Shown: positions 1-64,000 of the stretch, piece after piece
Layout of the letters: every line of letters starts with the position of its first letter
How positions within the stretch are numbered: the stretch's first letter is position 1
Assembly (NCBI GenBank): GCA_002704915.1
Contig: PAIP01000068.1
Location: 1 to 64,000, forward strand
Length of the DNA: 64,000 bases
Direction of reading: 5' to 3'
Source of the DNA: Parvularcula sp.
GTDB lineage: Bacteria; Pseudomonadota; Alphaproteobacteria; Caulobacterales; Parvularculaceae
Position numbers and translations under genes: made by a program
The notes under the pieces: model-generated
The model's input: only the letters and a program-made list of their open reading frames with translations
The model's database searches: none
What the model was told of the DNA's origin: nothing

Positions 1-130
1 AGGCGATGGCGGCGTTGGCGCCCGAATAGACGGCCATGGCCCCAAGGGCGAGCGCGAGCCGCGGCCAGTAGCGCGCGAGATAATCCCGCCATAACCGCCG
101 GGCGAGGGAGATTGTCGACTGATCGGCCAA
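1..130 (-). CDS. ABC exporter, MsbA-like (N-terminal 43 residues only)
   Basis: Partial gene running off the left edge. Reverse-strand reading from a TTG at 128-130 gives MADQSTISLARRLWRDYLAR and then a hydrophobic stretch rich in Leu, Ala and Gly that looks like the first membrane helix of an ABC-type exporter. A good ribosome site (GAGGAG, five bases before the TTG) supports this start. The gene diverges from the lipid A/Kdo operon to the right; in Alphaproteobacteria an msbA-like lipid A flippase commonly accompanies DUF374-waaA-lpxK. The ATP-binding domain is outside the window, so the assignment rests on a short N-terminus plus context. Confidence 0.6.
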   Translation of the reverse strand, partial: MADQSTISLARRLWRDYLARYWPRLALALGAMAVYSGANAAIA

Positions 131-235
131 GGGGGCTCCTCTTCTTTCGGCTATTCTCGCGAGCGCCGCCTCCTGAAGCAAGCTGCGCGGGCCCAAGCTA
201 TTGACCCCGCGCGTAAATTGAGGAACCCCGAGGCG

Positions 236-943
236 ATGTTGAAACGCCTTTTCAGAAGCCGCCCCGCCATGCAGGCCGCCGCGTGGCTGATCGGGACCTA
301 TATTGGCCTCGTCTACGCGACCTCCCGGTGGACGCTCCAGGGTTACGATCACGTCGAAGCGGCCCTGAAAGACGGCAAGGGCGTCATCCTCGCTTTCTGG
401 CATGGGCGGCTCCTGATGGCCGCCGCCGTCCGGAAACAGACCGACGCCCGCGTCTTCATGCTGATCTCGGCGCACCGCGACGGGGAGATTATCGCCCAAG
501 GCGTCTCGCGCTTCGGCGTCGAATTCATCCGCGGCTCCGCCGCCAATCCGAAAAAACCCGGAAAGAACAAAAGCGGCGCCTCGGCCATCGCCCAGATGGC
601 CGCCGCGCTTCGGGAAAACGCCATTGTCGGCTTCACCCCGGACGGCCCGCGCGGCCCCGGGGAGACGCTGAAACCGGGCGTGATCCGCCTCGCCCAGATG
701 AGCGGCGCCCCGATCATTCCCGCCGCCTATTCAGTCTCCCGCGGCAAGCGCCTTTCCACCTGGGACAGGTTCCTTCTGGCCGCGCCCTTCTCCAGGGGCT
801 ATTACGTCGCGGGCGCGCCCATCACCGTGCCGGCGGAGGCGAGCGGCGAAACGCTGGATCGCATTCGCGCGGATGTCGAAGCCGCGCTGATCGCCGTCAC
901 GCGCGAGGCCGATGCGCTTGCGGGCAGAAAAACAGAAGACTGA
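236..943 (+). CDS. DUF374 lysophospholipid acyltransferase-like protein
   Basis: A 235-residue protein of the DUF374 family, a branch of the PlsC/LpxL acyltransferase superfamily. It opens with an amphipathic/hydrophobic segment, followed by a FWHGRLLM block that corresponds to the acyltransferase box I region, then the conserved FTPDGPRGP motif. The family typically sits directly upstream of waaA, as here, which suggests a role in lipid A or outer-membrane lipid assembly; the substrate is not established by sequence. The ATG at 236 is preferred over the in-frame TTG at 218 because AGGA lies about 11 bases before it and the TTG has no ribosome site. Eight bases separate it from waaA. Confidence 0.85.
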   Translation: MLKRLFRSRPAMQAAAWLIGTYIGLVYATSRWTLQGYDHVEAALKDGKGVILAFWHGRLLMAAAVRKQTDARVFMLISAHRDGEIIAQGVSRFGVEFIRGSAANPKKPGKNKSGASAIAQMAAALRENAIVGFTPDGPRGPGETLKPGVIRLAQMSGAPIIPAAYSVSRGKRLSTWDRFLLAAPFSRGYYVAGAPITVPAEASGETLDRIRADVEAALIAVTREADALAGRKTED

Positions 944-951
944 AACGCCGG

Positions 952-2253
952 ATGACGAAACCGCTTCGCGAACCTCTGGGCCTTAAAATCTACCGCACGG
1001 TGAGCCGCGCCGGCGCGCCCGTGGCGTCTTTCGCGCTGAAACAGCGCCTCAAAGCCGGCAAGGAAGATGCAGAGCGCATCGGCGAACGCCGCGGTGTCGC
1101 CGGGCGGGCGCGGCCTGAAGGGGCCCTGGTCTGGATTCATGGCGCCAGCGTCGGGGAATCCCTCTCCGTCATTCCGCTGGTGGAGCGCCTCCAGGCTGAC
1201 CGCCCTGATTACAATTTTCTCGTCACCACCGGCACGGTGACCTCGGCCAGGCTGATGGAGGAGCGCCTGCCTCCCGGTGCGTTCCACCAGTTCATTCCCC
1301 TCGATCACCCCGACTATGTGGAGGCGTTTCTCGATCACTGGCGCCCCGACGCTGCCCTCTTCGTAGAATCGGAATTCTGGCCGAACTTAATTCTGGCGGC
1401 GCGCAGACGCGCAACATTTATGGCGCTCGTCAACGGACGCGTGTCGCCGCGCTCTTACGAAGACTGGAAGCGCCAGCCCAACGCCATCAAATTCATTCTC
1501 TCCTCCTTCGACCTGATCATCGCCCAGGACCCGCAAAACGCAGACCGTCTTTCAACGCTCTCCGCGCGCAGCATCGAAACCTATGGCAATCTGAAATATG
1601 CGGCGCCGCCCCTGCCCGGCGATGAGGCGGCGCTTGAAAACCTGGCGCGCGATATCGGCGACCGCCGGCGCTGGCTCGCCGCAAGCACGCATCCGGGCGA
1701 GGAAGAGCCTGTTCTGAAAGCGGCGACCATTCTCAAGAAAGAGTTCCCCGACCTCCTCACCATCGTCACGCCGCGCCATCCCGGCCGCGGCGAAGAGGTC
1801 GCCGAACTATGCAGGGAGCAAGGGCTTTCCTGTGCGCTGCGGTCGAAGGACGAGCCGATTGCACCGGATACGGATGTTTATATCGCCGACACGCTGGGCG
1901 AGCTTGGGCTCTTTTATCGACTTTGCGACATCAGCTTTGTGGGCGGCAGCCTTGTGGACAAGGGCGGGCACAATCCGCTGGAGCCGGCGCGGCTCGGCGC
2001 GGCGATCCTTCACGGTCCCCATGTGTTCAATTTCGACGACACCTATCGCGAAATGCGGCGCACGGGCGGCGCGGCGCTGACCCGCAATGAGCGCGAGATC
2101 GCCTCCGCCGCGCGGCGCCTTTTCGCCGATAACAAGACGCGCCGGACCATGACCGAAGCGGCCCGGCAAATGGCGGCGGCGGGCGCCGAACGCATTCTCG
2201 GCGAGGTTTGCAACAGGATCGAACCCGCCCTGCCCGTCGAGACCCCTCACTGA
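952..2253 (+). CDS. waaA: 3-deoxy-D-manno-octulosonic acid (Kdo) transferase
   Basis: A 433-residue GT30 glycosyltransferase that adds Kdo from CMP-Kdo to lipid IVA at the inner membrane. The N-terminal half carries the GASVGES block containing the family's catalytic Glu; a VTTGT motif follows; the C-terminal half has the FVGGSLVDKGGHNPLEPA signature of WaaA and related GT-B donor sites. Length matches the family (about 420-430). The reading frame is open back to 283, but that extension overlaps the upstream gene in another frame, has no ribosome site and adds Arg-rich sequence, so the ATG at 952 is used. The stop overlaps the lpxK start by one base. Confidence 0.95.
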   Translation: MTKPLREPLGLKIYRTVSRAGAPVASFALKQRLKAGKEDAERIGERRGVAGRARPEGALVWIHGASVGESLSVIPLVERLQADRPDYNFLVTTGTVTSARLMEERLPPGAFHQFIPLDHPDYVEAFLDHWRPDAALFVESEFWPNLILAARRRATFMALVNGRVSPRSYEDWKRQPNAIKFILSSFDLIIAQDPQNADRLSTLSARSIETYGNLKYAAPPLPGDEAALENLARDIGDRRRWLAASTHPGEEEPVLKAATILKKEFPDLLTIVTPRHPGRGEEVAELCREQGLSCALRSKDEPIAPDTDVYIADTLGELGLFYRLCDISFVGGSLVDKGGHNPLEPARLGAAILHGPHVFNFDDTYREMRRTGGAALTRNEREIASAARRLFADNKTRRTMTEAARQMAAAGAERILGEVCNRIEPALPVETPH

Positions 2254-3194
2254 TGCGAGAACCATGGTTCTGGCGGAGCGAAACGCTCGCGGCCCGAAGC
2301 ATCCGCATGAGCCTCGCGCCGGCGGCGTTTCTTTATCAGGCGGGGTATAAAACCCGCCTTGCACTAACGAAGCCGGCGCGCGCGAGCGTTCCCGTGATCT
2401 GCATCGCCAATGCGACGCTCGGCGGAACCGGCAAGACGCCTTTCGCCATGCTTGTCGCAGAGCTCCTCAAAGTAGAAGGCGTCACCCCTGTTTTTCTGAC
2501 CAGGGGCCATGGCGGCGCCGAAAAGGGACCGCTTCTCGTCGATCCTGACAAACACGACGGTTGTGATGTCGGCGACGAAGCGCTCTTGCTTGCGAGAAAA
2601 GCGAAAACCATCGTGTCTCGCGACCGCCCGGCGGGGGCCGCGCTGGCCGTGCAGCACGGCGCAGACGCGATCATCATGGATGACGGCTTTCAGAACCCGA
2701 CGCTGCACAAGGATTTCTCCATCCTGCTGATCGGCGCCGGGGACGAGAAAGGCGCGCTCTTTCCCGCCGGCCCGTTTCGCGAGCGCCTCGACGAAGCCAG
2801 ACGCCGCGCGCAAATGATGGTGGCCATGGGCCCCGAAAAAAACGGCGCCGATTTCCGGGCGTGGCTCGAACCCGTCTCGCCCGCGCCGGAGCGGGTCATC
2901 GCCTTCGCCGGGATCGGCAAGCCGGAGAAGTTTTTCAAGACGCTGGAAGAGGCAGGCTATGAGCTGGCGCAGCGCATCGGCTTTCCCGATCACCATGTTT
3001 ACACGCAAGCCGAAGAGCGCTTCCTCGCCCGCGAGGCGCGGCGCGAAAAAGCGCGGCTTATCTGCACCGAAAAGGACGCCGTTAAACTGAGCGCCGATTT
3101 CCGCGCCGAGGTGATGACGCTCGCCGTCCGGATGCGCGCCGACGACACGCCCTCATTGAAGCGCCGCCTGATGGCCGGTATCAACAAAGCATGA
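2253..3194 (+). CDS. lpxK: Tetraacyldisaccharide 4'-kinase
   Basis: A 313-residue LpxK, which phosphorylates the 4' position of tetraacyldisaccharide-1-phosphate to give lipid IVA at the cytoplasmic face of the inner membrane. It begins with the characteristic MREPWFW, then an N-terminal amphipathic/membrane-anchoring stretch, then the Walker A-like GGTGKTPF. The FLTRGHGG block and the IIMDDGFQNPTLHKD motif (Asp-Asp of the active site) are intact. The ATG at 2253 shares its A with the waaA stop codon, so the two are translationally coupled; an earlier in-frame ATG at 2208 would overlap waaA and add sequence foreign to the family. Confidence 0.95.
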   Translation: MREPWFWRSETLAARSIRMSLAPAAFLYQAGYKTRLALTKPARASVPVICIANATLGGTGKTPFAMLVAELLKVEGVTPVFLTRGHGGAEKGPLLVDPDKHDGCDVGDEALLLARKAKTIVSRDRPAGAALAVQHGADAIIMDDGFQNPTLHKDFSILLIGAGDEKGALFPAGPFRERLDEARRRAQMMVAMGPEKNGADFRAWLEPVSPAPERVIAFAGIGKPEKFFKTLEEAGYELAQRIGFPDHHVYTQAEERFLAREARREKARLICTEKDAVKLSADFRAEVMTLAVRMRADDTPSLKRRLMAGINKA

Positions 3195-4153
3195 CCGTGG
3201 CGCAGACCGCAAACGATCTTGAAGACATCCCGCTGCCCGAACGGCGCGACCGGCCGGTGACCTTGCTGCACAGGCTGGAGCTTGCCGTCGTCGCGGCGTT
3301 GGACGGCCTGTTCAGGGTCTTGGGCGTCGGCCTCGCCTCCGCCGTCGCCGGCAAGTTCATGCGTTATGCCGGGCCGCTCATTCGCCCCGTCTCGCGCAAG
3401 GCCGAACGCAATCTCGCGCTTGTCTATCCCGACTGGACGGAGGCGCAGCGCCGTAAAACCGTTAAAGACGTCTGGGAGAATGTCGGCCGCACCGCCGCTG
3501 AATTCGCGCATCTTGAGACCCTGCGGGAGCCGGAAAACAATCCCCGGCTCGAGATCATCGGCAAGGAAAAACTGGACACGATCCGCGAAAGCGGCAAGCC
3601 GGTGATTTTCTTTTCCGGCCATCTTGCAAACTGGGAGCTTGGCGCCGCGGTTCTGCAGCGGCTCGGGCTGAAATACGCTTTCGTCTACCGCGCGGCGAAT
3701 AATCCGTTAACGGATGAATATATCATCAAGGTGCGCGCGCGGTCCATGACCCGTTATCAGATCCCGAAGGGAAAGCGCGGCGGGCGGGCGCTGGTGGACG
3801 CGCTGAAAGGCGGGCGGTCGCTCGCCATGGTGGTCGATCAGAAACTGAACAGCGGGATTTCCGTTCCCTTTCTCGGGATCCCCGCCATGACGGCGCCGGC
3901 GCCGGCGCGCCTTTCCCTTAAATACGACGCGCCGCTGGTGCAGATCAGCATTGAACGCCTCAAGGGCGCGCGATTTAAGCTGACCGTGCGCGACCCCGTG
4001 GACTTCGAGGCCACCGGCGACGCCGCCGCCGATACACAGGCCCTGACCCTCAAGATCAACGAAGCGCTGGAACGCGACATCCGCGCCAATCCCGGCCAGT
4101 GGCTATGGTTTCATCGCCGCTGGCCGAAAGAGCTTTACACAAAGAGCGGTTAG
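3191..4153 (+). CDS. LpxL/HtrB-family lipid A acyltransferase
   Basis: A 320-residue lysophospholipid/lipid A acyltransferase of the LpxL/HtrB family, expected to transfer a secondary acyl chain from acyl-ACP onto Kdo2-lipid IVA. The active-site H-x4-E motif is seen as FSGHLANWEL, and the later GKRGG and MVVDQK blocks match the family's second and third conserved boxes. It starts with an ATGA overlap on lpxK, so it is the last gene of a four-gene lipid A operon. Which acyl position it acts on (LpxL, LpxM or XL type) cannot be read from the sequence. Convergent with the Kazal/bfr genes; the two stop codons overlap. Confidence 0.88.
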   Translation: MTVAQTANDLEDIPLPERRDRPVTLLHRLELAVVAALDGLFRVLGVGLASAVAGKFMRYAGPLIRPVSRKAERNLALVYPDWTEAQRRKTVKDVWENVGRTAAEFAHLETLREPENNPRLEIIGKEKLDTIRESGKPVIFFSGHLANWELGAAVLQRLGLKYAFVYRAANNPLTDEYIIKVRARSMTRYQIPKGKRGGRALVDALKGGRSLAMVVDQKLNSGISVPFLGIPAMTAPAPARLSLKYDAPLVQISIERLKGARFKLTVRDPVDFEATGDAAADTQALTLKINEALERDIRANPGQWLWFHRRWPKELYTKSG

Positions 4154-4485
4154 TCCATGCACATGCCGCGATAGGCGATGTTGACGCCTTTCGCCGCCGC
4201 GGCGCAGGGGTTGGAATAGGTCTCGCCATCGCAGCCGCAGACCGGGCGGTAATCCATGGTGCAGATTTCCGGGCGCGGCGTGCAAACGCCCGCCGCATCG
4301 GCGACCCGCTCGCATTCGCCCAGCGCCATGGCGCAATAATCGCCTTCATTTTCGCATTGAAAACCGGCGATGCCGCCGCACATGCCGCCGGTTTCTCCGG
4401 GGCCTGCGCCGGGGTTGTCATTCCCCTCGCCCGTGCTCGCGCATGCGGCCAAGAGGAAAAACACGACCGCGGCGGCGGCGCGCAT
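4150..4485 (-). CDS. Kazal-type protease inhibitor domain lipoprotein
   Basis: A 111-residue predicted lipoprotein. The signal peptide ends in LLAAC (lipobox, Cys at about residue 15), then a Gly/Asn/Pro linker, a Cys-containing middle part, and a C-terminal Kazal domain with the diagnostic VCGCDGETYSNPC followed by a final Cys. Kazal domains inhibit serine proteases; in bacteria they are mostly surface or periplasmic and rarely tested. The ATG overlaps the bfr stop (ATGA), so it is translated downstream of bacterioferritin. There is no obvious reason for that partnership. The family assignment is firm; inhibition of any particular protease is inference. Confidence 0.85.
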   Translation of the reverse strand: MRAAAAVVFFLLAACASTGEGNDNPGAGPGETGGMCGGIAGFQCENEGDYCAMALGECERVADAAGVCTPRPEICTMDYRPVCGCDGETYSNPCAAAAKGVNIAYRGMCMD

Positions 4486-4967
4486 CAGGAGTCTTCGCCC
4501 TTATACATTTGCGATTGCAGATAGTTCTGCTCGCCGACCTTGTTGATGAGATCGAGCTGGGTTTCGAGATGATCGATATGCTCTTCCTCGGATTCCAGAA
4601 TTTTCACCAGGATGGCGCGCGAGACATAGTCCTTCACGCTCTCGAAATAAGCGATCGCTTCCTTGTAAAGCGGATGGGCGCGCTGTTCGGCCTTGAGGTC
4701 GCATTCCAGCGCCTCTTTCACATTCTCGCCGATATAGACCTTGTCGAGATCCTGAACATTGGGCAGGCCTTCGAGAAACAGAATGCGCTCGATAAGCTCG
4801 TCCGCATGCTTCATCTCGTCGATGGATTCTTCATACTCCACCTTCGCGAGACGTTCGAAGCCCCAGTCCCGGAACATGCGCGCATGCAGGAAATACTGGT
4901 TGACCGTTGTCAGCTCGAGCTTCAGGGCCTTGTTGAGATAATCGATGACCTTTTGGTCGCCTTTCAT
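4485..4967 (-). CDS. bfr: Bacterioferritin
   Basis: A 160-residue heme-containing iron-storage protein (24-mer). All ferroxidase ligands are present at canonical positions: Glu18, Glu51, His54, Glu94, Glu127, His130; Tyr25 and the heme-ligating Met52 are also there. Start chosen at the Met of MKGDQK because it aligns with the family N-terminus and is preceded by GGAGAG; a longer frame to 5015 adds unrelated sequence. It lies 124 bp downstream of bfd on the same strand and overlaps the Kazal lipoprotein start. Bfd reduces the Bfr heme to release iron, so the pair is functionally complete. Confidence 0.97.
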
Positions 4968-5091
4968 GGGGCGCGCTCTCCTTTTTGATTCAACTTTCGG
5001 CAGGATAAGGATCACGCGCGCGCGTCCAAGGATAATCTTTGCAAGCGACTATCAATCGCGCAGAAAAATTTCCGAATGGAAACGGAACCGT

Positions 5092-5286
5092 TTACTCGGC
5101 GGCAAGTTTTGCAGCGCCCTGATCGTCCTCACGCGCCGCTTCGATGAGCTCAGCCACATCCGGCAGGCATTTGCCGCATTTCGGACGGCGCCCACAGCGG
5201 CGGAACACCTCGGCGACATTGCGCGCGCCATGGCTGGCGGCCGCGAGTTCGCGGTCTTTCAGCGCATTGCAGATACACACAAACAT
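5092..5286 (-). CDS. bfd: Bacterioferritin-associated ferredoxin
   Basis: A 64-residue [2Fe-2S] protein of the BFD family, electron donor for iron mobilisation from bacterioferritin. The cluster ligands appear as the N-terminal CIC and the later KCGKC, with the expected spacing of roughly 30 residues. The start at MFVCIC matches the family; an in-frame ATG at 5334 would add 16 residues without family support. An AGAGGA stretch lies about 12 bases upstream, rather distant. A Fur-like 19-mer (5351-5369) sits just upstream, consistent with iron regulation. Confidence 0.93.
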   Translation of the reverse strand: MFVCICNALKDRELAAASHGARNVAEVFRRCGRRPKCGKCLPDVAELIEAAREDDQGAAKLAAE

Positions 5287-5350
5287 GGGTTTCGCCGGGT
5301 CCTCTGTCGCCGGCGCATGCCCGCCCCGGCCCATTAAAGATGGGCCAGTT

Positions 5351-5369
5351 AAGAATGATTGTCAATAAC
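5351..5369. promoter_or_regulatory. Possible Fur-type iron box upstream of bfd
   Basis: The 19-mer AAGAATGATTGTCAATAAC agrees with the classical Fur consensus GATAATGATAATCATTATC at 13 of 19 positions by direct comparison. It lies 65 to 83 bases before the bfd start in an AT-richer stretch. Location upstream of an iron-storage gene makes an iron-responsive operator plausible; which regulator (Fur, Irr or RirA) cannot be decided. Confidence 0.4.
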
Positions 5370-5381
5370 AAAGAGTAAACG

Positions 5382-6383
5382 CTATTCGCCGGAATCGCCC
5401 GTCCGGGACGCCGCGATATTCGCCATGGGATCGAGGGTGAGCTGCGGATCCACAAGCTCGCCGGCCCATTTCAGGCTCCAATGAAGATGGGGGCCTGTGA
5501 CCCGCCCCGTTGCGCCCACCGCCCCGATAATATCGCCTTTTTCCACCCGCTGGCCCGGCTCCACATCGATGCGGGACATGTGGAGGAATGCGCTTTCAAG
5601 CCAGTGGCCGTGATCGAGGAGGACGAGCCCGCCCTCGAAATACATGTCGTCCTCGGCGAGCCGCACGATCCCCGGGGCCGGCGCCCGGATTGGCGTGCCC
5701 GTCGGCGCGGCGATGTCGAGGCCCGAATGGGGGCGCTTGGGCTCCCCGTTCAAAATCCGCTGGGAGCCGAAAACGCCGGAAATCCGGCCCGTCACCGGCC
5801 AGTCGAAGCCGACGGACCAGTCGGCGAGACGCTGGGTTTGTTTGCGGGCGGCTTTTTTAAGGGCGCTGTCAGCGGCGATCTTTTCAAGCTGTTCCTCGGT
5901 AAAGCCCGACACCTTGGACTGGTCGAGGCCGTCAATGCGCTGCACAGGAAAATCGCGATCCGCAATCTCGATCGCACGGCGCTCGACGCTTCCATCGGGC
6001 AACGTCACGACGAGGAGCGAGGTGAGCGCACTGTCTCGTCCGAAGCCGACCAGGAAACGCCCGTCATCGTCGACCATCACCTCTTCGCCGTCGAGTTTTA
6101 CCGTGGCCCCGATCTCGGTCTGCCCGAAGAGAACACCGCCCTGCGCAAAAGAGCCTTGAAGCGCGAAACGCTCCGGCGCGCCGTCGAAAACCTTCTGGCG
6201 CTCGGCGACTTCGTTCATGGCCTCGGCATAGCTGGCGCGCCGCGCAAGGTCGTCCTTGCCGTCGTCATCTTCCACATTGAAGATCTTGGTCGCCGGTTTC
6301 TCGGGAAGGCCTTTGGGCTCTTCCTGCGCGGCGGCGGGCAGGGCGAGAACAGCGGCGGTCAAAAACACGAACAGGGATTTCAT
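5382..6383 (-). CDS. Secreted M23 family (LytM-like) metallopeptidase
   Basis: A 333-residue envelope protein. A Sec signal peptide (cleavage after LPAAAQ) is followed by an acidic linker, a beta-rich middle region, and a C-terminal M23/LytM domain with the zinc motif HSGLDIAAP and the HLHW catalytic motif, both intact, so it should be an active endopeptidase on peptidoglycan cross-links rather than a degenerate activator. The DWPVTGRISGVFGSQR stretch is typical of the domain's entry. The ATG overlaps the DUF2093 stop (ATGA), so it is co-translated downstream of DUF2093. Confidence 0.92.
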   Translation of the reverse strand: MKSLFVFLTAAVLALPAAAQEEPKGLPEKPATKIFNVEDDDGKDDLARRASYAEAMNEVAERQKVFDGAPERFALQGSFAQGGVLFGQTEIGATVKLDGEEVMVDDDGRFLVGFGRDSALTSLLVVTLPDGSVERRAIEIADRDFPVQRIDGLDQSKVSGFTEEQLEKIAADSALKKAARKQTQRLADWSVGFDWPVTGRISGVFGSQRILNGEPKRPHSGLDIAAPTGTPIRAPAPGIVRLAEDDMYFEGGLVLLDHGHWLESAFLHMSRIDVEPGQRVEKGDIIGAVGATGRVTGPHLHWSLKWAGELVDPQLTLDPMANIAASRTGDSGE

Positions 6384-6613
6384 TTGACGTCTCCTTTGAG
6401 ACCGAACCCGACCATGGCGGCGCCGGCGTCGGCGTAAGGCTCCTGCTTGTCCACATTCCAGTAACGCAAGGCGCGGAGCGGAATGCGCGCGCCCGTCACG
6501 GCGCAGACCACATAGGCGCCGGGCTTCACCACATGAAACTCCGCATCGTCATATTCGATGACCGCCTCGTCATCGCCGCTGAAGCTATCGAATGGGTTCA
6601 CCTTGCCGCTCAT
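6380..6613 (-). CDS. DUF2093 domain protein
   Basis: A 77-residue cytoplasmic protein of the alphaproteobacterial DUF2093 family, function unknown. Recognised by the core VVKPGAYVVCAVTGARIPLRALRYWNVDKQEPY read in parts (VVKPGAYVVCAV and ALRYWNVDKQEPY). It sits 63 bp downstream of xseA and overlaps the M23 peptidase gene by four bases. DUF2093 genes are habitually found next to xseA in Alphaproteobacteria, so its position is as expected. AGGGA lies immediately before the ATG. Confidence 0.88.
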   Translation of the reverse strand: MSGKVNPFDSFSGDDEAVIEYDDAEFHVVKPGAYVVCAVTGARIPLRALRYWNVDKQEPYADAGAAMVGFGLKGDVK

Positions 6614-6660
6614 TCCCTGTTCAGTTTCCGGGGGTCATCAATACCGCGCCCCCTGCCCCT

Positions 6661-6690
6661 TAGTCAAAGAGACCCCCTAGTCAAAGAGAC
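6661..6690. repeat. 13-bp tandem duplication at the xseA stop codon
   Basis: TAGTCAAAGAGAC occurs at 6661-6673 and again at 6678-6690, a 17-bp period. The right copy encodes the last residues (Leu-Phe-Asp) and stop of xseA; the left copy is a duplicate just past the stop. It looks like a slippage duplication of the gene end. Confidence 0.75.
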
Positions 6691-8245
6691 GGGGCTGACG
6701 CGGTTTCGTAGCTGATTTCTCTGATGTCTTTGCGTTTTTTTTGGGGCTCGCGCCCGCGCCCTCGCCTTCGAATCTTATGGACCGGGTCCCGTCGGCGAAC
6801 TGGACTTCTCCTGCAGCGCCGGGCGCGGCGCCCGCCACACGCCTTATCAGCCCGCCCTCGGCGTCCCGCACCAGGGCGAAGCCGCGCTCCAGAACGTTCT
6901 GATAGGAGACAGCGCCTAGCACCCGCGCCGAGGCGGCGAGCCGCGAGCGTTTGTCCACAAGGATATTCCGGGCGCGGGCGTCTATTCGGGACCACAAGGT
7001 TTCGATGCGCGTCGCCTGCGCTTTGAACCCATGGGCGAGAAGCCCCGGCTTCAAACGGTCTGCACTGCGCGACAGCCTTGCGGCGCTATCGGCGAGCGCG
7101 CGTTCCGAGCGCGTCTCAATGCGAGACCAGGCGGAGGCGACCCGGTTTTCCCGCACCGAAAACGAATGCGCCAGCAGGCCAGGCGTCAGACGCCCGCTGC
7201 ATCGCGCGAGCGATGTCATGGAGGTGTCGAGCTTGGCGCGAAGCCCTGCGCGCAAACCGTCCGAGGCCCGGTCGAGCCGCTGCGCCGCCGCGCCCAGAAT
7301 ATCTTCCGGGCGTCCGAGGCCCCGCGAGGCGGAGAGCAAAGCCGAGCGCCGCGTTTCGAACGATCTCGTCACGGCGCCGGTAAAGCGCCGCTCCTTGTTC
7401 AGGACTTCGCTTAAAAGATCGGCGCGCACGGGAACGGCGATTTCCGCTGCAGCCGTCGGTGTGGGCGCGCGCTTGTCGGCGACATAATCGATCAACGTCG
7501 TATCGGTTTCGTGCCCCACCGCGGAGATGAGGGGAATTTCGCTCGCCGCCGCGGCGCGCGCCACCGCTTCCTCGTTGAAACACCACAGGTCCTCCAGCGA
7601 ACCCCCGCCGCGCGCAACAATAAGAACGTCCGGGCGCGGAATATCGCCGTCGGATTGCAACGCGTTGAAGCCGCGAATGGCCTCGGCGATTTTTTCTTCG
7701 GCGCCCCGCCCCTGCACCAGCGTCGGCCAGACAATCACATGGCGGGGAAAGCGCTCGCGCAGACGATGGAGAATATCGCGAATGACGGCGCCCGAGGGAG
7801 AAGTCACGACGCCGATGACTTTCGGGAGGAACGGCAGCGGCTTTTTGCGCTCCGGCGCGAATAAGCCTTCCGCGGCGAGTTTTTTCTTGCGCTCTTCAAA
7901 CAGCGCCATCAGCGCGCCGACGCCGGCGGGCTCGAGCGAATCGATGATGAGCTGATAGCGCGACTGACCCGGAAAGGTGCTCATGCGGCCCGTGGCCACC
8001 ACCTCCATGCCCTGTTCGGGGTTGATGGAGAGGCGCGCAGCATTCCCTTTCCACATGACGCCGGAGATGACAGCTTTTTCATCTTTGAGATCGAGATAAA
8101 AATGCCCGGAGGCCGCCCGCGTGCAGCGCCCCAGCTCCGCCTTGACGCGCACCAGCCCGAACGCGTCTTCGATGGTCCGTTTCACGGCGCCGGACAGCTC
8201 CGAAACCGTGTATTCGTGCAGATTGCCGATATTCTTCTCGCTCAT
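6677..8245 (-). CDS. xseA: Exodeoxyribonuclease VII large subunit
   Basis: A 522-residue XseA, the catalytic large subunit of exonuclease VII, which degrades single-stranded DNA from both ends. The N-terminal OB-fold carries YTVSELSGAVKRTIED and the FYLDLKD block; the catalytic region includes VVTSPSGAVIRDILHRL, the GGGSLEDLWCFNEE motif and ISAVGHETDTTLIDYVADKRAPTP (key parts seen); a long helical region follows, then a C-terminal ERGFALV segment and a basic Lys-rich tail. The start is the Met of MSEKNIG; the frame remains open for 86 codons upstream but without family similarity. The small subunit xseB is at 49029-49274, the usual unlinked arrangement. Confidence 0.95.
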   Translation of the reverse strand: MSEKNIGNLHEYTVSELSGAVKRTIEDAFGLVRVKAELGRCTRAASGHFYLDLKDEKAVISGVMWKGNAARLSINPEQGMEVVATGRMSTFPGQSRYQLIIDSLEPAGVGALMALFEERKKKLAAEGLFAPERKKPLPFLPKVIGVVTSPSGAVIRDILHRLRERFPRHVIVWPTLVQGRGAEEKIAEAIRGFNALQSDGDIPRPDVLIVARGGGSLEDLWCFNEEAVARAAAASEIPLISAVGHETDTTLIDYVADKRAPTPTAAAEIAVPVRADLLSEVLNKERRFTGAVTRSFETRRSALLSASRGLGRPEDILGAAAQRLDRASDGLRAGLRAKLDTSMTSLARCSGRLTPGLLAHSFSVRENRVASAWSRIETRSERALADSAARLSRSADRLKPGLLAHGFKAQATRIETLWSRIDARARNILVDKRSRLAASARVLGAVSYQNVLERGFALVRDAEGGLIRRVAGAAPGAAGEVQFADGTRSIRFEGEGAGASPKKNAKTSEKSATKPRQPRLFD

Positions 8246-8514
8246 GGAACGTGTTAAAGCATGTTTCAGGGGACGGGATAAGGGAGAGGGGCTGCGCGGC
8301 GGACCCCGTGTTTTCCCGCCCCCCCTTGTGTTGCCGATCACATCACAAAGCCGCGCGCAGGCGTAACGGGGCGGCTTGCAACAGCATCCGGCGCCGATAT
8401 TCGGACCGGCGCCCCTAACCAAAGTCAGTATCCGCAGCAACAGCACTCGCCTAGGCACTTCGACCGCGCCGAGAATGGCGAAAACATAACAGACGACCCT
8501 CAAAGGGGAGACAT

Positions 8515-10317
8515 ATGAAAACGATCAACAAGAAACTCATGGTCGGCGCCGCCGCAGCAGCCATCGCATTGGGCGGCGTCGGCGTCAAAACCCGGTATTT
8601 TTCCAGCGATGATCAAATCGCCGGCGCGCCGTTCCTCCACCCGCTGCTGATCGCGCGCGCCGCCTGCGGCGAGGAGAATGGCGAGCTTTCCAAACGCCGG
8701 GCCTTTTTCATCAGAGCCGCGAGCGCCTATGCGGCGGAAATGGACGCGCCGGAGGCGGACGCCATGCTGCGCTCCGATCTCGGCGCCATTTCCTACGATA
8801 TCACCACAGCAAAGCCGGAAGCGCAGGCCTGGTTTAATCAGGGCCTCGCCCACACTTATAACTTCAATCACGGGGAAGCAGTGAAGGCGTTCAAACGCGC
8901 CCAGAACATCGATCCCGATTGCGCCATGTGCTATTGGGGCGAATCTTTCGCTTACGGTCCGAACATCAACGCGCCCATGGAAGCGGATGCTGTGACCCCG
9001 GCATGGAACGCGCTGCAGAAAGCCATGTCTTTGCGTTCCGAAGCGAGCGCGAAAGAACAGGCGATCATCAACGCGCTTCATTATCGCTATTCGGAAGTCC
9101 AGCCGGACGACCGCTCGAAGCTCGACAACGCCTTCGCCGACGCCATGGACGAGGTCGCGAAAAAATACCCTGAGGACGATTTCATCGCGGCCCTCGCGGT
9201 CGAAGCCAATATGGACACCCAGCCCTGGGACTACTGGGCCGATGGCGGGCGCACCCCCAAGGGCCGCACGGCGCGCAGCATTTCACTGCTGGAAAGCGTG
9301 CTGGCGCGCAGTCCGGACTGGCCGGCGGCGATCCATCTCTACATTCACATGACCGAAGCCTCGCGTGACCCTTACCGCGCGCTTGAACACGCAGACCGCC
9401 TCGGCGCCCTGACGCCCGCCCTCGGCCATCTCGTGCATATGCCGTCGCACACCTATTACGTGACCGGCAAGTTCAAGGAATCGCTGTCGCAGAACATCGA
9501 TGCGGTGGCGGCGGACGAAGCCTATCTCAACAGCGCTGACGCTTCGGTCATGTACGAGTATGGCTACTTTACGCACAACATCCACTTCGCCCTGACCTCG
9601 GCGCAGATGGCCGGCGACGGCGCGACTGCGCTCGCAATGTCGAAAAAACTCGATGAAAAACTGCCCGTGGAAATGGCCGCGGCGGCGCCTTTCGTGCAGC
9701 CGATCAAGGCCGCGCCCTATTACGCCATGGTGCAGTTCGCATCGCCGGAAGAGATTCTGGCGCTCGAAAGCCCGGGCGATGCGCTGCCCTTCCTGAAGGC
9801 CACATGGCATTACGCCCGCGGCGAAGCCTATGCCAAGATGGGCGACGCCGACGCGGCGATGAAAGAGGCCGAAGCGATCAGCGCTATTGCTGCTGAGGCG
9901 GATCTTTCGCCCCTCGTCAACGGTAATGTGCCGGCGCCTCAAGTGCTGGATATCGCACGGCTCACCGTGATCGCCAGGGCGAGCGCGGCGCAAGGCGATC
10001 TTTCAAGCGCTATTGAGTCCATGGAAGAAGCGACGGCCATTCAGGAAGACATTCCCTATATGGAGCCGCCCTGGTGGTACTATCCGTCGGCGCAAACGCT
10101 GGCCGCCTATCTTCTCGAGGACGGTCAGACCGAGCGCGCCGAACAGCTTTTCATCGAAACGCTCACGGAAAGCCCCAACAATGCGTGGGTGCTTTACGGC
10201 CTCGCCGAAAGCTACAAGCGCCAGGGCGACAAAAACGCCGCCAAATATGCGACGGCGCTTTTCAAGGATGCCTGGATCGGCGGCAGGAAAACCTATCCGA
10301 GCCTCGCCCAGCTTTAA
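8515..10317 (+). CDS. Secreted tetratricopeptide-repeat protein
   Basis: A 600-residue protein with an N-terminal hydrophobic export signal (basic start, Ala-rich core to about residue 24), so probably periplasmic. A TPR-like helical array begins near residue 100 (WFNQGLAHTYNFNHGEAVKAFKRAQ), directly followed by the family hallmark DPDCAMCYWGESFAYGPN containing a CxxC pair, and a C-terminal TPR (FIETLTESPNNAWVLYGLAESYKRQGD). Proteins of this type are widespread but uncharacterised; the CxxC could be structural or bind a metal or heme, though it is not a CxxCH. Strong ribosome site (AAGGGGAG). Monocistronic, ending at a good terminator. Confidence 0.85.
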   Translation: MKTINKKLMVGAAAAAIALGGVGVKTRYFSSDDQIAGAPFLHPLLIARAACGEENGELSKRRAFFIRAASAYAAEMDAPEADAMLRSDLGAISYDITTAKPEAQAWFNQGLAHTYNFNHGEAVKAFKRAQNIDPDCAMCYWGESFAYGPNINAPMEADAVTPAWNALQKAMSLRSEASAKEQAIINALHYRYSEVQPDDRSKLDNAFADAMDEVAKKYPEDDFIAALAVEANMDTQPWDYWADGGRTPKGRTARSISLLESVLARSPDWPAAIHLYIHMTEASRDPYRALEHADRLGALTPALGHLVHMPSHTYYVTGKFKESLSQNIDAVAADEAYLNSADASVMYEYGYFTHNIHFALTSAQMAGDGATALAMSKKLDEKLPVEMAAAAPFVQPIKAAPYYAMVQFASPEEILALESPGDALPFLKATWHYARGEAYAKMGDADAAMKEAEAISAIAAEADLSPLVNGNVPAPQVLDIARLTVIARASAAQGDLSSAIESMEEATAIQEDIPYMEPPWWYYPSAQTLAAYLLEDGQTERAEQLFIETLTESPNNAWVLYGLAESYKRQGDKNAAKYATALFKDAWIGGRKTYPSLAQL

Positions 10318-10370
10318 AACTTCACCCTCCTCCTCGCGCGGAGTTGCCCCCCCGCGCGGGGACCCTGTGA

Positions 10371-10410
10371 TCGCCCCAAAGGCCTGACTGGCGTTTTGGG
10401 GCGATTTTTT
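10371..10410 (+). terminator. Rho-independent terminator after the TPR gene
   Basis: Inverted repeat TCGCCCCAAA (10371-10380) with TTTGGGGCGA (10395-10404), a 10-bp stem, directly followed by six T residues. It ends the plus-strand TPR gene. Confidence 0.88.
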
Positions 10411-10432
10411 GTGGAGGGGGTTTAGCGAGCGG

Positions 10433-10639
10433 CTACTCAGCGCGATGCGCCAGCGCGGAGCGCAAAATCCAGTAGCCAGCCGCGATGCCGAGTATGGCCG
10501 AGATGACAAAGGTCGCGTCTAACATCGCAGCGCCGAGATGCGCCGCGGCCGCGGCCGCCCAAAGAACGGCTTCCGAAAACGCGAAACTTTCCGACGCCAC
10601 CAGAACCACGAGGGCGGCAATCCCGATCTTTTCAAGCAT
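10433..10639 (-). CDS. Small two-helix membrane protein
   Basis: A 68-residue protein made almost entirely of two hydrophobic segments (roughly residues 5-32, Ala-rich, and 39-60), ending in a short charged tail LAHRAE. Start chosen at MLEKIG at 10639; an upstream in-frame ATG at 10696 adds a non-hydrophobic stretch without obvious merit. It lies downstream of the Glu-Pro-repeat protein on the same strand and could be its operon partner. No family recognised. Confidence 0.6.
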   Translation of the reverse strand: MLEKIGIAALVVLVASESFAFSEAVLWAAAAAAHLGAAMLDATFVISAILGIAAGYWILRSALAHRAE

Positions 10640-10718
10640 TGGTCTCTCCGAAGAAAATGCGGATGGTATCTGGGGAACGATCCGCCAGGACGCCAATCAA
10701 AAATTGTTTCTGCAGGAA

Positions 10719-12170
10719 CTATTCCTCGTCATCCTCACGGATCTGCTCGCGGATTTCGTCGAGCTCTTCCTGGGTGTATTCGCCGTTCTCCCGGAGCGTC
10801 CATGACGGCTCGAAGCCGCGCGGGCCGATGCCCGGCCGGTTGCCCTCGACCCCGCGCATGATGTTGTCGTCGCCGGCGTCGGGCAGATTGTTGACGCTGT
10901 CCTGGGTGCGGCGGAAATCCTGCAGCGCCTCCATCTCCCCATAGTCGCGCTGCTCGCGCAAGGTCCTGACGACGGGCCCGGCGGTCGGCCCCGTGACGCC
11001 CCGCTCGCGGTCGCCTTTCAGGAGCTCCGTCGCCCGGCTCCAGTCCTCGCCGCTGGCGCCCGGACGCCAGCCGGAGCGGATCTCCGTGCGGCCGGCGCAT
11101 TCCTCCTGCTTGTCCGCATCGGTGAATTCCTCGGGACAAAAGATCGCGACCACGCCTGAATCGCCCGGCAGGATCGCCGCCGCCCCCTCGGGTAGGTCCG
11201 CGCCGCCTTCCATGCCCGGCAGCGCCACCCGGGGCATGGTGAAGGTGCGCCCGCCAAACACCGGCTCCTCATCGAACATGTCGTCATTGGCCGGCGCTTC
11301 TTCTTCCGGCGCAGGAGGCGTGTCCTCAGCCAGCACCGGCTCTTCGGGTTCGGCGTCCTCGCCTTGCGCCGGCTCCTGGCTCAGATCCTCGCCCTCGCCC
11401 TCTTCCTCGCCCACAAGCTCATCGAGCCCGGCGAGCGGATCGGTCTCAGGCTCCACGTCGACGACGGGCCGGTCGGCTTCGGGTTCCGGCTGAAGCGGCT
11501 CTTCCTCAGGGGCCGGCGCGATGAACTCGTCCCGCGCGGTCGGCACAGGGTCCGGAATGAACGGCTCCGGGTCTTCCGCCGGCGGGGCGAATTGCGGTTC
11601 GAGATCGAGATTGAGCTCCGGTTCAGGTTCCGGCTCGGGTTCAGGTTCAGGCTCGGGCTCCTCCACGATTTCCGGTTCCGGCTCAGGTTCGGGCTCCGGT
11701 TCTGGCTGTGGTTCCGGCTCAGGTTCTGGTTCCGGCTCAGGCTCCGGCTGCTCGATGGGCTCGGGCGCTGGTTCAGGCTCCGGTTCCGGCTCTGGCTCCG
11801 GCTCGGGTTCAGGCTCAGGTTCGGGTTCTGGCGCAAGATCGGGATCGCGCAGATCGAGGTCGAGCGGCAGAGGCTCGACCAGCGTCACCTGAATGAAATC
11901 GCTCGGCGCATTGGGGATCCAGATCCGTACCTTGGCGAAGGTGGAGAGCAGCGTCAGCACCACAATATTGATCGCAAGCGCCAGCGTGATCGCCGCCCGC
12001 TGGCGGCGTTTGTCCGTTTCGCCGAGATAATCGAGAAAGCGCCGGCTCGCGCGCCCCCAGGGACCGTAGGCTTTTCCCCATGCGTTGCGGATGCTGGCGA
12101 GCCCCGAGCGCAGCGGCGCCCGGCGGCCCGGCTTTCTCTCCGCTTCCGGTGTCTTCGGCTTTCCGATCAT
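10719..12170 (-). CDS. Membrane-anchored Glu-Pro repeat protein (TonB-like architecture)
   Basis: A 483-residue protein with a basic cytoplasmic N-terminus (about 60 residues), one membrane helix (about 60-80), then a roughly 70-residue Glu-Pro dipeptide run (about 113-185) that should form a stiff extended rod across the periplasm, an acidic Pro-rich region, and a C-terminal globular part containing two Cys (about 345-365). The layout resembles TonB or TolA spanning proteins, but no TonB C-terminal domain is visible, so calling it TonB would be unsafe. The C-terminal tail is strongly acidic. No exbB/exbD neighbours. It diverges from purD. Confidence 0.8.
11615..11834. repeat. Glu-Pro coding hexanucleotide tandem repeat
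   Basis: A low-complexity tract of GGTTCN/GGCTCN-type hexamers on the plus strand (GAGCCN/GAACCN on the coding strand) encodes alternating Glu-Pro, broken by short interruptions (Ala-Pro, Ile-Glu-Gln, Gln-Pro, Ile-Val-Glu). Codons vary within the array, arguing that the repeat is maintained at protein level and is not a recent simple expansion. Length polymorphism by slippage is likely. Confidence 0.9.
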
Positions 12171-12195
12171 GCGACAGTGGGCTGACTGGCTGGGG

Positions 12196-12233
12196 GTTGA
12201 TCGGCTGGATGTTGATCGCCGAAAAGTTGATCG
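12196..12233. repeat. Three GTTGATCG direct repeats with a 15-bp period
   Basis: GTTGATCG starts at 12196, 12211 and 12226, exactly 15 bases apart, in the short gap between the divergent Glu-Pro-repeat gene and purD. The intervening seven bases differ. This could be a tandem protein-binding site or chance residue of a former coding repeat. Confidence 0.6.
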
Positions 12234-12283
12234 CGAAGGCGCCGCCGCTTAAAGCCACATTGCGAAACAAGGAGATCGGCCAA

Positions 12284-13558
12284 GTGAAAGTCCTGTTGGT
12301 TGGCGGCGGCGGCAGAGAGCATGCGCTGGGCTGGAAAATCGCGCAAAGTCCGGAATTGTCAAAGCTCTATCTGGCGCCTGGAAGCGCGGGGCTCAATCGT
12401 CTTGGCGAAAAATTGTCCTTCGGAGACGGCGAATTGCAAGCCATTGCTGGTTTCGCCGCCGAAAACGCCGTGGACCTTGTGGTGGTGGGCCCCGAAGCGC
12501 CGCTCGCCGCCGGCCTCGCCGATCTTTTGGCGGCGAAAAACGTTCCCTGTTTCGGGCCGTCAAAGGCCGCCGCACAGCTCGAATCGTCAAAAAGCTTCAT
12601 GAAGGACGTGGCGAGCGAGGCGGGCGCGCCGACTGCCCGCTTTGGGAGGTTCACCGAGATCGCCCCCGCCAAAGCGTTCCTGCGCAATGAGACCGCGCCT
12701 TACGTCATCAAGGCGGACGGCCTCGCCGCGGGCAAGGGCGTTGTTATCGCCGAGACGTTGAAAGACGCCGATGCGGCGGTGGAAGACATGCTGGGCGGAC
12801 GCTTCGGCGCAGCCAGCGCGGCCATCGTCATTGAGGAATTCATGCGCGGCGAGGAAGCGAGCTTCTTCGCCATCACTGACGGCGAAACCATCCTGCCCCT
12901 TATCGACGCGCAGGATCACAAGCGCGCCTATGACGGAGATCAAGGCCCGAACACCGGCGGCATGGGCGCCTATTCCCCGGCGCCGGTCTTCACCGACAAA
13001 GTCCGTGAGCGGACAATGAAGGAAATCATCGAACCGGTGGTTGCGGAAATGAAAAAACGTGGAACGCCTTATACAGGCGTTCTGTACGCCGGATTGATGA
13101 TCGAAAACGAACAGCCGCGCCTCGTCGAATTCAATGCGCGCTTCGGCGATCCCGAATGCCAGATCCTGATGCGGCGGTTGAAGAGCGACCTGCTGCCTGT
13201 TCTTTACAAGGCGGCGACCGGAAAACTGAAGGGCGCAACGCTCGACTGGTCCGATGAAGCGGCCGCGCTCGTGGTCATGGCCGCCGACGGTTATCCCGGC
13301 GCCTACAAGAAAGGCTCCGAGATCAAGGGCGTCGAGGCGGCGAACGCCCTGCCCGGCGTCGTCGTTTTCCAGGCGGGCGTGAAAGAAGAAAACGGCAGGC
13401 TGCTGGCCAATGGCGGGCGTGTCTTGAACGTCACCGCCATGGGCAAGGATATCCGGGAGGCTGTTGAACGCGCCTATGCCGGCGTCGAGGCTATCGACTG
13501 GCCGGAAGGGTTTTACCGCAAGGACATCGGCTGGCGCGCGCTGGAGAGGGATGCGTGA
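12284..13558 (+). CDS. purD: Phosphoribosylamine-glycine ligase (GARS)
   Basis: A 424-residue ATP-grasp enzyme for step two of de novo purine synthesis (5-phosphoribosylamine + glycine + ATP to GAR). The start VKVLLVGGGGREHALGWKI is classical, as are GPEAPLAAGLADLL, KADGLAAGKGV, EEFMRGEEASFFA, DHKRAYDGDQGPNTGGMGAY and EFNARFGDPECQ. The GTG at 12284 has AAGGAG upstream; the frame is open to 12080 but that portion overlaps the divergent gene and lacks similarity. Its stop overlaps the GTG of the next gene (GTGA). purD near xseA, DUF2093 and lpxK is an arrangement recurring in Alphaproteobacteria. Confidence 0.97.
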   Translation: MKVLLVGGGGREHALGWKIAQSPELSKLYLAPGSAGLNRLGEKLSFGDGELQAIAGFAAENAVDLVVVGPEAPLAAGLADLLAAKNVPCFGPSKAAAQLESSKSFMKDVASEAGAPTARFGRFTEIAPAKAFLRNETAPYVIKADGLAAGKGVVIAETLKDADAAVEDMLGGRFGAASAAIVIEEFMRGEEASFFAITDGETILPLIDAQDHKRAYDGDQGPNTGGMGAYSPAPVFTDKVRERTMKEIIEPVVAEMKKRGTPYTGVLYAGLMIENEQPRLVEFNARFGDPECQILMRRLKSDLLPVLYKAATGKLKGATLDWSDEAAALVVMAADGYPGAYKKGSEIKGVEAANALPGVVVFQAGVKEENGRLLANGGRVLNVTAMGKDIREAVERAYAGVEAIDWPEGFYRKDIGWRALERDA

Positions 13559-14445
13559 TCGCGCTTGAAGAATGGCGCAAGGCGGCGCGCGACTTTTACT
13601 GCGCGGGCAATCGCATCGCCTATTGGGCGCCGGACCGGCCGGACGCGCAAAAGCCCTGGCTCCTGCTCATTCACGGCTTTCCGACCTCGTCATGGGACTG
13701 GTCGGCCCTGTGGCTGGAGCTTGAAAAACATTTCAACCTCGCCGCCCTCGACATGCTCGGCTTCGGGCTTTCCGACAAGCCGGCGAATATCCGTTATTCG
13801 ATTCTCGATCAGGCGGATCTGCAGGAAGCGCTGCTTGAACATCTGGGCGTCAGCGAAGCGCATCTGCTGGTCCATGACTACGGAAACACGGTGGGTCAGG
13901 AATTGCTGGCGCGCCAGAACGACCGGTCTTTAAGTTTCGCGCTCAAATCGCTGGTGTTCCTCAATGGCGGGCTTTTCCCGGAACAGCATCGCGCGCGGCC
14001 CATCCAGAAACTCGGGTTATCACCGCTAGGTCCGTTTATCGGCATGGTGATGACGCGTGACAAGCTGCGCAACAATTTCGACGAGATTTTCGGGGCCGAG
14101 ACCAAAGCGAGCGATGAAGAAATCGACGGTCACTGGGCGCTGATAAACGAGAACAAAGGCCGGCGCGTCTTTCACAAGCTGCTGCAGTATATCCCCGAGC
14201 GTCAGGTGATGCGTTCGCGCTGGGTCGGCGCGCTGAAAGAAGCGACAATCCCGTTGCGCCTCATTGACGGCGGCGCGGACCCGGTCTCCGGCAAGCATCT
14301 TTACGACTATTATCGCGAACAGATTCCGAACGCCGACGCCGTTCTCCTGGAGGATATCGGCCACTATCCGCAAACCGAAGCGCCTGACCGCGTGCTTTCC
14401 GCATTCTTCGATTTTCACCGCAAGCTGAGGACCGTTTCCCCATGA
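13555..14445 (+). CDS. Alpha/beta hydrolase, MEST/haloalkane dehalogenase-like
   Basis: A 296-residue alpha/beta hydrolase. The oxyanion HGFPTSSWDW block is followed by a nucleophile elbow LLVHDYGNTVGQELL, in which the nucleophile is Asp rather than Ser, as in haloalkane dehalogenases, epoxide hydrolases and the MEST/PEG1 group; the catalytic His is in EDIGHYPQTE. The HDYGNTVGQELL block is closest to MEST-type proteins whose substrates are unknown. The GTG start overlaps the purD stop and its own stop overlaps the next ATG, so it is in an operon with purD and the GDT1-like gene. Confidence 0.85.
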   Translation: MIALEEWRKAARDFYCAGNRIAYWAPDRPDAQKPWLLLIHGFPTSSWDWSALWLELEKHFNLAALDMLGFGLSDKPANIRYSILDQADLQEALLEHLGVSEAHLLVHDYGNTVGQELLARQNDRSLSFALKSLVFLNGGLFPEQHRARPIQKLGLSPLGPFIGMVMTRDKLRNNFDEIFGAETKASDEEIDGHWALINENKGRRVFHKLLQYIPERQVMRSRWVGALKEATIPLRLIDGGADPVSGKHLYDYYREQIPNADAVLLEDIGHYPQTEAPDRVLSAFFDFHRKLRTVSP

Positions 14446-14720
14446 CCGCCTTTGTCTCGATTTTCATCACTGTCTTCCTCGCCGAACTTGGCGATAAAAC
14501 CCAGCTTGCAACGGTGCTGTTCGCCAGCGATGGCGGCAAATCGAAGCTGATGGTGTTTGCGGCGGCGGGCCTCGCCCTCGTCGCCTCAACCGGACTGGCG
14601 GTTCTCGCGGGCGCCGCCGCGGACAAATGGCTTTCGGCGCTGCCTTTGAAGCTTATCGCGGGCGCAGGATTTGTTATCATTGGCGCGCTCATGATCCTCG
14701 ATCATGTCCGCGCCGGATAA
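14442..14720 (+). CDS. UPF0016/GDT1 (TMEM165) family half-size cation transporter
   Basis: A 92-residue membrane protein with one copy of the family signature E-x-G-D-K-T (AELGDKTQLATVLFA) in its first helix and two further hydrophobic segments. Full-length GDT1 proteins have two such repeats; this is the half-size form that must dimerise to form the cation path. The family exports Mn2+ or exchanges Ca2+/Mn2+. Overlaps the preceding hydrolase by four bases. The metal specificity is inferred from family knowledge only. Confidence 0.88.
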   Translation: MTAFVSIFITVFLAELGDKTQLATVLFASDGGKSKLMVFAAAGLALVASTGLAVLAGAAADKWLSALPLKLIAGAGFVIIGALMILDHVRAG

Positions 14721-14749
14721 AACGAACAAACGCCAAAAAAGGACCAGAT

Positions 14750-15811
14750 ATGACCGACGCATCGGACTTCACCGGATTTCAAGAAACGCCGGAGCATCTG
14801 AAATTCGATGAGGCCGCACTCGACGCCTATATGCGCGAGAATGTGGAAGGCTATACGGGCCCGCTGACCGTCAAGAAGTTCAAGGGCGGGCAGTCGAACC
14901 CCACCTATCTTTTGACGACGCCGGCGAAGAAATACGTTCTGCGCCGCAAGCCGCCGGGCAAGCTTCTCCCCTCGGCTCATGCGGTCGACCGGGAATACCG
15001 GGTAATGACCGCGCTTGGAGGCGAAGATTTCCCTGTGCCGAAAACCTATGCGCTCTGTGAGGACGAAAGCGTCGTCGGCACCACCTTCTTCATTATGGAT
15101 TTCGTCGAGGGCCGCATCTTCTGGGACGCGAGTCTGCCCGAGGTGGAAAAAGATGACCGCAAACCGCTCTATCACGCGCTGATCGACACGCTCGCCGATC
15201 TTCACAATGTGGATTACAAAAAGGCGGGGCTCAATGATTACGGCAAGCCCGGCAACTATTTCGAGCGCCAGATCGGGCGCTGGTCGAAACAATATGAGGC
15301 GGCGGAAACCTCGACCATTGAAGAGATGAACAATCTCATGAAATGGCTGCCGACGGCGATCCCCGACGACGATGCGACTTCCATCGTTCACGGCGACTAT
15401 CGTTTCGACAACGCCATCATGCATCCAAGCGAGCCGAAAGTGCTGGCCATGCTCGACTGGGAATTGTCGACGCTGGGCCACCCCCTCGCCGACTTCACCT
15501 ATTTCCTGATGGTCTGGCACATGCCGGCGAGTGTGCGCGGCGGCCTCATGGGCGCCGACCTTGAGGCGCTCGGCATTCCTACCGTCGATGAAGCGGTGGC
15601 GCGCTATTCGAAACGCACGGGCCGCGACGGCGTGCCGGATGTGGATTTCTGCCTCGCTTACAACATGTTCCGCCTCGCCTCGATCATTCAGGGCGTTTAT
15701 GCGCGCTCGCTACAAGGCAACGCGTCGTCTCCCGCCGCAAAAGAAATGGGCGCGCAGGTGCAGCCCCTCGCCGCGCTGGCGTGGAGTTTTGCGCAGAAGG
15801 CGGGGGCTTAA
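14750..15811 (+). CDS. APH-fold phosphotransferase (ACAD10/11 N-domain-like)
   Basis: A 353-residue aminoglycoside-phosphotransferase-fold kinase. Visible motifs: KKFKGGQSNPTYLL (nucleotide loop), VLRRKPPGKLLPSAHAVDREY (ATP-binding Lys and Glu), the catalytic loop IVHGDYRFDN and the metal site LDWELSTLGHPLAD. This subgroup is linked to fatty-acid and hydroxyacyl metabolism through fusion to acyl-CoA dehydrogenases (ACAD10/11), rather than antibiotic resistance. Start at the ATG with AAAAGGACC upstream; it lies 29 bases after the GDT1-like gene. Confidence 0.9.
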   Translation: MTDASDFTGFQETPEHLKFDEAALDAYMRENVEGYTGPLTVKKFKGGQSNPTYLLTTPAKKYVLRRKPPGKLLPSAHAVDREYRVMTALGGEDFPVPKTYALCEDESVVGTTFFIMDFVEGRIFWDASLPEVEKDDRKPLYHALIDTLADLHNVDYKKAGLNDYGKPGNYFERQIGRWSKQYEAAETSTIEEMNNLMKWLPTAIPDDDATSIVHGDYRFDNAIMHPSEPKVLAMLDWELSTLGHPLADFTYFLMVWHMPASVRGGLMGADLEALGIPTVDEAVARYSKRTGRDGVPDVDFCLAYNMFRLASIIQGVYARSLQGNASSPAAKEMGAQVQPLAALAWSFAQKAGA

Positions 15812-15827
15812 TTACAACTTGGCCGTC

Positions 15828-15950
15828 GGCTTTTCCTCCCCCGTTTACGGGGGAGGTGTCTGCGAAGCAGACGGAGGGGGTGGACTCTTGCCCCCATCGG
15901 TCGCTTCGCGACCACTTCCCCCGCAAGCGGGGGAAGAGAATGTCACTCTT
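15828..15950. repeat. Intergenic palindromic GC-rich repeat element
   Basis: A mosaic of short hairpins: CCCCCGTTTACGGGGG, TCTGCGAAGCAGA, GGTCGCTTCGCGACC and CTTCCCCCGCAAGCGGGGGAAG. Such strings of nested hairpins between genes are typical of the dispersed non-coding repeats of Alphaproteobacteria. It lies between the convergent APH-like kinase and flippase genes, so it may double as a transcription stop. Shorter related stretches appear near 10330-10362 and 31639-31663. Confidence 0.75.
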
Positions 15951-17271
15951 TCAACAACGCCACTAACAACACCCCAATCAAAACCGCCCACCCCGTCATG
16001 ATGGCGAGCGGCGCGGCGATGACGCCGACGGCCGTCAGCATCAGGAATAAAAATCCGAGATGCGCAATTGCCGCCGCCACTTGTCCCGTCAGCGCCCACC
16101 CTGCGCGCCCGCGCGCGAGCACCGCTGACTCAAGCCCCAGCGATGCAATCTGGAAGAGCTGCGCAAAGGCCATGAGCGCGATCAGCGGCGCCGCGGCGGC
16201 GAACTCTTCCCCGCCGACGCCCACCGCCAGCGGACGGCGGAGCAGGAAATACAATCCGACAATGGGCGCCGCGATAAGGATCGCCGTGCCGATGGACTGG
16301 AACGCCACTCTCGCCATCTTGTGGCGGCCCTCTTCCGCCTCGATCTTCGACAGCTCCGGAAAGCTCGCATGGTTGAACATGGTGACAGGCTGCGCCAGCA
16401 CATTGGCGAGATTGTAAGCGAGCTTGAACAACCCCGCCGCCGCCGGGCCGAGAACGCCGCCGACGATCAGGATCGGCACATTATTGTGCATGAGATCGAT
16501 GGAGCTTGAGAGATTGGTCTTGATCATGAAGGGAAGCCAGGCCTTGTCGGGCTTCCTGTCGGTCTCGCCGAAAATCTGGGGCGTCTGGTTTTTCTGTCTA
16601 AGCTCGCGCCAGCCGAGCACCCAGAGGCTCGTCCCATGCACAAAGACGCTGGCGATCCAGACCACGAGAAAAGCGCCGAGGTTCGCTTCGGTGAGCCACA
16701 GAATAATCGCGCCGATGAAACGGATCAGCGGCATCAGGGTCAGTTGCCAGCCGAGCAGTTTGAACTTGTCGTAAAGCCGCAACACGCCTGTGGGCGTGGC
16801 GGCGATCAAAAACGGCGTTGCAAAACAATAAACGGTGATGAGCCCGCGAATATCCTCCGACCACCCGAAGGCGCGCGCCGCAAAGGGCGCAAGGCCGAGC
16901 GCAATCGCCACCGAAGCGACGCCGCTTAAAAGGTCGAGACGGATCGTATAGCGCAATAGATCTTTCAGCCGCGCTTCGTCGCCGGCGCGGATCAAAGGCG
17001 CCCCGAAGCGGATCACCGCCTGCCAGGATTGAAACCGCGCGACGCCGGCGATCACCTGGGCGTAGGCGTGGGCGAGGACAAGCGCGCCCATCCCCTCCGG
17101 CCCCAGCCCGCGGGCCGCGATGGCGAGATAGGCGAGACTTAACACCCCGCCCGCAGCCTTGCCCGAGAGAAGCTTGCCGGCGTTCGCCATGATGCGGCGC
17201 ACGGGCCCGCCTGCCAGATTTCCCTCGCCGGATTTTCCGGGCGCTGCCTTCTGCGTTTCGCCGATTGTCAT
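15943..17271 (-). CDS. Oligosaccharide/lipopolysaccharide flippase, Wzx-like (MOP superfamily)
   Basis: A 442-residue polytopic membrane protein, about 12 predicted helices, with the family entry KAAGGVLSLAYLAIAARGLGPEGMGALVLAH that matches Wzx/RfbX-type flippases (loss of the lipid anchor, a layered helix 1 and a GLGPE-G loop). It should move an undecaprenyl-linked glycan or another lipid-linked intermediate across the inner membrane. Start at the ATG of MTIGETQK; a TTG at 17313 is an alternative. It diverges from the ATP-grasp/nucleotidyltransferase pair across a 158-bp gap. No glycosyltransferase genes sit beside it, which is unusual for a Wzx. Confidence 0.85.
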   Translation of the reverse strand: MTIGETQKAAPGKSGEGNLAGGPVRRIMANAGKLLSGKAAGGVLSLAYLAIAARGLGPEGMGALVLAHAYAQVIAGVARFQSWQAVIRFGAPLIRAGDEARLKDLLRYTIRLDLLSGVASVAIALGLAPFAARAFGWSEDIRGLITVYCFATPFLIAATPTGVLRLYDKFKLLGWQLTLMPLIRFIGAIILWLTEANLGAFLVVWIASVFVHGTSLWVLGWRELRQKNQTPQIFGETDRKPDKAWLPFMIKTNLSSSIDLMHNNVPILIVGGVLGPAAAGLFKLAYNLANVLAQPVTMFNHASFPELSKIEAEEGRHKMARVAFQSIGTAILIAAPIVGLYFLLRRPLAVGVGGEEFAAAAPLIALMAFAQLFQIASLGLESAVLARGRAGWALTGQVAAAIAHLGFLFLMLTAVGVIAAPLAIMTGWAVLIGVLLVALLKE

Positions 17272-17313
17272 TTGCCGCCCAAATGCTTCTTCCGGTTGTG
17301 AAATACCGTTCAA

Positions 17314-17342
17314 TTGACGGTGTTTTCAATCAGTCTTATATG
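17314..17342 (+). promoter_or_regulatory. Putative sigma70 promoter for the ATP-grasp/nucleotidyltransferase genes
   Basis: TTGACG (17314-17319) and TATATG (17337-17342) with exactly 17 bases between them, pointing at the gene starting at 17430. The box matches are good for this GC-rich genome and the stretch is AT-rich. Confidence 0.5.
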
Positions 17343-17429
17343 CGGATCAGCCCCGGGGGAAGGAAATGCGCGGTCCGCCGGGGTTTTCTCGTTTCGGGTT
17401 CTCCCCTTGGCGCGCTTTCTGGACGTTTC

Positions 17430-18497
17430 ATGCAACACGGACCGCTGCTCCGCCTCGCAGACGCTGAAAAGAAGCGTCTCAATCTACTATATCTCGCCAA
17501 ATGGGCGGAAGCCGACGGCACGCCGGACGCCAAAGACGGCACGCACGCCACCTATCACGCCGAGATGCGCGACACGATGCGCGCGCTCGGCTTCAATGTG
17601 GAAGCGGCGAGCAAATTCGATCGTCTCTATACAAATCATAATTACGACTTCTGCGTCACCATGCTCAATCGCGGCGGGTTCACCAACAGCGAAATGCTTG
17701 GCCCGCTTTTGTGCGCCTATAACAATATTCCGTTTTTCGGCGCCTCGCCGATCCTGCGGGGGCTTGGCGACGACAAACATCTGATGAAACTCGCCGTGCG
17801 CGCGCGCGGCGTGGCGACGCCGGATTCGATGATCATCCGCCGCGGCGGCATGGCTATTACCGAACCGGACTTCGAATGGAAATCGCTAATTGTCAAACCC
17901 AACGCCAGTTCCGCTTCCTGGGGCATCGGCGCCTATGACAACTGGGCGGAGGCGAAAGCCCATGCGGAGCGCCTCCTCAGCGACGGCCATGACGTGATCA
18001 TCGAAAATTTCGTCGACGGCTATGAAATCGCCGTGCCGATTATCGGCTCCAACGGCCCCTGGGTGCTGCCGCCCATGCGGTTCTATGTGGATGACCCCCG
18101 CGCCATCCGTTCCTATGAACAAAAGCGCCATCTGGCCGCCAAGGATACGGTCAAGCTCGTTCCCCTGCCAGCCGGCCCCTTACGCGACCGCGTCGTGGAG
18201 GCGAGCCTTAAGCTCCTGCCGGAGGTCTGGCCGTGCGATATCGGGCGCGTCGAACTGAAATATGATGAAAAAACCGACACCCTCAACTTCATCGAGATCA
18301 ATCTAAGCTGCAATCTGTGGTCAAAAAAGGCGACAGCCCTTTCCGCCGCCACCATTGGCGTGACCCACCCGCAACTGCTTGAAACCCTGCTTTGCCACAG
18401 CCTCCGCCGTCAGGGCGTCGTTGCGCCGGAGAGCGTCTTGGAATATGCGATAGAGCCTTCGGAACAGGACGGACAAGGCGAGGCTCATGAGTGGTGA
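17430..18497 (+). CDS. D-Ala-D-Ala ligase-like ATP-grasp protein
   Basis: A 355-residue ATP-grasp protein. An N-terminal Rossmann-like part leads to IPFFGASPILRGLGDDKHLMK (the Gs/DDK block of D-Ala-D-Ala ligases), then KPNASSASWGIG (ATP loop), IIENFVDGYEIAVPI (hinge Glu) and ELKYDEKTDTLNFIEINLS (metal-binding Glu and Asn). The final NPNPG motif of true Ddl is altered to INLSCNLWSKK, so the acceptor or product is probably not D-Ala-D-Ala. The ATG overlaps no other gene; ribosome site weak. The end overlaps the nucleotidyltransferase start by 11 bases, implying coupling. Function unknown; probably joins a carboxylate to an amine or hydroxyl group. Confidence 0.82.
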   Translation: MQHGPLLRLADAEKKRLNLLYLAKWAEADGTPDAKDGTHATYHAEMRDTMRALGFNVEAASKFDRLYTNHNYDFCVTMLNRGGFTNSEMLGPLLCAYNNIPFFGASPILRGLGDDKHLMKLAVRARGVATPDSMIIRRGGMAITEPDFEWKSLIVKPNASSASWGIGAYDNWAEAKAHAERLLSDGHDVIIENFVDGYEIAVPIIGSNGPWVLPPMRFYVDDPRAIRSYEQKRHLAAKDTVKLVPLPAGPLRDRVVEASLKLLPEVWPCDIGRVELKYDEKTDTLNFIEINLSCNLWSKKATALSAATIGVTHPQLLETLLCHSLRRQGVVAPESVLEYAIEPSEQDGQGEAHEW

Positions 18498-19308
18498 CAA
18501 TAAGAAGAAACAATATCATTTCGTCATTATGGCGGCGCAGCGCACAGGCGTCGTCAATCCACTGGCGGAGGCCGCGGGCGTAAGCCACAAATGCCTTATC
18601 AAGATCGACGGAAAATCTCTCATCGAACGCACGCTCACGGAGGTCGTTGCAAGCGGGCTCGCGCGCCGCATCAGCGTCTCCATCGAAGACGATGCGCCCC
18701 TGAAAAGCGACAGCTATGTGCGCGGTCTCATGGACGGCGGTTTTGTGCGCTTTGTGAAATCGACCGACAATCTTTTCGACAGCGTCGCAGCGGCGCTCGC
18801 GCAGGATGACGACCTTCCCGCCATCATCACCACCGCCGACAACGTGCTGGTGACGGCGGAGATGTATCGTTATTTCTGCGAGCATGCGGAGAGCTATGAC
18901 GCGTCGGCGGCGCTGTGCAGCCGCGAAACGCTGGAATCCAAATATCCCGGCGGGCAGAAGCGCTTCCACCGTTTCAAGGACGGGCAATATACGAACTGCA
19001 ACACATTCGCGATCATGAACCGCGAGGCGGTTGCCGCCGCCGAAGTCTTTCGCTCGGGCGGACAGTTTCTAAAGGCGTCGCGGCTGCGCGCGATCAAGTC
19101 CTTCGGCCTGATCAACGCCATCGCCTATAAGAACGCCTGGTTCACGCTGGACGGCGGTTTTAAGGGACTGAGCCGCAAATTCGGCGTCAATATCGCTCCG
19201 GTCCTGATGCCCTTCCCCGAAGCGCCGATCGATGTCGATAATGAACACACGCTCGAATTCGCAACCCGCATCATCAAGGATCGAAAAGCGGAGGCGGAGA
19301 GCCAATAA
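18487..19308 (+). CDS. MobA-like nucleotidyltransferase
   Basis: A 273-residue GT-A-fold NTP transferase. The N-terminal loop MAAQRTGVVNPLAEAAGVSHKCLIKIDGKSLIERTL (seen in parts) is the nucleotide-binding signature in an altered form: the usual GGxGxRM is replaced by AAQRTG, but the downstream Lys and the GKSLIERTL segment are kept. ITTADNVL supplies the metal-binding Asp position. A likely role is activation of a phosphorylated sugar or alcohol with CTP, GTP or UTP. It is coupled to the ATP-grasp gene and ends before a bidirectional terminator. Confidence 0.82.
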   Translation: MSGDNKKKQYHFVIMAAQRTGVVNPLAEAAGVSHKCLIKIDGKSLIERTLTEVVASGLARRISVSIEDDAPLKSDSYVRGLMDGGFVRFVKSTDNLFDSVAAALAQDDDLPAIITTADNVLVTAEMYRYFCEHAESYDASAALCSRETLESKYPGGQKRFHRFKDGQYTNCNTFAIMNREAVAAAEVFRSGGQFLKASRLRAIKSFGLINAIAYKNAWFTLDGGFKGLSRKFGVNIAPVLMPFPEAPIDVDNEHTLEFATRIIKDRKAEAESQ

Positions 19309-19395
19309 CCCTTGGCGTCGCCGCTATTTCCATCAGCCGGGCGAACCCATTGCTTGAAACCCAGTGCTAGGTTTGAAAAACGAAAAATCAGGCAA

Positions 19396-19426
19396 CAAAA
19401 AAGCCGGCCTCAAGGCCGGCTTTTTC
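19396..19426. terminator. Bidirectional Rho-independent terminator
   Basis: AGCCGGCC (19402-19409), loop TCAA, GGCCGGCT (19414-19421), with an A run before and a T run after. It can serve both the nucleotidyltransferase on the plus strand and the VPLPA-CTERM gene on the minus strand. Confidence 0.92.
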
Positions 19427-19449
19427 GTCATTTAAACGCTGTTGAAGCG

Positions 19450-20166
19450 TTAGGCCGTTTTGCGACGACGCGACGCGAAGCCGAGGCCGGCAAGGCCGGA
19501 CAGCAGCAGCGGAAGCGCGGCCGGAACCGGAACTTCGCCGACAGTCATCTGGGCAATCGTAAAGCCAGCGCCTTCGGTGACGGCAACAAGCAGGAAGTCC
19601 ATGCCCGTGCCGAGAAGCGCGATGTTGTCAATCGCGGTAATCGTCGCGATGAACGCGCCATCGATGTAAAGATCGAAGTCGCCGCAAGGTCCTTCAGAAC
19701 CGAAAGTGCTGCAGTTGGTGTCACCGCCAGCATTGAATTCGACATTGGTCACCGTTTGCTCTTCGTCGAACACGAAGCGGATAGCTTCCATGGCGTCGAA
19801 TTGCGTTTGGTCATCCGAAGAATCTGTTTCGGACCATGCGCCAAGACCGGAGTCCGCAGGATTGATGTCCTGGATCAGGCGCGTCGCCGTATTGGCGGAC
19901 AAGTCGTCAAAGTCGCTGACGCCAGCATATGCTTTGACATTCAGATTGACGCCTTCCAGCGAATAATCGAAGCCTTCAGCATCATCGATTGTGCAAAGGT
20001 CGTTGCTCGTACCGCCAGAGGTGGCGCAAGAATCATCGACATTTCCAACATTGGTCGGCGTTACGTTGAGACCATCGCCTTTAAAAACAAAGGTCGTCGC
20101 GTTCGCCGGAGCCGCCATGAAGCCGGCTGCAATAGCTGCGGCTGCAAGATAGCGAAGGGTTTTCAT
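19450..20166 (-). CDS. VPLPA-CTERM/PEP-CTERM sorting domain exported protein
   Basis: A 238-residue secreted protein. An N-terminal signal peptide (MKTLRYLAAAAIAAGFMAAP, cleaved after ANA) is followed by an acidic, Asn/Asp/Gly-rich beta domain with several paired Cys, and a classical tripartite C-terminal sorting signal: VPVPAALPLLLSGLAGLGFASRRRK (Val-Pro-x-Pro-Ala, hydrophobic helix, Arg cluster). Such proteins are processed by exosortase-type enzymes and usually act at the surface or in exopolysaccharide. No exosortase gene is in this window. Start at 20166; a frame extension to 20265 is not signal-like. Confidence 0.92.
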   Translation of the reverse strand: MKTLRYLAAAAIAAGFMAAPANATTFVFKGDGLNVTPTNVGNVDDSCATSGGTSNDLCTIDDAEGFDYSLEGVNLNVKAYAGVSDFDDLSANTATRLIQDINPADSGLGAWSETDSSDDQTQFDAMEAIRFVFDEEQTVTNVEFNAGGDTNCSTFGSEGPCGDFDLYIDGAFIATITAIDNIALLGTGMDFLLVAVTEGAGFTIAQMTVGEVPVPAALPLLLSGLAGLGFASRRRKTA

Positions 20167-20528
20167 AGGTGTAGTCCCCCACTCTGAACTAAATCCGGAA
20201 AACGCCGGAAATCGCATCGTTAAACGTTTTTTAACGACGGGGGCAAATCTCCCAGTTTTATTCAAATTGTCAATTCAATTAGGACAGATTAACCCAAAAA
20301 AAATGCCGCAGCGCAACATACTCGCGCAATTAAGAATTTTCATTCCCGTATAGCGTGTAAATTACCAACCTCATTAACCATAAATATCTGCAAAACGGTA
20401 ATTTTTCCAATTTCGCGCCTCCTCGGGCGGACGCCGATTCCCGTCTGGCGATTGCCGGGGGCGGACGGGGCGGATAGACCTGAAGCGCCGTCGCCTTTCC
20501 CGTCGCATCCTTGTGAGGAGCCTCTCCC
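20167..20528. promoter_or_regulatory. AT-rich 362-bp divergent intergenic region
   Basis: Separates the VPLPA-CTERM gene (minus) from the amidohydrolase lipoprotein (plus). It is visibly AT-richer than flanking DNA between about 20215 and 20410. It holds a GTTAAA-N5-TTTAAC inverted repeat at 20219-20235 and, on the minus strand, a TTGACA (20268-20273 region) without a convincing -10. No credible gene is seen. Probably the promoters for both genes, with the inverted repeat as a candidate operator in the CTERM leader. Confidence 0.45.
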
Positions 20529-22214
20529 ATGCAAAGATTTTTCGCCCTTTTCGCCGCACTGAGTGCGCTTTTATTTACCTCCTGCGCCCGTGACGGGTCA
20601 GCGCCTCTGACAAAGGCGCCGTCGCAGGTGACGATCTTCACGGGCGGGCCCGTCTATACGGGCGTCAACGGCGCAGAGCCCGTGGAAGCGGTGGCGATCG
20701 CGAATGGCGTCATTCTGGCCGTCGGCTCTCGCGAGCTGGTGGTCGACAGCGCCGGCGGCGATCCGGAAATCGTCGATCTCGGCGGCGCCGCCCTCTATCC
20801 CGGCTTTACGGACGCGCATGCGCATCTCCTCGGCATTGGCCTGCGCGAGTTGACGCTCAATCTTGAGGAGGTCGGCTCCATCGCCGAGCTCGTTTCCATT
20901 GTGGAAGCGAATGTTCAGCACACCGGCGAAAACGAAACCGTCTATGGACGCGGCTGGATCGAAACCGGCTGGCCTGAAGGCCGGATGCCAACTCGCGACG
21001 ACCTCGATCCCGTGAGCCCGGATAATCCCGTCCTCCTCACCCGGGCCGACGGCCACGCGCTGGTCGCCAATTCCGCCGCGCTCGACGCCGCCGGCATAAC
21101 CGATGAGACGCCTGACCCTGATGGCGGCAAGATCGAACGCGACGAGACGGGACGCGCCACCGGCATTCTCATCGATAATGCGCAAGGACTTGTGCGCGGC
21201 CTCCTCGGGGAGACCAGCGAAGCGAAGAAACGCGAAGCCTATGCAAAAGCGTCGGAGGTTTATACGAGCTATGGCTGGACCGGCATTCACGCCATGTCTG
21301 TCGATCCGGCCAATATGGACATGATCGAAACGCTGTCCGAGGAAGGCGCGCTCAAATTGAGGGTCTACAATTCCATCGATCAGTCCGGCCTCGACGCGCT
21401 GATCGAAAGCGGGCCGCGCGCGAGCGAAAACGGTCATGTCGTCACCCGCGCCATCAAGCTTTACATGGACGGCGCCCTCGGCTCGCGCGGGGCGGCGCTG
21501 ATGGCGCCCTATTCCGACCGCCCGGACACCAGCGGGCTTCTGCTGATGAAAAAGGAAGAAGCCATGCCCGTGCTCAACAAGGCGCTCGAGGCCGGCGTTC
21601 AGGTCAACACCCATGCGATCGGCGACCGCGGCAACAAGCTGCTCCTCGACTGGTATGAAGAAACCTTTGCCGCGCACCCCGACAAAACTGATCTGCGCTG
21701 GCGCGACGAGCACACGCAAATTCTGCGTACGGAAGATATTCCCCGCTATGCGGAGCTGGGCGTGATTGCCTCCATGCAGCCCTCGCACGCTATCGGCGAC
21801 CTTTACTTTGCGCCGGACCGGCTGGGCGCAGACCGCCTCGCCGGAGCCTATGCCTGGCGTTCCCTGATCGACGCGGGCGCGATCATCGCCGGCGGCTCGG
21901 ACGCGCCGGTGGAGCGCGGCGATCCGCTGATCGAATTCTACGCCGCCGTGGCGCGGCGCGGCCTTGACGGCTATCAGGATGAAAACTGGCGTCCGGAAGA
22001 AGCGGTGACGCGGGCGGAAGCCCTGAAGATCTTCACGCTCTGGCCGGCCTACGCCTCCTTCCAGGAGGACCGGCTCGGCACGCTCGAGCCCGGCAAGCGC
22101 GCCGATTTCACGGTCTTTTCAAAAGACATCATGACGGTCCCGGAAGAGGAAATCCTTTCCGCGAAACCGGTCATGACCGTCGTCGACGGAGAGATTGTTT
22201 TCCGGGCGGAATAG
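20529..22214 (+). CDS. Amidohydrolase family lipoprotein (YtcJ-like)
   Basis: A 561-residue metal-dependent hydrolase of the amidohydrolase 3 group. An N-terminal lipoprotein signal (LLFTSC) puts it in the envelope. The metal motif GFTDAHAHLLG (H-x-H), the KLYMDGALGSRGA block, NTHAIGDRGN, DEHTQIL and GGSDAPVE (Asp ligand) are all present, so the site should be active. Close relatives are annotated only as YtcJ-like or exoenzyme-regulatory AepA-like; the substrate is unknown. GAGGAG ribosome site. Followed by the small membrane microprotein 51 bases later. Confidence 0.92.
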   Translation: MQRFFALFAALSALLFTSCARDGSAPLTKAPSQVTIFTGGPVYTGVNGAEPVEAVAIANGVILAVGSRELVVDSAGGDPEIVDLGGAALYPGFTDAHAHLLGIGLRELTLNLEEVGSIAELVSIVEANVQHTGENETVYGRGWIETGWPEGRMPTRDDLDPVSPDNPVLLTRADGHALVANSAALDAAGITDETPDPDGGKIERDETGRATGILIDNAQGLVRGLLGETSEAKKREAYAKASEVYTSYGWTGIHAMSVDPANMDMIETLSEEGALKLRVYNSIDQSGLDALIESGPRASENGHVVTRAIKLYMDGALGSRGAALMAPYSDRPDTSGLLLMKKEEAMPVLNKALEAGVQVNTHAIGDRGNKLLLDWYEETFAAHPDKTDLRWRDEHTQILRTEDIPRYAELGVIASMQPSHAIGDLYFAPDRLGADRLAGAYAWRSLIDAGAIIAGGSDAPVERGDPLIEFYAAVARRGLDGYQDENWRPEEAVTRAEALKIFTLWPAYASFQEDRLGTLEPGKRADFTVFSKDIMTVPEEEILSAKPVMTVVDGEIVFRAE

Positions 22215-22265
22215 GGCCGAACGGCTATTGCCGGAGCGCCAGAGACGCCCCACATGGGAGGCGTT

Positions 22266-22370
22266 ATGACGTTTTGGCAGTTTCTTGTGTTCTTTCTGCT
22301 GGTCGTCTTCGTGCTCTGGAATATGTGGGTTGCAATCCGGTCGCTTGGCGACATTGGAGACGATGACTGA
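22266..22370 (+). CDS. 34-residue single-helix membrane microprotein
   Basis: A very small gene starting ATGACGTTTTGG at 22266 and ending TGA at 22370. The product has a short aromatic start (MTFWQF), a solid hydrophobic helix (Leu, Val, Phe, Trp) to about residue 24 and an acidic tail GDIGDDD. A strong ribosome site (GGGAGG, ending five bases before the ATG) and codon use like its neighbours support translation. It follows the amidohydrolase on the same strand. The architecture is that of a regulatory or stabilising microprotein; function unknown. Confidence 0.6.
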   Translation: MTFWQFLVFFLLVVFVLWNMWVAIRSLGDIGDDD

Positions 22371-22400
22371 CCGCAGAAACGTATTCGGCGACTGAAGCGC

Positions 22401-23291
22401 TCAGCCTGCGCCAACGCCGCGGGATTTGAGATCACGCGCGAGGCAATCGACAAAGGAGCGAACGCTCGGCGTCAAGAGCCTGTTGGTCGGGTACACCGCA
22501 AAAACTCCGCTTTCAGGCGTTTCATAATCGGCTAGAACCTGCGTCAGGGCGCCGGCCGCCAGCGCATCGCCGACAAGCCATTCAGGAACCGCCGCAAGGC
22601 CGAGGCCGGCAAGCGCCGCAGCGCGCAGGCTCTCGGTCTCATTGGTCAGCAATACAGGCTCAACGGAAATCGTCTCTCCCCCGATGCTCCATGTCTCGCG
22701 CCAGGGGAGCGGCGAAAACCCGATGCAGGAATGGTTCACGAGTTCCTGTGGCGTGTTTAAGTCGCCGGCAACGGCGAGATAGGCCGGCGCGGCTACGATA
22801 ATGATGCGAGATTTGCCGATGCGGCGCACCACCAGGTTGTCGTGCGGCGCGGCGACAATGCGGATCGCAAGATCAAGCCCTTCATCGACAAGTTTAGACT
22901 GAGCAGCGGTCGCCACGAGGTCAATCGCAAGCGCCGGATGAGATTTGAGGAAGCCCGCAAGCGACGGCACGATAAAGCGGCTGGCGAATGCATCCGGCGC
23001 GCCAATCCGCAGCCGGCCGGAAAGCGCTTCGGAAAGCGTCTGCGCCTCTGCCCGCGCCGCCTCCGCATCTTCGATCAGCCGTCGGCAGCGCGCGTAGAAT
23101 TTTAGCCCTGCCTCGGTCGGCCGGACGCTGCGCGTGGTCCGGTCAAGCAGCCGGACGCCAAGCCGTTCTTCCAAGGCGCGCACGGTTTCGCTGACCGATG
23201 ACTTCGCCATTTGCAAACGTTCCGCCGCCGCCGTGAAACTCCCCGTTTCAACCACGCGAACAAAGGCTTCCATGCCGGCGAATGGCTCCAT
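22401..23291 (-). CDS. LysR family transcriptional regulator
   Basis: A 296-residue LysR regulator. The N-terminal winged helix-turn-helix reads MEAFVRVVETGSFTAAAERLQMAKSSVSETVRALEERLGVRLLDRTTRSVRPTEAG (seen in parts), followed by a linker helix and a substrate-binding effector domain. It belongs to the AaeR/DmlR-like subgroup by the TTRSV-x-PTEAG pattern. Start placed at MEPFAGMEAF; earlier in-frame codons add non-domain sequence. Divergent from a cupin gene across 104 bp, the normal arrangement for a LysR and its target. Confidence 0.93.
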   Translation of the reverse strand: MEPFAGMEAFVRVVETGSFTAAAERLQMAKSSVSETVRALEERLGVRLLDRTTRSVRPTEAGLKFYARCRRLIEDAEAARAEAQTLSEALSGRLRIGAPDAFASRFIVPSLAGFLKSHPALAIDLVATAAQSKLVDEGLDLAIRIVAAPHDNLVVRRIGKSRIIIVAAPAYLAVAGDLNTPQELVNHSCIGFSPLPWRETWSIGGETISVEPVLLTNETESLRAAALAGLGLAAVPEWLVGDALAAGALTQVLADYETPESGVFAVYPTNRLLTPSVRSFVDCLARDLKSRGVGAG

Positions 23292-23395
23292 GGCGGAATT
23301 GTTCCCTATGCCGAACAAACTGTCCAGATTGTCCGTCTGCACAGCCGAGCGTTCCAGGGCTATGGGAAAGGCGTCCAAAAATAAAGGAGAAAAAC
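23292..23395. promoter_or_regulatory. Divergent LysR/cupin control region
   Basis: Short region between the two divergent starts. It holds TTCCCTATGCCGAA at 23303-23316, which fits a loose T-N11-A dyad of the kind LysR proteins bind, and an AT-richer A-run before the cupin ribosome site (AAAGGAG). Operator assignment is inferred from arrangement. Confidence 0.35.
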
Positions 23396-23845
23396 ATGAC
23401 GCCTGCTCAAAGACCCAACACCATCATCGCCAGCGAGGAAGGAGAGCTTCTCAACATTCTCGGCGCACCAATGGCGGTCAGGCTTGCCGACCCCGCCGCG
23501 TCGCTTTTCGTCGCGCGTCATACGACGCCGCCCGGCTTCATGGTCCCGCCGCATAAGCATGAGGATGACGATGAAGCGTTCTACATCCTTGAAGGAACGC
23601 TGACCCTGCTTGGGGCTGACGGAGAAACAACCGCGACGGCGGGGGATTTTGCGTTCCTGCCCTGCGGCTCGGTCCATGGCTTCCGCAACGATACCAAAAG
23701 CGACGTGGAGTTCCTTGTTATCTGCACCCCGGGCGTTCAATCGGCTGAAATGTTCAGACAGTTGGACCGGGTGGCGAACGGCGCGCCACTGAGCCCGGAA
23801 ACCACCGCCGCGGTTACCTCGCAATATGGCGTTGAGTTTTGCTAG
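23396..23845 (+). CDS. Cupin domain protein
   Basis: A 149-residue single-cupin protein. Cupin motif 1 is PPHKHEDDDEAFYILEGTL (two His, Glu) and motif 2 is GDFAFLPCGSVHGFRN (His), so a mononuclear metal site is expected. Small cupins of this type are quercetinase-like or bind unknown aromatic or carbonyl substrates. ATG at 23396 has AAAGGAG upstream. Its LysR neighbour probably regulates it. The substrate cannot be read from the sequence. Confidence 0.88.
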   Translation: MTPAQRPNTIIASEEGELLNILGAPMAVRLADPAASLFVARHTTPPGFMVPPHKHEDDDEAFYILEGTLTLLGADGETTATAGDFAFLPCGSVHGFRNDTKSDVEFLVICTPGVQSAEMFRQLDRVANGAPLSPETTAAVTSQYGVEFC

Positions 23846-23851
23846 AACCAT

Positions 23852-24271
23852 TCAGGCAGCAAAGACCTGGGCCATATCATCGAAATATTTGAACTCAAGC
23901 GCATTGCCCGCCGGGTCAAGGAGAAAGAACGTGCCCTGCTCGCCCGGCTCGCCCTTGAACCGCACATAAGGCTCGATCACAAACTCGACCTCCGCCGCGG
24001 TCAGTTTGTCGGCAAGCGCGCGCCAGGCGTCGCCGTCAAGGATGACGCCGAAATGCTTCACCGGCACATCCTTGCCGTCGACCTTATTGGCGGCGGCGCG
24101 CCCGCATTCCTCCGGCGCGAGATGGGTCACCAACTGGTGGCCGAAAAAGTCGAAATCGATCCAGCTCTCTGACCGGCGCCCCCGGGGACAGCCGAAGAGA
24201 TCGCCGTAGAACGCCTCGGCTGCAACAAGATCGTCGACGGGAATTGCGAGGTGGAACAAGGGCGCGGTCAT
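23852..24271 (-). CDS. VOC family (glyoxalase/dioxygenase superfamily) protein
   Basis: A 139-residue vicinal-oxygen-chelate protein with two beta-alpha-beta-beta-beta modules. It starts FHLAIPVDDLVAAEAFYGDLFGCPRGRRS (metal His in the first strand) and ends FFLLDPAGNALEFKYFDD (Glu ligand), with KHFGVILD between. It resembles uncharacterised VOC proteins rather than glyoxalase I. Its start at 24271 lies 79 bp from the divergent DUF442 phosphatase gene. Confidence 0.88.
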   Translation of the reverse strand: MTAPLFHLAIPVDDLVAAEAFYGDLFGCPRGRRSESWIDFDFFGHQLVTHLAPEECGRAAANKVDGKDVPVKHFGVILDGDAWRALADKLTAAEVEFVIEPYVRFKGEPGEQGTFFLLDPAGNALEFKYFDDMAQVFAA

Positions 24272-24350
24272 GACTATATCCCTTTTGATGTCGTGCAGGG
24301 CGTCATACCGCTCCGGCGAGGAAAATGACAGGCGGGAAGGCGAAACAACC

Positions 24351-24791
24351 ATGAGTGAAAAATTCATTCCCTTAAGCGAGACATTCTGGGTCTCTCCGCA
24401 GATCACGCCGGAAGAGGCTGCGGTCGCCGCGGATAAGGGCGTGACGCTGATCGTCAATAACCGGCCCGACGGCGAAGCGCCCGGCCAGCCGAAAAGCGAC
24501 GCCATCGCCGCCGCCGCTGAAAAAGCGGGTATTTCCTATATTCACATTCCCGTGGACGGGCGCGGCGTCACGCCAGGCCATATTTCCGCCCTTAAAGAGG
24601 CGTTAGAAGCGAACAAAGGCGGCAAGGCTCTCGGTTTCTGCCGCACCGGCACGCGCTCGACCATTCTGCGCGCTTATGTGGAGGCGTCCGAGGGCCGCGC
24701 GCCGGAAGAGATCATCGCCGAAGCGGCGAAGGCCGGATATGATATTTCCGGTCACGCCCCGGCGCTCAAGGCGCTTGGCGGCGCCGCTTAA
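24351..24791 (+). CDS. DUF442/TIGR01244 phosphatase-like protein
   Basis: A 146-residue protein of the beta-lactamase-hydrolase-like (BLH) DUF442 family, a dual-specificity-phosphatase fold. The active-site P-loop is FCRTGTRST (C-x5-R); the N-terminal ISPQI-like strand is seen as VSPQITPEEAAVAADKG, followed by VNNRPDGE. Homologues appear fused to sulfur dioxygenase-like MBL proteins or alone and are implicated in sulfide metabolism, but activity is seldom shown. The ATG at 24351 aligns with the family; the frame extends back to 24270 without similarity. Confidence 0.9.
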   Translation: MSEKFIPLSETFWVSPQITPEEAAVAADKGVTLIVNNRPDGEAPGQPKSDAIAAAAEKAGISYIHIPVDGRGVTPGHISALKEALEANKGGKALGFCRTGTRSTILRAYVEASEGRAPEEIIAEAAKAGYDISGHAPALKALGGAA

Positions 24792-24811
24792 ACAGGGAAT
24801 GATTTTGACGA

Positions 24812-25183
24812 ATGATTGGTAGTGTTTTGTTGCTGGTGATGGCTGCGCAGGGCGCCGACCCCTACGCCGCGCCGGAGATCAAGAAATTTTCTGATTGCAC
24901 CTGCCCCGCTGATGCGTCAGCAGACGTCACCTTGAGCGGATATGTGATCGACGCCAAAGTCATCCTTGGCGCGGACGGACGGTCGGTCGAGGACCGCATG
25001 GCGACAATTTTCGATGTGAAGTCTTCGAATGACTCTTCCATCTCCGGCCGCACCGCCGTCTGGCATAGTATCGATGAAGACAGTTGCGGCGTTTCCTTCG
25101 ACTACGGAAAGAAATATACGGTGCGCGCGCGCTGGTCGGACAATGAAGAGCTGGAGACCGATGCCTGCCTGATGGGCTGGTAA
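24812..25183 (+). CDS. Secreted protein with NTR/TIMP-like pattern
   Basis: A 123-residue exported protein: short signal peptide (to about residue 14), then a Cys-x-Cys pair near residue 29, beta strands, a central SCGVSFDYGKKYTVRA and a C-terminal ETDACLMGW. The order C-x-C, strand ending in IFDVKSS, SCG-x-x-F-x-x-G-x-x-Y, L-x-T-x-x-C is that of NTR/TIMP-like OB-fold domains, although no family search was possible. Four Cys could form two disulfides. It follows the DUF442 gene by 20 bp, so it may be co-transcribed. Confidence 0.6.
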   Translation: MIGSVLLLVMAAQGADPYAAPEIKKFSDCTCPADASADVTLSGYVIDAKVILGADGRSVEDRMATIFDVKSSNDSSISGRTAVWHSIDEDSCGVSFDYGKKYTVRARWSDNEELETDACLMGW

Positions 25184-25192
25184 AATTTTCGA

Positions 25193-25534
25193 TCAATAAT
25201 GAATGATGATGCGGGCGCTGGCCGCCGCCGCAGGAATCACGATTGTTTCCGTCAAGGTCACGCCGCAACGCAGCACGGCCATATCGCGGCCGTCTTCATC
25301 CGTGGCGCGGCCATCCCGCCCTTCGCCGCAATCGAGAAAACTGCCGCGCTCTTTTTCGACCACGTAAAGATAGTTGGGCGGGGCCGCGACATAGGCCCGA
25401 TCCGTAATCCCGCCTGACCCTTCGCCGATGGAAACGGCGCCGGCGCTGTTATCCGCCGCCGACGCCGGCAGGGTTAACGCGGCCCATAAGCTCGCGGCAA
25501 TGATGTTAACGGTTTGTTTACGAACGGCACACAT
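25193..25534 (-). CDS. Small exported protein of unknown function
   Basis: A 113-residue protein with a signal peptide (MCAVRKQTVNIIAASLWAALTLPASA) and a short mature domain with two Cys (FLDCGEG and VLRCGVT). No family recognised. It ends ten bases from the convergent NTR-like gene and diverges from the ATP-grasp gene at 25668. No good ribosome site is seen, so the exact start is uncertain. Confidence 0.6.
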   Translation of the reverse strand: MCAVRKQTVNIIAASLWAALTLPASAADNSAGAVSIGEGSGGITDRAYVAAPPNYLYVVEKERGSFLDCGEGRDGRATDEDGRDMAVLRCGVTLTETIVIPAAAASARIIIHY

Positions 25535-25667
25535 GCGCGGCTTGTCGCAAAAGCCGCGCCGTTCATCGAAACATCACGGTTTCCGCCCTTCACGGCCATT
25601 TTATTTCCTTGTCATCGCCCGAAAAGCCATGTTCATTGCCGCGGTTGGGGCGGTTCGGGCGGAACGT

Positions 25668-26609
25668 ATGTCGATTTTCGGCGAGTTTAAAATTAACGGT
25701 AATCAGCTTGTCGCGACCGAGACAGGCGCGCAGATTCCTTTGAACGCCGGCTTTGCAAGAGACGCCCTTCGCATTGCGAGTTTTGTCTGGCTCGTAAACG
25801 CACTGCGCGCGACGCGGATCATGCGCGGGCGCGAACCGCGGGCGAAGATTTCCTTCTTTCCGAAAAAACCGCGCTCCTATTACGCCATATGGCCCGTCTG
25901 CCAGCTTGCGGATATCAAAATCGTCGACAACCCGGAAGAAGCCGATCTGCATTTCTATTTCGAGGACTGCGAATTCCTGACCGCGCCCCGCCTGGCGCCG
26001 ACTGAAAAACCCGCTTTCAATGTCGACTGCTTCGACATCAGGAAAAGCGTTGTCGCGCGCGTCTTCGAAGAAGTGTTCGGTTACAGTTTGAAGCTCGATC
26101 CTACGACGCATGACGGTGTGATGGTCGAAAAATCCGAACTCAACGGCAAGCATGACGGCCGCATGATCGAAGGACCGATCCCGGCGCCAAAGCCGGGGCA
26201 TGTCTATCAGCGCATTATCGAAAACACCTTTGACGGCAAGGAGCATGTGGACATCAGGACGCCCATCGTGGGTTGCAAGACGACGCCTTATGTCTTCCTG
26301 AAAAAACGCGCCCGGGCCCTGCGCTTCACCAATGACAATCATCGCGTGGACCTTGCGCCGATCGACGCCATGCTGTCGCGCCGCGAACAGGAAAAGATCG
26401 CCGCCTTCGCCGCCGCCATGCATCTCGATTATGGCGGGCTCGACATCCTGCGCGACCGCCATGACGGACGCATTTACATTGTCGACGCCAACAAGACCGA
26501 TATGGGCCCGCCCGCCGCCATGCGCGCCCAGGACAAGCTAACCGCCATGCGGGCGCTCGCCGACGCCTTCGCAGCCGCCATCGACGCAAAGCTGGCGGAA
26601 CAGCACTGA
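25668..26609 (+). CDS. Divergent ATP-grasp-like protein
   Basis: A 313-residue protein resembling the ATP-grasp fold at its C-terminus: HLDYGGLDILRDRHDGRIYIVDANKTDMGPP has the pattern strand, Asp, strand, Asp/Asn that supplies the metal ligands. The N-terminal half (FFPKKPRSYYAIWPVCQLADIKI) is not a familiar domain. Homologues of this type are seen in Alphaproteobacteria as hypothetical proteins. It is the second ATP-grasp gene in the window but is not a close relative of the one at 17430. Start placed at MSIFGEF; an ATG at 25629 is possible. Function unknown. Confidence 0.65.
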   Translation: MSIFGEFKINGNQLVATETGAQIPLNAGFARDALRIASFVWLVNALRATRIMRGREPRAKISFFPKKPRSYYAIWPVCQLADIKIVDNPEEADLHFYFEDCEFLTAPRLAPTEKPAFNVDCFDIRKSVVARVFEEVFGYSLKLDPTTHDGVMVEKSELNGKHDGRMIEGPIPAPKPGHVYQRIIENTFDGKEHVDIRTPIVGCKTTPYVFLKKRARALRFTNDNHRVDLAPIDAMLSRREQEKIAAFAAAMHLDYGGLDILRDRHDGRIYIVDANKTDMGPPAAMRAQDKLTAMRALADAFAAAIDAKLAEQH

Positions 26610-26649
26610 CCCCTTCGCCTTTTGTGTCAGATCGGCTTAAAGAGGCGCC

Positions 26650-27555
26650 ATGGCCTCGATCCCTTTCGTCAAGGATATACATTTCACGCCCGGCGTTCCT
26701 GACCGCCTCGCGCCCGGCGTCCGGCGCGTCATCGCGAACAATCCGGGGCCCTACACCTATACAGGCAGCGGGACCTATATCATCGGCGAGGGCGATGTCG
26801 CCGTCATCGATCCCGGTCCCGATGACAACGCGCATCTCGAAGCCTTGCTGAAAGCGCTCGATGGAGAGCGCGTCACGCATATTCTCATCACCCACACCCA
26901 CCGCGATCACTGCGGTCTCGCGATGAAATTCGCGAAAGCAACCGGCGCGCCGCTTTTTGGTTTCGGCGCGCATCCCATCCGCGAGAAAAAACACGATGCT
27001 CCGGCGCTCGACGAAGGCGCGGATTATTCTTACGCGCCTGACGAAATCATCGGCGACAGCGCGGTGATAGAAGGCCCCACTTGGCGCCTTGAGGCCGTGC
27101 ATACGCCTGGTCATCTCTCGAATCATTTATGCTTCGCCCTGCCCCAAGAAAAAGCGCTCTTCACCGGCGATCACATCATGGGCTGGGCGACAACCGTTGT
27201 TGCTCCTCCGGATGGCGATATGAGCGCCTATCTCGACAGTCTCGACCGGCTGCTCGCCCGCGATGATGAAATCTATTTTCCAACCCATGGGGCGCCGATT
27301 GAAAACCCGAAACGGTTCGTACGCGCCGTCAAAACGCATCGTCTTATGCGCGACGCGCAGATTCTCGATCAGCTAAAAAAAGGCCGTAGCACGATCATGG
27401 ACATAACAGCGGCGATGTATGCCGATGTCGACAAACGTCTGCATGGCGCTGCGGCGCTCAATGTCCTTGCGCATTTGATCCGGCTTGTGCGGAAAGGGGC
27501 CGTTGCATGCGATGGCGAACCGGGGATGAAAGCAACCTACAGGCTATCAGAATAG
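26650..27555 (+). CDS. MBL-fold hydrolase (LACTB2-like)
   Basis: A 301-residue metallo-beta-lactamase-fold protein. The metal site THTHRDHCG (H-x-H-x-D-H), VHTPGHLSNHLCF (His), FTGDHIMGW (Asp) and PTHGAPI (His) are all present, and the C-terminal winged-helix-like domain (LNVLAHLIRLVRKGAV) matches LACTB2-type proteins, which are RNA endonucleases in mitochondria. Ribosome site AAAGAGG. It lies 40 bp after the ATP-grasp gene on the same strand. Its stop overlaps the end of the convergent amine oxidase by nine bases. Confidence 0.9.
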   Translation: MASIPFVKDIHFTPGVPDRLAPGVRRVIANNPGPYTYTGSGTYIIGEGDVAVIDPGPDDNAHLEALLKALDGERVTHILITHTHRDHCGLAMKFAKATGAPLFGFGAHPIREKKHDAPALDEGADYSYAPDEIIGDSAVIEGPTWRLEAVHTPGHLSNHLCFALPQEKALFTGDHIMGWATTVVAPPDGDMSAYLDSLDRLLARDDEIYFPTHGAPIENPKRFVRAVKTHRLMRDAQILDQLKKGRSTIMDITAAMYADVDKRLHGAAALNVLAHLIRLVRKGAVACDGEPGMKATYRLSE

Positions 27556-28947
27556 GATCGCGCCCCGTCCTTTCGGCGCGGCAAGCCCAGCGATTTGCGC
27601 GGCGGCGCGCTGCCCGCTGCGATAGGCGCCGGAAACATTGCAGACATCATCGTCCGGAACGATGGCTTCGCCGGCAAGAAACAGCGTATCGTCAACAGGC
27701 CGCGCCAGAACATCGTCTTCATCGAGGCGCGCCCCGGGTTTCCGGTGCGAATAAGACCCTTCCGCAAGCGGATCCGACGCCCAGCGGGTTGCGACGACGC
27801 TCTCAGGTTCCGGCAGTTTGCGGCCAAGCGCCCTTTCGAGATCGCGATGCAGCCGCCCGGCGGCTTCTTCGTCGCTCATCGCTTCAAGACGCCGCGAGAC
27901 CGCGCCGCCGGTCAACCCAAGCAAAAGCGGCGCGCCGGAATAGGCGGCATGATTTGCGATAATCGCCGGCAGCTCGCCGCCGGCCAGCACGAAATATTCC
28001 CGGTCCACAGGCCATGATACGGATGGATAAGACAGGGCGATCTTGTTCAGCAACGCCATTCCGATCCGGTCAAGAGCCGCGCGCGCATCCCCCGGCAGAC
28101 CCGGCGTCAGCCTGATCGCCTGGCGCTTCAAGAGCCCTGCGGAAACGGTGAGGACGACCGCCGCCGCCTCGATGTCGCCCTTGTCCGTCGCCACGCGCGC
28201 CGCGCCGGGCCGCCACTCGATTTCTTTGACATGGGTGGACAGCCGCACCGGGAGATCCTGCGCCAGATATTCGGCGAAGGTCTGCATCCCGCCGGTCATG
28301 AACCATTCGTGATTTGGCAATTGTTCGCCGCCGAGAAAGAGGGACTCCATCGCCTCTTCATGCAGCGGGACCGCATATTGCGTTTCAAGAATCATGCGAT
28401 AGGCCTCGCCGCTAAGCGCATCGACCTTGCCTGCAATGACCGCGTCCCAAACATCGCCGATGCTTCGCCCTGACGAGCCGCCGCCAAGACGCCAGCGCAA
28501 ATATGGCCAGAAGAGATGCTCCTCGATCCGGTCCGTTATGTCGACTTCGCTATAGACTTGAGTAATCGGTTTTTTCTGAACACTCGTTCCGGCAAGCCCG
28601 AAGACATCCACATTGTCATAGTCGGAAACATCGAACGCCACGCCGCTTTTGCGGGCAAGGCCGGCCAGCGCGTTTTCCGCCCCGAAATGCAGCCATGAGG
28701 CGCCGAGATCGACCGGCTCCGGCATGGCGTCGGTGGTCCAGGCGCGCCCGCCCACGCGGCTGCGCGCCTCGATAATCTCAACGTCGTAACCGGCTTTCTG
28801 CAAAACGCGCGCGGCGCCAATCCCGGCGAAACCGGCGCCGACAATGACGACTTTCGCGCCGGGCTCCACGCGCGGCCGGGCGGCGCAACCGCCGCCGAGC
28901 GCCGCGGCGCCCGACCCCAGTAAAAAACGACGACGGTTCGTGGCCAT
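27547..28947 (-). CDS. Flavin amine oxidase family protein (Tat-exported)
   Basis: A 466-residue FAD-dependent amine oxidase. The N-terminus NRRRFLLGSGAAALGGGC is a twin-arginine signal with a possible lipobox Cys. The Rossmann FAD motif VVIVGAGFAGIGAARVL and RSRVGGRAWT come next, and the C-terminal FAD-binding motif is FLAGEAIVPDDDVCNVSGAYRSGQRAA (seen in parts). The substrate is likely a polyamine or an aromatic/alkyl amine. It diverges from a TetR regulator, with two palindromes overlying its promoter, so it is probably repressed by that TetR and induced by substrate. Confidence 0.92.
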   Translation of the reverse strand: MATNRRRFLLGSGAAALGGGCAARPRVEPGAKVVIVGAGFAGIGAARVLQKAGYDVEIIEARSRVGGRAWTTDAMPEPVDLGASWLHFGAENALAGLARKSGVAFDVSDYDNVDVFGLAGTSVQKKPITQVYSEVDITDRIEEHLFWPYLRWRLGGGSSGRSIGDVWDAVIAGKVDALSGEAYRMILETQYAVPLHEEAMESLFLGGEQLPNHEWFMTGGMQTFAEYLAQDLPVRLSTHVKEIEWRPGAARVATDKGDIEAAAVVLTVSAGLLKRQAIRLTPGLPGDARAALDRIGMALLNKIALSYPSVSWPVDREYFVLAGGELPAIIANHAAYSGAPLLLGLTGGAVSRRLEAMSDEEAAGRLHRDLERALGRKLPEPESVVATRWASDPLAEGSYSHRKPGARLDEDDVLARPVDDTLFLAGEAIVPDDDVCNVSGAYRSGQRAAAQIAGLAAPKGRGAILF

Positions 28948-28976
28948 GATCTCGCATCTCCCTCAATTTTATCGAT

Positions 28977-28994
28977 ACCTGTCATATGACAGGT
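28977..28994. promoter_or_regulatory. TetR operator 1, perfect 18-bp palindrome
   Basis: ACCTGTCATATGACAGGT is a perfect palindrome in the amine oxidase/tetR divergent region. Its core TGTCA-TA-TGACA is shared with the second palindrome 24 bp away (centre to centre). The candidate -10 (TATGAC, minus strand) of the amine oxidase promoter lies inside it. Confidence 0.85.
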
Positions 28995-29001
28995 GTTTAA
29001 A

Positions 29002-29017
29002 TCTGTCAATTGACAGA
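29002..29017. promoter_or_regulatory. TetR operator 2, perfect 16-bp palindrome
   Basis: TCTGTCAATTGACAGA repeats the TGTCA-N2-TGACA core of operator 1. It contains a minus-strand TTGACA, which sits exactly 17 bases from the TATGAC in operator 1, giving a sigma70-type promoter for the amine oxidase covered by both sites. It is also about 30 bases before the tetR start, so autorepression is expected. Confidence 0.85.
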
Positions 29018-29045
29018 CACCGCGATTTGCGAAAAGCCGTAAGAG

Positions 29046-29645
29046 ATGGCGAGAACGAAGAAATCCGGCGCGCCAGACCGCAAGGCGGAGATCATCCGCG
29101 AAGCCCGCGCGCTCATGGTCGAACAGGGATATGGGGCTTTAAGCTTGCGCGCTGTTGCGGACCGCGTAGGGATCAAGCTTGCCTCCCTGCAATATCACGT
29201 GCCTACAAAGTCCGACCTTTTGTCGCTTCTGGTTGAAGACGCCGTGGCGCAATACCGCTCAGCGCTGACCGGCTTTTCCGAAGACCGAAGCAATGCAGAG
29301 GAAACATTCGATGAAGCGATGGCATGGCTGCTCACGCCGTCGCGGGAATGGAATGAGCTGGCGAAGTTTGAGATTCAATTCTGGGCGCTCGCCTTTGTCG
29401 ACGAGACAGCGGCCGCCGCGCTTGATGAATATCTCAGCCTTTATCGCGACTTTCTCGCCGATCTGATCCGGCGGCTTAATCCGGATCTCTCAAAAGCGCA
29501 GGCCGGACGGCGCGCCATCGCGCTTGCAAGCCTGCTTGAAGGGTCGATGTTGTTTTACGGGCCGCGGCCGGCAGGCGCATCGCCGCCAAGCAGCGCGCTC
29601 AAGGATCTCATTGCGGCGGCCCGCGCCATTGCGCTTTCGCGTTGA
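29046..29645 (+). CDS. TetR family transcriptional regulator
   Basis: A 199-residue TetR repressor. The DNA-binding domain reads IIREARALMVEQGYGALSLRAVADRVGIKLASLQYHVPTKSDLL (in parts), with the helix-turn-helix at about residues 32-52; a ligand-binding C-terminal helical domain follows. It is divergently arranged with the amine oxidase, with two palindromes in the gap. The ligand is unknown; an amine or aldehyde substrate of the oxidase is the obvious candidate. A bidirectional terminator follows. Confidence 0.92.
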   Translation: MARTKKSGAPDRKAEIIREARALMVEQGYGALSLRAVADRVGIKLASLQYHVPTKSDLLSLLVEDAVAQYRSALTGFSEDRSNAEETFDEAMAWLLTPSREWNELAKFEIQFWALAFVDETAAAALDEYLSLYRDFLADLIRRLNPDLSKAQAGRRAIALASLLEGSMLFYGPRPAGASPPSSALKDLIAAARAIALSR

Positions 29646-29661
29646 TCTTTATTCTGAACAC

Positions 29662-29695
29662 AAAAAAGCCCCTGCGCGCAAAGCAGGGGCTTTTA
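29662..29695. terminator. Bidirectional terminator between tetR and a small exported protein gene
   Basis: AGCCCCTGC (29667-29675), loop GCGCAAA, GCAGGGGCT (29683-29691), flanked by A and T runs on both sides. It ends the plus-strand tetR and also the minus-strand gene at 29714. Confidence 0.92.
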
Positions 29696-29713
29696 TATGG
29701 AAGTGGCCAAAGA

Positions 29714-30100
29714 CTATTTATTCGCCTTGTCGTATTTCTTGCTGAATTTCTGCCAGTCTTCGACCATGTCGGTTTCAACCTTGACCGTGCGATTGAATTC
29801 TTTCAGCGCCGCCTGGCGCTCTTCGACCTCAAGTTCTTCGTTCTCGGCGATAACGTTGAGGCAATCGCGATATACGTTAAGCGACGCCTGATAGTCCTTG
29901 ATGGCGGTAATGGTTGCAGCCCGATCATCCGCAGTCGCCTCTTTCGGGTCCGGCATCTCCGGCGCGCTATCGTAAAGCTTGCAATCGCCAAGCTCGGCCA
30001 CCGGCGGCTCTGTCAGCGGCTCCACCACTTCTTCTTGCGCGAAAGCCGCTCCGCCGAACGCCATGCCCGCGGCCGCCATCGATAAAAACCATTTCGCCAT
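29714..30100 (-). CDS. Small exported helical protein
   Basis: A 128-residue protein with an N-terminal signal peptide (MAKWFLSMAAAGMAFGGAAFA) and a mature domain that is acidic near the start and then strongly helical, ending in KKYDKANK. Two Cys (GDCKLYD and RDCLNVI) may form a disulfide. The mature domain resembles proteins of unknown function in Parvularcula/Hyphomonas-type genomes by composition only. Ribosome site AAGGAG lies eight bases before the ATG. The function is unknown. Confidence 0.75.
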   Translation of the reverse strand: MAKWFLSMAAAGMAFGGAAFAQEEVVEPLTEPPVAELGDCKLYDSAPEMPDPKEATADDRAATITAIKDYQASLNVYRDCLNVIAENEELEVEERQAALKEFNRTVKVETDMVEDWQKFSKKYDKANK

Positions 30101-30189
30101 AGTCAAAGTCTCCTTACCCTGCTTGCCCAGCCCGTAAAATGAAGGCGGACCTTAAACGCAAACCCGCCGTCAGATCAAATTTCACTGCG

Positions 30190-30996
30190 TTAAACAACTT
30201 TCATGTGGGTAAAGTTCGCCTCGTCATGCGGCGCGCCGACGGGAACCGCATGCCGGTAGAGCCGCCAGGTCGCGTGGCCGATCACCGGCAAGACGATCAG
30301 AAAACCGACAAATCCGGACAAAACAGAAAGCCCCATGGCGACGCCGATCAGCGCGCACCAGACACACATCGCGACAGGATTAGCCATCACGAGCCGCACG
30401 CTCGCGACCATGGCGGTGACGAAATCCACATCGCGGTCATAGAGCATGGGAAAGGAAATTGCGGAAATGGAAAAAATCGAAAGCGCGATAATTGCGCCGC
30501 TAAGATTGCCGAGCACGAGAAAAAGAACGCCGGACGGTGTCGACAAAAGCCGGTCGAGAAAATCCGGACCTACGCCGTGAAAGCCGGTGAAGGCGAAAAA
30601 AAGAAATGCGGCGATATCCATCCAGATTACGAGGGCGAAACCGGTGACGAGCGCCATCCAGCGCAAGTCGCGGCCGATGGCGTTCTTTACGCCGCCGAGA
30701 ACGCCGCCCCATGAGAGCGGCTTGCCCTGCTCCAGATGATCTCTCACCGCGTAAAATCCCGCCGCTGCAAACGGCGCCACCAGCGCAAACCCCATGGCCA
30801 GCGGATAAGCAAGATAGGGAAGCCCCAGAACCAGAAGCAACGCAATGAGGACCCAGCCGGCGGCGGCGAACAGCGCGCCAAAAACAAGGCCGTAAAGCGG
30901 AGCATTGAAAAAATCCCGCGCGCCCGCCGCGATAATATCCACAAGATCGTTGACCGAAACCGGGTTCAAGGGCTGTCGCCCGTCAATGTTTGTCAT
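30190..30996 (-). CDS. DUF2189 membrane protein
   Basis: A 268-residue integral membrane protein of the DUF2189 family, with about six helices. The start MTNIDGRQPLNPVSVNDLVDIIAAGARDFFNAPLYGLVFGALFAAAGW (in parts) and the internal LSWGGVLGGVKNAIGRDLRWMALV match the family, which is found next to cytochrome oxidase or maturation genes but has no assigned role. AGGGAGGAAG before the ATG at 30996 supports this start over 31029. No oxidase genes lie nearby. Confidence 0.88.
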   Translation of the reverse strand: MTNIDGRQPLNPVSVNDLVDIIAAGARDFFNAPLYGLVFGALFAAAGWVLIALLLVLGLPYLAYPLAMGFALVAPFAAAGFYAVRDHLEQGKPLSWGGVLGGVKNAIGRDLRWMALVTGFALVIWMDIAAFLFFAFTGFHGVGPDFLDRLLSTPSGVLFLVLGNLSGAIIALSIFSISAISFPMLYDRDVDFVTAMVASVRLVMANPVAMCVWCALIGVAMGLSVLSGFVGFLIVLPVIGHATWRLYRHAVPVGAPHDEANFTHMKVV

Positions 30997-31046
30997 GGCT
31001 TCCTCCCTGCCGGTCTTTGGCGCCGGCATGTGGCGTTTGCGCCCGG

Positions 31047-31565
31047 TCAGGCGCCCAAGAGAACGCGCCGCGTCTCTGCAATCAGGCCGCGCTGAACATC
31101 CGTAGGCGGACCTTCGATCTCCGCCGTCCGTTCGAGCATCTCCACAAGCTGTCGTTTTTCGCCTTCGGTGCAGACCCCTAAAACCGGCCGCAGGATCTTG
31201 CGCACATTATTGCCGGCGTCATTGAGTTCGCCCACCGCCATGCGTCCGAAAACGTAAAGTCCGTGGGCTGTTTCGTCATCGGCCTCGAACGCGTTCTGCA
31301 TTTCTTCGACAATGCGCGCCTGCTGGCGGTCGGTCACGGCGCCGTCATAGGCGGCCATTTGATAGAGCAGCACCGCCGTCGCCTCGCGCGGATCGGAAAG
31401 ATTTTCGATGAGGCGCTGATCGACGCGCCGGTTCCACTTGCCGCGGCGGATGACGCCCTTCACGTCGCCGATGGCTTCACGCCCCTGATTTGCCGCATTG
31501 ACAAAATGCGTGAAGGCCCAGAACGCCGCCGCAAGCGCGCCGAGAATGGCGATGATGATGTGCAT
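31047..31565 (-). CDS. TerB-like domain membrane protein
   Basis: A 172-residue protein: one N-terminal membrane helix (MHIIIAILGALAAAFWAFTHFV), then a cytoplasmic or periplasmic helical domain with AVLLYQMAAYDGAVTDRQQARIVEEMQ, which matches the TerB/tellurite-resistance helical fold. TerB-like domains bind divalent metals through acidic residues (Asp and Glu here) and are used in stress-response complexes. It is the upstream neighbour of DUF2189 with 50 bp between. The start at 31565 has AGGGAG upstream. Confidence 0.75.
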   Translation of the reverse strand: MHIIIAILGALAAAFWAFTHFVNAANQGREAIGDVKGVIRRGKWNRRVDQRLIENLSDPREATAVLLYQMAAYDGAVTDRQQARIVEEMQNAFEADDETAHGLYVFGRMAVGELNDAGNNVRKILRPVLGVCTEGEKRQLVEMLERTAEIEGPPTDVQRGLIAETRRVLLGA

Positions 31566-31638
31566 CCGAACGCTCCCTGTTCCGGCCACAAACTTACGGC
31601 GATTAAAGAGCATCGACAATCATAAAGCACAAATACTC

Positions 31639-31663
31639 CCTCTCCCCCTTTGGGGAGAGGGGA
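31639..31663. repeat. Short GC hairpin of the dispersed intergenic type
   Basis: CCTCTCCCCCTTTGGGGAGAGG is a near-perfect hairpin between the TerB-like gene and the amidohydrolase gene. Its style matches the longer element at 15828-15950. It may serve as a weak transcription stop. Confidence 0.5.
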
Positions 31664-31688
31664 ATCGGCCACATCTCTGTCAGGCCGA

Positions 31689-32723
31689 TCAGTCCAGCGG
31701 TTTGATGTGGAAAATCCGCTCGGCGTTTTTATGGGCCACTTTCGCCTTGGTTTCGTCATCGAGGGGCGCGGAGCGGATGAATTCCACCGCCGGCTTCATG
31801 GGCTGGTAAGGATAATCGATGGCCCACAGAACATTGTCGGCGCCGATTTTCTTGATGGAGTAATCGAGCGCCAGATGGTCCTCGACGCCGCTCGTCGTAA
31901 TGACGAAATTGCGCTTGAAATATTCCTCCATCGTAAGCTCGGTCTTTGGCGACCGGCCGCCCTCCTGCGCGCGGGAATTCATGAAAGTGATTCGCCAGAT
32001 CCAGAACGGAATCGCTTCGCCCATATGGCCGATGCAGATTTTGAGTTTCGGAAATTTATCGAAGAGGCCCGACGTCATCATCCGCACCGCATGGGTGCCG
32101 ACCTCGACGCCATAGCCCCACATGGCCGAATCCATGCCGTAGTCCTGAAGCGGCCCTTTCAATCCGTACGACGCCGCGCGCGGGTGAATATAGATGCAGG
32201 CGTCGAGCGCCTCGGCGGCCTCCAGAAATGGCCAGTATTTCGGATCGTCGAGATATTCGTCATTGGTGTGCGAATTCAGGATAAAGCCATTTAGTTTCAG
32301 ATCGTTGATCGCGCGCTCCATTTCCTTCGCTGCGCGTTTCGGCGATTGCGGCGCGAACGCCGCCAACCCGGCAAAGCGGGTCGGATGACGCTTGCAGATA
32401 TCGGCGAGCACATCATTGGCAAGCGCCGCCAGATCCGTTGCCGTATCGGCGTCGAACATCTGAACGCCGGGCGCCGTCAGCGACAGGAGATGCATGTCGA
32501 TGTCGAGCTCGTCCATCTGTTTCAGGCGCCGGTCTTCGACGTCGAGCAAACCATCGAGGAAGTTCAGCGCATCATAGCCCTTGCCGTCATTGGAATCGTA
32601 GATGCCTTTAACGAGGAGCTTGTCGAGAGACTGGCTCGGACCGCGGGAGACATATTTCAGCGCCTCAGCGACCTCAGGAATGGAAAAGGCTTCTTCCGTG
32701 GCGATGGTTCTGAGCTTTGTCAT
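31689..32723 (-). CDS. Amidohydrolase family protein (ACMSD/resorcylate decarboxylase group)
   Basis: A 344-residue metal-dependent protein of the amidohydrolase_2 group. The first metal site is TEEAFS, a known variant of the E-x-H (resorcylate decarboxylase) or H-x-H (ACMSD) motif with Ala instead of the second His. The later ligands are intact: YIHPRA, CIGHMGEAIPFWI and WAIDYPYQP (catalytic Asp). The family includes non-oxidative decarboxylases of aromatic acids. The ATG at 32723 has GGGAG upstream. The substrate is unassigned; no aromatic-degradation neighbours. Confidence 0.88.
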   Translation of the reverse strand: MTKLRTIATEEAFSIPEVAEALKYVSRGPSQSLDKLLVKGIYDSNDGKGYDALNFLDGLLDVEDRRLKQMDELDIDMHLLSLTAPGVQMFDADTATDLAALANDVLADICKRHPTRFAGLAAFAPQSPKRAAKEMERAINDLKLNGFILNSHTNDEYLDDPKYWPFLEAAEALDACIYIHPRAASYGLKGPLQDYGMDSAMWGYGVEVGTHAVRMMTSGLFDKFPKLKICIGHMGEAIPFWIWRITFMNSRAQEGGRSPKTELTMEEYFKRNFVITTSGVEDHLALDYSIKKIGADNVLWAIDYPYQPMKPAVEFIRSAPLDDETKAKVAHKNAERIFHIKPLD

Positions 32724-32813
32724 GGCGCGTCTCCCTGCGTTTTTCAGAGAGATTACCCCCAAGCGCTCGCGTTACGCCGCCGGGAAGGAAACGGGAAGCG
32801 CCGCGAAACGCGG

Positions 32814-34184
32814 TCAGCCGCGAAAGCGCGCCGCATACCCGCTGGCCTCCAGGATCGCCGCAGGATCGGAAATAAACAGCAAATCCTCAATCGCCTGGCG
32901 CTTGTCCTCGGCCTGCTCGTAATAGGCCTCGCAAATTCGCGCGCCAACGAAATAGCCGAGATCGGCGTACCAGTTTTCATCTTCCACAAGACCGTTATTG
33001 CCGGACCAGTTACTGATGTTGTCGGTATCCATTTCTTCTGAAAAGCGCCGCCAGATCATCTCTTCGCGCGCCATGCCCCATTTGTAATAGTGAGGCTTGT
33101 CGCTTTCAGGCAATGCAAGCCCTGCGAGGAAGTCCGCCGACCCTTCCTGCAACGCCACCAGCAAGACGGACGGCTCTCCGCTATATTGCTGCAAGGCGTG
33201 AATGTGCTCATGGACGACGATGAAGGGCAACGCGTCGAGATCCAGATTTTTTACGACCTTCTGAAAGCCCTCGGAAATTCCATCGAGAGGAACGCCCTCT
33301 TCCCAGGACCAGACATCGAGCCCGATCAGCATGCCCGTAGGTCCGGCCGTGCCGCCGGAATTGAGACGCCCGATGACGAAGGTGACGTCAGGCACGCTCG
33401 CCGCAGGATAGAGCTCCACAATCCGGCTCAATCCTTCGCGAATCCGGTCTTCAAACTGACTGGCCTGAAGCGTCCGCTCTCGAATGCCATCGTAATAGCC
33501 GGCGCTATTGTCGAGTCGCTCGACAAGTTCTTCCATGCTGTTCGTTTTGATGCGGTGATAGTCGATGAGGCCGGGCGTGCCGGGAGCCAGATAATGTTTG
33601 CGGAAGATCGCCGCTTTTTTTCTTTTGCTTTTTTCTTCCGCCGCCAGATCATACGCATCCCAGAAACGCGCAACATCCTCGAAAATCAGTTTGGCTTTGC
33701 CGGCGTCGCGGTGACTTTGATAGAATGCGTCTTCGTTCTCGCGCATTTTCGCGATCACAGACGCGAAACGATCGTGGCTTCGAAGCGGCTCGAATTCATC
33801 GGCTGCTTCAATAGAATTCGCATAGAGCCAGCCCCTCTCGGCGGCGGCTTCCAGCAGCCGCAAGGCGTCGTCGGGCCTCCCGGCTTTCATATAGCCAACC
33901 GCAGCAGACGGCCCGTATACAATGCCGGTCGGGCTTGGAATTCGGTCGGATAAAATCAGAGCCTGTTCGTAATATGCGCCAGCCTCTGCATGCTTCTCGG
34001 CGTTCTCCGCATCTTCCGCCAGCTCATCAAGCCGCTGCATGGCTGCAAAATCGGCAAGCCATGCGTCTTTCGGCAATTCAGAGGTCGAACTTGAAGCCTC
34101 GGCTCTGTCTGTTTGCGCAGTTTGCTGATCGCAGGCCGCAATAAACAGCAGGCTGGCGGAGGCCAGCATCAGATAGTTTTTCAT
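32814..34184 (-). CDS. Zinc-dependent peptidase-like lipoprotein (DUF2268-type)
   Basis: A 456-residue lipoprotein (lipobox LFIAAC). After a TPR-like region (about 45-140), a gluzincin site is seen: VVHEHIHALQQ (HExxH) and LQEGSADFLAGLA as the third-ligand Glu 30-40 residues downstream. This fits the predicted Zn-protease DUF2268 group. Active site complete, so proteolysis in the periplasm is likely. Monocistronic, with an AT-rich 5' region. The target is unknown. Confidence 0.8.
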   Translation of the reverse strand: MKNYLMLASASLLFIAACDQQTAQTDRAEASSSTSELPKDAWLADFAAMQRLDELAEDAENAEKHAEAGAYYEQALILSDRIPSPTGIVYGPSAAVGYMKAGRPDDALRLLEAAAERGWLYANSIEAADEFEPLRSHDRFASVIAKMRENEDAFYQSHRDAGKAKLIFEDVARFWDAYDLAAEEKSKRKKAAIFRKHYLAPGTPGLIDYHRIKTNSMEELVERLDNSAGYYDGIRERTLQASQFEDRIREGLSRIVELYPAASVPDVTFVIGRLNSGGTAGPTGMLIGLDVWSWEEGVPLDGISEGFQKVVKNLDLDALPFIVVHEHIHALQQYSGEPSVLLVALQEGSADFLAGLALPESDKPHYYKWGMAREEMIWRRFSEEMDTDNISNWSGNNGLVEDENWYADLGYFVGARICEAYYEQAEDKRQAIEDLLFISDPAAILEASGYAARFRG

Positions 34185-34300
34185 TGTAATTGCCCCTCGC
34201 CTTGATAAACCAACGCGCGGTAATGCTACATCAGTCGCAGAGCAGTGGGAATTCAGTTTGCCTCAGATTCCTCTCGGTTCGTCTCGCCAGCGCATGACGA

Positions 34301-34957
34301 TCAGGGATAGAGATTGCTTTTCGTCCAGGACGCCTTGGCGCTTTCCCGGCGATATTGAAGCCGCTCATGCAGGCGGAACGGACGATTAACCCAGAACTCG
34401 ATCTGCAGAGGAATTAGTCTGTAGCCGGACCAGTGCGCCGGACGGGGAATCTCGCCGAGGCCGAATTGCGCAGTCTTTTTTGCAACAGCCTTTTCCAGTG
34501 CAAAGCGGCTTTCCAGCGGGCGCGACTGATCCGAGGCATGGGCCCCGATGCGCGACCCACGTGAGCGTGTGGCGAAATAAGCATCGGCCTCCTCCGCCGT
34601 CACCAGTTCCACAGGTCCGCGAAACCGCACCTGGCGGCGGATGGTTTTCCAGTGAAAGACGATAGCGGCTTTCGGATTTACGGCGAGCTGGCGCCCCTTT
34701 GCGCTTTCAAGATTGGTGTAGAAAGTCAGGCCGCAGGCGTCCACGTCTTTTAAAAGCACCATGCGAACGTCCGGCATTCCCTCTTCATCCGCCGTAGCCA
34801 GCGCCATGGCATTGGGATCGTTGGGCTCCTTCTTCGCCGCAAGGGCAAGCCATTCCGCAAACAGTGCGAACGGATCGCCGACAGTGAAGACCTCGCCCTG
34901 GTCTTGATCGACGGCGTAGGCTTCGTCCGACGGGCTCGGCGGGATGAGGTCGGCCAT
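34301..34957 (-). CDS. pdxH: Pyridoxamine 5'-phosphate oxidase
   Basis: A 218-residue FMN enzyme that oxidises pyridoxamine/pyridoxine 5'-phosphate to PLP. Motifs: [49 protein letters not shown] (FMN site), the substrate loop [21 protein letters not shown] and the C-terminal [24 protein letters not shown] (all read in parts); the terminal Asn-Leu-Tyr-Pro is canonical. Start at MADLIPP. It diverges from aroC across 111 bp. Confidence 0.97.
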
Positions 34958-35068
34958 GAATGCTCCTTTGCCCAAGAATAACCCCAGCGATAACAGGGGG
35001 TTAGGAATTTCGTGCGGATATGGCTATAAGCTCGTCCCGCAAGACGTAGCGATTAGTACGGATAAGGC

Positions 35069-36169
35069 ATGTCTTTCAACAGTTTCGGCAGGATGCTGCG
35101 GTTCACGACCTGGGGCGAAAGCCACGGGCCGGCGCTCGGCGTCGTCATAGACGGCTGCCCGCCAGGGATCATCCTGCGTGAGGAAGACATTCAGACGGCC
35201 CTCGACAAGCGCCGACCCGGCACGTCTAAATTCGTGACCCAGCGGAAAGAACCGGACACGGTCAAAATCCTGTCCGGCGTTTTCGAGGACGACCGCACGG
35301 ATGGGCCGCGCACTACTGGGACACCCATCAGTCTCATGATTGAAAATGTGGACCAGCGATCCAAGGACTATTCCGATATTCGCGACAAATACCGTCCCGG
35401 CCACGCGGACTTCACCTATGACGCAAAATACGGGTTTCGCGATTATCGCGGCGGCGGACGCTCCTCAGCGCGCGAGACCGCCGCGCGGGTCGCCGCCGGC
35501 GTCATCGCCGAAAAAACTCTCGCCCATGTCCTGAAGAGCGCGGTCTGGATTCGCGCCTCCATGGTGCAGATGGGGCCTTACAAAATCGACCGCGGTAATT
35601 TTGACTGGATGAATGTGGACAAGAACCCGTTCTGGTGCGCCGATGCAAAAGCGGCTGAAGACTGGGCGGAAAAACTCGACGCCGCGCGCAAGGACGGGTC
35701 CTCCTACGGCGCCGTCATTGAAGTGGTCGCCTCGGGCGCGCCTGCGGGACTGGGCGCGCCGGTTTACGGTAAGCTCGACGCGGACCTTGCAAGCGCGATG
35801 ATGTCCATCAATGCGGTGAAAGGCGTCGAGATCGGCGCCGGGATGGAGGCCGCGGCGCTCACCGGCGAGGAAAACGCCGACGAAATCCGCATGAAAGACG
35901 GGGCGCCGCATTTCCTCTCCAACAAGGCGGGTGGCGTTCTCGGCGGCATTTCATCGGGTCAGGACATTGTCGCGCGCTTTGCGGTGAAACCCACCTCCTC
36001 TATCCTGACGCCGCGCAGGACGATCACCGCGAGAGGCGAAGAAACAACCATCCAGACCAAAGGCCGTCACGACCCCTGCGTCGGCATCCGCGCCGTGCCC
36101 GTCGGGATCGCGATGATGGCGCTGGTCCTCGCGGATCATGCCCTTATGCATCGCGGCCAATGCGGTTGA
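35069..36169 (+). CDS. aroC: Chorismate synthase
   Basis: A 366-residue AroC, converting EPSP to chorismate with reduced FMN. Signatures: [72 protein letters not shown] and the C-terminal [20 protein letters not shown] (in parts); catalytic His in the first and the DPC motif are intact. Divergent from pdxH, with a plausible shared promoter region. Confidence 0.98.
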
Positions 36170-36234
36170 TCCGGGGCCTCGTGAACTGACGCCGACGGTT
36201 TGCACCGGCGACGCCCCGGCCTATCCTGCGGAAT

Positions 36235-37209
36235 ATGAAAAAACGCTATCTTATCCCGCTCGTCCTTGCGGCATGTGTCGCCGCCGCTTTTCTCTTCCTG
36301 CGCACGCCAGATACGGACCCCGCTGCGATGGAGGCGAAATATACGAACGAAGCCTCGCAATTTGTGGAGGGGCCAAACGGCCTTCGGGTGCATTACCGCG
36401 ATCAGGGAAACAGGAATGGCGTTCCCATCGTCCTGGTGCATGGCACCGCCGCTTCGCTTCACACATGGGAGCCCCTTGTCGACCGGATGGGCGATAAATA
36501 TCGCATCATCACCTACACCCAGCCTGGACATGGGCTGACAGGCCCGAATGCAAATCACGATTATTCCTTTGCCGGCATGGCGCAGGCGCTGGATCTCGTC
36601 ACCGGGGAATTGTCGCTGGATCGTTTTGTGCTCGGCGGAAACTCCATGGGCGGCTGGGTCGCTTGGCGCTATGCGCTGGCGCATCCGGAGAGAGTGGACG
36701 CGTTGATCCTGCTCGATTCGTCGGGCATGCCATTGCGTGAGGGCGAAACCGAACCGCCGCTCAATCTCGGCTTCCGCCTCCTGAAAAATCCCGTCGGACG
36801 GTTTCTGTTAAAGCAGTTCACGCCGCGCGCCGCCGTCGAAAGGTCAGCGCTTGAATCCGTCTCGGTGAAATCGGTCATCACCGACGACATTGTCGACCGT
36901 TACTGGGAGCTCCTGCGTCTGCCCGGCAATCGCGCAGCAGCGGGACAGCGGGCGCTTGTCGATCGGGAGGGCGCCTATGCCAATGAAATTCACAACATCA
37001 CCGCGCCGACATTGATTATCTGGGGCGAAGAAGATGCATTGATCCATGCAACGGCCGCAACGACCTTCGATGAACGCCTGCCGAATGCAGAGGTCGTCAT
37101 TTATGAAGGCGTCGGCCACATTCCCATGGAGGAAGCGCCGGACCGAACCGCAGCGGATATCGACGCGTTTCTGGACCGCGTGCTTACGCCGGCTTCTGAA
37201 ACGCCGTGA
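36235..37209 (+). CDS. Alpha/beta hydrolase, membrane-anchored
   Basis: A 324-residue protein with an N-terminal signal anchor (MKKRYLIPLVLAACVAAAFLFL; LAAC could also be a lipobox) and an alpha/beta hydrolase domain: HGTAASLHTW (oxyanion), GNSMGGWVAW (nucleophile Ser), LIIWGEEDALI (Asp) and EGVGHIPMEE (His). Full triad. Substrate unknown; could be an esterase or lactonase. Its 3' end overlaps the convergent methyltransferase by 26 bases. Confidence 0.88.
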   Translation: MKKRYLIPLVLAACVAAAFLFLRTPDTDPAAMEAKYTNEASQFVEGPNGLRVHYRDQGNRNGVPIVLVHGTAASLHTWEPLVDRMGDKYRIITYTQPGHGLTGPNANHDYSFAGMAQALDLVTGELSLDRFVLGGNSMGGWVAWRYALAHPERVDALILLDSSGMPLREGETEPPLNLGFRLLKNPVGRFLLKQFTPRAAVERSALESVSVKSVITDDIVDRYWELLRLPGNRAAAGQRALVDREGAYANEIHNITAPTLIIWGEEDALIHATAATTFDERLPNAEVVIYEGVGHIPMEEAPDRTAADIDAFLDRVLTPASETP

Positions 37210-38257
37210 TCTTGGTCAGAAAAGCGAGCGTTTCGTCGCTTTTATTAAGCCTCGCTTCGCCGAACAGCGCCGGCAAATCCGTCCGGCAATAGCTGTCGTA
37301 ATACGGCTCATGAAAACCGCGCGGAAAATTCTCAAGCAGGATGTCAAAGCCAAGCTCGTCACCGAACTGTATTGTATCCGTGTGAATATATACGCCACCG
37401 GGCTTCAATAGGCGGGCGATTTCCGCCGCGACCTCGCGCCGGACCCTGGGCGGCAGTTCATGGAACAGATAAACGGACGTCACGATGTCGAAAGACGCAT
37501 CGGGCAGTCCGGTTGCTTCCGCCGGCTGCTGAATGAAATCAACGCTTTTTGCATTGCCCAAGGCGGTGCGGGCGCGCGCGAGATAGGCGGGCGAGAGATC
37601 CAGCGCCGTAAGGTTCAGCATTGGCCAGTTGTGGTTCACCTCGGCGAGAAAACCGCCGCCGCCGCAACCGAGATCGAGAAGACTTGCGGCGCCCGCGTCT
37701 TTTCCTTTCAGCGCCTTGCGCACAAGGGGCAAGGCCTGTCTGCGCATGGCGGCGGCGGCTCCGGTAAACAGCGTCTCCACCTGCATATCATAGCGCGCAG
37801 CGGATGCGTCGCTCAGCCAGCCGTCGGTCTGATAATGAAAATTCTGCAGGTAATAGCGCGGATATTTATCGCGCATGGCCTCGGTCAAGACTTCGGAATG
37901 GGCGCGGGCCGATTTTCGCCGCGCCACCTTGCGCGCGTCGATCAGATAGTCGCGGCTTTCGCGCCAGAGTTTTGAGAAAGACGGCGCGCGGCGAAGCTCG
38001 GACGGCATTTTGTAAAGGCCGGATTCCACATTTTTCCAGTCGTGCTGGAAAAGCTCACGGAAAGAGGTTTTGAGCCGCTCGCGGTCCAGCGGCCCGAACT
38101 CCTCCGCATAAGGCGCCTGACCCGGCTCTGTCAGCGGGCCCATCAAGCGGCGGCCATAGGCGTAATGGCCCGTATACCAGAGCACCCGCGCCGCCTGGGC
38201 CGCGCCATAGGCGGCGCGTTTTGCGCTATTGGCGATCATGGCGTTCAGCGGCGCCAT
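37184..38257 (-). CDS. SAM-dependent methyltransferase
   Basis: A 357-residue protein with a class I Rossmann methyltransferase domain in the C-terminal two-thirds: LLDLGCGGGGFLAEV (motif I), LTALDLSPAYLARA (acidic end of strand 2), FDIVTSVYLFHELP (motif IV) and ARLLKPGGVYIHTDT. The N-terminal 140 residues are helical and not recognised. Substrate not deducible. It lies three bases downstream of rlmD on the same strand, possibly in one transcription unit, and overlaps the convergent hydrolase gene. Confidence 0.88.
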   Translation of the reverse strand: MAPLNAMIANSAKRAAYGAAQAARVLWYTGHYAYGRRLMGPLTEPGQAPYAEEFGPLDRERLKTSFRELFQHDWKNVESGLYKMPSELRRAPSFSKLWRESRDYLIDARKVARRKSARAHSEVLTEAMRDKYPRYYLQNFHYQTDGWLSDASAARYDMQVETLFTGAAAAMRRQALPLVRKALKGKDAGAASLLDLGCGGGGFLAEVNHNWPMLNLTALDLSPAYLARARTALGNAKSVDFIQQPAEATGLPDASFDIVTSVYLFHELPPRVRREVAAEIARLLKPGGVYIHTDTIQFGDELGFDILLENFPRGFHEPYYDSYCRTDLPALFGEARLNKSDETLAFLTKITAFQKPA

Positions 38258-38260
38258 CTC

Positions 38261-39553
38261 TCACTCCTTCGTGAAAATTCCGGCAAGCTCAACATGGGCC
38301 GAGAACACGAACTGATCAACGGGCAAGACCTGCGACAGACGATACCCGCCCGCACGCAAAATGCTCGCATCCCGCGCGAAACTCGCCGGATTGCAGGAGA
38401 CGCCGATGACCAGTGGAACCGGGGATTGCGCGATTTCTTCGGCCTGCGCCTTTGCGCCCGCCCGTGGCGGATCGAAAATGACCGCGTCATAGGACTTCAG
38501 CTCTTCCGCGCTGAGCGGGCGTTCAAACAGGTTGCGCCGCTCCGCTCTTACGGAATGACGCAGCCCGGCGCTTCGCGCCGATGCATCCAGTGCAGCGATC
38601 GCCGGCGCGTCGGAATCGAACGCATCCACTGCTGCGGATTTGGCGAGCGGCAGAGAAAACGTGCCGCATCCGGAAAAAAGGTCTGCGATGCGCTTGCCTC
38701 CTTGCGCATAACGCGTGACGAAATCGGTCAGCACGGCTTCCCCTTCCACGCTAGCCTGTAGAAACGCCCCGGGCGGAATTTCGACGGGAATATCGCCAAA
38801 GCGAACAACCGGCGCCTCGAACATGACCACCGGCGCGCCATCCGCGGCAAGCCGGACGACGCCGGCGTCTCGAGCGGCTTCCGTCAGCGCCATGATCTGA
38901 GGCCCGCTCAGATCGTCTGAAACGTCGCCGCCGATGAACGCCGCATCAAGACCGTTATTGCAGAGCGTGACGTGAAGATCGAAGCTGCGCCACAGCGGCG
39001 GCGCCGCCTCCGCAAGCGTGCGCAAGCGGGGCAAGGCTTCGGCAAGTTTCGGCGCCAGCACCAGACATTCCCTGATCGCGACAATGTGCGATGACGCACG
39101 CTCATTGAATCCGAAGATAAGACCCGCCGCCGTCCGGCGCGCGGCAAAGGCGGCGCGGCGCCGCGATGACGGCGCGCAAGCATGAAGCGGCGCGACAATC
39201 TCCTCACCGAACCCCTCCCGCGCCAGCGCATTGGTGACGAGTTTGCGCTTCCAGTCGCGATAAAAGCTTTCCGTCAGATGTTGCAGCGCGCAGCCGCCGC
39301 ATTCGCCAAAATGGGCGCATGGCGGCGGCGCCCGGTGAGGGCTCTCTTCGATCAGCGTTTCTATCTCACCGCGCTCGCCGCGATAGGCGATGCGCGCGAG
39401 ATCGCCCGGCGCGGAACAGGGTACGAAAACTTTTCTGTCGTCGATGATCGCCACGCCGTCGCCGCGGGCGCCGATCTCAACGATCCCCGCCTCTGCTTTT
39501 TTCAGCGGCGCCGGTGCAGGCCGGCGCGACCTAGTCTTTCTTCGTCGCGCCAA
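38261..39553 (-). CDS. rlmD: 23S rRNA (uracil-C5)-methyltransferase, TrmA/RlmD family
   Basis: A 430-residue RNA m5U methyltransferase. An N-terminal TRAM domain (about 15-65) is followed by the iron-sulfur ligands CAHFGECGGCALQ with a fourth Cys in RECLVL. SAM motif ADLFSGCGTFSLPLA and the catalytic SCNPASFARD with YDAVIFDPPRAGAKAQ are complete. RlmD and RlmC are hard to tell apart by sequence alone in Alphaproteobacteria. Translation starts at a TTG inside the end of tlyA (AGGGA about eight bases earlier), overlapping it by 23 bases. Confidence 0.9.
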   Translation of the reverse strand: MARRRKTRSRRPAPAPLKKAEAGIVEIGARGDGVAIIDDRKVFVPCSAPGDLARIAYRGERGEIETLIEESPHRAPPPCAHFGECGGCALQHLTESFYRDWKRKLVTNALAREGFGEEIVAPLHACAPSSRRRAAFAARRTAAGLIFGFNERASSHIVAIRECLVLAPKLAEALPRLRTLAEAAPPLWRSFDLHVTLCNNGLDAAFIGGDVSDDLSGPQIMALTEAARDAGVVRLAADGAPVVMFEAPVVRFGDIPVEIPPGAFLQASVEGEAVLTDFVTRYAQGGKRIADLFSGCGTFSLPLAKSAAVDAFDSDAPAIAALDASARSAGLRHSVRAERRNLFERPLSAEELKSYDAVIFDPPRAGAKAQAEEIAQSPVPLVIGVSCNPASFARDASILRAGGYRLSQVLPVDQFVFSAHVELAGIFTKE

Positions 39554-40256
39554 TGAGGAATTCCCTGTTGCCGTCGCCGCCGAGAACGGGGCTGTCGATC
39601 AAGCCATGGACCGTCCAGCCTTGCCCATCAATCCATTCGGCCATCTCCCGCGCGCAAGGTCCCGCCAGCCCTTCTTTCACGATGCCGCCTTTGCCAAGTC
39701 CCTCGCGCCCCACTTCGAATTGCGGCTTTACGAGCGCCGCAAGCCGGCAAACCGGCGCTGCAAGCGCCAAGGCAAAGGGAAGCGCCTTTTTCAGGCTGAT
39801 GAAGCTGACATCGCAGACAATGACATTGATCGGGTCAGGAATGCTTTGCCTGTTCAGGTCTTTGGCGTGAGTTTTTTCAAGATTGATAACGCGCGGATTG
39901 CCGGCGATTTTCGGATGAAGCTGTCCCTGCCCCACATCGACGGCGTATACTTTCGCCGCCCCCTGACGCAACAGAACATCGGTAAAGCCGCCAGTTGACG
40001 CACCGAGGTCGAGGCAAGTTCTACCCTCCACATCGAATCTGAATTCATCGAGCGCCGCCTCAAGCTTCACCCCGCCGCGGGAGACATAATCGTGGGCCGC
40101 GCCTGTCACCTGTACTTCGGCGCCCTCGGCGATTTTCTGCGCCGGTTTCGCGGCGACCGCGCCATTCACAATGACGAGACCCGCCGCAATCGCTTCCTGC
40201 GCACGGGCGCGGCTTTCCGCCAGACCGGTCTGAACGAGATAGTGATCGAGACGCAT
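39531..40256 (-). CDS. tlyA: TlyA family rRNA 2'-O-methyltransferase / hemolysin-like
   Basis: A 241-residue protein: N-terminal S4 RNA-binding domain (MRLDHYLVQTGLAESRARAQEAIAAGLVIVNG), then an FtsJ-like methyltransferase with YVSRGGVKLEAALDEF, CLDLGASTGGFTDVLL (SAM) and VCDVSFISLKKAL. TlyA modifies 16S/23S rRNA (2'-O-methylcytidine). Start at MRLDHYLV. In many Alphaproteobacteria tlyA directly follows dxs; here dxs is 3.3 kb upstream with other genes between them. Confidence 0.93.
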   Translation of the reverse strand: MRLDHYLVQTGLAESRARAQEAIAAGLVIVNGAVAAKPAQKIAEGAEVQVTGAAHDYVSRGGVKLEAALDEFRFDVEGRTCLDLGASTGGFTDVLLRQGAAKVYAVDVGQGQLHPKIAGNPRVINLEKTHAKDLNRQSIPDPINVIVCDVSFISLKKALPFALALAAPVCRLAALVKPQFEVGREGLGKGGIVKEGLAGPCAREMAEWIDGQGWTVHGLIDSPVLGGDGNREFLIGATKKD

Positions 40257-40427
40257 TTTCCGCCAACCCTTGGGAGCGCTCTTATACACCAAAGCGCTTT
40301 CAAATGAGAATGCGCGTCCCTGCAAGCGCGGCGCTAGATCGCGTAGAAATTTCGGGAACGCCGCTGAAGAACCCGTGTTTCCTAGCACATAAACAGGCAA
40401 AAAATTTAAAGGAAAGGACCATTCGAC

Positions 40428-41000
40428 ATGTCAAAACTCGAAAACAAAAAGATCGCCATTGTCGCCGCCGACGGCTTTGAACAGGTGGAACTGACCTCCC
40501 CGCTTGACGCCTTGAAAAAGGAAGGCGCCGAGATTCATGTGATTTCGATCAAGAGCGGCGAGATCACCGGCTTCAATCATATGGAGCGCGGCGATTCCAT
40601 AAAGGTCGAGAAGGAAATCGCTGACGCGGACATTAACGACTATGACGGCGTGGTGATCCCCGGCGGGCTTTTCAATCCGGACGCCCTGCGCCGCGATGAG
40701 AAAGTGATCGCCTTTGTGCGCAGCGCTTTTGCAAAAAAACTTCCCGTCGCCGCCATCTGCCACGGACCGCAGGTCTTGATCACTGCGGAAGTTGTGAAAG
40801 GCCGCAAGATGACTGGCTTCAGCGCGATCCAGCCGGATCTCAAAAACGCCGGCGCGGAAGTGAGCGATGAAGAAGTCGTCGTCGACCACGGCCTTGTGAC
40901 CAGCCGCAACCCAGACGACCTCCCCGCCTTCAATAAGAAAATGATCGAGGAGTTCTGCGAAGGCGAACACGCCAGGCAAAAGAAATCGATCGCTGCGTAA
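40428..41000 (+). CDS. DJ-1/PfpI family protein
   Basis: A 190-residue type 1 glutamine-amidotransferase-like protein. The nucleophile elbow AAICHGPQVL has the reactive Cys and following His; the upstream Glu is in ADGFEQVELTSPLDAL. PfpI/YhbO-type members act as glyoxalase III or deglycase-like stress proteins. AAAGGA ribosome site. It sits on the strand opposite the flanking tlyA and symporter genes, with its own promoter region. Confidence 0.93.
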   Translation: MSKLENKKIAIVAADGFEQVELTSPLDALKKEGAEIHVISIKSGEITGFNHMERGDSIKVEKEIADADINDYDGVVIPGGLFNPDALRRDEKVIAFVRSAFAKKLPVAAICHGPQVLITAEVVKGRKMTGFSAIQPDLKNAGAEVSDEEVVVDHGLVTSRNPDDLPAFNKKMIEEFCEGEHARQKKSIAA

Positions 41001-41035
41001 TCCTTCTGTCGCCCCCTCGAAAGCGCAGCATCGGC

Positions 41036-41061
41036 AAAGCCCCGCTTCACGGCGGGGCTTT
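41036..41061 (+). terminator. Weak hairpin terminator after the DJ-1/PfpI gene
   Basis: AAAGCCCCGC (41036-41045) pairs with GCGGGGCTTT (41052-41061), a 10-bp stem ending in only three Ts. It lies between convergent genes. Confidence 0.65.
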
Positions 41062-41069
41062 CGCCTGCA

Positions 41070-42548
41070 TCAAATTTTTTGAGGCTTGCCTCCGCGCAAC
41101 GGGCCTTCAAGCAAGCCGGCGACCACATAGGCGCCGAGCGACACCACAACGGAATAGATGAAATACCCGTCGATGGGCTCGACATCCCCGGCGAGCGTAG
41201 CCTGCAGCGCCGGACCCATGGGCATCCCATCGCTGATGGCGTCCATCATGGGCAAGACGAGAAGCGTCGCAAGGTTGAAGGCGACGCATGTATAGATGCA
41301 GGCGAGCGCCGCCATCGGCCCGCCAAAGCGCGTGCGCAGCCCGATCAAAGTGGCGACCACGATGGCGCCCTGCCCGAAGACGGAAGTAAGCGCGATCAGT
41401 TCGTAAATGTCGGATCCCCCAAGCGCCACGGCAAGCGCGCCTGCGCCGGCGAAGGCCGTGCCAAAACGTGCAATCATCAACTGGCGCCGCTCGCTTGAGC
41501 GCGCATGCAGCTTTTTTAGAATGTTGATGGAAATCAGCGACGAGACGGCAAGCAGGTTGGAATCGACCGTCGACAAAATCGCCGAAAAAAGCGCGCCGAT
41601 AAAAACAATCGCCAACATAGGCGGCAGGAACTCGATCGCCATTGCCGGAATGAAATTATCGCCGTCAGCACCCGGCACATTCATATGCGCGCCTGAAAGC
41701 CCGATCAGCACGGGCATCATGCCGATGCCCACATAAAGCCCGGCCGCGGAAAACGCCGCCGCTTTCGCGGTGGAGGTGGATTTCGCCGCAAGAAAACGGG
41801 TGATGACTTCCTGGGTGACGAGACTGCCGATCACCGGGATCGCCCAGGCGTCAGCGCGGGTGAAAAGCGATTCCCCCGGCGCGATGAGGCGAAGCTGATC
41901 CGGTTCGATCACCGACAGCATGGCCGCAAAGCCGCCGAACTGGTGAACGATGGCGACGAAGAGAACCAGGACGCCGCCCATCAAAAACAGGCCCTGCACC
42001 ACGTCGGTCACGACATCGCCGATGAGCCCCGCAAACATAGAATAAAAAATAACGACGCCCGCGGCGACGAACAGCGTCAGGACGCCCGGCAGGCCGAGCG
42101 TCGTTTCCAGAATGGCGGCGATGGCGAGAAGCTGCGCCCCGGCCCAGATGACCGAGATGATGACAAGCACAATGGCGGTGATGAATTCCGCATGTTTGCC
42201 GAAGCGATCGCGGAAAAAATCGGCGATGGTCACATAGCCGTGGCTGCGGATCTTGCCCGCCACCAGGAAGGCTGTCGCCACGAGACAGATAGCGTATCCG
42301 AAGGGCTCCGCCCGCGCGCCGGAAAGGCCGCCCTCCGCCACCGCCGCCGACGAGCCGAGTATGGTCTCGGCCCCGAACCAGGTGGCGAACAGCGAGAGCG
42401 TGATGGGGAAATAGCCGAGCCGTCCGCCGGCGATGTAATAATCCGTATCGCTCTTGGTGCCGCGCGCGAACCACAGGCCGATGGCAATCTGGATCACCAC
42501 ATAGACCGTGATGAAGAGCATCAATTCGACTCGTGACAGGTCCTCCAT
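41070..42548 (-). CDS. Sodium:solute symporter family transporter
   Basis: A 492-residue SSS-family (SLC5-like) transporter with about 13 helices. Conserved features: ARGTKSDTDYYIAGGRLGYFPITLSLFATWFGAETILGSSAAVAEGG (core helix 1 broken by Gly-Ala-Glu), AILSTVDSNLLAVSSLISINILKKL (Ser-Thr sodium site of helix 8). Substrate could be proline, pantothenate, a sugar or a carboxylate; not resolved. Start placed at MEDLSRVELM; the frame extends to 42815 through non-family sequence. Confidence 0.92.
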   Translation of the reverse strand: MEDLSRVELMLFITVYVVIQIAIGLWFARGTKSDTDYYIAGGRLGYFPITLSLFATWFGAETILGSSAAVAEGGLSGARAEPFGYAICLVATAFLVAGKIRSHGYVTIADFFRDRFGKHAEFITAIVLVIISVIWAGAQLLAIAAILETTLGLPGVLTLFVAAGVVIFYSMFAGLIGDVVTDVVQGLFLMGGVLVLFVAIVHQFGGFAAMLSVIEPDQLRLIAPGESLFTRADAWAIPVIGSLVTQEVITRFLAAKSTSTAKAAAFSAAGLYVGIGMMPVLIGLSGAHMNVPGADGDNFIPAMAIEFLPPMLAIVFIGALFSAILSTVDSNLLAVSSLISINILKKLHARSSERRQLMIARFGTAFAGAGALAVALGGSDIYELIALTSVFGQGAIVVATLIGLRTRFGGPMAALACIYTCVAFNLATLLVLPMMDAISDGMPMGPALQATLAGDVEPIDGYFIYSVVVSLGAYVVAGLLEGPLRGGKPQKI

Positions 42549-42626
42549 GCCGGTTACGCCCCTCTTCTTGCAAAACCCGTCCATAGAGCCGCAAATCGCG
42601 GCGCTTGAAAAGCAAAAACCCGCATA

Positions 42627-42660
42627 CGGAAAAACCCGGCGCTTGTCGGCGCCGGGTTCG
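42627..42660 (-). terminator. Rho-independent terminator of the higBA operon
   Basis: On the minus strand AACCCGGCGC (42658-42649) and GCGCCGGGTT (42642-42633) form a 10-bp stem followed by T residues. It is located about 100 bp beyond the higA stop. Confidence 0.85.
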
Positions 42661-42753
42661 CGTTGATAATTGTCAGTGCATTGCGCAGGCGACGAAGTGT
42701 CAACCGCGCAGATTGACCATTGGATTCCATATCGAAGGCAGGCAGGACCAGCT

Positions 42754-43053
42754 TCAAGCGGCGCAGTAAGGCTCCACCTTTCGAGCGATCTCTGCTTCTT
42801 GCTGGCGCACGGCATGAGCGTCGTAGATAAGTTGCATGCGCATCAAAGCCTCCATCGGCTGGCCGAAAGCCTTCTCGATACGCAGCGCCATTTCCGAAGA
42901 AAGAGTGGAACGTTCGTTCAGCAAGGCGTCAAGCGCCTGCCGGGTGACGCCAAGATGCTTCGCCGCCTGCGTCACGGTCATGCCTTCAGGCAGAACCCAG
43001 TTTTTTACATACGACCCCGGATGCGAAGGCCGCATTCCGATTTTGATGGCCAT
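42754..43053 (-). CDS. higA: HigA family antitoxin
   Basis: A 99-residue antitoxin of the HigA/VapI type: IGMRPSHPGSYVKNWVLPEGMTVTQAAKHLGVTRQALDALLNERSTLSSEMALRIEKAF (in parts) is the helix-turn-helix domain of the family. It neutralises HigB and represses the operon through the palindromes upstream. It follows higB by 24 bp, the toxin-first order typical for higBA. Confidence 0.93.
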   Translation of the reverse strand: MAIKIGMRPSHPGSYVKNWVLPEGMTVTQAAKHLGVTRQALDALLNERSTLSSEMALRIEKAFGQPMEALMRMQLIYDAHAVRQQEAEIARKVEPYCAA

Positions 43054-43077
43054 ATTTCTTTCCTTTCATGCTCAACC

Positions 43078-43368
43078 TCAATGATAGTCTTCAAAATCGA
43101 GGTCGAAAATTTCGTTCGTTTTCGCGTCATGCCGAAATGTCAGTCGCCAATTGGCGTAAACTGAAATGGCGTGAACGCCTTTCCTTTTTCCTTTGAGGAC
43201 ATGAGGTTTCCCAACTGGAATCTCAAAAAACTCTTCGATGTCCTCAATCGCAATCAGCATCGAAAGCAAGGCGCGGATTTTTTCCAAATATTCCGCCGGC
43301 AGCTTGCTTCCATCGTCCTTCTCAATAAATTTCTTCAACCCTTTATGACTTATATTTTTTATTTCCAT
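43078..43368 (-). CDS. higB: HigB/RelE family toxin (mRNA interferase)
   Basis: A 96-residue RelE-superfamily ribosome-dependent RNase. The family core KGKRKGVHAISVYANWRLTFRHD and the C-terminal IFDLDFEDYH are present. This protein is larger than the compact HigB relatives because of an insertion around residues 20-50. Base composition is more AT-rich than its neighbours (Lys AAA, Ile ATT/ATA use is high), suggesting acquisition by transfer. It has AAGGA upstream and a short overlapping leader reading frame. Confidence 0.92.
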   Translation of the reverse strand: MEIKNISHKGLKKFIEKDDGSKLPAEYLEKIRALLSMLIAIEDIEEFFEIPVGKPHVLKGKRKGVHAISVYANWRLTFRHDAKTNEIFDLDFEDYH

Positions 43369-43393
43369 TTCCTTTTGTTATCCTTTTCTTCAT
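43343..43393 (-). CDS. Candidate 16-residue leader peptide overlapping higB
   Basis: ATG at 43393 opens a short frame (Met-Lys-Lys-Arg-Ile-Thr start, TAA at 43343-43345) within the higB leader. It overlaps the higB start by 26 bases in a different frame. Its ribosome site (AGAGA) is weak. It could be translated and affect higB initiation by coupling, or simply be chance in an A-rich leader. Confidence 0.25.
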   Translation of the reverse strand: MKKRITKGNGNKKYKS

Positions 43394-43447
43394 AGAAATT
43401 TCTCTCTTAAAAATTAAAGGTGGGCGCAAACGTCCCCTATGCGCATC

Positions 43448-43488
43448 AATATAACATGACAAGCGACGCTTGTCAAGCGACGCTTGTC
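43448..43488 (-). promoter_or_regulatory. higBA promoter with overlapping tandem operator
   Basis: On the minus strand TTGACA (43476-43471), 17 bases, TATATT (43453-43448): a near-consensus sigma70 promoter. A perfect 19-bp palindrome TGACAAGCGACGCTTGTCA (43457-43475) fills the spacer and overlaps the -35; the 14-mer AAGCGACGCTTGTC is then repeated immediately at 43475-43488. HigA binding here would block RNA polymerase, the expected autoregulation. Confidence 0.85.
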
Positions 43489-43514
43489 GGAAACGCATCG
43501 AATTGGAAAACCGT

Positions 43515-45428
43515 CTATCCTCGCAAGGTCACCACATTCGATTCCATGCCCAGCGCCTCGCGGGCGCGCTCGACGATATGGGCGGCATTGAGACGCGCCT
43601 GATCGTACATTTTCGCCGGGCTGTCCTGGTCCTGGAAGACATCGGGCAGATGCATGGTGCGGATCTTGACGCCATTGTCGAGAAGACCGGTCTCCGCAAG
43701 GAAATGTAAGACGAACGCGCCGAAGCCGCCGCGCGACCCCTCCTCGACGGTCACCAGCACTTCGTGTTCCCGCACGAGGCGCATGATCAGATCGTGATCG
43801 AGAGGCTTGGCGAAACGGCCGTCGGCGACGGTCGTTGAAATGCCCTGCGCTTCGAGCGTATCCGCCGCTTTCAGCGCCTCCTGCAGCCGGCCGCCGAGCG
43901 CCAGCAGGGCGACTTTCGTTCCCTCGCGCATGATGCGGCCCTTGCCGATTTCGAGGATCTTGCCGTTTTCCGGCATATCGACGCCGACGCCCTCGCCCCG
44001 CGGATAACGGAACGCGATCGGGCCTTCGTCATAAGCCGCCGCGGTCGCGGTCATGTGGACGAGTTCGGCTTCGTCGCCCGCCGCCATGATCACCATGTTC
44101 GGAAGACAGCCGAGATAGGCGATGTCGAAGGAGCCGGCATGGGTGGAGCCGTCCGCCCCGACGAGGCCCGCACGGTCCATGGGGAAACGCACCGGCAGGT
44201 TCTGAATGGCGACGTCGTGAACGACCGAGTCATAGGCCCGCTGCAGGAAGGTCGAATAGATCGCCGCGAAAGGCCGGAGCCCGTCGGCGGCGAGCCCCGC
44301 CGCGAAAGTCACCGCATGCTGTTCGGCGATGCCCACATCGTAGCAGCGATCGGGAAACACATCGGCAAACATGTCGAGCGACGTGCCCGAGGGCATCGCC
44401 GCCGTAATGCCGATGATCCGGTCGTCTTTCTCCGCTTCCTTGATCAGGGATTTGGCGAAGACCTTCTGATAGGCGGGCGCATTGGGCGTGCCCTTCTGCT
44501 GCTTGCCGGAGACAACGTCGAACTTGGCGACGCCGTGATATTTGTCGGCGGATTCCTCCGCAGGCGGATAACCCGCGCCCTTGCGCGTCACAACATGCAC
44601 GAGCACCGGCCCGTCATCCATATCGCGGACGTTTTCAAGCACGGGAACAAGCTGATCGAGATTGTGGCCGTCGATGGGACCGACATAATAAAAGCCGAGT
44701 TCTTCGAAGAGCGTGCCGCCGGTGAACATGCCGCGGCCATATTCCTCGGCCTTTGCGAGCTGTTTGTAGATCGCTTTCGGCAGACGTTTCGCAAGCTGTT
44801 TCCCGAAAGTGCGGAAGCCTTGATAGACGCCGGAAGAAGAGGCGCGCGCGAGATAGGCGCTCATGGCGCCGACCGGCGGCGCAATCGACATGTCATTGTC
44901 GTTGAGGATCACGACCAGCTTCGAACCAAGGTGTCCGGCATTGTTGAGCCCTTCATAGGCCATGCCGCCGGACATTGAGCCGTCGCCGATGACGGCGATG
45001 GAGGTCGTCTCTTTTTTCAGATGCCGCGACGCCTCGGCGAAGCCGGTCGCGGCGGAAATCGAGGTCGCGGCGTGGGCTGCGCCAAAGGGATCGTATTCGC
45101 TTTCCGACCGCTTGGTGAACCCGGAGAGCCCGCCGCCCTGACGCAAAGTCCGGATCCGGTCGCGGCGCCCGGTGATGATTTTATGGGGGTAGCACTGATG
45201 GCCCACATCCCAGACGAGGCGATCGTCCGGGGTGTTGAAGACGTAATGGATCGCCGTCGTTAGCTCGACGACGCCAAGGCCGGAGCCCAGATGCCCGCCG
45301 GTGACGGACACCGCATCGATCATTTCCGCCCGCAATTCATCGGCGAACTGGCGCAGCTCGCTCTTGTCGAGCTTTCTCAGATCGGCGGGAAATTTGACGG
45401 TGTCGAGCAGCGGCGTTTCTACGGCCAT
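43515..45428 (-). CDS. dxs: 1-deoxy-D-xylulose-5-phosphate synthase
   Basis: A 637-residue thiamine-diphosphate enzyme making DXP from pyruvate and glyceraldehyde 3-phosphate, the first step of the MEP isoprenoid pathway. Signatures: [59 protein letters not shown] (ThDP), [15 protein letters not shown] (catalytic Glu), [25 protein letters not shown] and the C-terminal [22 protein letters not shown] before the ATG. Complete and normal length. Confidence 0.98.
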
Positions 45429-45660
45429 GGGGAATCCCCTTTATTATTATCAGCAACTTAGCACATTAAGCCGACAAGCGCGGACCCTCTTGCGCTGCGC
45501 TGCGGCAAGGGGCCATTTCTAACGTCTTCCAAGGATTTCTCCACCCCCGCCATGGTGAAAAGAAGGCAAGCCCACGGCGATTTGACCGTCATTGTTGCCG
45601 AATGGGCGCGCCCGCCGCTAAGCTTTTCCGGGGTTTGGCGCTGAGGGCGCGAGAAGGACA

Positions 45661-46782
45661 ATGACTCGCTTTTTTCTAAAATTTGCAGGGCTGTGCGCGG
45701 CCGTCATTTTGCTTTGCGGCCAAGCAGCGGCGGAGGACCAAGCCTATCTTGAAGAATTCAGGGCCTATACATCCGCCCTGGACGAAGGAGACCTCGAAGC
45801 AGCCCTGCGACACGGCTATGCCGCGTGGCAGTCGGCAGAGGCGGAATTGGGCGATGACAAGCTCACGGCTATTCTCGCCTATAATTACGGTCAGCTCGCT
45901 ATCTACTCCGATCCATCAAAGGCTAACATCGCGCTGGCGCGGGCTAAAGAGCTCGCCGGTGCGGGCCTTGCCGATCTGCCCAAGACGGAGCTTGAACTTT
46001 ATCTCGCTTACACGGCTTTCAAGCTGGATGAGGACAGCCGCCGCGCAGGGAACGCTCTGCGCGATATGCTTGAACAGCTTGTCGATAATAACGCGCCGCC
46101 AAATCGCGATACGGCGACTATGTGGTACGAGCTGGCGTCGGCGGATATGAAAAACAAACGATACCGCGACGCCCGGGAAAGCGCGTCGCGGGCTGAAGCG
46201 ATGATCGCCGCTGTCTTTCCCGACAATTACCGCACGCGCGCGGCGGCGATAATGTTTCAGGGCGTAAGCTTGCTTGCGCCCATGCCGCGCAAAGAGAGAA
46301 CGATTATCCAGGCGATCGAGAAATTTCAGGAAGCAGTCCTCTTATTTCCACCGCAGGAAAGCATAGAAAATTTCGACGGCATTCTCGCCCAGATCTTCGC
46401 CTGGCAGGCCGCGGCAAAAGCCGTATATCTGTCAAATGATTTTAGCCGCAGACGGCTTCCGGAAGGAACCTCTGAATTCGACTTGTTTGAGGGCGAGCAC
46501 CTGTCCTTTGAACAGTGCGGCGGCGCCTGGGCTGAGCGGGAACCGCCCAACTATCCTCGCCGGGAACTGTTTCGCGGCTATGTGGGCGCGGTCCTCATCG
46601 GCTTTAATTTCGCCGATGATACAAACCTTCACGATGTGCGCATTCTTGCGGAAGTCCCTGAGAGAAGTTTTGGCGACGCCGTTCTGGAAGAAGTCAGCAA
46701 CTGGAAACTAACCGCGCCGCTCCCCGATGATGCTCGTTGCCGGAAAAACAAGATGACATGGGTCACCTTTGTCATTGACTAG
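45661..46782 (+). CDS. Exported protein with TPR-like region and TonB-C-like end
   Basis: A 373-residue protein: signal peptide (MTRFFLKFAGLCAAVILLCGQAAAED), a helical repeat region (about 30-250) with TPR-like spacing, and a C-terminal domain RGYVGAVLIGFNFADDTNLHDVRILAEVPERSFGDAVLEEVSNWKL that matches the TonB C-terminal fold (GxVxxxF-x-x-x-G-x-x-x-V-x-x-x-S-x-x-F-x-x-x-A-x-x-x-x-x-x-W). Such proteins are periplasmic, lack a TonB membrane anchor and have no assigned role. Upstream of feoA on the same strand, but a 97-bp gap with a promoter-like region separates them. Confidence 0.8.
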   Translation: MTRFFLKFAGLCAAVILLCGQAAAEDQAYLEEFRAYTSALDEGDLEAALRHGYAAWQSAEAELGDDKLTAILAYNYGQLAIYSDPSKANIALARAKELAGAGLADLPKTELELYLAYTAFKLDEDSRRAGNALRDMLEQLVDNNAPPNRDTATMWYELASADMKNKRYRDARESASRAEAMIAAVFPDNYRTRAAAIMFQGVSLLAPMPRKERTIIQAIEKFQEAVLLFPPQESIENFDGILAQIFAWQAAAKAVYLSNDFSRRRLPEGTSEFDLFEGEHLSFEQCGGAWAEREPPNYPRRELFRGYVGAVLIGFNFADDTNLHDVRILAEVPERSFGDAVLEEVSNWKLTAPLPDDARCRKNKMTWVTFVID

Positions 46783-46814
46783 GCCACGCCCCACGCCAAT
46801 CCGCCGCAGGGCCT

Positions 46815-46828
46815 AAGGGATATCCCTT
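46815..46828. promoter_or_regulatory. 14-bp perfect palindrome upstream of feoA
   Basis: AAGGGATATCCCTT is a perfect palindrome three bases from the Fur-like box at 46831. It may be a second operator. Confidence 0.4.
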
Positions 46829-46830
46829 AT

Positions 46831-46845
46831 TGCAAGCCATTCGCA
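46831..46845. promoter_or_regulatory. Fur-type box upstream of feoAB
   Basis: TGCAAGCCATTCGCA matches the alphaproteobacterial Fur/Mur consensus TGCAAAT-N-ATTTGCA at 11 of 14 defined positions, 35 bases before the feoA start. Position before an Fe(II) uptake operon supports iron-dependent repression. Confidence 0.55.
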
Positions 46846-46879
46846 AAGAGCCGACACAGGCGGTTCCTGAGGGAACGCC

Positions 46880-47110
46880 ATGCAGCTCAGTCAAATGAAA
46901 AAAGGAGCCGTTGGCCGGGTGACGGGGATCAGCGCCGCCGACCCGCTGATCGAGGCAAAGCTGCGCGAAATCGGTTTCGCCGAAAACGACGCTGTGGAGC
47001 TCGCGCATACGGGCCCTCTGGCGAAGACGCCCCTTTGCGTTCGCCTGAACCGAACGCTGATCGCACTCCGGGCCGATGAGGCGCAGGCGATTGAGGTGGA
47101 ACTCGATTGA
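46880..47110 (+). CDS. feoA: Ferrous iron transport protein A
   Basis: A 76-residue SH3-fold protein that assists FeoB. Features: LSQMKKGAVGRVTGIS, IEAKLREIGFAENDAVELAHTGPL and VRLNRTLIALRADEAQAIEVEL (in parts). GAGGGA ribosome site. Its stop codon overlaps the feoB start by one base. Confidence 0.95.
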   Translation: MQLSQMKKGAVGRVTGISAADPLIEAKLREIGFAENDAVELAHTGPLAKTPLCVRLNRTLIALRADEAQAIEVELD

Positions 47111-48957
47111 TGACCGCCGCCAGCCTCGCTCCTATTCGCATCGCCCTTGTCGGCGCGCCCAATTGCGGCAAGTCCACCCTGTTCAACGGGCTCACCGGCG
47201 GGCGCGCCAAGGTCGCCAACTACCCGGGCGCCACGGTGGAGACCCGCCACGGCCGCTTCACGACGCCGGGCGGGTGCAGCGTCGACCTCATCGACCTGCC
47301 CGGATTTTACGGCATGGCGCCCCGCTCCCTCGACGAACGCCTTGCGCTCGAAACGGTCCTCGGCAAGCTCGATACGGCGCCGGAGCTGATCCTCGCGCTG
47401 GTGGACGCCGCCAATCTGCGCACGCATCTCCAGTCCATCCTGCAATTACGCGCTATAGGCGCGCCCATGATCGTCGTCCTCAACATGTTCGATCTCGCGA
47501 CGCGCGACGGGCTTGAGATCGACATCGAAAAGCTCGAACGGGAGCTGGGCCTGCCCGTTGTTACTGCGAACGCCACGCGCAAGGCCGGCCGCGAAGCCCT
47601 GCTTGCCAAACTCGACGACGCCCTGGCGCATAAGGAGATTGCGGCCCCGCCCCAAGGCCCGTTCCCGGCGCCGGAAGAGATCCGCGCTCATCAGAGCGAA
47701 GCGCGCCGCATCGCGGGCGCCGCCATTGCATATGAGCCGCCCTTCAACCGCGCGACACGCGCCATCGACCGTATTGTTCTCCACCCCGTCGCCGGGCCGT
47801 TCATTCTCGCCGCGCTGCTCTTTTTCATGTTTCAGATGGTCTACACTTGGTCGGCGGGTCCGGTGGACATGCTCGACGCCGGCGCCGCGTCGCTCGGCGA
47901 CTTCGCAGCGGCGCATCTGCCGGCGGGATGGCTGCACAATCTCATTGTCGACGGCGTCATCGCCGGTGTCGGCAGCGTCGTTGTCTTCCTGCCGCAGATC
48001 CTGATTCTTTTTACGTTCATCCTCTTGCTGGAAGCGTCCGGTTACATGGCGCGCGCGGCGTTTTTGATGGATGAACTTATGTATCGTTTCGGCCTCAACG
48101 GCCGCGCCTTCATTCCCCTGTTGTCGAGTTTCGCCTGCGCCATTCCGGGCATCATGGCCTCGCGCGTCATCGAGAATGACCGCGACCGGCTGACCACTAT
48201 CCTTATCGCGCCCCTCATGACCTGTTCGGCGCGGCTGCCGGTTTACGCGCTGATCATCGGCGCATTCATTCCGGAAGAGAGCGTCGGCCCGTTCAACCTG
48301 CAGGGGCTCGTTCTTTTCGCCCTTTACATCGCCGGGGTCATCAGCGCGGTGAGCATTGCTTTCATCTTTAAACGGACGATTGCAAAAGCGCGCTCGCAGC
48401 CTTTGATCCTGGAGCTGCCCACCTACAAGCTGCCCAACGCCAAGGATTTCTTCATCAGCCTTTGGATGCGCGCCTCCGCATTCCTCAAACGCGCCGGCAC
48501 GGTGATCCTCGCCACCTCGGTCATTCTGTGGTTTCTCGCCGCCTATCCGGCTTCGGCGACAACGCTGAAGGAAAGTTTCGCGGGCCGCATTGGCGGCCTT
48601 ATCGAACCCCTGCTCGCACCGATCGGTTTCAATCTCGAAATCGCCATTGCTCTGGTCCCCGGCATGGCGGCGCGCGAAGTCGCGGTCGGCGCCCTCGGCA
48701 CGGTTTACGCCATTCATGGCGGGCCGGAGAATGCGCAAGGCCTTTCCGAAACCCTGCAATCGGCCTGGAGCCTGCCGACCGCCCTCGCCTTTCTCGCCTG
48801 GTATGTGTTCGCGCCGCAATGTTTCGCGACCCTGGCGACCATCCGGCGGGAGACCGGCTCCTGGAAATGGGCCGGCTTCGCCCTCGGCTATCTTTTCACG
48901 CTGGCTTATCTCGGCGCGGGCCTCACCTACTGGATCAGCCGCGCCGCGGGGCTTTGA
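47110..48957 (+). CDS. feoB: Ferrous iron transport protein B
   Basis: A 615-residue Fe(II) transporter: cytosolic G domain (G1 GAPNCGKST at residues 15-23, G3 DLPGFYG, G4 NMFD), a guanine-dissociation-inhibitor-like helical section, then a membrane domain with two Gate motifs, LSSFACAIPGIMASRVI and VPGMAAREVAVGAL. Shorter than the roughly 770-residue E. coli FeoB, mainly by compact linkers and the C-terminus. The ATG at 47110 is used over a TTG at 47107. No feoC follows. A Fur-like box precedes the operon. Confidence 0.97.
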   Translation: MTAASLAPIRIALVGAPNCGKSTLFNGLTGGRAKVANYPGATVETRHGRFTTPGGCSVDLIDLPGFYGMAPRSLDERLALETVLGKLDTAPELILALVDAANLRTHLQSILQLRAIGAPMIVVLNMFDLATRDGLEIDIEKLERELGLPVVTANATRKAGREALLAKLDDALAHKEIAAPPQGPFPAPEEIRAHQSEARRIAGAAIAYEPPFNRATRAIDRIVLHPVAGPFILAALLFFMFQMVYTWSAGPVDMLDAGAASLGDFAAAHLPAGWLHNLIVDGVIAGVGSVVVFLPQILILFTFILLLEASGYMARAAFLMDELMYRFGLNGRAFIPLLSSFACAIPGIMASRVIENDRDRLTTILIAPLMTCSARLPVYALIIGAFIPEESVGPFNLQGLVLFALYIAGVISAVSIAFIFKRTIAKARSQPLILELPTYKLPNAKDFFISLWMRASAFLKRAGTVILATSVILWFLAAYPASATTLKESFAGRIGGLIEPLLAPIGFNLEIAIALVPGMAAREVAVGALGTVYAIHGGPENAQGLSETLQSAWSLPTALAFLAWYVFAPQCFATLATIRRETGSWKWAGFALGYLFTLAYLGAGLTYWISRAAGL

Positions 48958-48974
48958 TCGCCCCATTGCGCAAG

Positions 48975-49020
48975 CCTTTATCCTGAGGAGGACCAAAGAT
49001 CCGTCTCGAAAGATCGAAGG
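48975..49020. repeat. Degenerate palindromic intergenic repeat
   Basis: The stretch with ATCCTGAGGAGG and, shortly after, GTCTCGAAAGATCGAAGG resembles the common alphaproteobacterial intergenic palindrome (TCATCCTGAGG... paired with ...CGTCTCGAAGGATG). The arms pair imperfectly. It lies between the convergent feoB and xseB genes. Confidence 0.5.
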
Positions 49021-49028
49021 CGTGTTGC

Positions 49029-49274
49029 CTATTCGAAGCTGGCTGTTTCGGTCTTCGGCTTTCCATCGGCGCCGACGACGATCTTTTCGATCTTTTCCTG
49101 CGCGGACTTCAGCGTCTTTTCGCAATGGGCCTTCAGAGCCGCGCCGCGCTCGTAAAGCGCGATGGATTCCTCCAGCGCCGCGCCGCCGCTTTCAAGCTTC
49201 TGGACGATCTCTTCGAGTTCGGCGAGCGCCTTTTCGAAGGAGAGGGAGGCAATATCATTGGGTGCTTTAGCCAT
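49029..49274 (-). CDS. xseB: Exodeoxyribonuclease VII small subunit
   Basis: An 81-residue XseB that assembles with XseA (6677-8245). The family pattern LSFEKALAELEEIVQKLESGGAALEESIALYERG, KAHCEKTLKSAQEKIEKIV is plain (parts shown). A short helical hairpin, normal length. In Alphaproteobacteria xseB often lies just upstream of dxs; here feoAB and the TPR/TonB-C-like gene lie between them, on the opposite strand. Confidence 0.95.
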   Translation of the reverse strand: MAKAPNDIASLSFEKALAELEEIVQKLESGGAALEESIALYERGAALKAHCEKTLKSAQEKIEKIVVGADGKPKTETASFE

Positions 49275-49353
49275 GGCCGCTGTTTAGCGGGGCCCGCCTG
49301 TTGGAGCAATAGCGGCCCTTGCTCCCGGGGCCAGAACCCGTGAGAAGAGGCCC

Positions 49354-50532
49354 GTGGAAAAATTCGACGTCATCATTATCGGCGCAGGGGCGGCCGGCTT
49401 CATGGGCGCCATCGAGGCGGGGCGCCGGGGCCGGCGCGTCGCCTTGCTCGATCATGCGGCGAAACCGGCGGAGAAAATCCGCATCTCCGGCGGCGGCCGC
49501 TGCAACTTCACCAATATCCATGCGGGGCCGAAAAACTATCTCTCCGCAAACCCGCATTTCTGCGTCTCGGCGCTAAAGCGCTATGCGGCCGCCGATTTCA
49601 TCGCCCGGGTCGAGGCGCGGGGCATTCAATATCACGAGAAAACGCTGGGCCAGCTTTTCTGCGACGGCTCGTCGAAAGAGATCATCGACATGCTGCTCGA
49701 TGACGCGCGCGAAGCGGATGTCGATGTGCGGCTTTCCACGTCCGTAGAGCGCGTGGAAAAAACCGCGGACGGATTTTCGCTGGAAACTAACAATGGCGCC
49801 CTCGCCTGTTCCTCGCTTGTCGTCGCCACAGGCGGCAAATCGATCCCGAAAATGGGGGCGAGCGATTTCGCCTATCGCATCGCGCGCCAATTCGGCCTTG
49901 CGATCGTCGAGCCGCGCCCGGCCCTCGTTCCCCTCACCTTCTCCGCCGGCACGCTCGAAGAAACGGCGCCGCTTTCCGGCGTCAGCACGGAGGCGATTGT
50001 CTCTTGCAAGGGAACGTCGTTTCGCGAGGCGCTGCTCTTCACCCATCGCGGCCTGTCGGGCCCTGCGATTTTGCAGATCTCTTCCTATTGGCGCGAGGGC
50101 GATGAAATCATCGTGGGCCTCGCGCCGGATGTCGATGTGCTGGCGCGCCTCAAAGACGCGCGCCAGACAAAAGGAAAACTCGCGCCGCAAACGGTTCTGT
50201 CGGACTTCCTGCCGAAACGCCTCGCCGACTGGGTCGCCTCTCGTACCGATGCAACGGGACGCATCGGCGACTACAATGATGCGCGGCTGAAAGCCCTTGC
50301 CGCGGCGGTGAAAGACTGGCGCGTGAAACCGGCGGGTTCGGAAGGCTGGCGCACGGCGGAAGTGACCCTCGGCGGCGTCGATACGAACGCGCTGTCATCA
50401 AAGACCATGGAAGTCAAAACCGTCCCCGGCCTTTATATCATCGGCGAGGCCGTCGATGTCACCGGCTGGCTCGGCGGCTATAATTTCCAGTGGGCGTGGT
50501 CGAGCGGTTGGGCGGCTGGGCAGGTTGTGTGA
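49354..50532 (+). CDS. HI0933/YhiN family FAD-dependent oxidoreductase
   Basis: A 392-residue flavoprotein: VIIIGAGAAGFMGAIEAGRRGRRV (Rossmann), KIRISGGGRCNFTN (family signature), HEKTLGQLFCDGSSKEIIDML, ATGGKSIPKMGASDFAYRIARQFG and the C-terminal GLYIIGEAVDVTGWLGGYNFQWAWSSGWAAGQ (in parts). Widespread but of uncertain reaction. Starts at a GTG with AGAAGAGG upstream. Confidence 0.93.
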   Translation: MEKFDVIIIGAGAAGFMGAIEAGRRGRRVALLDHAAKPAEKIRISGGGRCNFTNIHAGPKNYLSANPHFCVSALKRYAAADFIARVEARGIQYHEKTLGQLFCDGSSKEIIDMLLDDAREADVDVRLSTSVERVEKTADGFSLETNNGALACSSLVVATGGKSIPKMGASDFAYRIARQFGLAIVEPRPALVPLTFSAGTLEETAPLSGVSTEAIVSCKGTSFREALLFTHRGLSGPAILQISSYWREGDEIIVGLAPDVDVLARLKDARQTKGKLAPQTVLSDFLPKRLADWVASRTDATGRIGDYNDARLKALAAAVKDWRVKPAGSEGWRTAEVTLGGVDTNALSSKTMEVKTVPGLYIIGEAVDVTGWLGGYNFQWAWSSGWAAGQVV

Positions 50533-50537
50533 ACATC

Positions 50538-50981
50538 ATGAAGATCGAGATTATAAAGGGCGAGAAACACGACGACATCCGCATCACCCGCGACGACGGC
50601 TCCACCGCACACACGACCTTTCCAAAGAAAGGTCTGTTTCCGCACGACGCCGTGCATGTCGTAGTCGAGGAGGAACTCAACCTCAAAAACGCCTTCTGGG
50701 GCATGATCGCGCAAGGCAAACACCCTGAGGACATTCAGAAACTCGCGAAGGAAGCAGGCCACGCTAGCGCCAAACGGGCGCGCGAACCGGAACCGTCGAT
50801 CATCGAACTCCTTCAGGCGGAACGCATCGTCGAATGTTTCGAGGCCGAGCTTTGGGGCGCGCCCGCCGATCTTGAAACCTTGCAAGGAATCGTCGACGCC
50901 GCCTGCGCCAGTTCCTGCGTGCCGGCGATCAAGCTGGAAAAAAAATTGTCGCTAAAATCCGGGCCGACCTCTCCGATCTGA
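50538..50981 (+). CDS. Uncharacterised alphaproteobacterial protein
   Basis: A 147-residue soluble protein. It begins MKIEIIKGEKHDDIRITRDDGS, has an FPKKGLFPHDAVHVVVEEELNLKNAFWGMI block and then charged helices. The pattern FPKKGLFPHDAVHVVVE resembles a family of small hypothetical proteins in Proteobacteria; no function is known. Six bases after the flavoprotein stop, so it is probably co-transcribed. Confidence 0.75.
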   Translation: MKIEIIKGEKHDDIRITRDDGSTAHTTFPKKGLFPHDAVHVVVEEELNLKNAFWGMIAQGKHPEDIQKLAKEAGHASAKRAREPEPSIIELLQAERIVECFEAELWGAPADLETLQGIVDAACASSCVPAIKLEKKLSLKSGPTSPI

Positions 50982-51188
50982 GCAAGAATTGGATCCCGGC
51001 ACCCTTTGGCAAGACTATTTGCTTTCAGTGGATAAAATAGAACATTTTGTGGGATTCGGACCAATGGAAGAAAAGTTGCCAAATGGCATTCCAGTATATA
51101 ACCTGAATAACACTATATCATGATTTTCTGTTTCCCTTAGCGCCTAGTTGCCCTCAGTATTCAATCAGAGCGTGACTGTGGCTTAGCA

Positions 51189-52211
51189 ATGAGGCAGCGC
51201 ATTCTGTTTGCGGAAAAGACCAAAGAAGTGACCTTTTCTGGACGCTTTTTTTCTGCTGTGACAATTATTGGCGCGGTAATGATGACAATTGGTCTCGTCT
51301 TCATGATCGGCGATGCGTATCAATCAATTCGCTTGGCTACAAATTACAAGCTCGCCCAAACAATCATTACCGAATGTGAATGCCAAATGTCTGCAACAGT
51401 TGGACGTGAAGGCTTAGTGCTTAGATCATCGTATTTTTATTTACAGCCGGAGAACGTCACAGGAAAAATCGAAATGAGAACGGGTGCGGAGTTAATTCCA
51501 AAAGGTGAAAGACTCATTCCTGGAAACTGTGCTCAAGATGGCTTCTCAAAAAATTATCGACCGACAAAAAACTGGTGCTCTTTATTGGGCGATACAGTCA
51601 GCGTTTACTATTACGGCAAGAGCGAGAAAGTCGTGCTCAACCAAGGAGGCGTAATAAAGTCGGTCTTAATGAGCGCTTCGGGACTCTCTTTCTTTTTGCT
51701 GCTTGTATACGGGATATTTATAGCTGCCCCTGCGCTCGCGATAATAAGTTTAGCAGGTCGCTTATTTCAGTCGGGCATTAATGAGATTACAGGAGAAAGC
51801 ATAAAACTGTGGCGAGATCCTAAAACGTCCTTCCTAGAAAGAATCAATGGTTCGGCATTGCCTGTATTAATTCTGATAATGTCTTCCAGCTTCATCATTT
51901 TGGCTGGCGCGGCTCTGCTCCAATCGTTGATTCACTTTGATGTCCCAAATAGATTCATTTCCGGCATATACTCTATCGTTGGATTTGTTGGCATAATTCT
52001 TGGTCCGGCTGTTATTTTACAGCTTTTCAAATATCTTCATAGCGACAAGAATGAATGGTTTAACCTCTTTCGAAATTTGATTGCGGTTGGCGTCCTTCTT
52101 CGCCTGGTGACAAATGCATTCGCTTTCACTTTCTTGAGTGATAACGCACACCCCCCTGTTTCGGGTGTGCTGCAATACATGTTTGAGTTTCTCAAAGCGC
52201 CATTAACATGA
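51189..52211 (+). CDS. AT-rich orphan membrane protein
   Basis: A 340-residue protein with about five membrane helices: one near residues 22-45, one or two at 160-195, then three at 225-255, 265-290 and 300-320. Between the first two is an external domain with four to five Cys (ECECQM, GNCAQDG, NWCSLL) suited to disulfides. Base composition is clearly AT-richer than all neighbours, and codon use (AAA, ATA, TTA, AGA) is foreign, implying recent transfer. It is flanked by an AT-rich 200-bp leader. No family recognised. Confidence 0.7.
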   Translation: MRQRILFAEKTKEVTFSGRFFSAVTIIGAVMMTIGLVFMIGDAYQSIRLATNYKLAQTIITECECQMSATVGREGLVLRSSYFYLQPENVTGKIEMRTGAELIPKGERLIPGNCAQDGFSKNYRPTKNWCSLLGDTVSVYYYGKSEKVVLNQGGVIKSVLMSASGLSFFLLLVYGIFIAAPALAIISLAGRLFQSGINEITGESIKLWRDPKTSFLERINGSALPVLILIMSSSFIILAGAALLQSLIHFDVPNRFISGIYSIVGFVGIILGPAVILQLFKYLHSDKNEWFNLFRNLIAVGVLLRLVTNAFAFTFLSDNAHPPVSGVLQYMFEFLKAPLT

Positions 52212-52273
52212 AGTGAGCGTAAGCATTTGCGCTCGTCAAAATATATCCTTCAAATACCTGCCTAGACCTGCTT

Positions 52274-52888
52274 CTACTCCGCCGCGGCCGCCGCGCCCAC
52301 GGCGCTTTTCTCGCCCGCGGGTTCGTAGATGCGCCAGGACCAGTAGTGATTGCCGCCGTCGCGCTCGGTGCGGACCCAGCCGTCGCGGCGCAGGCGCCGG
52401 TCGATCATCCAGTTGAGATAGCCATGGGCGCAGAGGAGGACGTCGCCCTTCGCGGCCTGCGCCTCAAGACGCGAGACGATTTCGGCCACCCGGCCCCAGG
52501 TTTCGCGGTGATGCTCGACGCCCGGCGGCGCATAGCCGAGGCTCCACATGACGCGGGAGACGACGCCCCACTGGCCGGGACGCAGCTTTATGAAATCGGG
52601 CCAGGGCGGCGGCGGCAGGGGCGCCTCCACAAACATCGGGTCGGCGGGAACGTCGCGGGCCCCGCCCGTCGCCTGCGCCGCGGTTTCGATGGCGCGCGGC
52701 AGGGTGGAGGAGAGAACGGTTTTCGCCCCGCGGGCGAGCGCGATAAGCCCGTCCGGCGGGCGCTCATCGGGGTGGAGGCCGCTTTCATCGTAACGCGCCC
52801 ACCAGTCGCCATATTCCCGCGCCGTGATGGTCACGTCGCGCGAAAGGTTGGGACGCCCATGGCGTGCGGTGATGATGCGGCCGGTCAT
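52274..52888 (-). CDS. Histidine phosphatase family protein
   Basis: A 204-residue phosphoglycerate-mutase-like phosphatase. Catalytic ARHGRPNLSR (R-H-G), STLPRAIETAA (second Arg), and CAHGYLNWMIDR (second His). Start placed at MTGRIITARHG. The substrate is unknown. It lies 40 bp downstream of the HDAC-like gene on the same strand and may be co-transcribed with it. Confidence 0.88.
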   Translation of the reverse strand: MTGRIITARHGRPNLSRDVTITAREYGDWWARYDESGLHPDERPPDGLIALARGAKTVLSSTLPRAIETAAQATGGARDVPADPMFVEAPLPPPPWPDFIKLRPGQWGVVSRVMWSLGYAPPGVEHHRETWGRVAEIVSRLEAQAAKGDVLLCAHGYLNWMIDRRLRRDGWVRTERDGGNHYWSWRIYEPAGEKSAVGAAAAAE

Positions 52889-52928
52889 GGCGATACTGCT
52901 TTGCCCCGTCATCCTTATGACGCGGTTT

Positions 52929-53858
52929 CTAGATATCCATCAAGACCTTAACATGGGCCGCCACACTGTCGGACAGGGCCTTGAGGTCATAGCCGCCCTC
53001 CATGATCGAGACGAGCCGCCCACCTGCCTTGTCCCGCGCCACGGCGGCGATTTCGCGCGTCGCCCAGGCGAAATCCTCCTCCGTCAGCTCAAGCCCGCCC
53101 AGCGGGTCGGCGCGATGGGCGTCAAAGCCGGCGGAAATGACGATAAGCTCCGGCCCGAAATCGGACAAAGCCGGCAAGAGCGTCTCGCCCCAGGCGCGGC
53201 GGAAGGCGAGGCTTCCCTCCCCGCCGGCAAGCGGCGCATTGGCGATATTGTCGAACGCGCCCCGGTCCGACGCCCGGCCCGTGCCCGGATATTGCGGCCA
53301 TTGATGGGACGAGGCGTAAAACGCGTTTTCATCATGCCAGAAGGCGGCTTCGGTGCCGTTGCCGTGATGCACGTCGAAATCGACGACCGCGACGCGCTTG
53401 GCGCCATGGACGCTGCGGGCGTGAAGCGCGGCGATGGCCGCGCCGTTGAAAAGGCAGAACCCCATGGCGCGTTCCGGCTCGGCGTGATGGCCGGGCGGGC
53501 GCGCCGCGATGAAAGCGTTTTTCGCCTCGCCCTTATAAAGCGCATCCACCGCCGCACAGGCGCCGCCCGCGGCGCGCAAAGATGCGTCGACCGAATGCGG
53601 CCCGGCGAAGGTGTCCGCATCGAACTGGACGAGCCCTTCCGCCGGGGAATTGTCCTCGATGAGTTCACGAAAACGGACGGGATGGACACGCTCCACCTGC
53701 TCCGCATCCGCACGCGGCGGCGTGCGCCGTTCAAGCGAGGCGAAGTCCGGAGAGGCCAGCATTTTCTCAACGGCGGCGTAACGGCCGGGATGCTCCACAT
53801 GGCCGGGCGGGACTTCATGAGCGCCGAAAGCGGCGTGGGTGTATAAAAGCGTTGTCAT
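52929..53858 (-). CDS. Histone deacetylase family protein (acetylpolyamine/acetoin-type)
   Basis: A 309-residue zinc deacetylase of the HDAC superfamily. HPGRYAAVE, ARPPGHHAEPERAMGFCLFN (His-His), VVDFDVHHGNGTE (Asp/His zinc site), SAGFDAHRADPLGG (Asp) and EGGYD (Tyr) are complete. The likely substrates are acetylated polyamines or proteins. Start at MTTLLYTHAAF. In many Alphaproteobacteria this gene lies by xseB-dxs; here it is about 3.6 kb from xseB. Confidence 0.93.
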   Translation of the reverse strand: MTTLLYTHAAFGAHEVPPGHVEHPGRYAAVEKMLASPDFASLERRTPPRADAEQVERVHPVRFRELIEDNSPAEGLVQFDADTFAGPHSVDASLRAAGGACAAVDALYKGEAKNAFIAARPPGHHAEPERAMGFCLFNGAAIAALHARSVHGAKRVAVVDFDVHHGNGTEAAFWHDENAFYASSHQWPQYPGTGRASDRGAFDNIANAPLAGGEGSLAFRRAWGETLLPALSDFGPELIVISAGFDAHRADPLGGLELTEEDFAWATREIAAVARDKAGGRLVSIMEGGYDLKALSDSVAAHVKVLMDI

Positions 53859-53976
53859 GGACCCGATCATATCTGCGTGACCTCGGCTTGGAAATGGCGA
53901 TAACACCTGCTTTTTGCGCTCGACCGCTGAATGAAAATCTTCATAAAAGCGGATGCCTGAACGGGGTTCTGATGTC

Positions 53977-55437
53977 ATGAAAAAGCTGGGTTTTGGGGTC
54001 ATCGGCGTTTTTGCGCTTTTTGTTGCCATCATTGTGGTCCGCACGCTGATGCTCAGCGGGTCGTCTGTTGCGGCGGCGGTTGAAAATCCGCCCGCCTATG
54101 ACGGAAACGCCATCGCCGGACGGCTTTCCGAAGCGATCCGGATTCAAACCATTTCCTGGAGCACGCAAAGACCGCCCGATGCAGAGGCGTTCGCAGACTT
54201 CTCGGCCTTCCTCGAACGCGCCTATCCGGCGGCGCATGGCGCGATGACGCGGGAGATCGTCGGCGGCCACTCGCTGATCTATAAATGGGCGGGAACAAGC
54301 GCGGTCGAAAAGCCGATCGCACTCACCGCCCATATCGATGTCGTGCCGGTTGAGGCGGGTACGGAGGATTTATGGACCGAGCCCGCCTTTTCCGGCGCCA
54401 TTGCGGAGGGCGCGGTCTGGGGCCGCGGCGCCATGGACAACAAGGGCCAGTTGATCGCCATCATGGAGGCGGTCGAAACCCTCGCCGCCGAAGGCTTTGC
54501 GCCTTCGCGCGATGTCTATCTCCTGTTCGGCCATGACGAGGAGCTTGGCGGCTTCGCCGGAGCCGGCGAGATGGCCAAACTGTTGAAGAGCCGCGGCGTT
54601 CATTTCGAATGGACGCTCGACGAAGGCTCCGGCCTTGTGCAGGGGATCATTCCCGGCGTTGCTTCGCCCGTAGCGCTGATCTCAACCGGCGAGAAAGGCT
54701 CGACGACCTTGCGCTTTACCGCGAGCGCGCCGGGCGGGCACTCTTCCGCGCCGGGCAAGGATACGGCGATCAGCGTCGCCGCGCGCGCCGTCATCGCCGT
54801 GATGGACAATCCCTATCCGCTGGAGATCGACGGCAATGTCGTCTCCTTCCTGCACGCCATTGCAACGCAAATGCCCTTTTTCCAGCGCATGGCGCTCGCC
54901 AATCTCTGGCTCACCGGGCCGATCATCAAGAAACAGCTTGCCGAAGACCCTACCACCGCCGCCGCGCTGCACACCACGACTGCGCCCACCATCATCGAAG
55001 GCGGCGAGAAGACAAACATCCTCCCGCAACAGACCACCGTCTTCGTCAACTATCGCATTCACCCGCGCGACAATGTCGCCGCCGTGAAAGAGCGCGCCAT
55101 TCGCCTCATCGACGATGACCGCGTCACCGTGGAGGCCGTGGGCGGGCGCGAGCCGAGTCCCGCCGCCTCCGCCCGATCGGACGGCTACCGCGCTTTGGAA
55201 ACAGCAACCGCAACGATATTCGGCGACGTGCCGATTGCGCCTTTTATTACGCTTCAGGGCACGGATACGCGCCATTATATCGGTCTCGCCGACGATAATT
55301 ATCGTTTCACGCCCTTCATCTATCGCTCGGACGATCTCGCCCGCATTCACGGCAATGACGAGCGCGTGATGATTGAGGACCTCGCGCGCGGCGCGGCCTG
55401 GTATGAAGTCTTGTTGCGCGAGACCGCAGGCGACTAG
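53977..55437 (+). CDS. M20 family metallopeptidase (PM20D1-like)
   Basis: A 486-residue protein with an N-terminal membrane anchor (MKKLGFGVIGVFALFVAIIVVRTLML) and an M20 peptidase domain: ALTAHIDVVPVE (His, catalytic Asp), VWGRGAMDNKGQLIAIMEA (bridging Asp), LLFGHDEELGG (catalytic Glu and metal Glu) and the lid domain, ending GTDTRHYIG. The size and motifs resemble PM20D1, which cleaves and forms N-acyl amino acids. The start at 53977 is preferred over 53953. Confidence 0.9.
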   Translation: MKKLGFGVIGVFALFVAIIVVRTLMLSGSSVAAAVENPPAYDGNAIAGRLSEAIRIQTISWSTQRPPDAEAFADFSAFLERAYPAAHGAMTREIVGGHSLIYKWAGTSAVEKPIALTAHIDVVPVEAGTEDLWTEPAFSGAIAEGAVWGRGAMDNKGQLIAIMEAVETLAAEGFAPSRDVYLLFGHDEELGGFAGAGEMAKLLKSRGVHFEWTLDEGSGLVQGIIPGVASPVALISTGEKGSTTLRFTASAPGGHSSAPGKDTAISVAARAVIAVMDNPYPLEIDGNVVSFLHAIATQMPFFQRMALANLWLTGPIIKKQLAEDPTTAAALHTTTAPTIIEGGEKTNILPQQTTVFVNYRIHPRDNVAAVKERAIRLIDDDRVTVEAVGGREPSPAASARSDGYRALETATATIFGDVPIAPFITLQGTDTRHYIGLADDNYRFTPFIYRSDDLARIHGNDERVMIEDLARGAAWYEVLLRETAGD

Positions 55438-55446
55438 GCGTTTCTT

Positions 55447-55722
55447 TCAATAGCGGATTTCAAAATCATCGCCTTGCAGCGCGGCGGCGTCTGCCGTTTC
55501 AACATTGTCGACTCGGGCCGCTGGCGGCCCCTTGCGGCATGCGGCGATCATGGCGTCCACCGCTGCGCGGTCGCCTGCAAACACCGCTTCGACGCTGCCG
55601 TCGGCGCAATTTCGCACCCAGCCGGATAGGCCTTGCGCCCGCGCCGCCTCACGAGTCCAGGCCCGGTAGGAGACGCCTTGCACCCGCCCTGTAATGCGCG
55701 CCTTTACGGTTTTGTCAGCCAT
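55447..55722 (-). CDS. Acylphosphatase
   Basis: A 91-residue acylphosphatase hydrolysing acyl phosphates. The catalytic pattern [43 protein letters not shown] contains the conserved Arg and Asn (in parts). Start at MADKTVKAR, with GGAGGGGG before it. It lies at the end of the M20 peptidase gene in convergent orientation. Confidence 0.95.
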
Positions 55723-55809
55723 CGCCCCCCCTCCTTTGACAGCAATAAACCTAAAAGCTTGTCTTGGGCGGCGAAAGCGGTAGCACTGAAACAAAGAAAG
55801 GATTTTTCC

Positions 55810-56043
55810 ATGCCGCAATTCGACATGATCGTCATCGACCCGGAACGCGCTGAAGGCGCCAATGTGGAAGAGCACACCGCCGGGAAACCGCTACGCGAGG
55901 GTGGCGGCGATGAGACCTATCGCTGCGGGGGGTGCAAAACGAAGCTGCTCGTCAATGTCGCCCATCGCGACGCCCATGGCGCCGTCATCAAATGCGGCAA
56001 ATGCGGCAGGATCAACACCGAGCCGCACCACCATCATCATTGA
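55810..56043 (+). CDS. Zinc-ribbon protein with a natural His5 tail
   Basis: A 77-residue protein: [20 protein letters not shown] acidic start, a zinc-ribbon pair CGGCKTKLL and [10 protein letters not shown] (four Cys), and the ending EPHHHHH followed by TGA. The five terminal His could bind a transition metal. The frame opens earlier (55633) but that portion overlaps acylphosphatase antisense. AAAGAAAGGA lies about 9 bases before the ATG. Function unknown; the zinc-ribbon is of a general redox- or metal-sensing type. Confidence 0.75.
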
Positions 56044-56049
56044 CAGGTG

Positions 56050-56889
56050 TCAGGCGAGCGGCCAGCCTTCCGGTCGGGCCTCAACGATTCTCACTTCATC
56101 GCCCACCTTTATCACGCCTTCGCTGCGGGGCGCCGCATTCCAGCCGAACAGCGTGACATCCGGCAGGTCCGGATGGGCGGAGCGGCGGATCTTGCCAAGG
56201 GTTTTTAAGGGCTCGCGCCCTTGTTTTTCGCCCGTCTCCTGATCCAGCGTCGTCACCAGACACCGGTCGCAAGGCTTGGCGAGATCAATCTCAATATCGC
56301 CGACACGAATGACCTTCCAGAAGTCCTCCGCCCACGGATCGGCGCCGTCAATAACGATGTTGGGCCGGAAGCGCCCCATCGTGACAGCGTCCCGGCCGTT
56401 CTCGATGATTGCTTCATTAAGCGCATTGAGCGACGCCGTCGTCGTCACCAGCAAGGGATAGGCGTCGGCAAAGCTTACAGGCCGTTTCGGACCCCAGCGC
56501 CCCGACGTCGTGCGCGCCGCCTCGCCATCCATGTAATAAAGCCGGGCGGGACGTCCCAGAGTTCTGGACAGCCACTCGGCAGCCGCTTTGCCGGCATCGA
56601 CGGCGCTGACCTCATCGTTCCAGATTGTGACGGTGGTGCGCCGATCATTCGCCGGCGCAGCGACGTCGAACGCGGCGCCGCCGGCGGAAAGGCGCAAACC
56701 ATTTTCAAACGGAGCCGCCACGATCCGCGCCAGTGCGGGACAGGCCCGCTGCGTCAGGAACTTGCCTTCGTCATCCGTGATCAGCCAGCGCCGGTCATGG
56801 GCAAGCCCGCGCAATTCCATATCCGCGCGGTCGAGGTCGACCGCCCGCATGCTTTTCACTGGATAGATATGGAGAGATGCGACGCGCAC
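56050..56889 (-). CDS. MOSC domain protein
   Basis: A 279-residue protein: N-terminal beta-barrel domain (LHIYPVKSMRAVDLDRADMELRGLAHDRRWLITD), then a MOSC domain with GRFRPNIVID and AKPCDRCLVTTLDQETGE, where the CDRC Cys is the presumed molybdenum or sulfur carrier. This is the mARC/YcbX class, which reduces N-hydroxylated compounds with molybdenum cofactor. Starts at a GTG four bases from the SDR stop, so it is the second gene of a pair. Confidence 0.93.
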   Translation of the reverse strand: MRVASLHIYPVKSMRAVDLDRADMELRGLAHDRRWLITDDEGKFLTQRACPALARIVAAPFENGLRLSAGGAAFDVAAPANDRRTTVTIWNDEVSAVDAGKAAAEWLSRTLGRPARLYYMDGEAARTTSGRWGPKRPVSFADAYPLLVTTTASLNALNEAIIENGRDAVTMGRFRPNIVIDGADPWAEDFWKVIRVGDIEIDLAKPCDRCLVTTLDQETGEKQGREPLKTLGKIRRSAHPDLPDVTLFGWNAAPRSEGVIKVGDEVRIVEARPEGWPLA

Positions 56890-56892
56890 GCC

Positions 56893-57774
56893 CTATCCGA
56901 TCATGCTGTCCATCAGCGTTTCCGCGACGCCCGGCGGCGGCGTGGAAGAATCCGGCACGAAGAAATCGGGCGCCAGTTTTTTCGCCGGATCGACCCGGTA
57001 TTTCTCGAAATCGGTGACGCCGTTCTCGTAAAGGAATGTATCGTCGATGATGAAATTGCCGGTGAAATCTTTCGCCGGTTTGGTGAAAATAAGATGCGCG
57101 GCGTCGGCGAGAATATCGGTCGTGCGCGAGGCCTGCATCATGGCATCGCCGCCCAACGCAAATTTCACCGCCGCCGTGGCGATCGCCGTGCGCGGCCAGA
57201 GCGCGTTGAAGGCGACGCCGTCCTTCTTGAATTCCGCCGCCATGCCGAGAACGCACATGGACATGCCGTATTTCGCCATGGTGTAGGCGGTGTGCCCAGC
57301 AAACCATTTCGGCGACATGTCAAGCGGCGGCGACAACATCAAAACATGGGGATTTTCAGATTTTTTCAGATGCGGAATGCAGGTCTTCGACGTTAAAAAC
57401 GTGCCGCGCGCATTGATCTGATGCATCAGATCCCAGCGTTTCATTTCGGTTGCTTCGGTGCCGGTCAGGGAGATCGCCGAAGCGTTGTTGATGCAGATAT
57501 CGATGCCGCCGAATTTTTCCACCGTCGCATCGACCGCCGCCTGGACCTGATCTTCGTGCCGGATGTCGCAGACCAGCGGCAGGGCCTTGCCGCCCGCTGC
57601 TTCAATCTCCTCCGCCGCCGTATAGATCGTGCCGGGCAAGTGTTTATGGGGCTCGGCGGATTTGGCGGCGATGGCGATATTGGCGCCGTCTTTCGCCGCC
57701 TTCAGCGCAATCGCCAGGCCGATGCCGCGGCTCGCGCCGGTGATGAATAATGTTTTGTTTTTGAGATTGGTCAT
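56893..57774 (-). CDS. Short-chain dehydrogenase/reductase (HSDL2-like)
   Basis: A 293-residue SDR: TLFITGASRGIGLAIALKAAKDGA (NAD(P) site), VCDIRHEDQ, CINNASAISLTGTE, and the catalytic HTAYTMAKYGMSM (Tyr-x3-Lys). The YTxAKYGMSM pattern and the C-terminal part match hydroxysteroid dehydrogenase-like 2 proteins, without the SCP2 domain. Upstream of the MOSC gene on the same strand. Confidence 0.93.
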   Translation of the reverse strand: MTNLKNKTLFITGASRGIGLAIALKAAKDGANIAIAAKSAEPHKHLPGTIYTAAEEIEAAGGKALPLVCDIRHEDQVQAAVDATVEKFGGIDICINNASAISLTGTEATEMKRWDLMHQINARGTFLTSKTCIPHLKKSENPHVLMLSPPLDMSPKWFAGHTAYTMAKYGMSMCVLGMAAEFKKDGVAFNALWPRTAIATAAVKFALGGDAMMQASRTTDILADAAHLIFTKPAKDFTGNFIIDDTFLYENGVTDFEKYRVDPAKKLAPDFFVPDSSTPPPGVAETLMDSMIG

Positions 57775-57846
57775 GCCGGGCCTCCCTTTTCGGCGGCGAG
57801 ATTAGACGTCCCGCCGCCCGGCGCAACCATTTTGAGCATCAAAGGC

Positions 57847-58062
57847 CTAGCGCCTTTTTTCACAGCCGCAGCCAATGGCGCCGCAGGCTTCTCCGAGCGA
57901 TCTTACGCGCATTATCTTTTCGCATGGCCCGCCCGGACTGAGGTCGTCGCGCATCGCCCCAATCGCAATATGATCCTTCATGACCGCGCACCCGACGCCA
58001 TGTCTGTCAAGGTGAGACTTGATCATCAAGAGATTGGATGAATTGCGCGAATGGTCAGGCAT
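57847..58062 (-). CDS. Small Cys-containing protein of unknown function
   Basis: A 71-residue protein, MPDHSRNSSNLLMIKSHLDR start, with a C-terminal cluster GEACGAIGCGCEKRR and additional Cys at about residues 26 and 47. A textbook ribosome site AAAGGAG lies six bases before the ATG at 58062, much better than any start of the longer frame that reaches 58266. An AT-rich leader follows upstream to 58217. The Cys pattern could bind metal or a cluster. Confidence 0.6.
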   Translation of the reverse strand: MPDHSRNSSNLLMIKSHLDRHGVGCAVMKDHIAIGAMRDDLSPGGPCEKIMRVRSLGEACGAIGCGCEKRR

Positions 58063-58217
58063 AACAACTCCTTTCAAATATGTGGGTTTCAACAGATCGC
58101 CGCCGCGCTGCGCGCGCGAAGGTGATCGCTTAACCGAATGAAGGCAAGACCGGTTCCGCGAATGTGAAAAAATATTCTTTGTAAAGATTAATTCAAATTT
58201 TACAGGTTTTCGAAATA
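58063..58217. promoter_or_regulatory. AT-rich leader of the Cys-containing small gene
   Basis: The stretch 58160-58217 is markedly AT-rich and precedes the small gene at 57847. A minus-strand promoter is likely here, but no clear -35/-10 pair was settled on. Confidence 0.35.
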
Positions 58218-59189
58218 TTACAAGACGTCGTCTTCCGGCTGCTTCGTTGCGGGACCCGCGGGACAATCGGCGTATTCGATATTCAGGATATCGATGCGCG
58301 GCGGAACCGCGAATCGAATGGGAAGCATGGACTGTCCCGTGCCCGATGTGACGAAAACAGCGCCGCCATCAACTTTGCCATAACCATAGCGCGCAATGCG
58401 GCACGCAAAAGTCATGCGGCAGGTCAGAACCGGAAGATTGACCTGACCACCATGGGTATGCCCCGCGATCAGAAGCTCGGGCCGGTTTTCAGGCGAGATT
58501 TCATCAATGCTTTCGGGATTATGCGTCAGCGCCAGGCGGGGCTTTGACGATGGAGTGTCAAAAAGCGCAAGATTTTGATGACGCGCCCAAAGGTCGGACA
58601 ATCCCACAAGCTCAACATCGAAGGTTTCCCCGGAAATGTCGGCGGACCGATCATCCATGACCGAAATCCCGAGCTTTTCGAGGCTTTCGCGCAACGGCGC
58701 AGCGACGTCGGGCCCCGGCAGACCAAGATCGTGATTGCCGAGAACCGTATAAACCGGCGCCTTTATGGCTCGCAGCGGAGCGAAGGTTTCGTCGAAACGG
58801 TCCGGCGGCAGATAGGAAACATAATCGCCTGCAATAAAAACGATGTCCGGCGCTTTGGCGTTCACGCGCCGTGCGATGCGTTCCACCGAAACCGCATAGC
58901 GGTAAGGGCTCACATGCAGATCTGAAAAAACCGCAATGCGCATGGCGCCAGCCTCAGGAAAGCATCCCCTCAAGGCGATGTCATGTTCTGCGGCGACAAG
59001 CAGCTTCGGTTCGATGAACCGGCCATAGGCCATCAGCGTCAGGCAGATGAAGGCGCCCGCGGCGCTCAATCGCCAGGCTCCGTGGGTTTTCAGTATTGCC
59101 CACAGCAACAGAACCGAAGCCGGGAAATAAAGAAACCCCAGATAGGGCAGCGCAACTCTGGCGAATTCAAACAAATTGTTTGCGGTCAT
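58218..59189 (-). CDS. Metallophosphoesterase (YkuE-like)
   Basis: A 323-residue protein: three N-terminal hydrophobic segments (about 9-30, 35-55), then a calcineurin-like phosphoesterase domain with AVFSDLHVSPY (D-x-H), IAGDYVSY (GD), TVLGNHDLGL (GNHD), ALTHNPES (His) and IAGHTHGGQVNLP (GHxH). All metal ligands are present. This group includes UDP-diacylglucosamine-type and lipid phosphoesterases at the membrane. Substrate not known. Confidence 0.92.
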   Translation of the reverse strand: MTANNLFEFARVALPYLGFLYFPASVLLLWAILKTHGAWRLSAAGAFICLTLMAYGRFIEPKLLVAAEHDIALRGCFPEAGAMRIAVFSDLHVSPYRYAVSVERIARRVNAKAPDIVFIAGDYVSYLPPDRFDETFAPLRAIKAPVYTVLGNHDLGLPGPDVAAPLRESLEKLGISVMDDRSADISGETFDVELVGLSDLWARHQNLALFDTPSSKPRLALTHNPESIDEISPENRPELLIAGHTHGGQVNLPVLTCRMTFACRIARYGYGKVDGGAVFVTSGTGQSMLPIRFAVPPRIDILNIEYADCPAGPATKQPEDDVL

Positions 59190-59255
59190 GCCACAGCGCC
59201 TAAGGGAGCTCTGCGGCGCCTATATGACGAATTGCGGGCGCCGATCAGGCGAATG

Positions 59256-60464
59256 TCACCATTTGCGTTTTTTGCGCGCTGCTTCGACCTCTTCCCATAC
59301 GCGCAGCGCATTGGCGCCGAGGATCTTTTCAATCGCCGCCTCGTCATAGTCGCGAGCAAGGAGACCGTCGATGAGGACGGGATAAGAGGACGCATCTTTC
59401 AGCCCCACGGGCAATGTGTCGCCGACGCCGTCATAGTCGGAGCCGAGCCCCACATGATCGATACCGGCAAGCTCCACGGCGCGGTCGATATGATCCAGCA
59501 CCTGGTCCAAGCTTGCGAAGGGATAGGGATGTTCAGCCAGCCAGGCCGCCTGAAAAGCCTCCCGCTCGGCCTCGGTCATCTCGCGGCCCAGACGTTTTTC
59601 TTCCGCATCTCGGGCCGCCCTCGCCGGCTCGTTATATTTATTGGCGGCGGTATTCAGAAAAGCCGAGCCGTAATTGATCATCACGACGCCGCCATTTTCG
59701 CCGATTTTCCTCACCAGATCGTCGGAAAGATTGCGCTCCCACTCCGGCGTGAAATGCCGCAGCGAAGAATGCGAAGCGATCACCGGCGCGCGCGTCGTCA
59801 AGAGCACATCCTCAATCGCCGCATCGGAAAGATGGCTGACATCGACCATGATCCCGAGATCGTTCATGGCGCGCACCACTTCGAACCCGAAAGGCGAAAG
59901 CCCGTCCCAGCGCTTGTTATCGTCATAGGACGAATCCGAGATGTGGTTCGATTTCGAATGGGCGAGCGTCACATAACGGATGCCCCGATCGTAAAAGTGT
60001 TTGAGATTGGCGAGATCGCCTTCGATGGGCGAGCCGTTCTCCATGCCCAGCGGCAGGGCGATTTTGCCATCTTCGAAAATTCGCCGCACGTCTTTCGGGC
60101 TGTAGGCGATCTCGAATTTCTCGGGATAGAGCGCAGCAACGCCTTCCATCAAACCGATCAATATATCGGCCCGCGCCTTGGCGCCGCCCTTCTCTTCGTA
60201 ATCGGCCGCGACATAGATCGACATGAATGGCGCGTCGAGGCCGCCGGCCTTGGCGCGCTCATAATCAAAATCGACCGTCTTCGTGCCCTCGGCGATATCG
60301 GCGCCGGCTTCGGCTATGGTCGAAGGCGCATCCACATGACCGTCAACAATGATATATTTGCCGGCGATCTCCACCGCCTGATCGGAGGGCTGAGCCCATG
60401 CTGACGCTGAAACGGCGACGATGGAGGCGGCGCCGGCAAGAAGACGGACGGCAAGAGATTTCAT
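59256..60464 (-). CDS. M19 family dipeptidase (renal dipeptidase-like)
   Basis: A 402-residue exported zinc dipeptidase. After a signal peptide (MKSLAVRLLAGAASIVAVSASAWA), the family metal site IIVDGHVDAP (H-x-D) and NDLGIMVDVSHLSDAAIEDVL, IASHSSLRHF, HVGLGSDYDGVG and NALRVWEEVE are all present. It likely cleaves dipeptides or D-amino acid-containing dipeptides in the periplasm. The start is preferred over an upstream in-frame ATG at 60494. Confidence 0.95.
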   Translation of the reverse strand: MKSLAVRLLAGAASIVAVSASAWAQPSDQAVEIAGKYIIVDGHVDAPSTIAEAGADIAEGTKTVDFDYERAKAGGLDAPFMSIYVAADYEEKGGAKARADILIGLMEGVAALYPEKFEIAYSPKDVRRIFEDGKIALPLGMENGSPIEGDLANLKHFYDRGIRYVTLAHSKSNHISDSSYDDNKRWDGLSPFGFEVVRAMNDLGIMVDVSHLSDAAIEDVLLTTRAPVIASHSSLRHFTPEWERNLSDDLVRKIGENGGVVMINYGSAFLNTAANKYNEPARAARDAEEKRLGREMTEAEREAFQAAWLAEHPYPFASLDQVLDHIDRAVELAGIDHVGLGSDYDGVGDTLPVGLKDASSYPVLIDGLLARDYDEAAIEKILGANALRVWEEVEAARKKRKW

Positions 60465-61050
60465 GAAACGGCCTTTCGAGATGCGTATCTGCAAGGTCCC
60501 GCATCAGGGGCGGGCTTGGTCGGCCTGATTTGGACAGGCTGCGCCCCGCAAATCAACACCCATTTCGCAAATGCGAAGGGCCTGTGTGGAAAATTGGGGG
60601 AAGATAACGCCGGGGCGGGTCGGCCAATGACCGATTCCGCCCCGGCAGGGAGAGATGGCGCCGGGAAAAAGCGCTTATGGGGGAGATATAAAGCGCCCCA
60701 CCCCGAAAACCGTGGCGCACGATATGCGTGTTGCACAGCAAAAATTGTCATCAAGGCGACAAAGTCTGAAATAGGCCTCGTGACAAATCGTTTAGAAAGC
60801 CGCGCAAGGCTGCGCCGGCGAGATCGTCAATTCGGGCGCCTACACCCTATGATTGCGCCGTGATCACTCGATTCCCCACCCCTGCCGGGGCAGCGAAAGG
60901 GCGCATCGGCGCGCATATAATCCGTATAATGAAGAAAATCCGGCGATTTTCATTGCTGCGCATCCTGGCGAATGATGGTTCGCTTTCTTTGAGCACGCGA
61001 ATAGAGATCGCTGGTAAGGTGCCAAAAGGTTTTACAATGGAACGAACAAT
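60465..61050. other. 586-bp gene-free region with a large hairpin
   Basis: No convincing gene is found between dipeptidase and sulfatase. A strong inverted repeat GCCGGGGCGG (60609-60618) with CCGCCCCGGC (60637-60646) has a loop containing a second, smaller pairing (TCGG/CCGA). No T-run follows. A short frame ATG at 60655-60771 (38 codons) has a GGGAG too close to its start. The size exceeds a normal promoter region, so a small RNA or leader is possible. Confidence 0.4.
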
Positions 61051-62442
61051 ATGATGAAGAAGCACTCATATCTCGACCGGCGCGCCTTCATGGCTGCGAC
61101 AGCCGCGGCGGCGTCAATGAGCGCCGCGCCAGCCTTCGCCAAACGGCAGGGCGCGCCGAATTTTCTGTTCATCATGGCGGACGATCTCGGCTGGGCCGAT
61201 ATTGGCTGTTACGGCCGCGACGACATTGCAACGCCGAATATCGACAGGCTGGCGAGACAGGGCATGCGCTTTACAGATGGCTATGCGAACTCTTCCGTCT
61301 GCTCGCCGACCCGCGTCGGGCTGATCACCGGGCGTTACCAATATCGCCTGCCCATCGGTTTTGAAGAACCTTTGGGGCTTCGCAGCGACGCACGACTACC
61401 GGAGGACGCCGCGACCATGCCGGGCCTCCTCGCCGAAGCCGGCTATCAGACTTCTCTCGTCGGCAAATGGCATCTCGGGACCGTCACCGATGCAGGACCA
61501 TTGCAGCATGGCTATCAGTCTTTCTGGGGCATCCGTTCCGGCGGCGTTGATTATTTCCGACACAGCTTTATCTGGGGAGAAGACGAAACGCCCGATCTCT
61601 GGGACGGCGATACGCCGATAGAGGAAACGGGCTATCTGACCGACCTTCTGGGCGCGCGCGCAAGCGAGGAAATCCAGCGCATGAGCGCCAATGACGCGCC
61701 GTTCCTCTTGAGCCTTCATTTCACCGCGCCGCATTGGCCATGGGAGACAGCGGAAGACATCGAGAGCGCCAAAAAAGCGCGCGACAGTCTCGACTTCACC
61801 GGCGGCTCCATGGCGATTTACCGCGACATGGTGGAAAGGCTTGACGACGCCATTGGCGGCGTTCTGAACACGCTTGAGAAAACCGGCCGAGACGGCAACA
61901 CCATAGTGGTGTTCACGTCCGACAATGGCGGCGAACGTTTTTCAAAGATGTGGCCGCTGAACGGCATGAAGGGCGAGCTTCTCGAAGGCGGCATCCGCAC
62001 GCCCCTGATCGTGCGCTGGCCGGGACGAATTAAAAAACACGGTGAAAGCGCGCAAACCGCGATGAGCATGGACTGGCTGCCCACCATGCTCGATGCGGCG
62101 GACATTGCTTATGATCCATCCGCTTTCGACGGCGTTAGTCTTCTGCCGGTTTTAACTGGCGGCGACCGCTTTGAGCGCAAGCTTTTCTGGCGTCATCAGG
62201 CCCATGAGCAGAAAGCCATGCGCCAGGGGCCGTGGAAATATCTCTCCATTGGCGGCCATGACTATCTCTTCAACATTGAAGCCGATCCCATGGAGCGGGC
62301 GAACAAGAAAACGGTCGAGACGGAGCTTTTTGCGCGCATGCAAAATGAATGGGCCGCCTGGAACGATACCATGCTCGCCTATCCGGAAGACAATGCGAGC
62401 TGGACCAACAAGTTCGGCGGTCATATCCCTGACCGGTATTAA
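61051..62442 (+). CDS. Sulfatase
   Basis: A 463-residue arylsulfatase-type enzyme (S1 family) with a twin-arginine-like signal (LDRRAFMAATAAAASMSAAPAFA). Metal site MADDLGWADIGCYG, formylglycine motif SSVCSPTRVGLITGRY (Cys converted to formylglycine), KWHLG and TSDNGGERF are intact. It desulfates sulfated sugars or steroid/phenol esters. A formylglycine-generating enzyme is needed elsewhere. ATG at 61051 is directly followed by a second ATG; either can serve. Confidence 0.95.
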   Translation: MMKKHSYLDRRAFMAATAAAASMSAAPAFAKRQGAPNFLFIMADDLGWADIGCYGRDDIATPNIDRLARQGMRFTDGYANSSVCSPTRVGLITGRYQYRLPIGFEEPLGLRSDARLPEDAATMPGLLAEAGYQTSLVGKWHLGTVTDAGPLQHGYQSFWGIRSGGVDYFRHSFIWGEDETPDLWDGDTPIEETGYLTDLLGARASEEIQRMSANDAPFLLSLHFTAPHWPWETAEDIESAKKARDSLDFTGGSMAIYRDMVERLDDAIGGVLNTLEKTGRDGNTIVVFTSDNGGERFSKMWPLNGMKGELLEGGIRTPLIVRWPGRIKKHGESAQTAMSMDWLPTMLDAADIAYDPSAFDGVSLLPVLTGGDRFERKLFWRHQAHEQKAMRQGPWKYLSIGGHDYLFNIEADPMERANKKTVETELFARMQNEWAAWNDTMLAYPEDNASWTNKFGGHIPDRY

Positions 62443-62577
62443 GGACGGCCTTTCTGCGCGCTCTCAGTCGCCTTCTCCTGCGCCGGTTTCTCTGGCCGGG
62501 CGCCCTCCCCTGACCTAAAGTGGAGCGCATAAGGCGAACCCATTGCGCCACATAACAACTTCAAGGGAGCGGGGCCG

Positions 62578-63960
62578 TTGGATCAAACGCAAAACGCGGA
62601 GCAAACGGAGCAAGCCGTCCTCAAGAGAGACGACTGGCCGTCGCCGGGGCGGGCCTATTGGGGACTTACGGTTCTCACCATCGCACTTATGGTGGCGACG
62701 CTCGACCGCTCCATCATTTCGCTGCTGGTCGAACCGATCAAAGCGGACCTCAATCTTTCCGACACGCAATTTTCGCTGCTGACCGGTTTCGCTTTCGTCT
62801 TTTTCTATGCGTTTCTCGGGCTTCCCATCGCGCGCCTCGCCGATGTCAAAAGCCGCCGCGTCATTATCGGCGTCGGGATCGCCTTCTGGAGCTTCGCCAC
62901 CATGCTGTGCGGCCTGGCCCAGAATTTCTGGCATTTGTTCTGGGCGCGGGTCGGTGTTGGCGCCGGCGAGTCGTCCTTTGCACCGGCTACATATTCCATC
63001 ATCACCGACAGCTTTCCGCCGGAAAAACTGCCTCGCGCTTTCGCCATCAATTCCCTCGGCTTTATCGCCGGCGCCGGCATTTCGAACCTTGCCGGCGGCG
63101 CGATCATCACCGCGGCGACCGCAGTGGGCGTCATCAACCTGCCTTTTCTCGGCGAGCTTAAACCCTGGCAGCTCGTGTTCATCCTTGTGGGGCTGCCGGG
63201 CTTCATCGTTGCGGCGATGATGGCGACAGTCGAGGAGCCGAAACGTAAAGGTCAGTTGAAACAGAGCGGCGGCAAGGCGAAAGCCATCCCGATCAGGGAG
63301 ATTTTCGGGTACCTCAAGCAGGAACGGCGCACCTATGCGCCCATGTTCATGTCGCTCGCTGTAAAAGTGCTCCTCAGCTATGGCGCCGTTCTCTGGCTGC
63401 CGGCTTTGTTCATTCGCACCCATGACTGGACGGCGGCGAAAATAGCCTTTGTCCTGGGCATGCTGTCGCTCATCACGGCGCCGCTCGGCTTGTGGCTCGG
63501 CAGCACGATTTCAGAACGCTGGGCGAAAGCGGGCCGAAATGACGCCTATATGCGGCTTGTGCTGTACGCCTCGATCGGGCTCATGCCCTTTGCCATCGCC
63601 TATCCGCTGGTGGATAACGCGTGGCTCGCTATCGTGCTTTACGGGTTCAACACTTTCATCGCCTCCATTGGCATCGCGCCCGGCAATGCGGCGCTGCAAG
63701 TGGTGACGCCGGCGGAAATGCGCGGACAGGTGCGGGCGCTCTACCAATTCGTTTTCAATGTGGTCGGATATGCTGCAGGTCCGCTCGTCATCGCTCTGTT
63801 TACCGATTACCTGTTCGGCGCCGAAGACCAGTTGCGTTACTCTATGGCGCTGCTCGCCTGCATCCTGGCGCCGACCGCCTGTCTCGTCACCTGGATCGGC
63901 GTCAAGCCCTATGGCGAAAGCTATGCGCGCGCCATGGCGCGTTACGCCGCCGGCGCCTGA
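62578..63960 (+). CDS. Spinster-family MFS transporter
   Basis: A 460-residue major facilitator with 12 helices. LDRSIISLLVEPIKADLNLSDTQFSLLTGFAFVFFYAFLGLPIARLADVKSRRVIIGVGIAFWSFATMLCGLAQNFWHLFWARVGVGAGESSFAPA (in parts) is the typical spinster-like entry with the D-x-x-S-R-R motif A. The TTG start (62578) is supported by AGGGAG eight bases upstream. Coming 136 bp after the sulfatase on the same strand, it may import the desulfated product. Confidence 0.92.
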   Translation: MDQTQNAEQTEQAVLKRDDWPSPGRAYWGLTVLTIALMVATLDRSIISLLVEPIKADLNLSDTQFSLLTGFAFVFFYAFLGLPIARLADVKSRRVIIGVGIAFWSFATMLCGLAQNFWHLFWARVGVGAGESSFAPATYSIITDSFPPEKLPRAFAINSLGFIAGAGISNLAGGAIITAATAVGVINLPFLGELKPWQLVFILVGLPGFIVAAMMATVEEPKRKGQLKQSGGKAKAIPIREIFGYLKQERRTYAPMFMSLAVKVLLSYGAVLWLPALFIRTHDWTAAKIAFVLGMLSLITAPLGLWLGSTISERWAKAGRNDAYMRLVLYASIGLMPFAIAYPLVDNAWLAIVLYGFNTFIASIGIAPGNAALQVVTPAEMRGQVRALYQFVFNVVGYAAGPLVIALFTDYLFGAEDQLRYSMALLACILAPTACLVTWIGVKPYGESYARAMARYAAGA

Positions 63961-64000
63961 TCACTTATTTCCGGATTTATCCAGCGCCGGCACGTCTTCC
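63961..64000 (-). CDS. C-terminal end of an unidentified gene
   Basis: Minus-strand reading at the right edge gives EDVPALDKSGNK then TGA at 63963-63961, directly abutting the transporter stop codon. Only 12 residues are visible, so no identification is possible. Confidence 0.4.
   Translation of the reverse strand, partial: EDVPALDKSGNK

Follow-up and report, generated by a model that had tools for sequence, protein, structure and literature searches.

Three neighbouring genes in the window (the 64,000-nucleotide stretch of Parvularcula sp. DNA analysed here) encode a flippase of the MOP superfamily, an ATP-grasp enzyme and a MobA-fold nucleotidyltransferase, and we hold with moderate confidence that they belong to a phosphosphingolipid pathway whose genes are scattered, in which they would act as an alternative head-group module. 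This reading is built on gene families, genome content, co-occurrence and conserved catalytic residues, all of which we observed directly. An earlier note on this DNA had proposed that the genes form an uncharacterised pathway for a lipid-linked envelope component, putatively decorated by amino-acid ligation. The evidence supports a lipid-linked component, though a phosphosphingolipid is more likely than a lipid-linked glycan, since the ceramide phosphoglycerate locus includes members of both the flippase and the nucleotidyltransferase family (PMC11324152). The word 'uncharacterised' overstates the case: the pathway to which most of the parts belong has been characterised in part, and what is new is the variant formed by the ATP-grasp enzyme and a nucleotidyltransferase clade hereafter called clade B.

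The flippase gene (15943-17268, minus strand) and the ATP-grasp gene (17430-18497, plus strand) are divergent, and the latter runs into the nucleotidyltransferase gene (18487-19308, plus strand). All three open reading frames (ORFs) were found, which confirms both the flippase facing away from a coupled pair and the 11-bp overlap within that pair (18487-18497, plus strand; ATGAGTGGTGA). Translation of the two overlapping genes may well be coupled; in relatives they overlap by 4 bp (G108 and G024) or 14 bp (G086 and G022). The pair's composition (GC 58-59%, GC3 72-74%) lies within or near the range of its neighbours and thus gives no sign of recent import. For context, a conserved gene for an APH-type kinase (14753-15811, plus strand) borders the flippase and the variable slot beside it on the left, and a conserved gene for a VPLPA-CTERM surface protein (19450-20265, minus strand) borders the slot on the right.

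The divergent intergenic region does contain the proposed promoter string TTGACG-N17-TATATG (17314-17342, plus strand), and the string is conserved in the related locus L003 although the flanks diverge there. Our consensus scan nevertheless reports no site at this position, since its rule requires a T at the last -10 position. As a partly similar stretch occurs in genome G129, yet with no ATP-grasp gene after it, the string is only a candidate promoter.

The flippase (441 aa, likely start ATG 17268) belongs to the family of Caulobacter CC_1166, as judged from its Pfam match and from its neighbours in relatives; it is 28-35% identical to the flippases of Caulobacter-type loci. CC_1166 lies in the Caulobacter ceramide-phosphoglycerate locus and is a potential sphingolipid flippase. 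Outside the slot, the nearest five flippases by sequence (51-60% identical) all come with CpgB, and four of them also with CpgC. Could the protein instead be a Wzx-like flippase exporting a lipid-linked glycan made or decorated by the pair? It matches polysaccharide flippase Pfam models (Polysacc_synt_3, PF13440: 42.6 bits, cut-off 23), and a WaaA-type Kdo transferase, adjoining LpxK and a lipid A acyltransferase, is encoded about 14 kb upstream (283-2253), contrary to the claim that the window holds no glycosyltransferase. We consider a glycan pathway very improbable, however: the protein scores 19.5 bits with the NCBIfam model WZX_like (cut-off 300), and members of its family adjoin sphingolipid genes (CpgB, CpgC, Spt, CerS and LptFG, in varying sets) in 15 of 21 flippase loci. 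This context speaks against O-antigen surroundings, and score and context together led us to reject a Wzx O-antigen flippase. The companion claim, that Wzy is missing, held among the 38 window ORFs run against Pfam, none of which gave a Wzy-like match; in all, the window has 147 ORFs with a length of 120 aa or more, though many of these are spurious.

The nucleotidyltransferase (273 aa; NTP_transf_3, PF12804: 38.1 bits, cut-off 27) is of the same family as Caulobacter CC_1153, but falls in clade B, sister to the CC_1153-type clade A (support 100/99). The tree comprises 40 rows, about 14 further matches (all at E 7e-22 or weaker) not being placed; counting placed rows, clade B occurs in 8 of 200 genomes of the order. 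The clade-B protein of L003 sits on a long branch (1.3) and its placement is unsure. Residues R19, K35, D118, D249 and D251 are invariant. The NTP loop AAQRTG, previously described as changed, is present but usual for the family: all 20 aligned rows, from both clades, read A-[AG]-x-R, so the motif is not peculiar to the window protein. A MobA/MocA molybdenum cofactor transferase was rejected (matur_MocA: 13.8 bits, cut-off 186.45). The window enzyme resembles CpgD, a CTP:phosphoglycerate cytidylyltransferase, in that both match NTP_transf_3 and that it has the R, K and D active-site residues, but it belongs to another subfamily and is absent from the matches to CpgD in its own genome at E 0.001. 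The closest solved structure is that of TTHA0179 (PDB 2dpw, listed as a hypothetical protein; profile E 4.5e-20). Structure models from the window and L003 sequences were unusable for this enzyme (mean pLDDT 44.5) and for the ATP-grasp enzyme (37.4).

The ATP-grasp enzyme has 355 aa if translated from ATG 17430, the likely start because its L003 relative likewise begins MQHGPL (the longest ORF opens at TTG 17265). Its description as an altered D-Ala-D-Ala-ligase-like protein was borne out by the Pfam match (Dala_Dala_lig_C, PF07478: 45.4 bits, cut-off 24), by PDB profile hits to Ddl and by the family alignment, which together define a separate subfamily with an altered acceptor loop, NLSCNLWSKK. 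The C-terminal ATP-grasp domain is shared with Ddl, and the metal-site E and the N of FIEIN align. By contrast, an invariant E in the family of the window enzyme stands opposite a conserved D of Ddl, and the PGM-type acceptor loop of Ddl (N-x-x-PGM) aligns with CNLW. Indeed, N-[LM]-[SN]-CNLWS is found in 7/7 aligned family sequences (NLSCNLWS in the window enzyme). A true D-Ala-D-Ala ligase is thus rejected (59.2 bits, curated cut-off 245.65, and an acceptor loop that departs from the motif). The chemistry proposed below for the enzyme is inferred. Its profile found no relative in viral contigs. PHROGs gave no match, and plasmids yielded 19 records, every one below 60% identity and none covering 80% of the query.

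Co-occurrence was surveyed in 200 genomes of the order. The nucleotidyltransferase family is present in 50 genomes and a strong flippase in 49, leaving aside ten genomes whose flippase matches are all weak; the co-occurrence that the earlier note proposed to check is confirmed for the two, both being found in 47 genomes and within 20 kb in 45 (the nearby copy counted in G134 is a fragment, E 1.6e-8). The two genes lie no more than 1.5 kb apart in 27 of these 47 genomes, 1.5-5 kb apart in three and 5-20 kb apart in 15; in the other two they are on different contigs. Among picked genomes, CpgC was found in 16 of the 17 that carry the nucleotidyltransferase and in none of the five that lack it; Spt says little in this order, since 21 of 22 picked genomes have it.

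The ATP-grasp family is far rarer. While 149 of the 200 genomes matched at E 0.001, 143 of these reached no better than 1.7e-11, at about 25% identity, and were counted out as Ddl background. The six genomes with a match at E<1e-70 all possess clade B, with overlapping genes in five, which confirms the expected link between the two enzymes; clade B also occurs without a strong ATP-grasp match, in G129 and G014. All three genes share one locus in three of the six (the window's genome, G108 and G024) and in L003, but not in G045, G086 and G022. In G045 the ATP-grasp gene is about 0.9 Mb from the flippase and clade-B genes. In a class sample with at most five candidates per genome scored in one step, G521 alone added a further strong ATP-grasp match among the candidates scored: a clade-B-like enzyme is encoded one gene away, and Spt is present at 50%. 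None of four genomes with distant ATP-grasp relatives in that sample has a full-length Spt match above 36%.

The exceptions within the order weigh against the sphingolipid reading and bear on a second one, that the pair decorates a capsule or exopolysaccharide with an amide-linked or NDP-activated substituent and that reshuffling of the slot alone has brought it beside the sphingolipid flippase. The pair of G086 and G022 lies apart from the sphingolipid locus, on another contig than the full CPG2 cluster; in G022 it directly follows a gene for a 'sugar-transfer associated ATP-grasp' (ATPgrasp_ST), with a GT4 gene beyond on the other strand, which is a polysaccharide-like setting; and in G521 an exosortase gene lies about 6 kb from the pair. 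We regard this reading as unlikely, because the flippase, HAD, ATP-grasp and clade-B genes follow one another within the sphingolipid cluster of G108 and of G024, because clade B is sister to the nucleotidyltransferase clade of the sphingolipid loci, and because no polysaccharide cluster was seen among the 38 window ORFs scanned.

Still more doubtful is a route in which the product of the ATP-grasp enzyme is of the phosphoramidate or phospho-amino-acid type and is then activated by the nucleotidyltransferase, giving a nitrogen-containing head group in the manner of the Campylobacter O-methyl phosphoramidate route. The glutamine kinase of Campylobacter is an ATP-grasp enzyme of the dikinase kind, whereas the window enzyme is of the Ddl ligase kind. 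It fits this route that an ATP-grasp and a MobA-fold enzyme are so closely paired, and that PMC12275187 names the phosphoglutamine cytidylyltransferase Cj1416 as a relative of CpgD. So does the protein encoded between the two genes in G521, whose sequence looks PLP-dependent on inspection (Pfam, NCBIfam and PDB gave no match), but its gene was not found in the nine other genomes searched.

The sphingolipid reading agrees with the content of the window's own genome. Spt, AcpR, AasR, CerR and CerS, for ceramide synthesis, are all encoded on one contig (C64; locus L144), and the CpgB kinase and CpgC on another (C29; locus L143, 8995-10200 and 10200-11174). Against the reading, no CpgA-type CDP-alcohol transferase was matched in this draft genome (98.95% complete); the best match to CpgD, the CDP-glycerate synthase, covers residues 3-78 only (E 6.5e-11). 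Six related genomes differ in what lies beside the flippase, with five different contents of the slot among them. Relatives carry a set of HAD, clade-A and putative glycosyltransferase genes in the same chromosomal slot, which argues that the ATP-grasp/clade-B pair is probably an alternative head-group cassette. More tentatively, Alphaproteobacteria may swap phosphosphingolipid head-group cassettes at a fixed slot, the present one possibly leading to a head group on ceramide of an amide- or peptide-like kind that has yet to be described.

The substrates, the order of steps and the action of the pair on a sphingolipid head group are our proposal. Ceramide from the C64 cluster would be phosphorylated and activated by CpgB and CpgC. 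With ATP, and by way of an acyl-phosphate, the ATP-grasp enzyme would link an amine to a carboxylate such as that of a glycerate-type head-group precursor, and the coupled nucleotidyltransferase would draw on CTP or a different NTP to activate a phosphorylated unit of the head group. The unit would then be attached to ceramide phosphate (the candidate CpgA-type attaching enzyme was not found in the genome), and the flippase would carry the finished lipid across the inner membrane.

In the open-licence literature we found no paper joining an ATP-grasp enzyme with a nucleotidyltransferase and a flippase in Alphaproteobacteria, and nothing on phosphosphingolipid in Parvularculaceae or on CCNA_01211; ATP-grasp appeared together with sphingolipid and ceramide only in a plant phytic acid paper, by title, and the term does not occur in the main text of PMC11324152. 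An anionic sphingolipid of Caulobacter governs its sensitivity to polymyxin and gives partial support to survival when lipopolysaccharide is lacking (PMC12275187, PMC11324152). Were head groups exchanged as cassettes, such bacteria could alter the charge and the chemistry of their outer surface while keeping the same lipopolysaccharide, and comparing cassettes could test the roles of CC_1153 and CC_1166.

The nearest known system is the CPG/CPG2 locus of Caulobacter crescentus (CC_1152-CC_1168; PMC11324152, PMC12275187), where the kinase activity of CpgB is known and the role of CpgC only proposed. Locus L112 has the gene order described for it, the CpgB frame being outside the ORFs picked there, and both ends of its CpgD, MQPVKTL at the start and EAEAV at the finish, are those encoded by the published primers (PMC12275187, PMC11324152). 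The window's genome shares with Caulobacter the CC_1166 flippase and CC_1153 nucleotidyltransferase families, together with Spt, CerS, CerR, AcpR, AasR, CpgB and CpgC. It differs in that these genes are spread over three contigs, that searches found neither CpgA nor a close CpgD nor CC_1158, and that it has a clade-B nucleotidyltransferase and an extra ATP-grasp enzyme. The exchange of cassettes beside a conserved flippase may be likened to the exchange of O-antigen genes in other bacteria.

The three genes of the divergent arrangement were all found in the window with the orientations given by the earlier note: a flippase (15943-17268, minus strand), an ATP-grasp protein (17430-18497, plus strand; the start is likely the ATG at 17430) and a nucleotidyltransferase (18487-19308, plus strand), the last two overlapping by 11 bases as described. 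Their Pfam matches, all above cut-off, are Polysacc_synt_3, Dala_Dala_lig_C and NTP_transf_3, respectively. For the promoter proposed between them, the TTGACG-17-TATATG string is present, but a consensus scan reports no site there. L003, a Parvularculaceae assembly, has the string conserved, and the related genome G129, which has no ATP-grasp gene downstream, keeps part of it. The claim that the window lacks a glycosyltransferase must be corrected, as a WaaA-type Kdo transferase lies at 283-2253, in a row with LpxK and a lipid A acyltransferase (283-4153; ordinary lipid A genes). Elsewhere in the window, ORF 25428-26609, present in five of six compared genomes, weakly matches an S6--glutamate ligase model (E 0.002) and possibly encodes another ATP-grasp-like protein.

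The three genes most likely represent an alternative head-group module together with a flippase of a phosphosphingolipid pathway. Family and context support this assignment well for the flippase and the nucleotidyltransferase family and moderately for the ATP-grasp protein; the head-group chemistry is a proposal. Of 200 genomes from the order, 50 carry the nucleotidyltransferase family and 59 match the flippase at E 0.001 (49 strongly); 47 have both the nucleotidyltransferase and a strong flippase match. In these 47, which exclude ten genomes with weak flippase matches only, the two genes lie within 1.5 kb of each other in 27 cases and 1.5-5 kb apart in 3; another 15 have them 5-20 kb apart, and in 2 they are on separate contigs. 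The near flippase copy of G134 is a fragment. The 20 kb regions examined around them contain varying sets of ceramide synthesis genes (Spt, AcpR, CerR, AasR, CerS), CpgA, CpgB, CpgC, CpgD, LptF/LptG and a metallophosphoesterase. At least two other sphingolipid-locus families are present in 15 of 21 flippase loci; the remaining six are the window and five relatives sharing its chromosomal slot. Near the sphingolipid genes of three genomes, we also observed an aspartyl/asparaginyl hydroxylase-family gene (L033 11409-12251, L034 12297-13127 and L115 4985-5800, in G108, G024 and G118), which could encode an acyl-chain hydroxylase.

The window's own genome (4.5 Mb, 85 contigs) carries Spt within a full ceramide cluster on contig C64, and CpgB-CpgC on contig C29. 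Across 22 picked genomes, CpgC was detected in 16 of the 17 with the nucleotidyltransferase versus none of the 5 without; in the sole exception, G184, a fragment of CpgB lies at the contig edge. Spt is of little discriminating value because it is present in 21 of the 22. In the own genome, neither CpgA nor the CC_1158 phosphoesterase gave a match, and CpgD gave partial weak matches only. Given these results for CpgA and CpgD, the genes cannot be filed under the Caulobacter ceramide phosphoglycerate (CPG2) pathway.

A tree of 40 nucleotidyltransferases separates clade A (31 rows, CC_1153 type) from clade B (9 rows, including the window enzyme) with 100/99 support; the position of L003, which sits on a long branch, is unsure. 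Strong ATP-grasp matches (E<1e-70) occur in six of the 200 order genomes, all six of which have clade B. Five of these genomes have the ATP-grasp and clade-B genes overlapping by 4 to 14 bases; in the sixth, G045, about 0.9 Mb lies between them. In L003 a PrpD gene separates the two, lying with the nucleotidyltransferase gene on the opposite strand. Clade B occurs without strong ATP-grasp in G129 and G014, where an MmgE/PrpD-family gene adjoins it; such a neighbour was seen at L100 10300, L116 10518 and L003 11073, two of these three genomes lacking strong ATP-grasp. G108 and G024 have consecutive flippase, HAD, ATP-grasp and clade-B genes inside a sphingolipid cluster that holds a clade-A enzyme as well. 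Two genomes count against a sphingolipid role: G086 and G022 carry the pair outside the sphingolipid locus, and in the latter it comes after a sugar-transfer-associated ATP-grasp gene, while a GT4 gene lies beyond on the other strand.

Among 385 genomes of the class, ATP-grasp matches at E 1e-25 were obtained in six and were strong in two, the window's genome and G521. In G521, a clade-B-like enzyme (48% identical to that of G022, outside the tree's 40 rows) lies one gene from the ATP-grasp gene, and Spt shows 50% identity; no CpgB or CpgC match was seen in the 20 kb around this Spt. The four class genomes with distant ATP-grasp relatives gave no full-length Spt match above 36%. Two loci (L174 8104-11245 and L175 3521-6664), whose genomes lack a full-length Spt match, each contain two divergent distant relatives with one gene between them. 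The G521 protein encoded between nucleotidyltransferase and ATP-grasp (L173 10549-11976) looks PLP-dependent by eye and has no Pfam, NCBIfam or PDB match; an exosortase gene lies about 6 kb away.

The slot beside the flippase is variable. Its flanking genes are the same in six related genomes (PurD, hydrolase, APH kinase and flippase on one side, a VPLPA-CTERM protein and an amidohydrolase on the other), and it contains ATP-grasp and clade B in the window, ATP-grasp then PrpD and clade B in L003, clade B alone in G045, nothing in G129, and HAD, clade A and conserved family c23 in G104 and G040. Read by eye, c23 is a putative glycosyltransferase; the one member run had no Pfam or NCBIfam match. 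In the tree of the flanks, G129 groups with G104 (100/100) and L003 with G045 (99/99), and the same HAD/clade-A content is therefore found in both halves. The window and L003 ATP-grasp proteins are 82% identical though they belong to different halves, and the window clade-B enzyme is 63% identical to that of G045 and 35% to that of L003. This pattern is most simply explained by exchange or by repeated gain and loss; no sign of recent import was seen in the composition. The VPLPA-CTERM sorting-signal protein (window 19450-20265) adjoins the slot in all six genomes, and its GC3 is below that of its neighbours.

At E 1e-5 the ATP-grasp profile finds 34 PDB sequences, whose names are all those of D-alanine ligases or VanA-type relatives; the best E is 1.2e-15. 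The alignment places an invariant E opposite the conserved D of Ddl, and CNLW opposite its PGM-type loop, which suggests, at the level of sequence, an ATP-dependent ligase with an acceptor other than that of Ddl. The window nucleotidyltransferase retains the R, K and D residues described in CpgD, the CDP-glycerate synthase, and in its relative. The gene order of Caulobacter CC_1152 to CC_1168 is matched by locus L112, except for a CpgB frame missed by ORF choice, and both ends of the L112 CpgD are as encoded by the primers published in PMC12275187. In this order, the nucleotidyltransferase holds the place of CC_1153, whose mutants form no CPG2 (PMC11324152). The position of the flippase is that of CC_1166, which the same paper terms a potential flippase.
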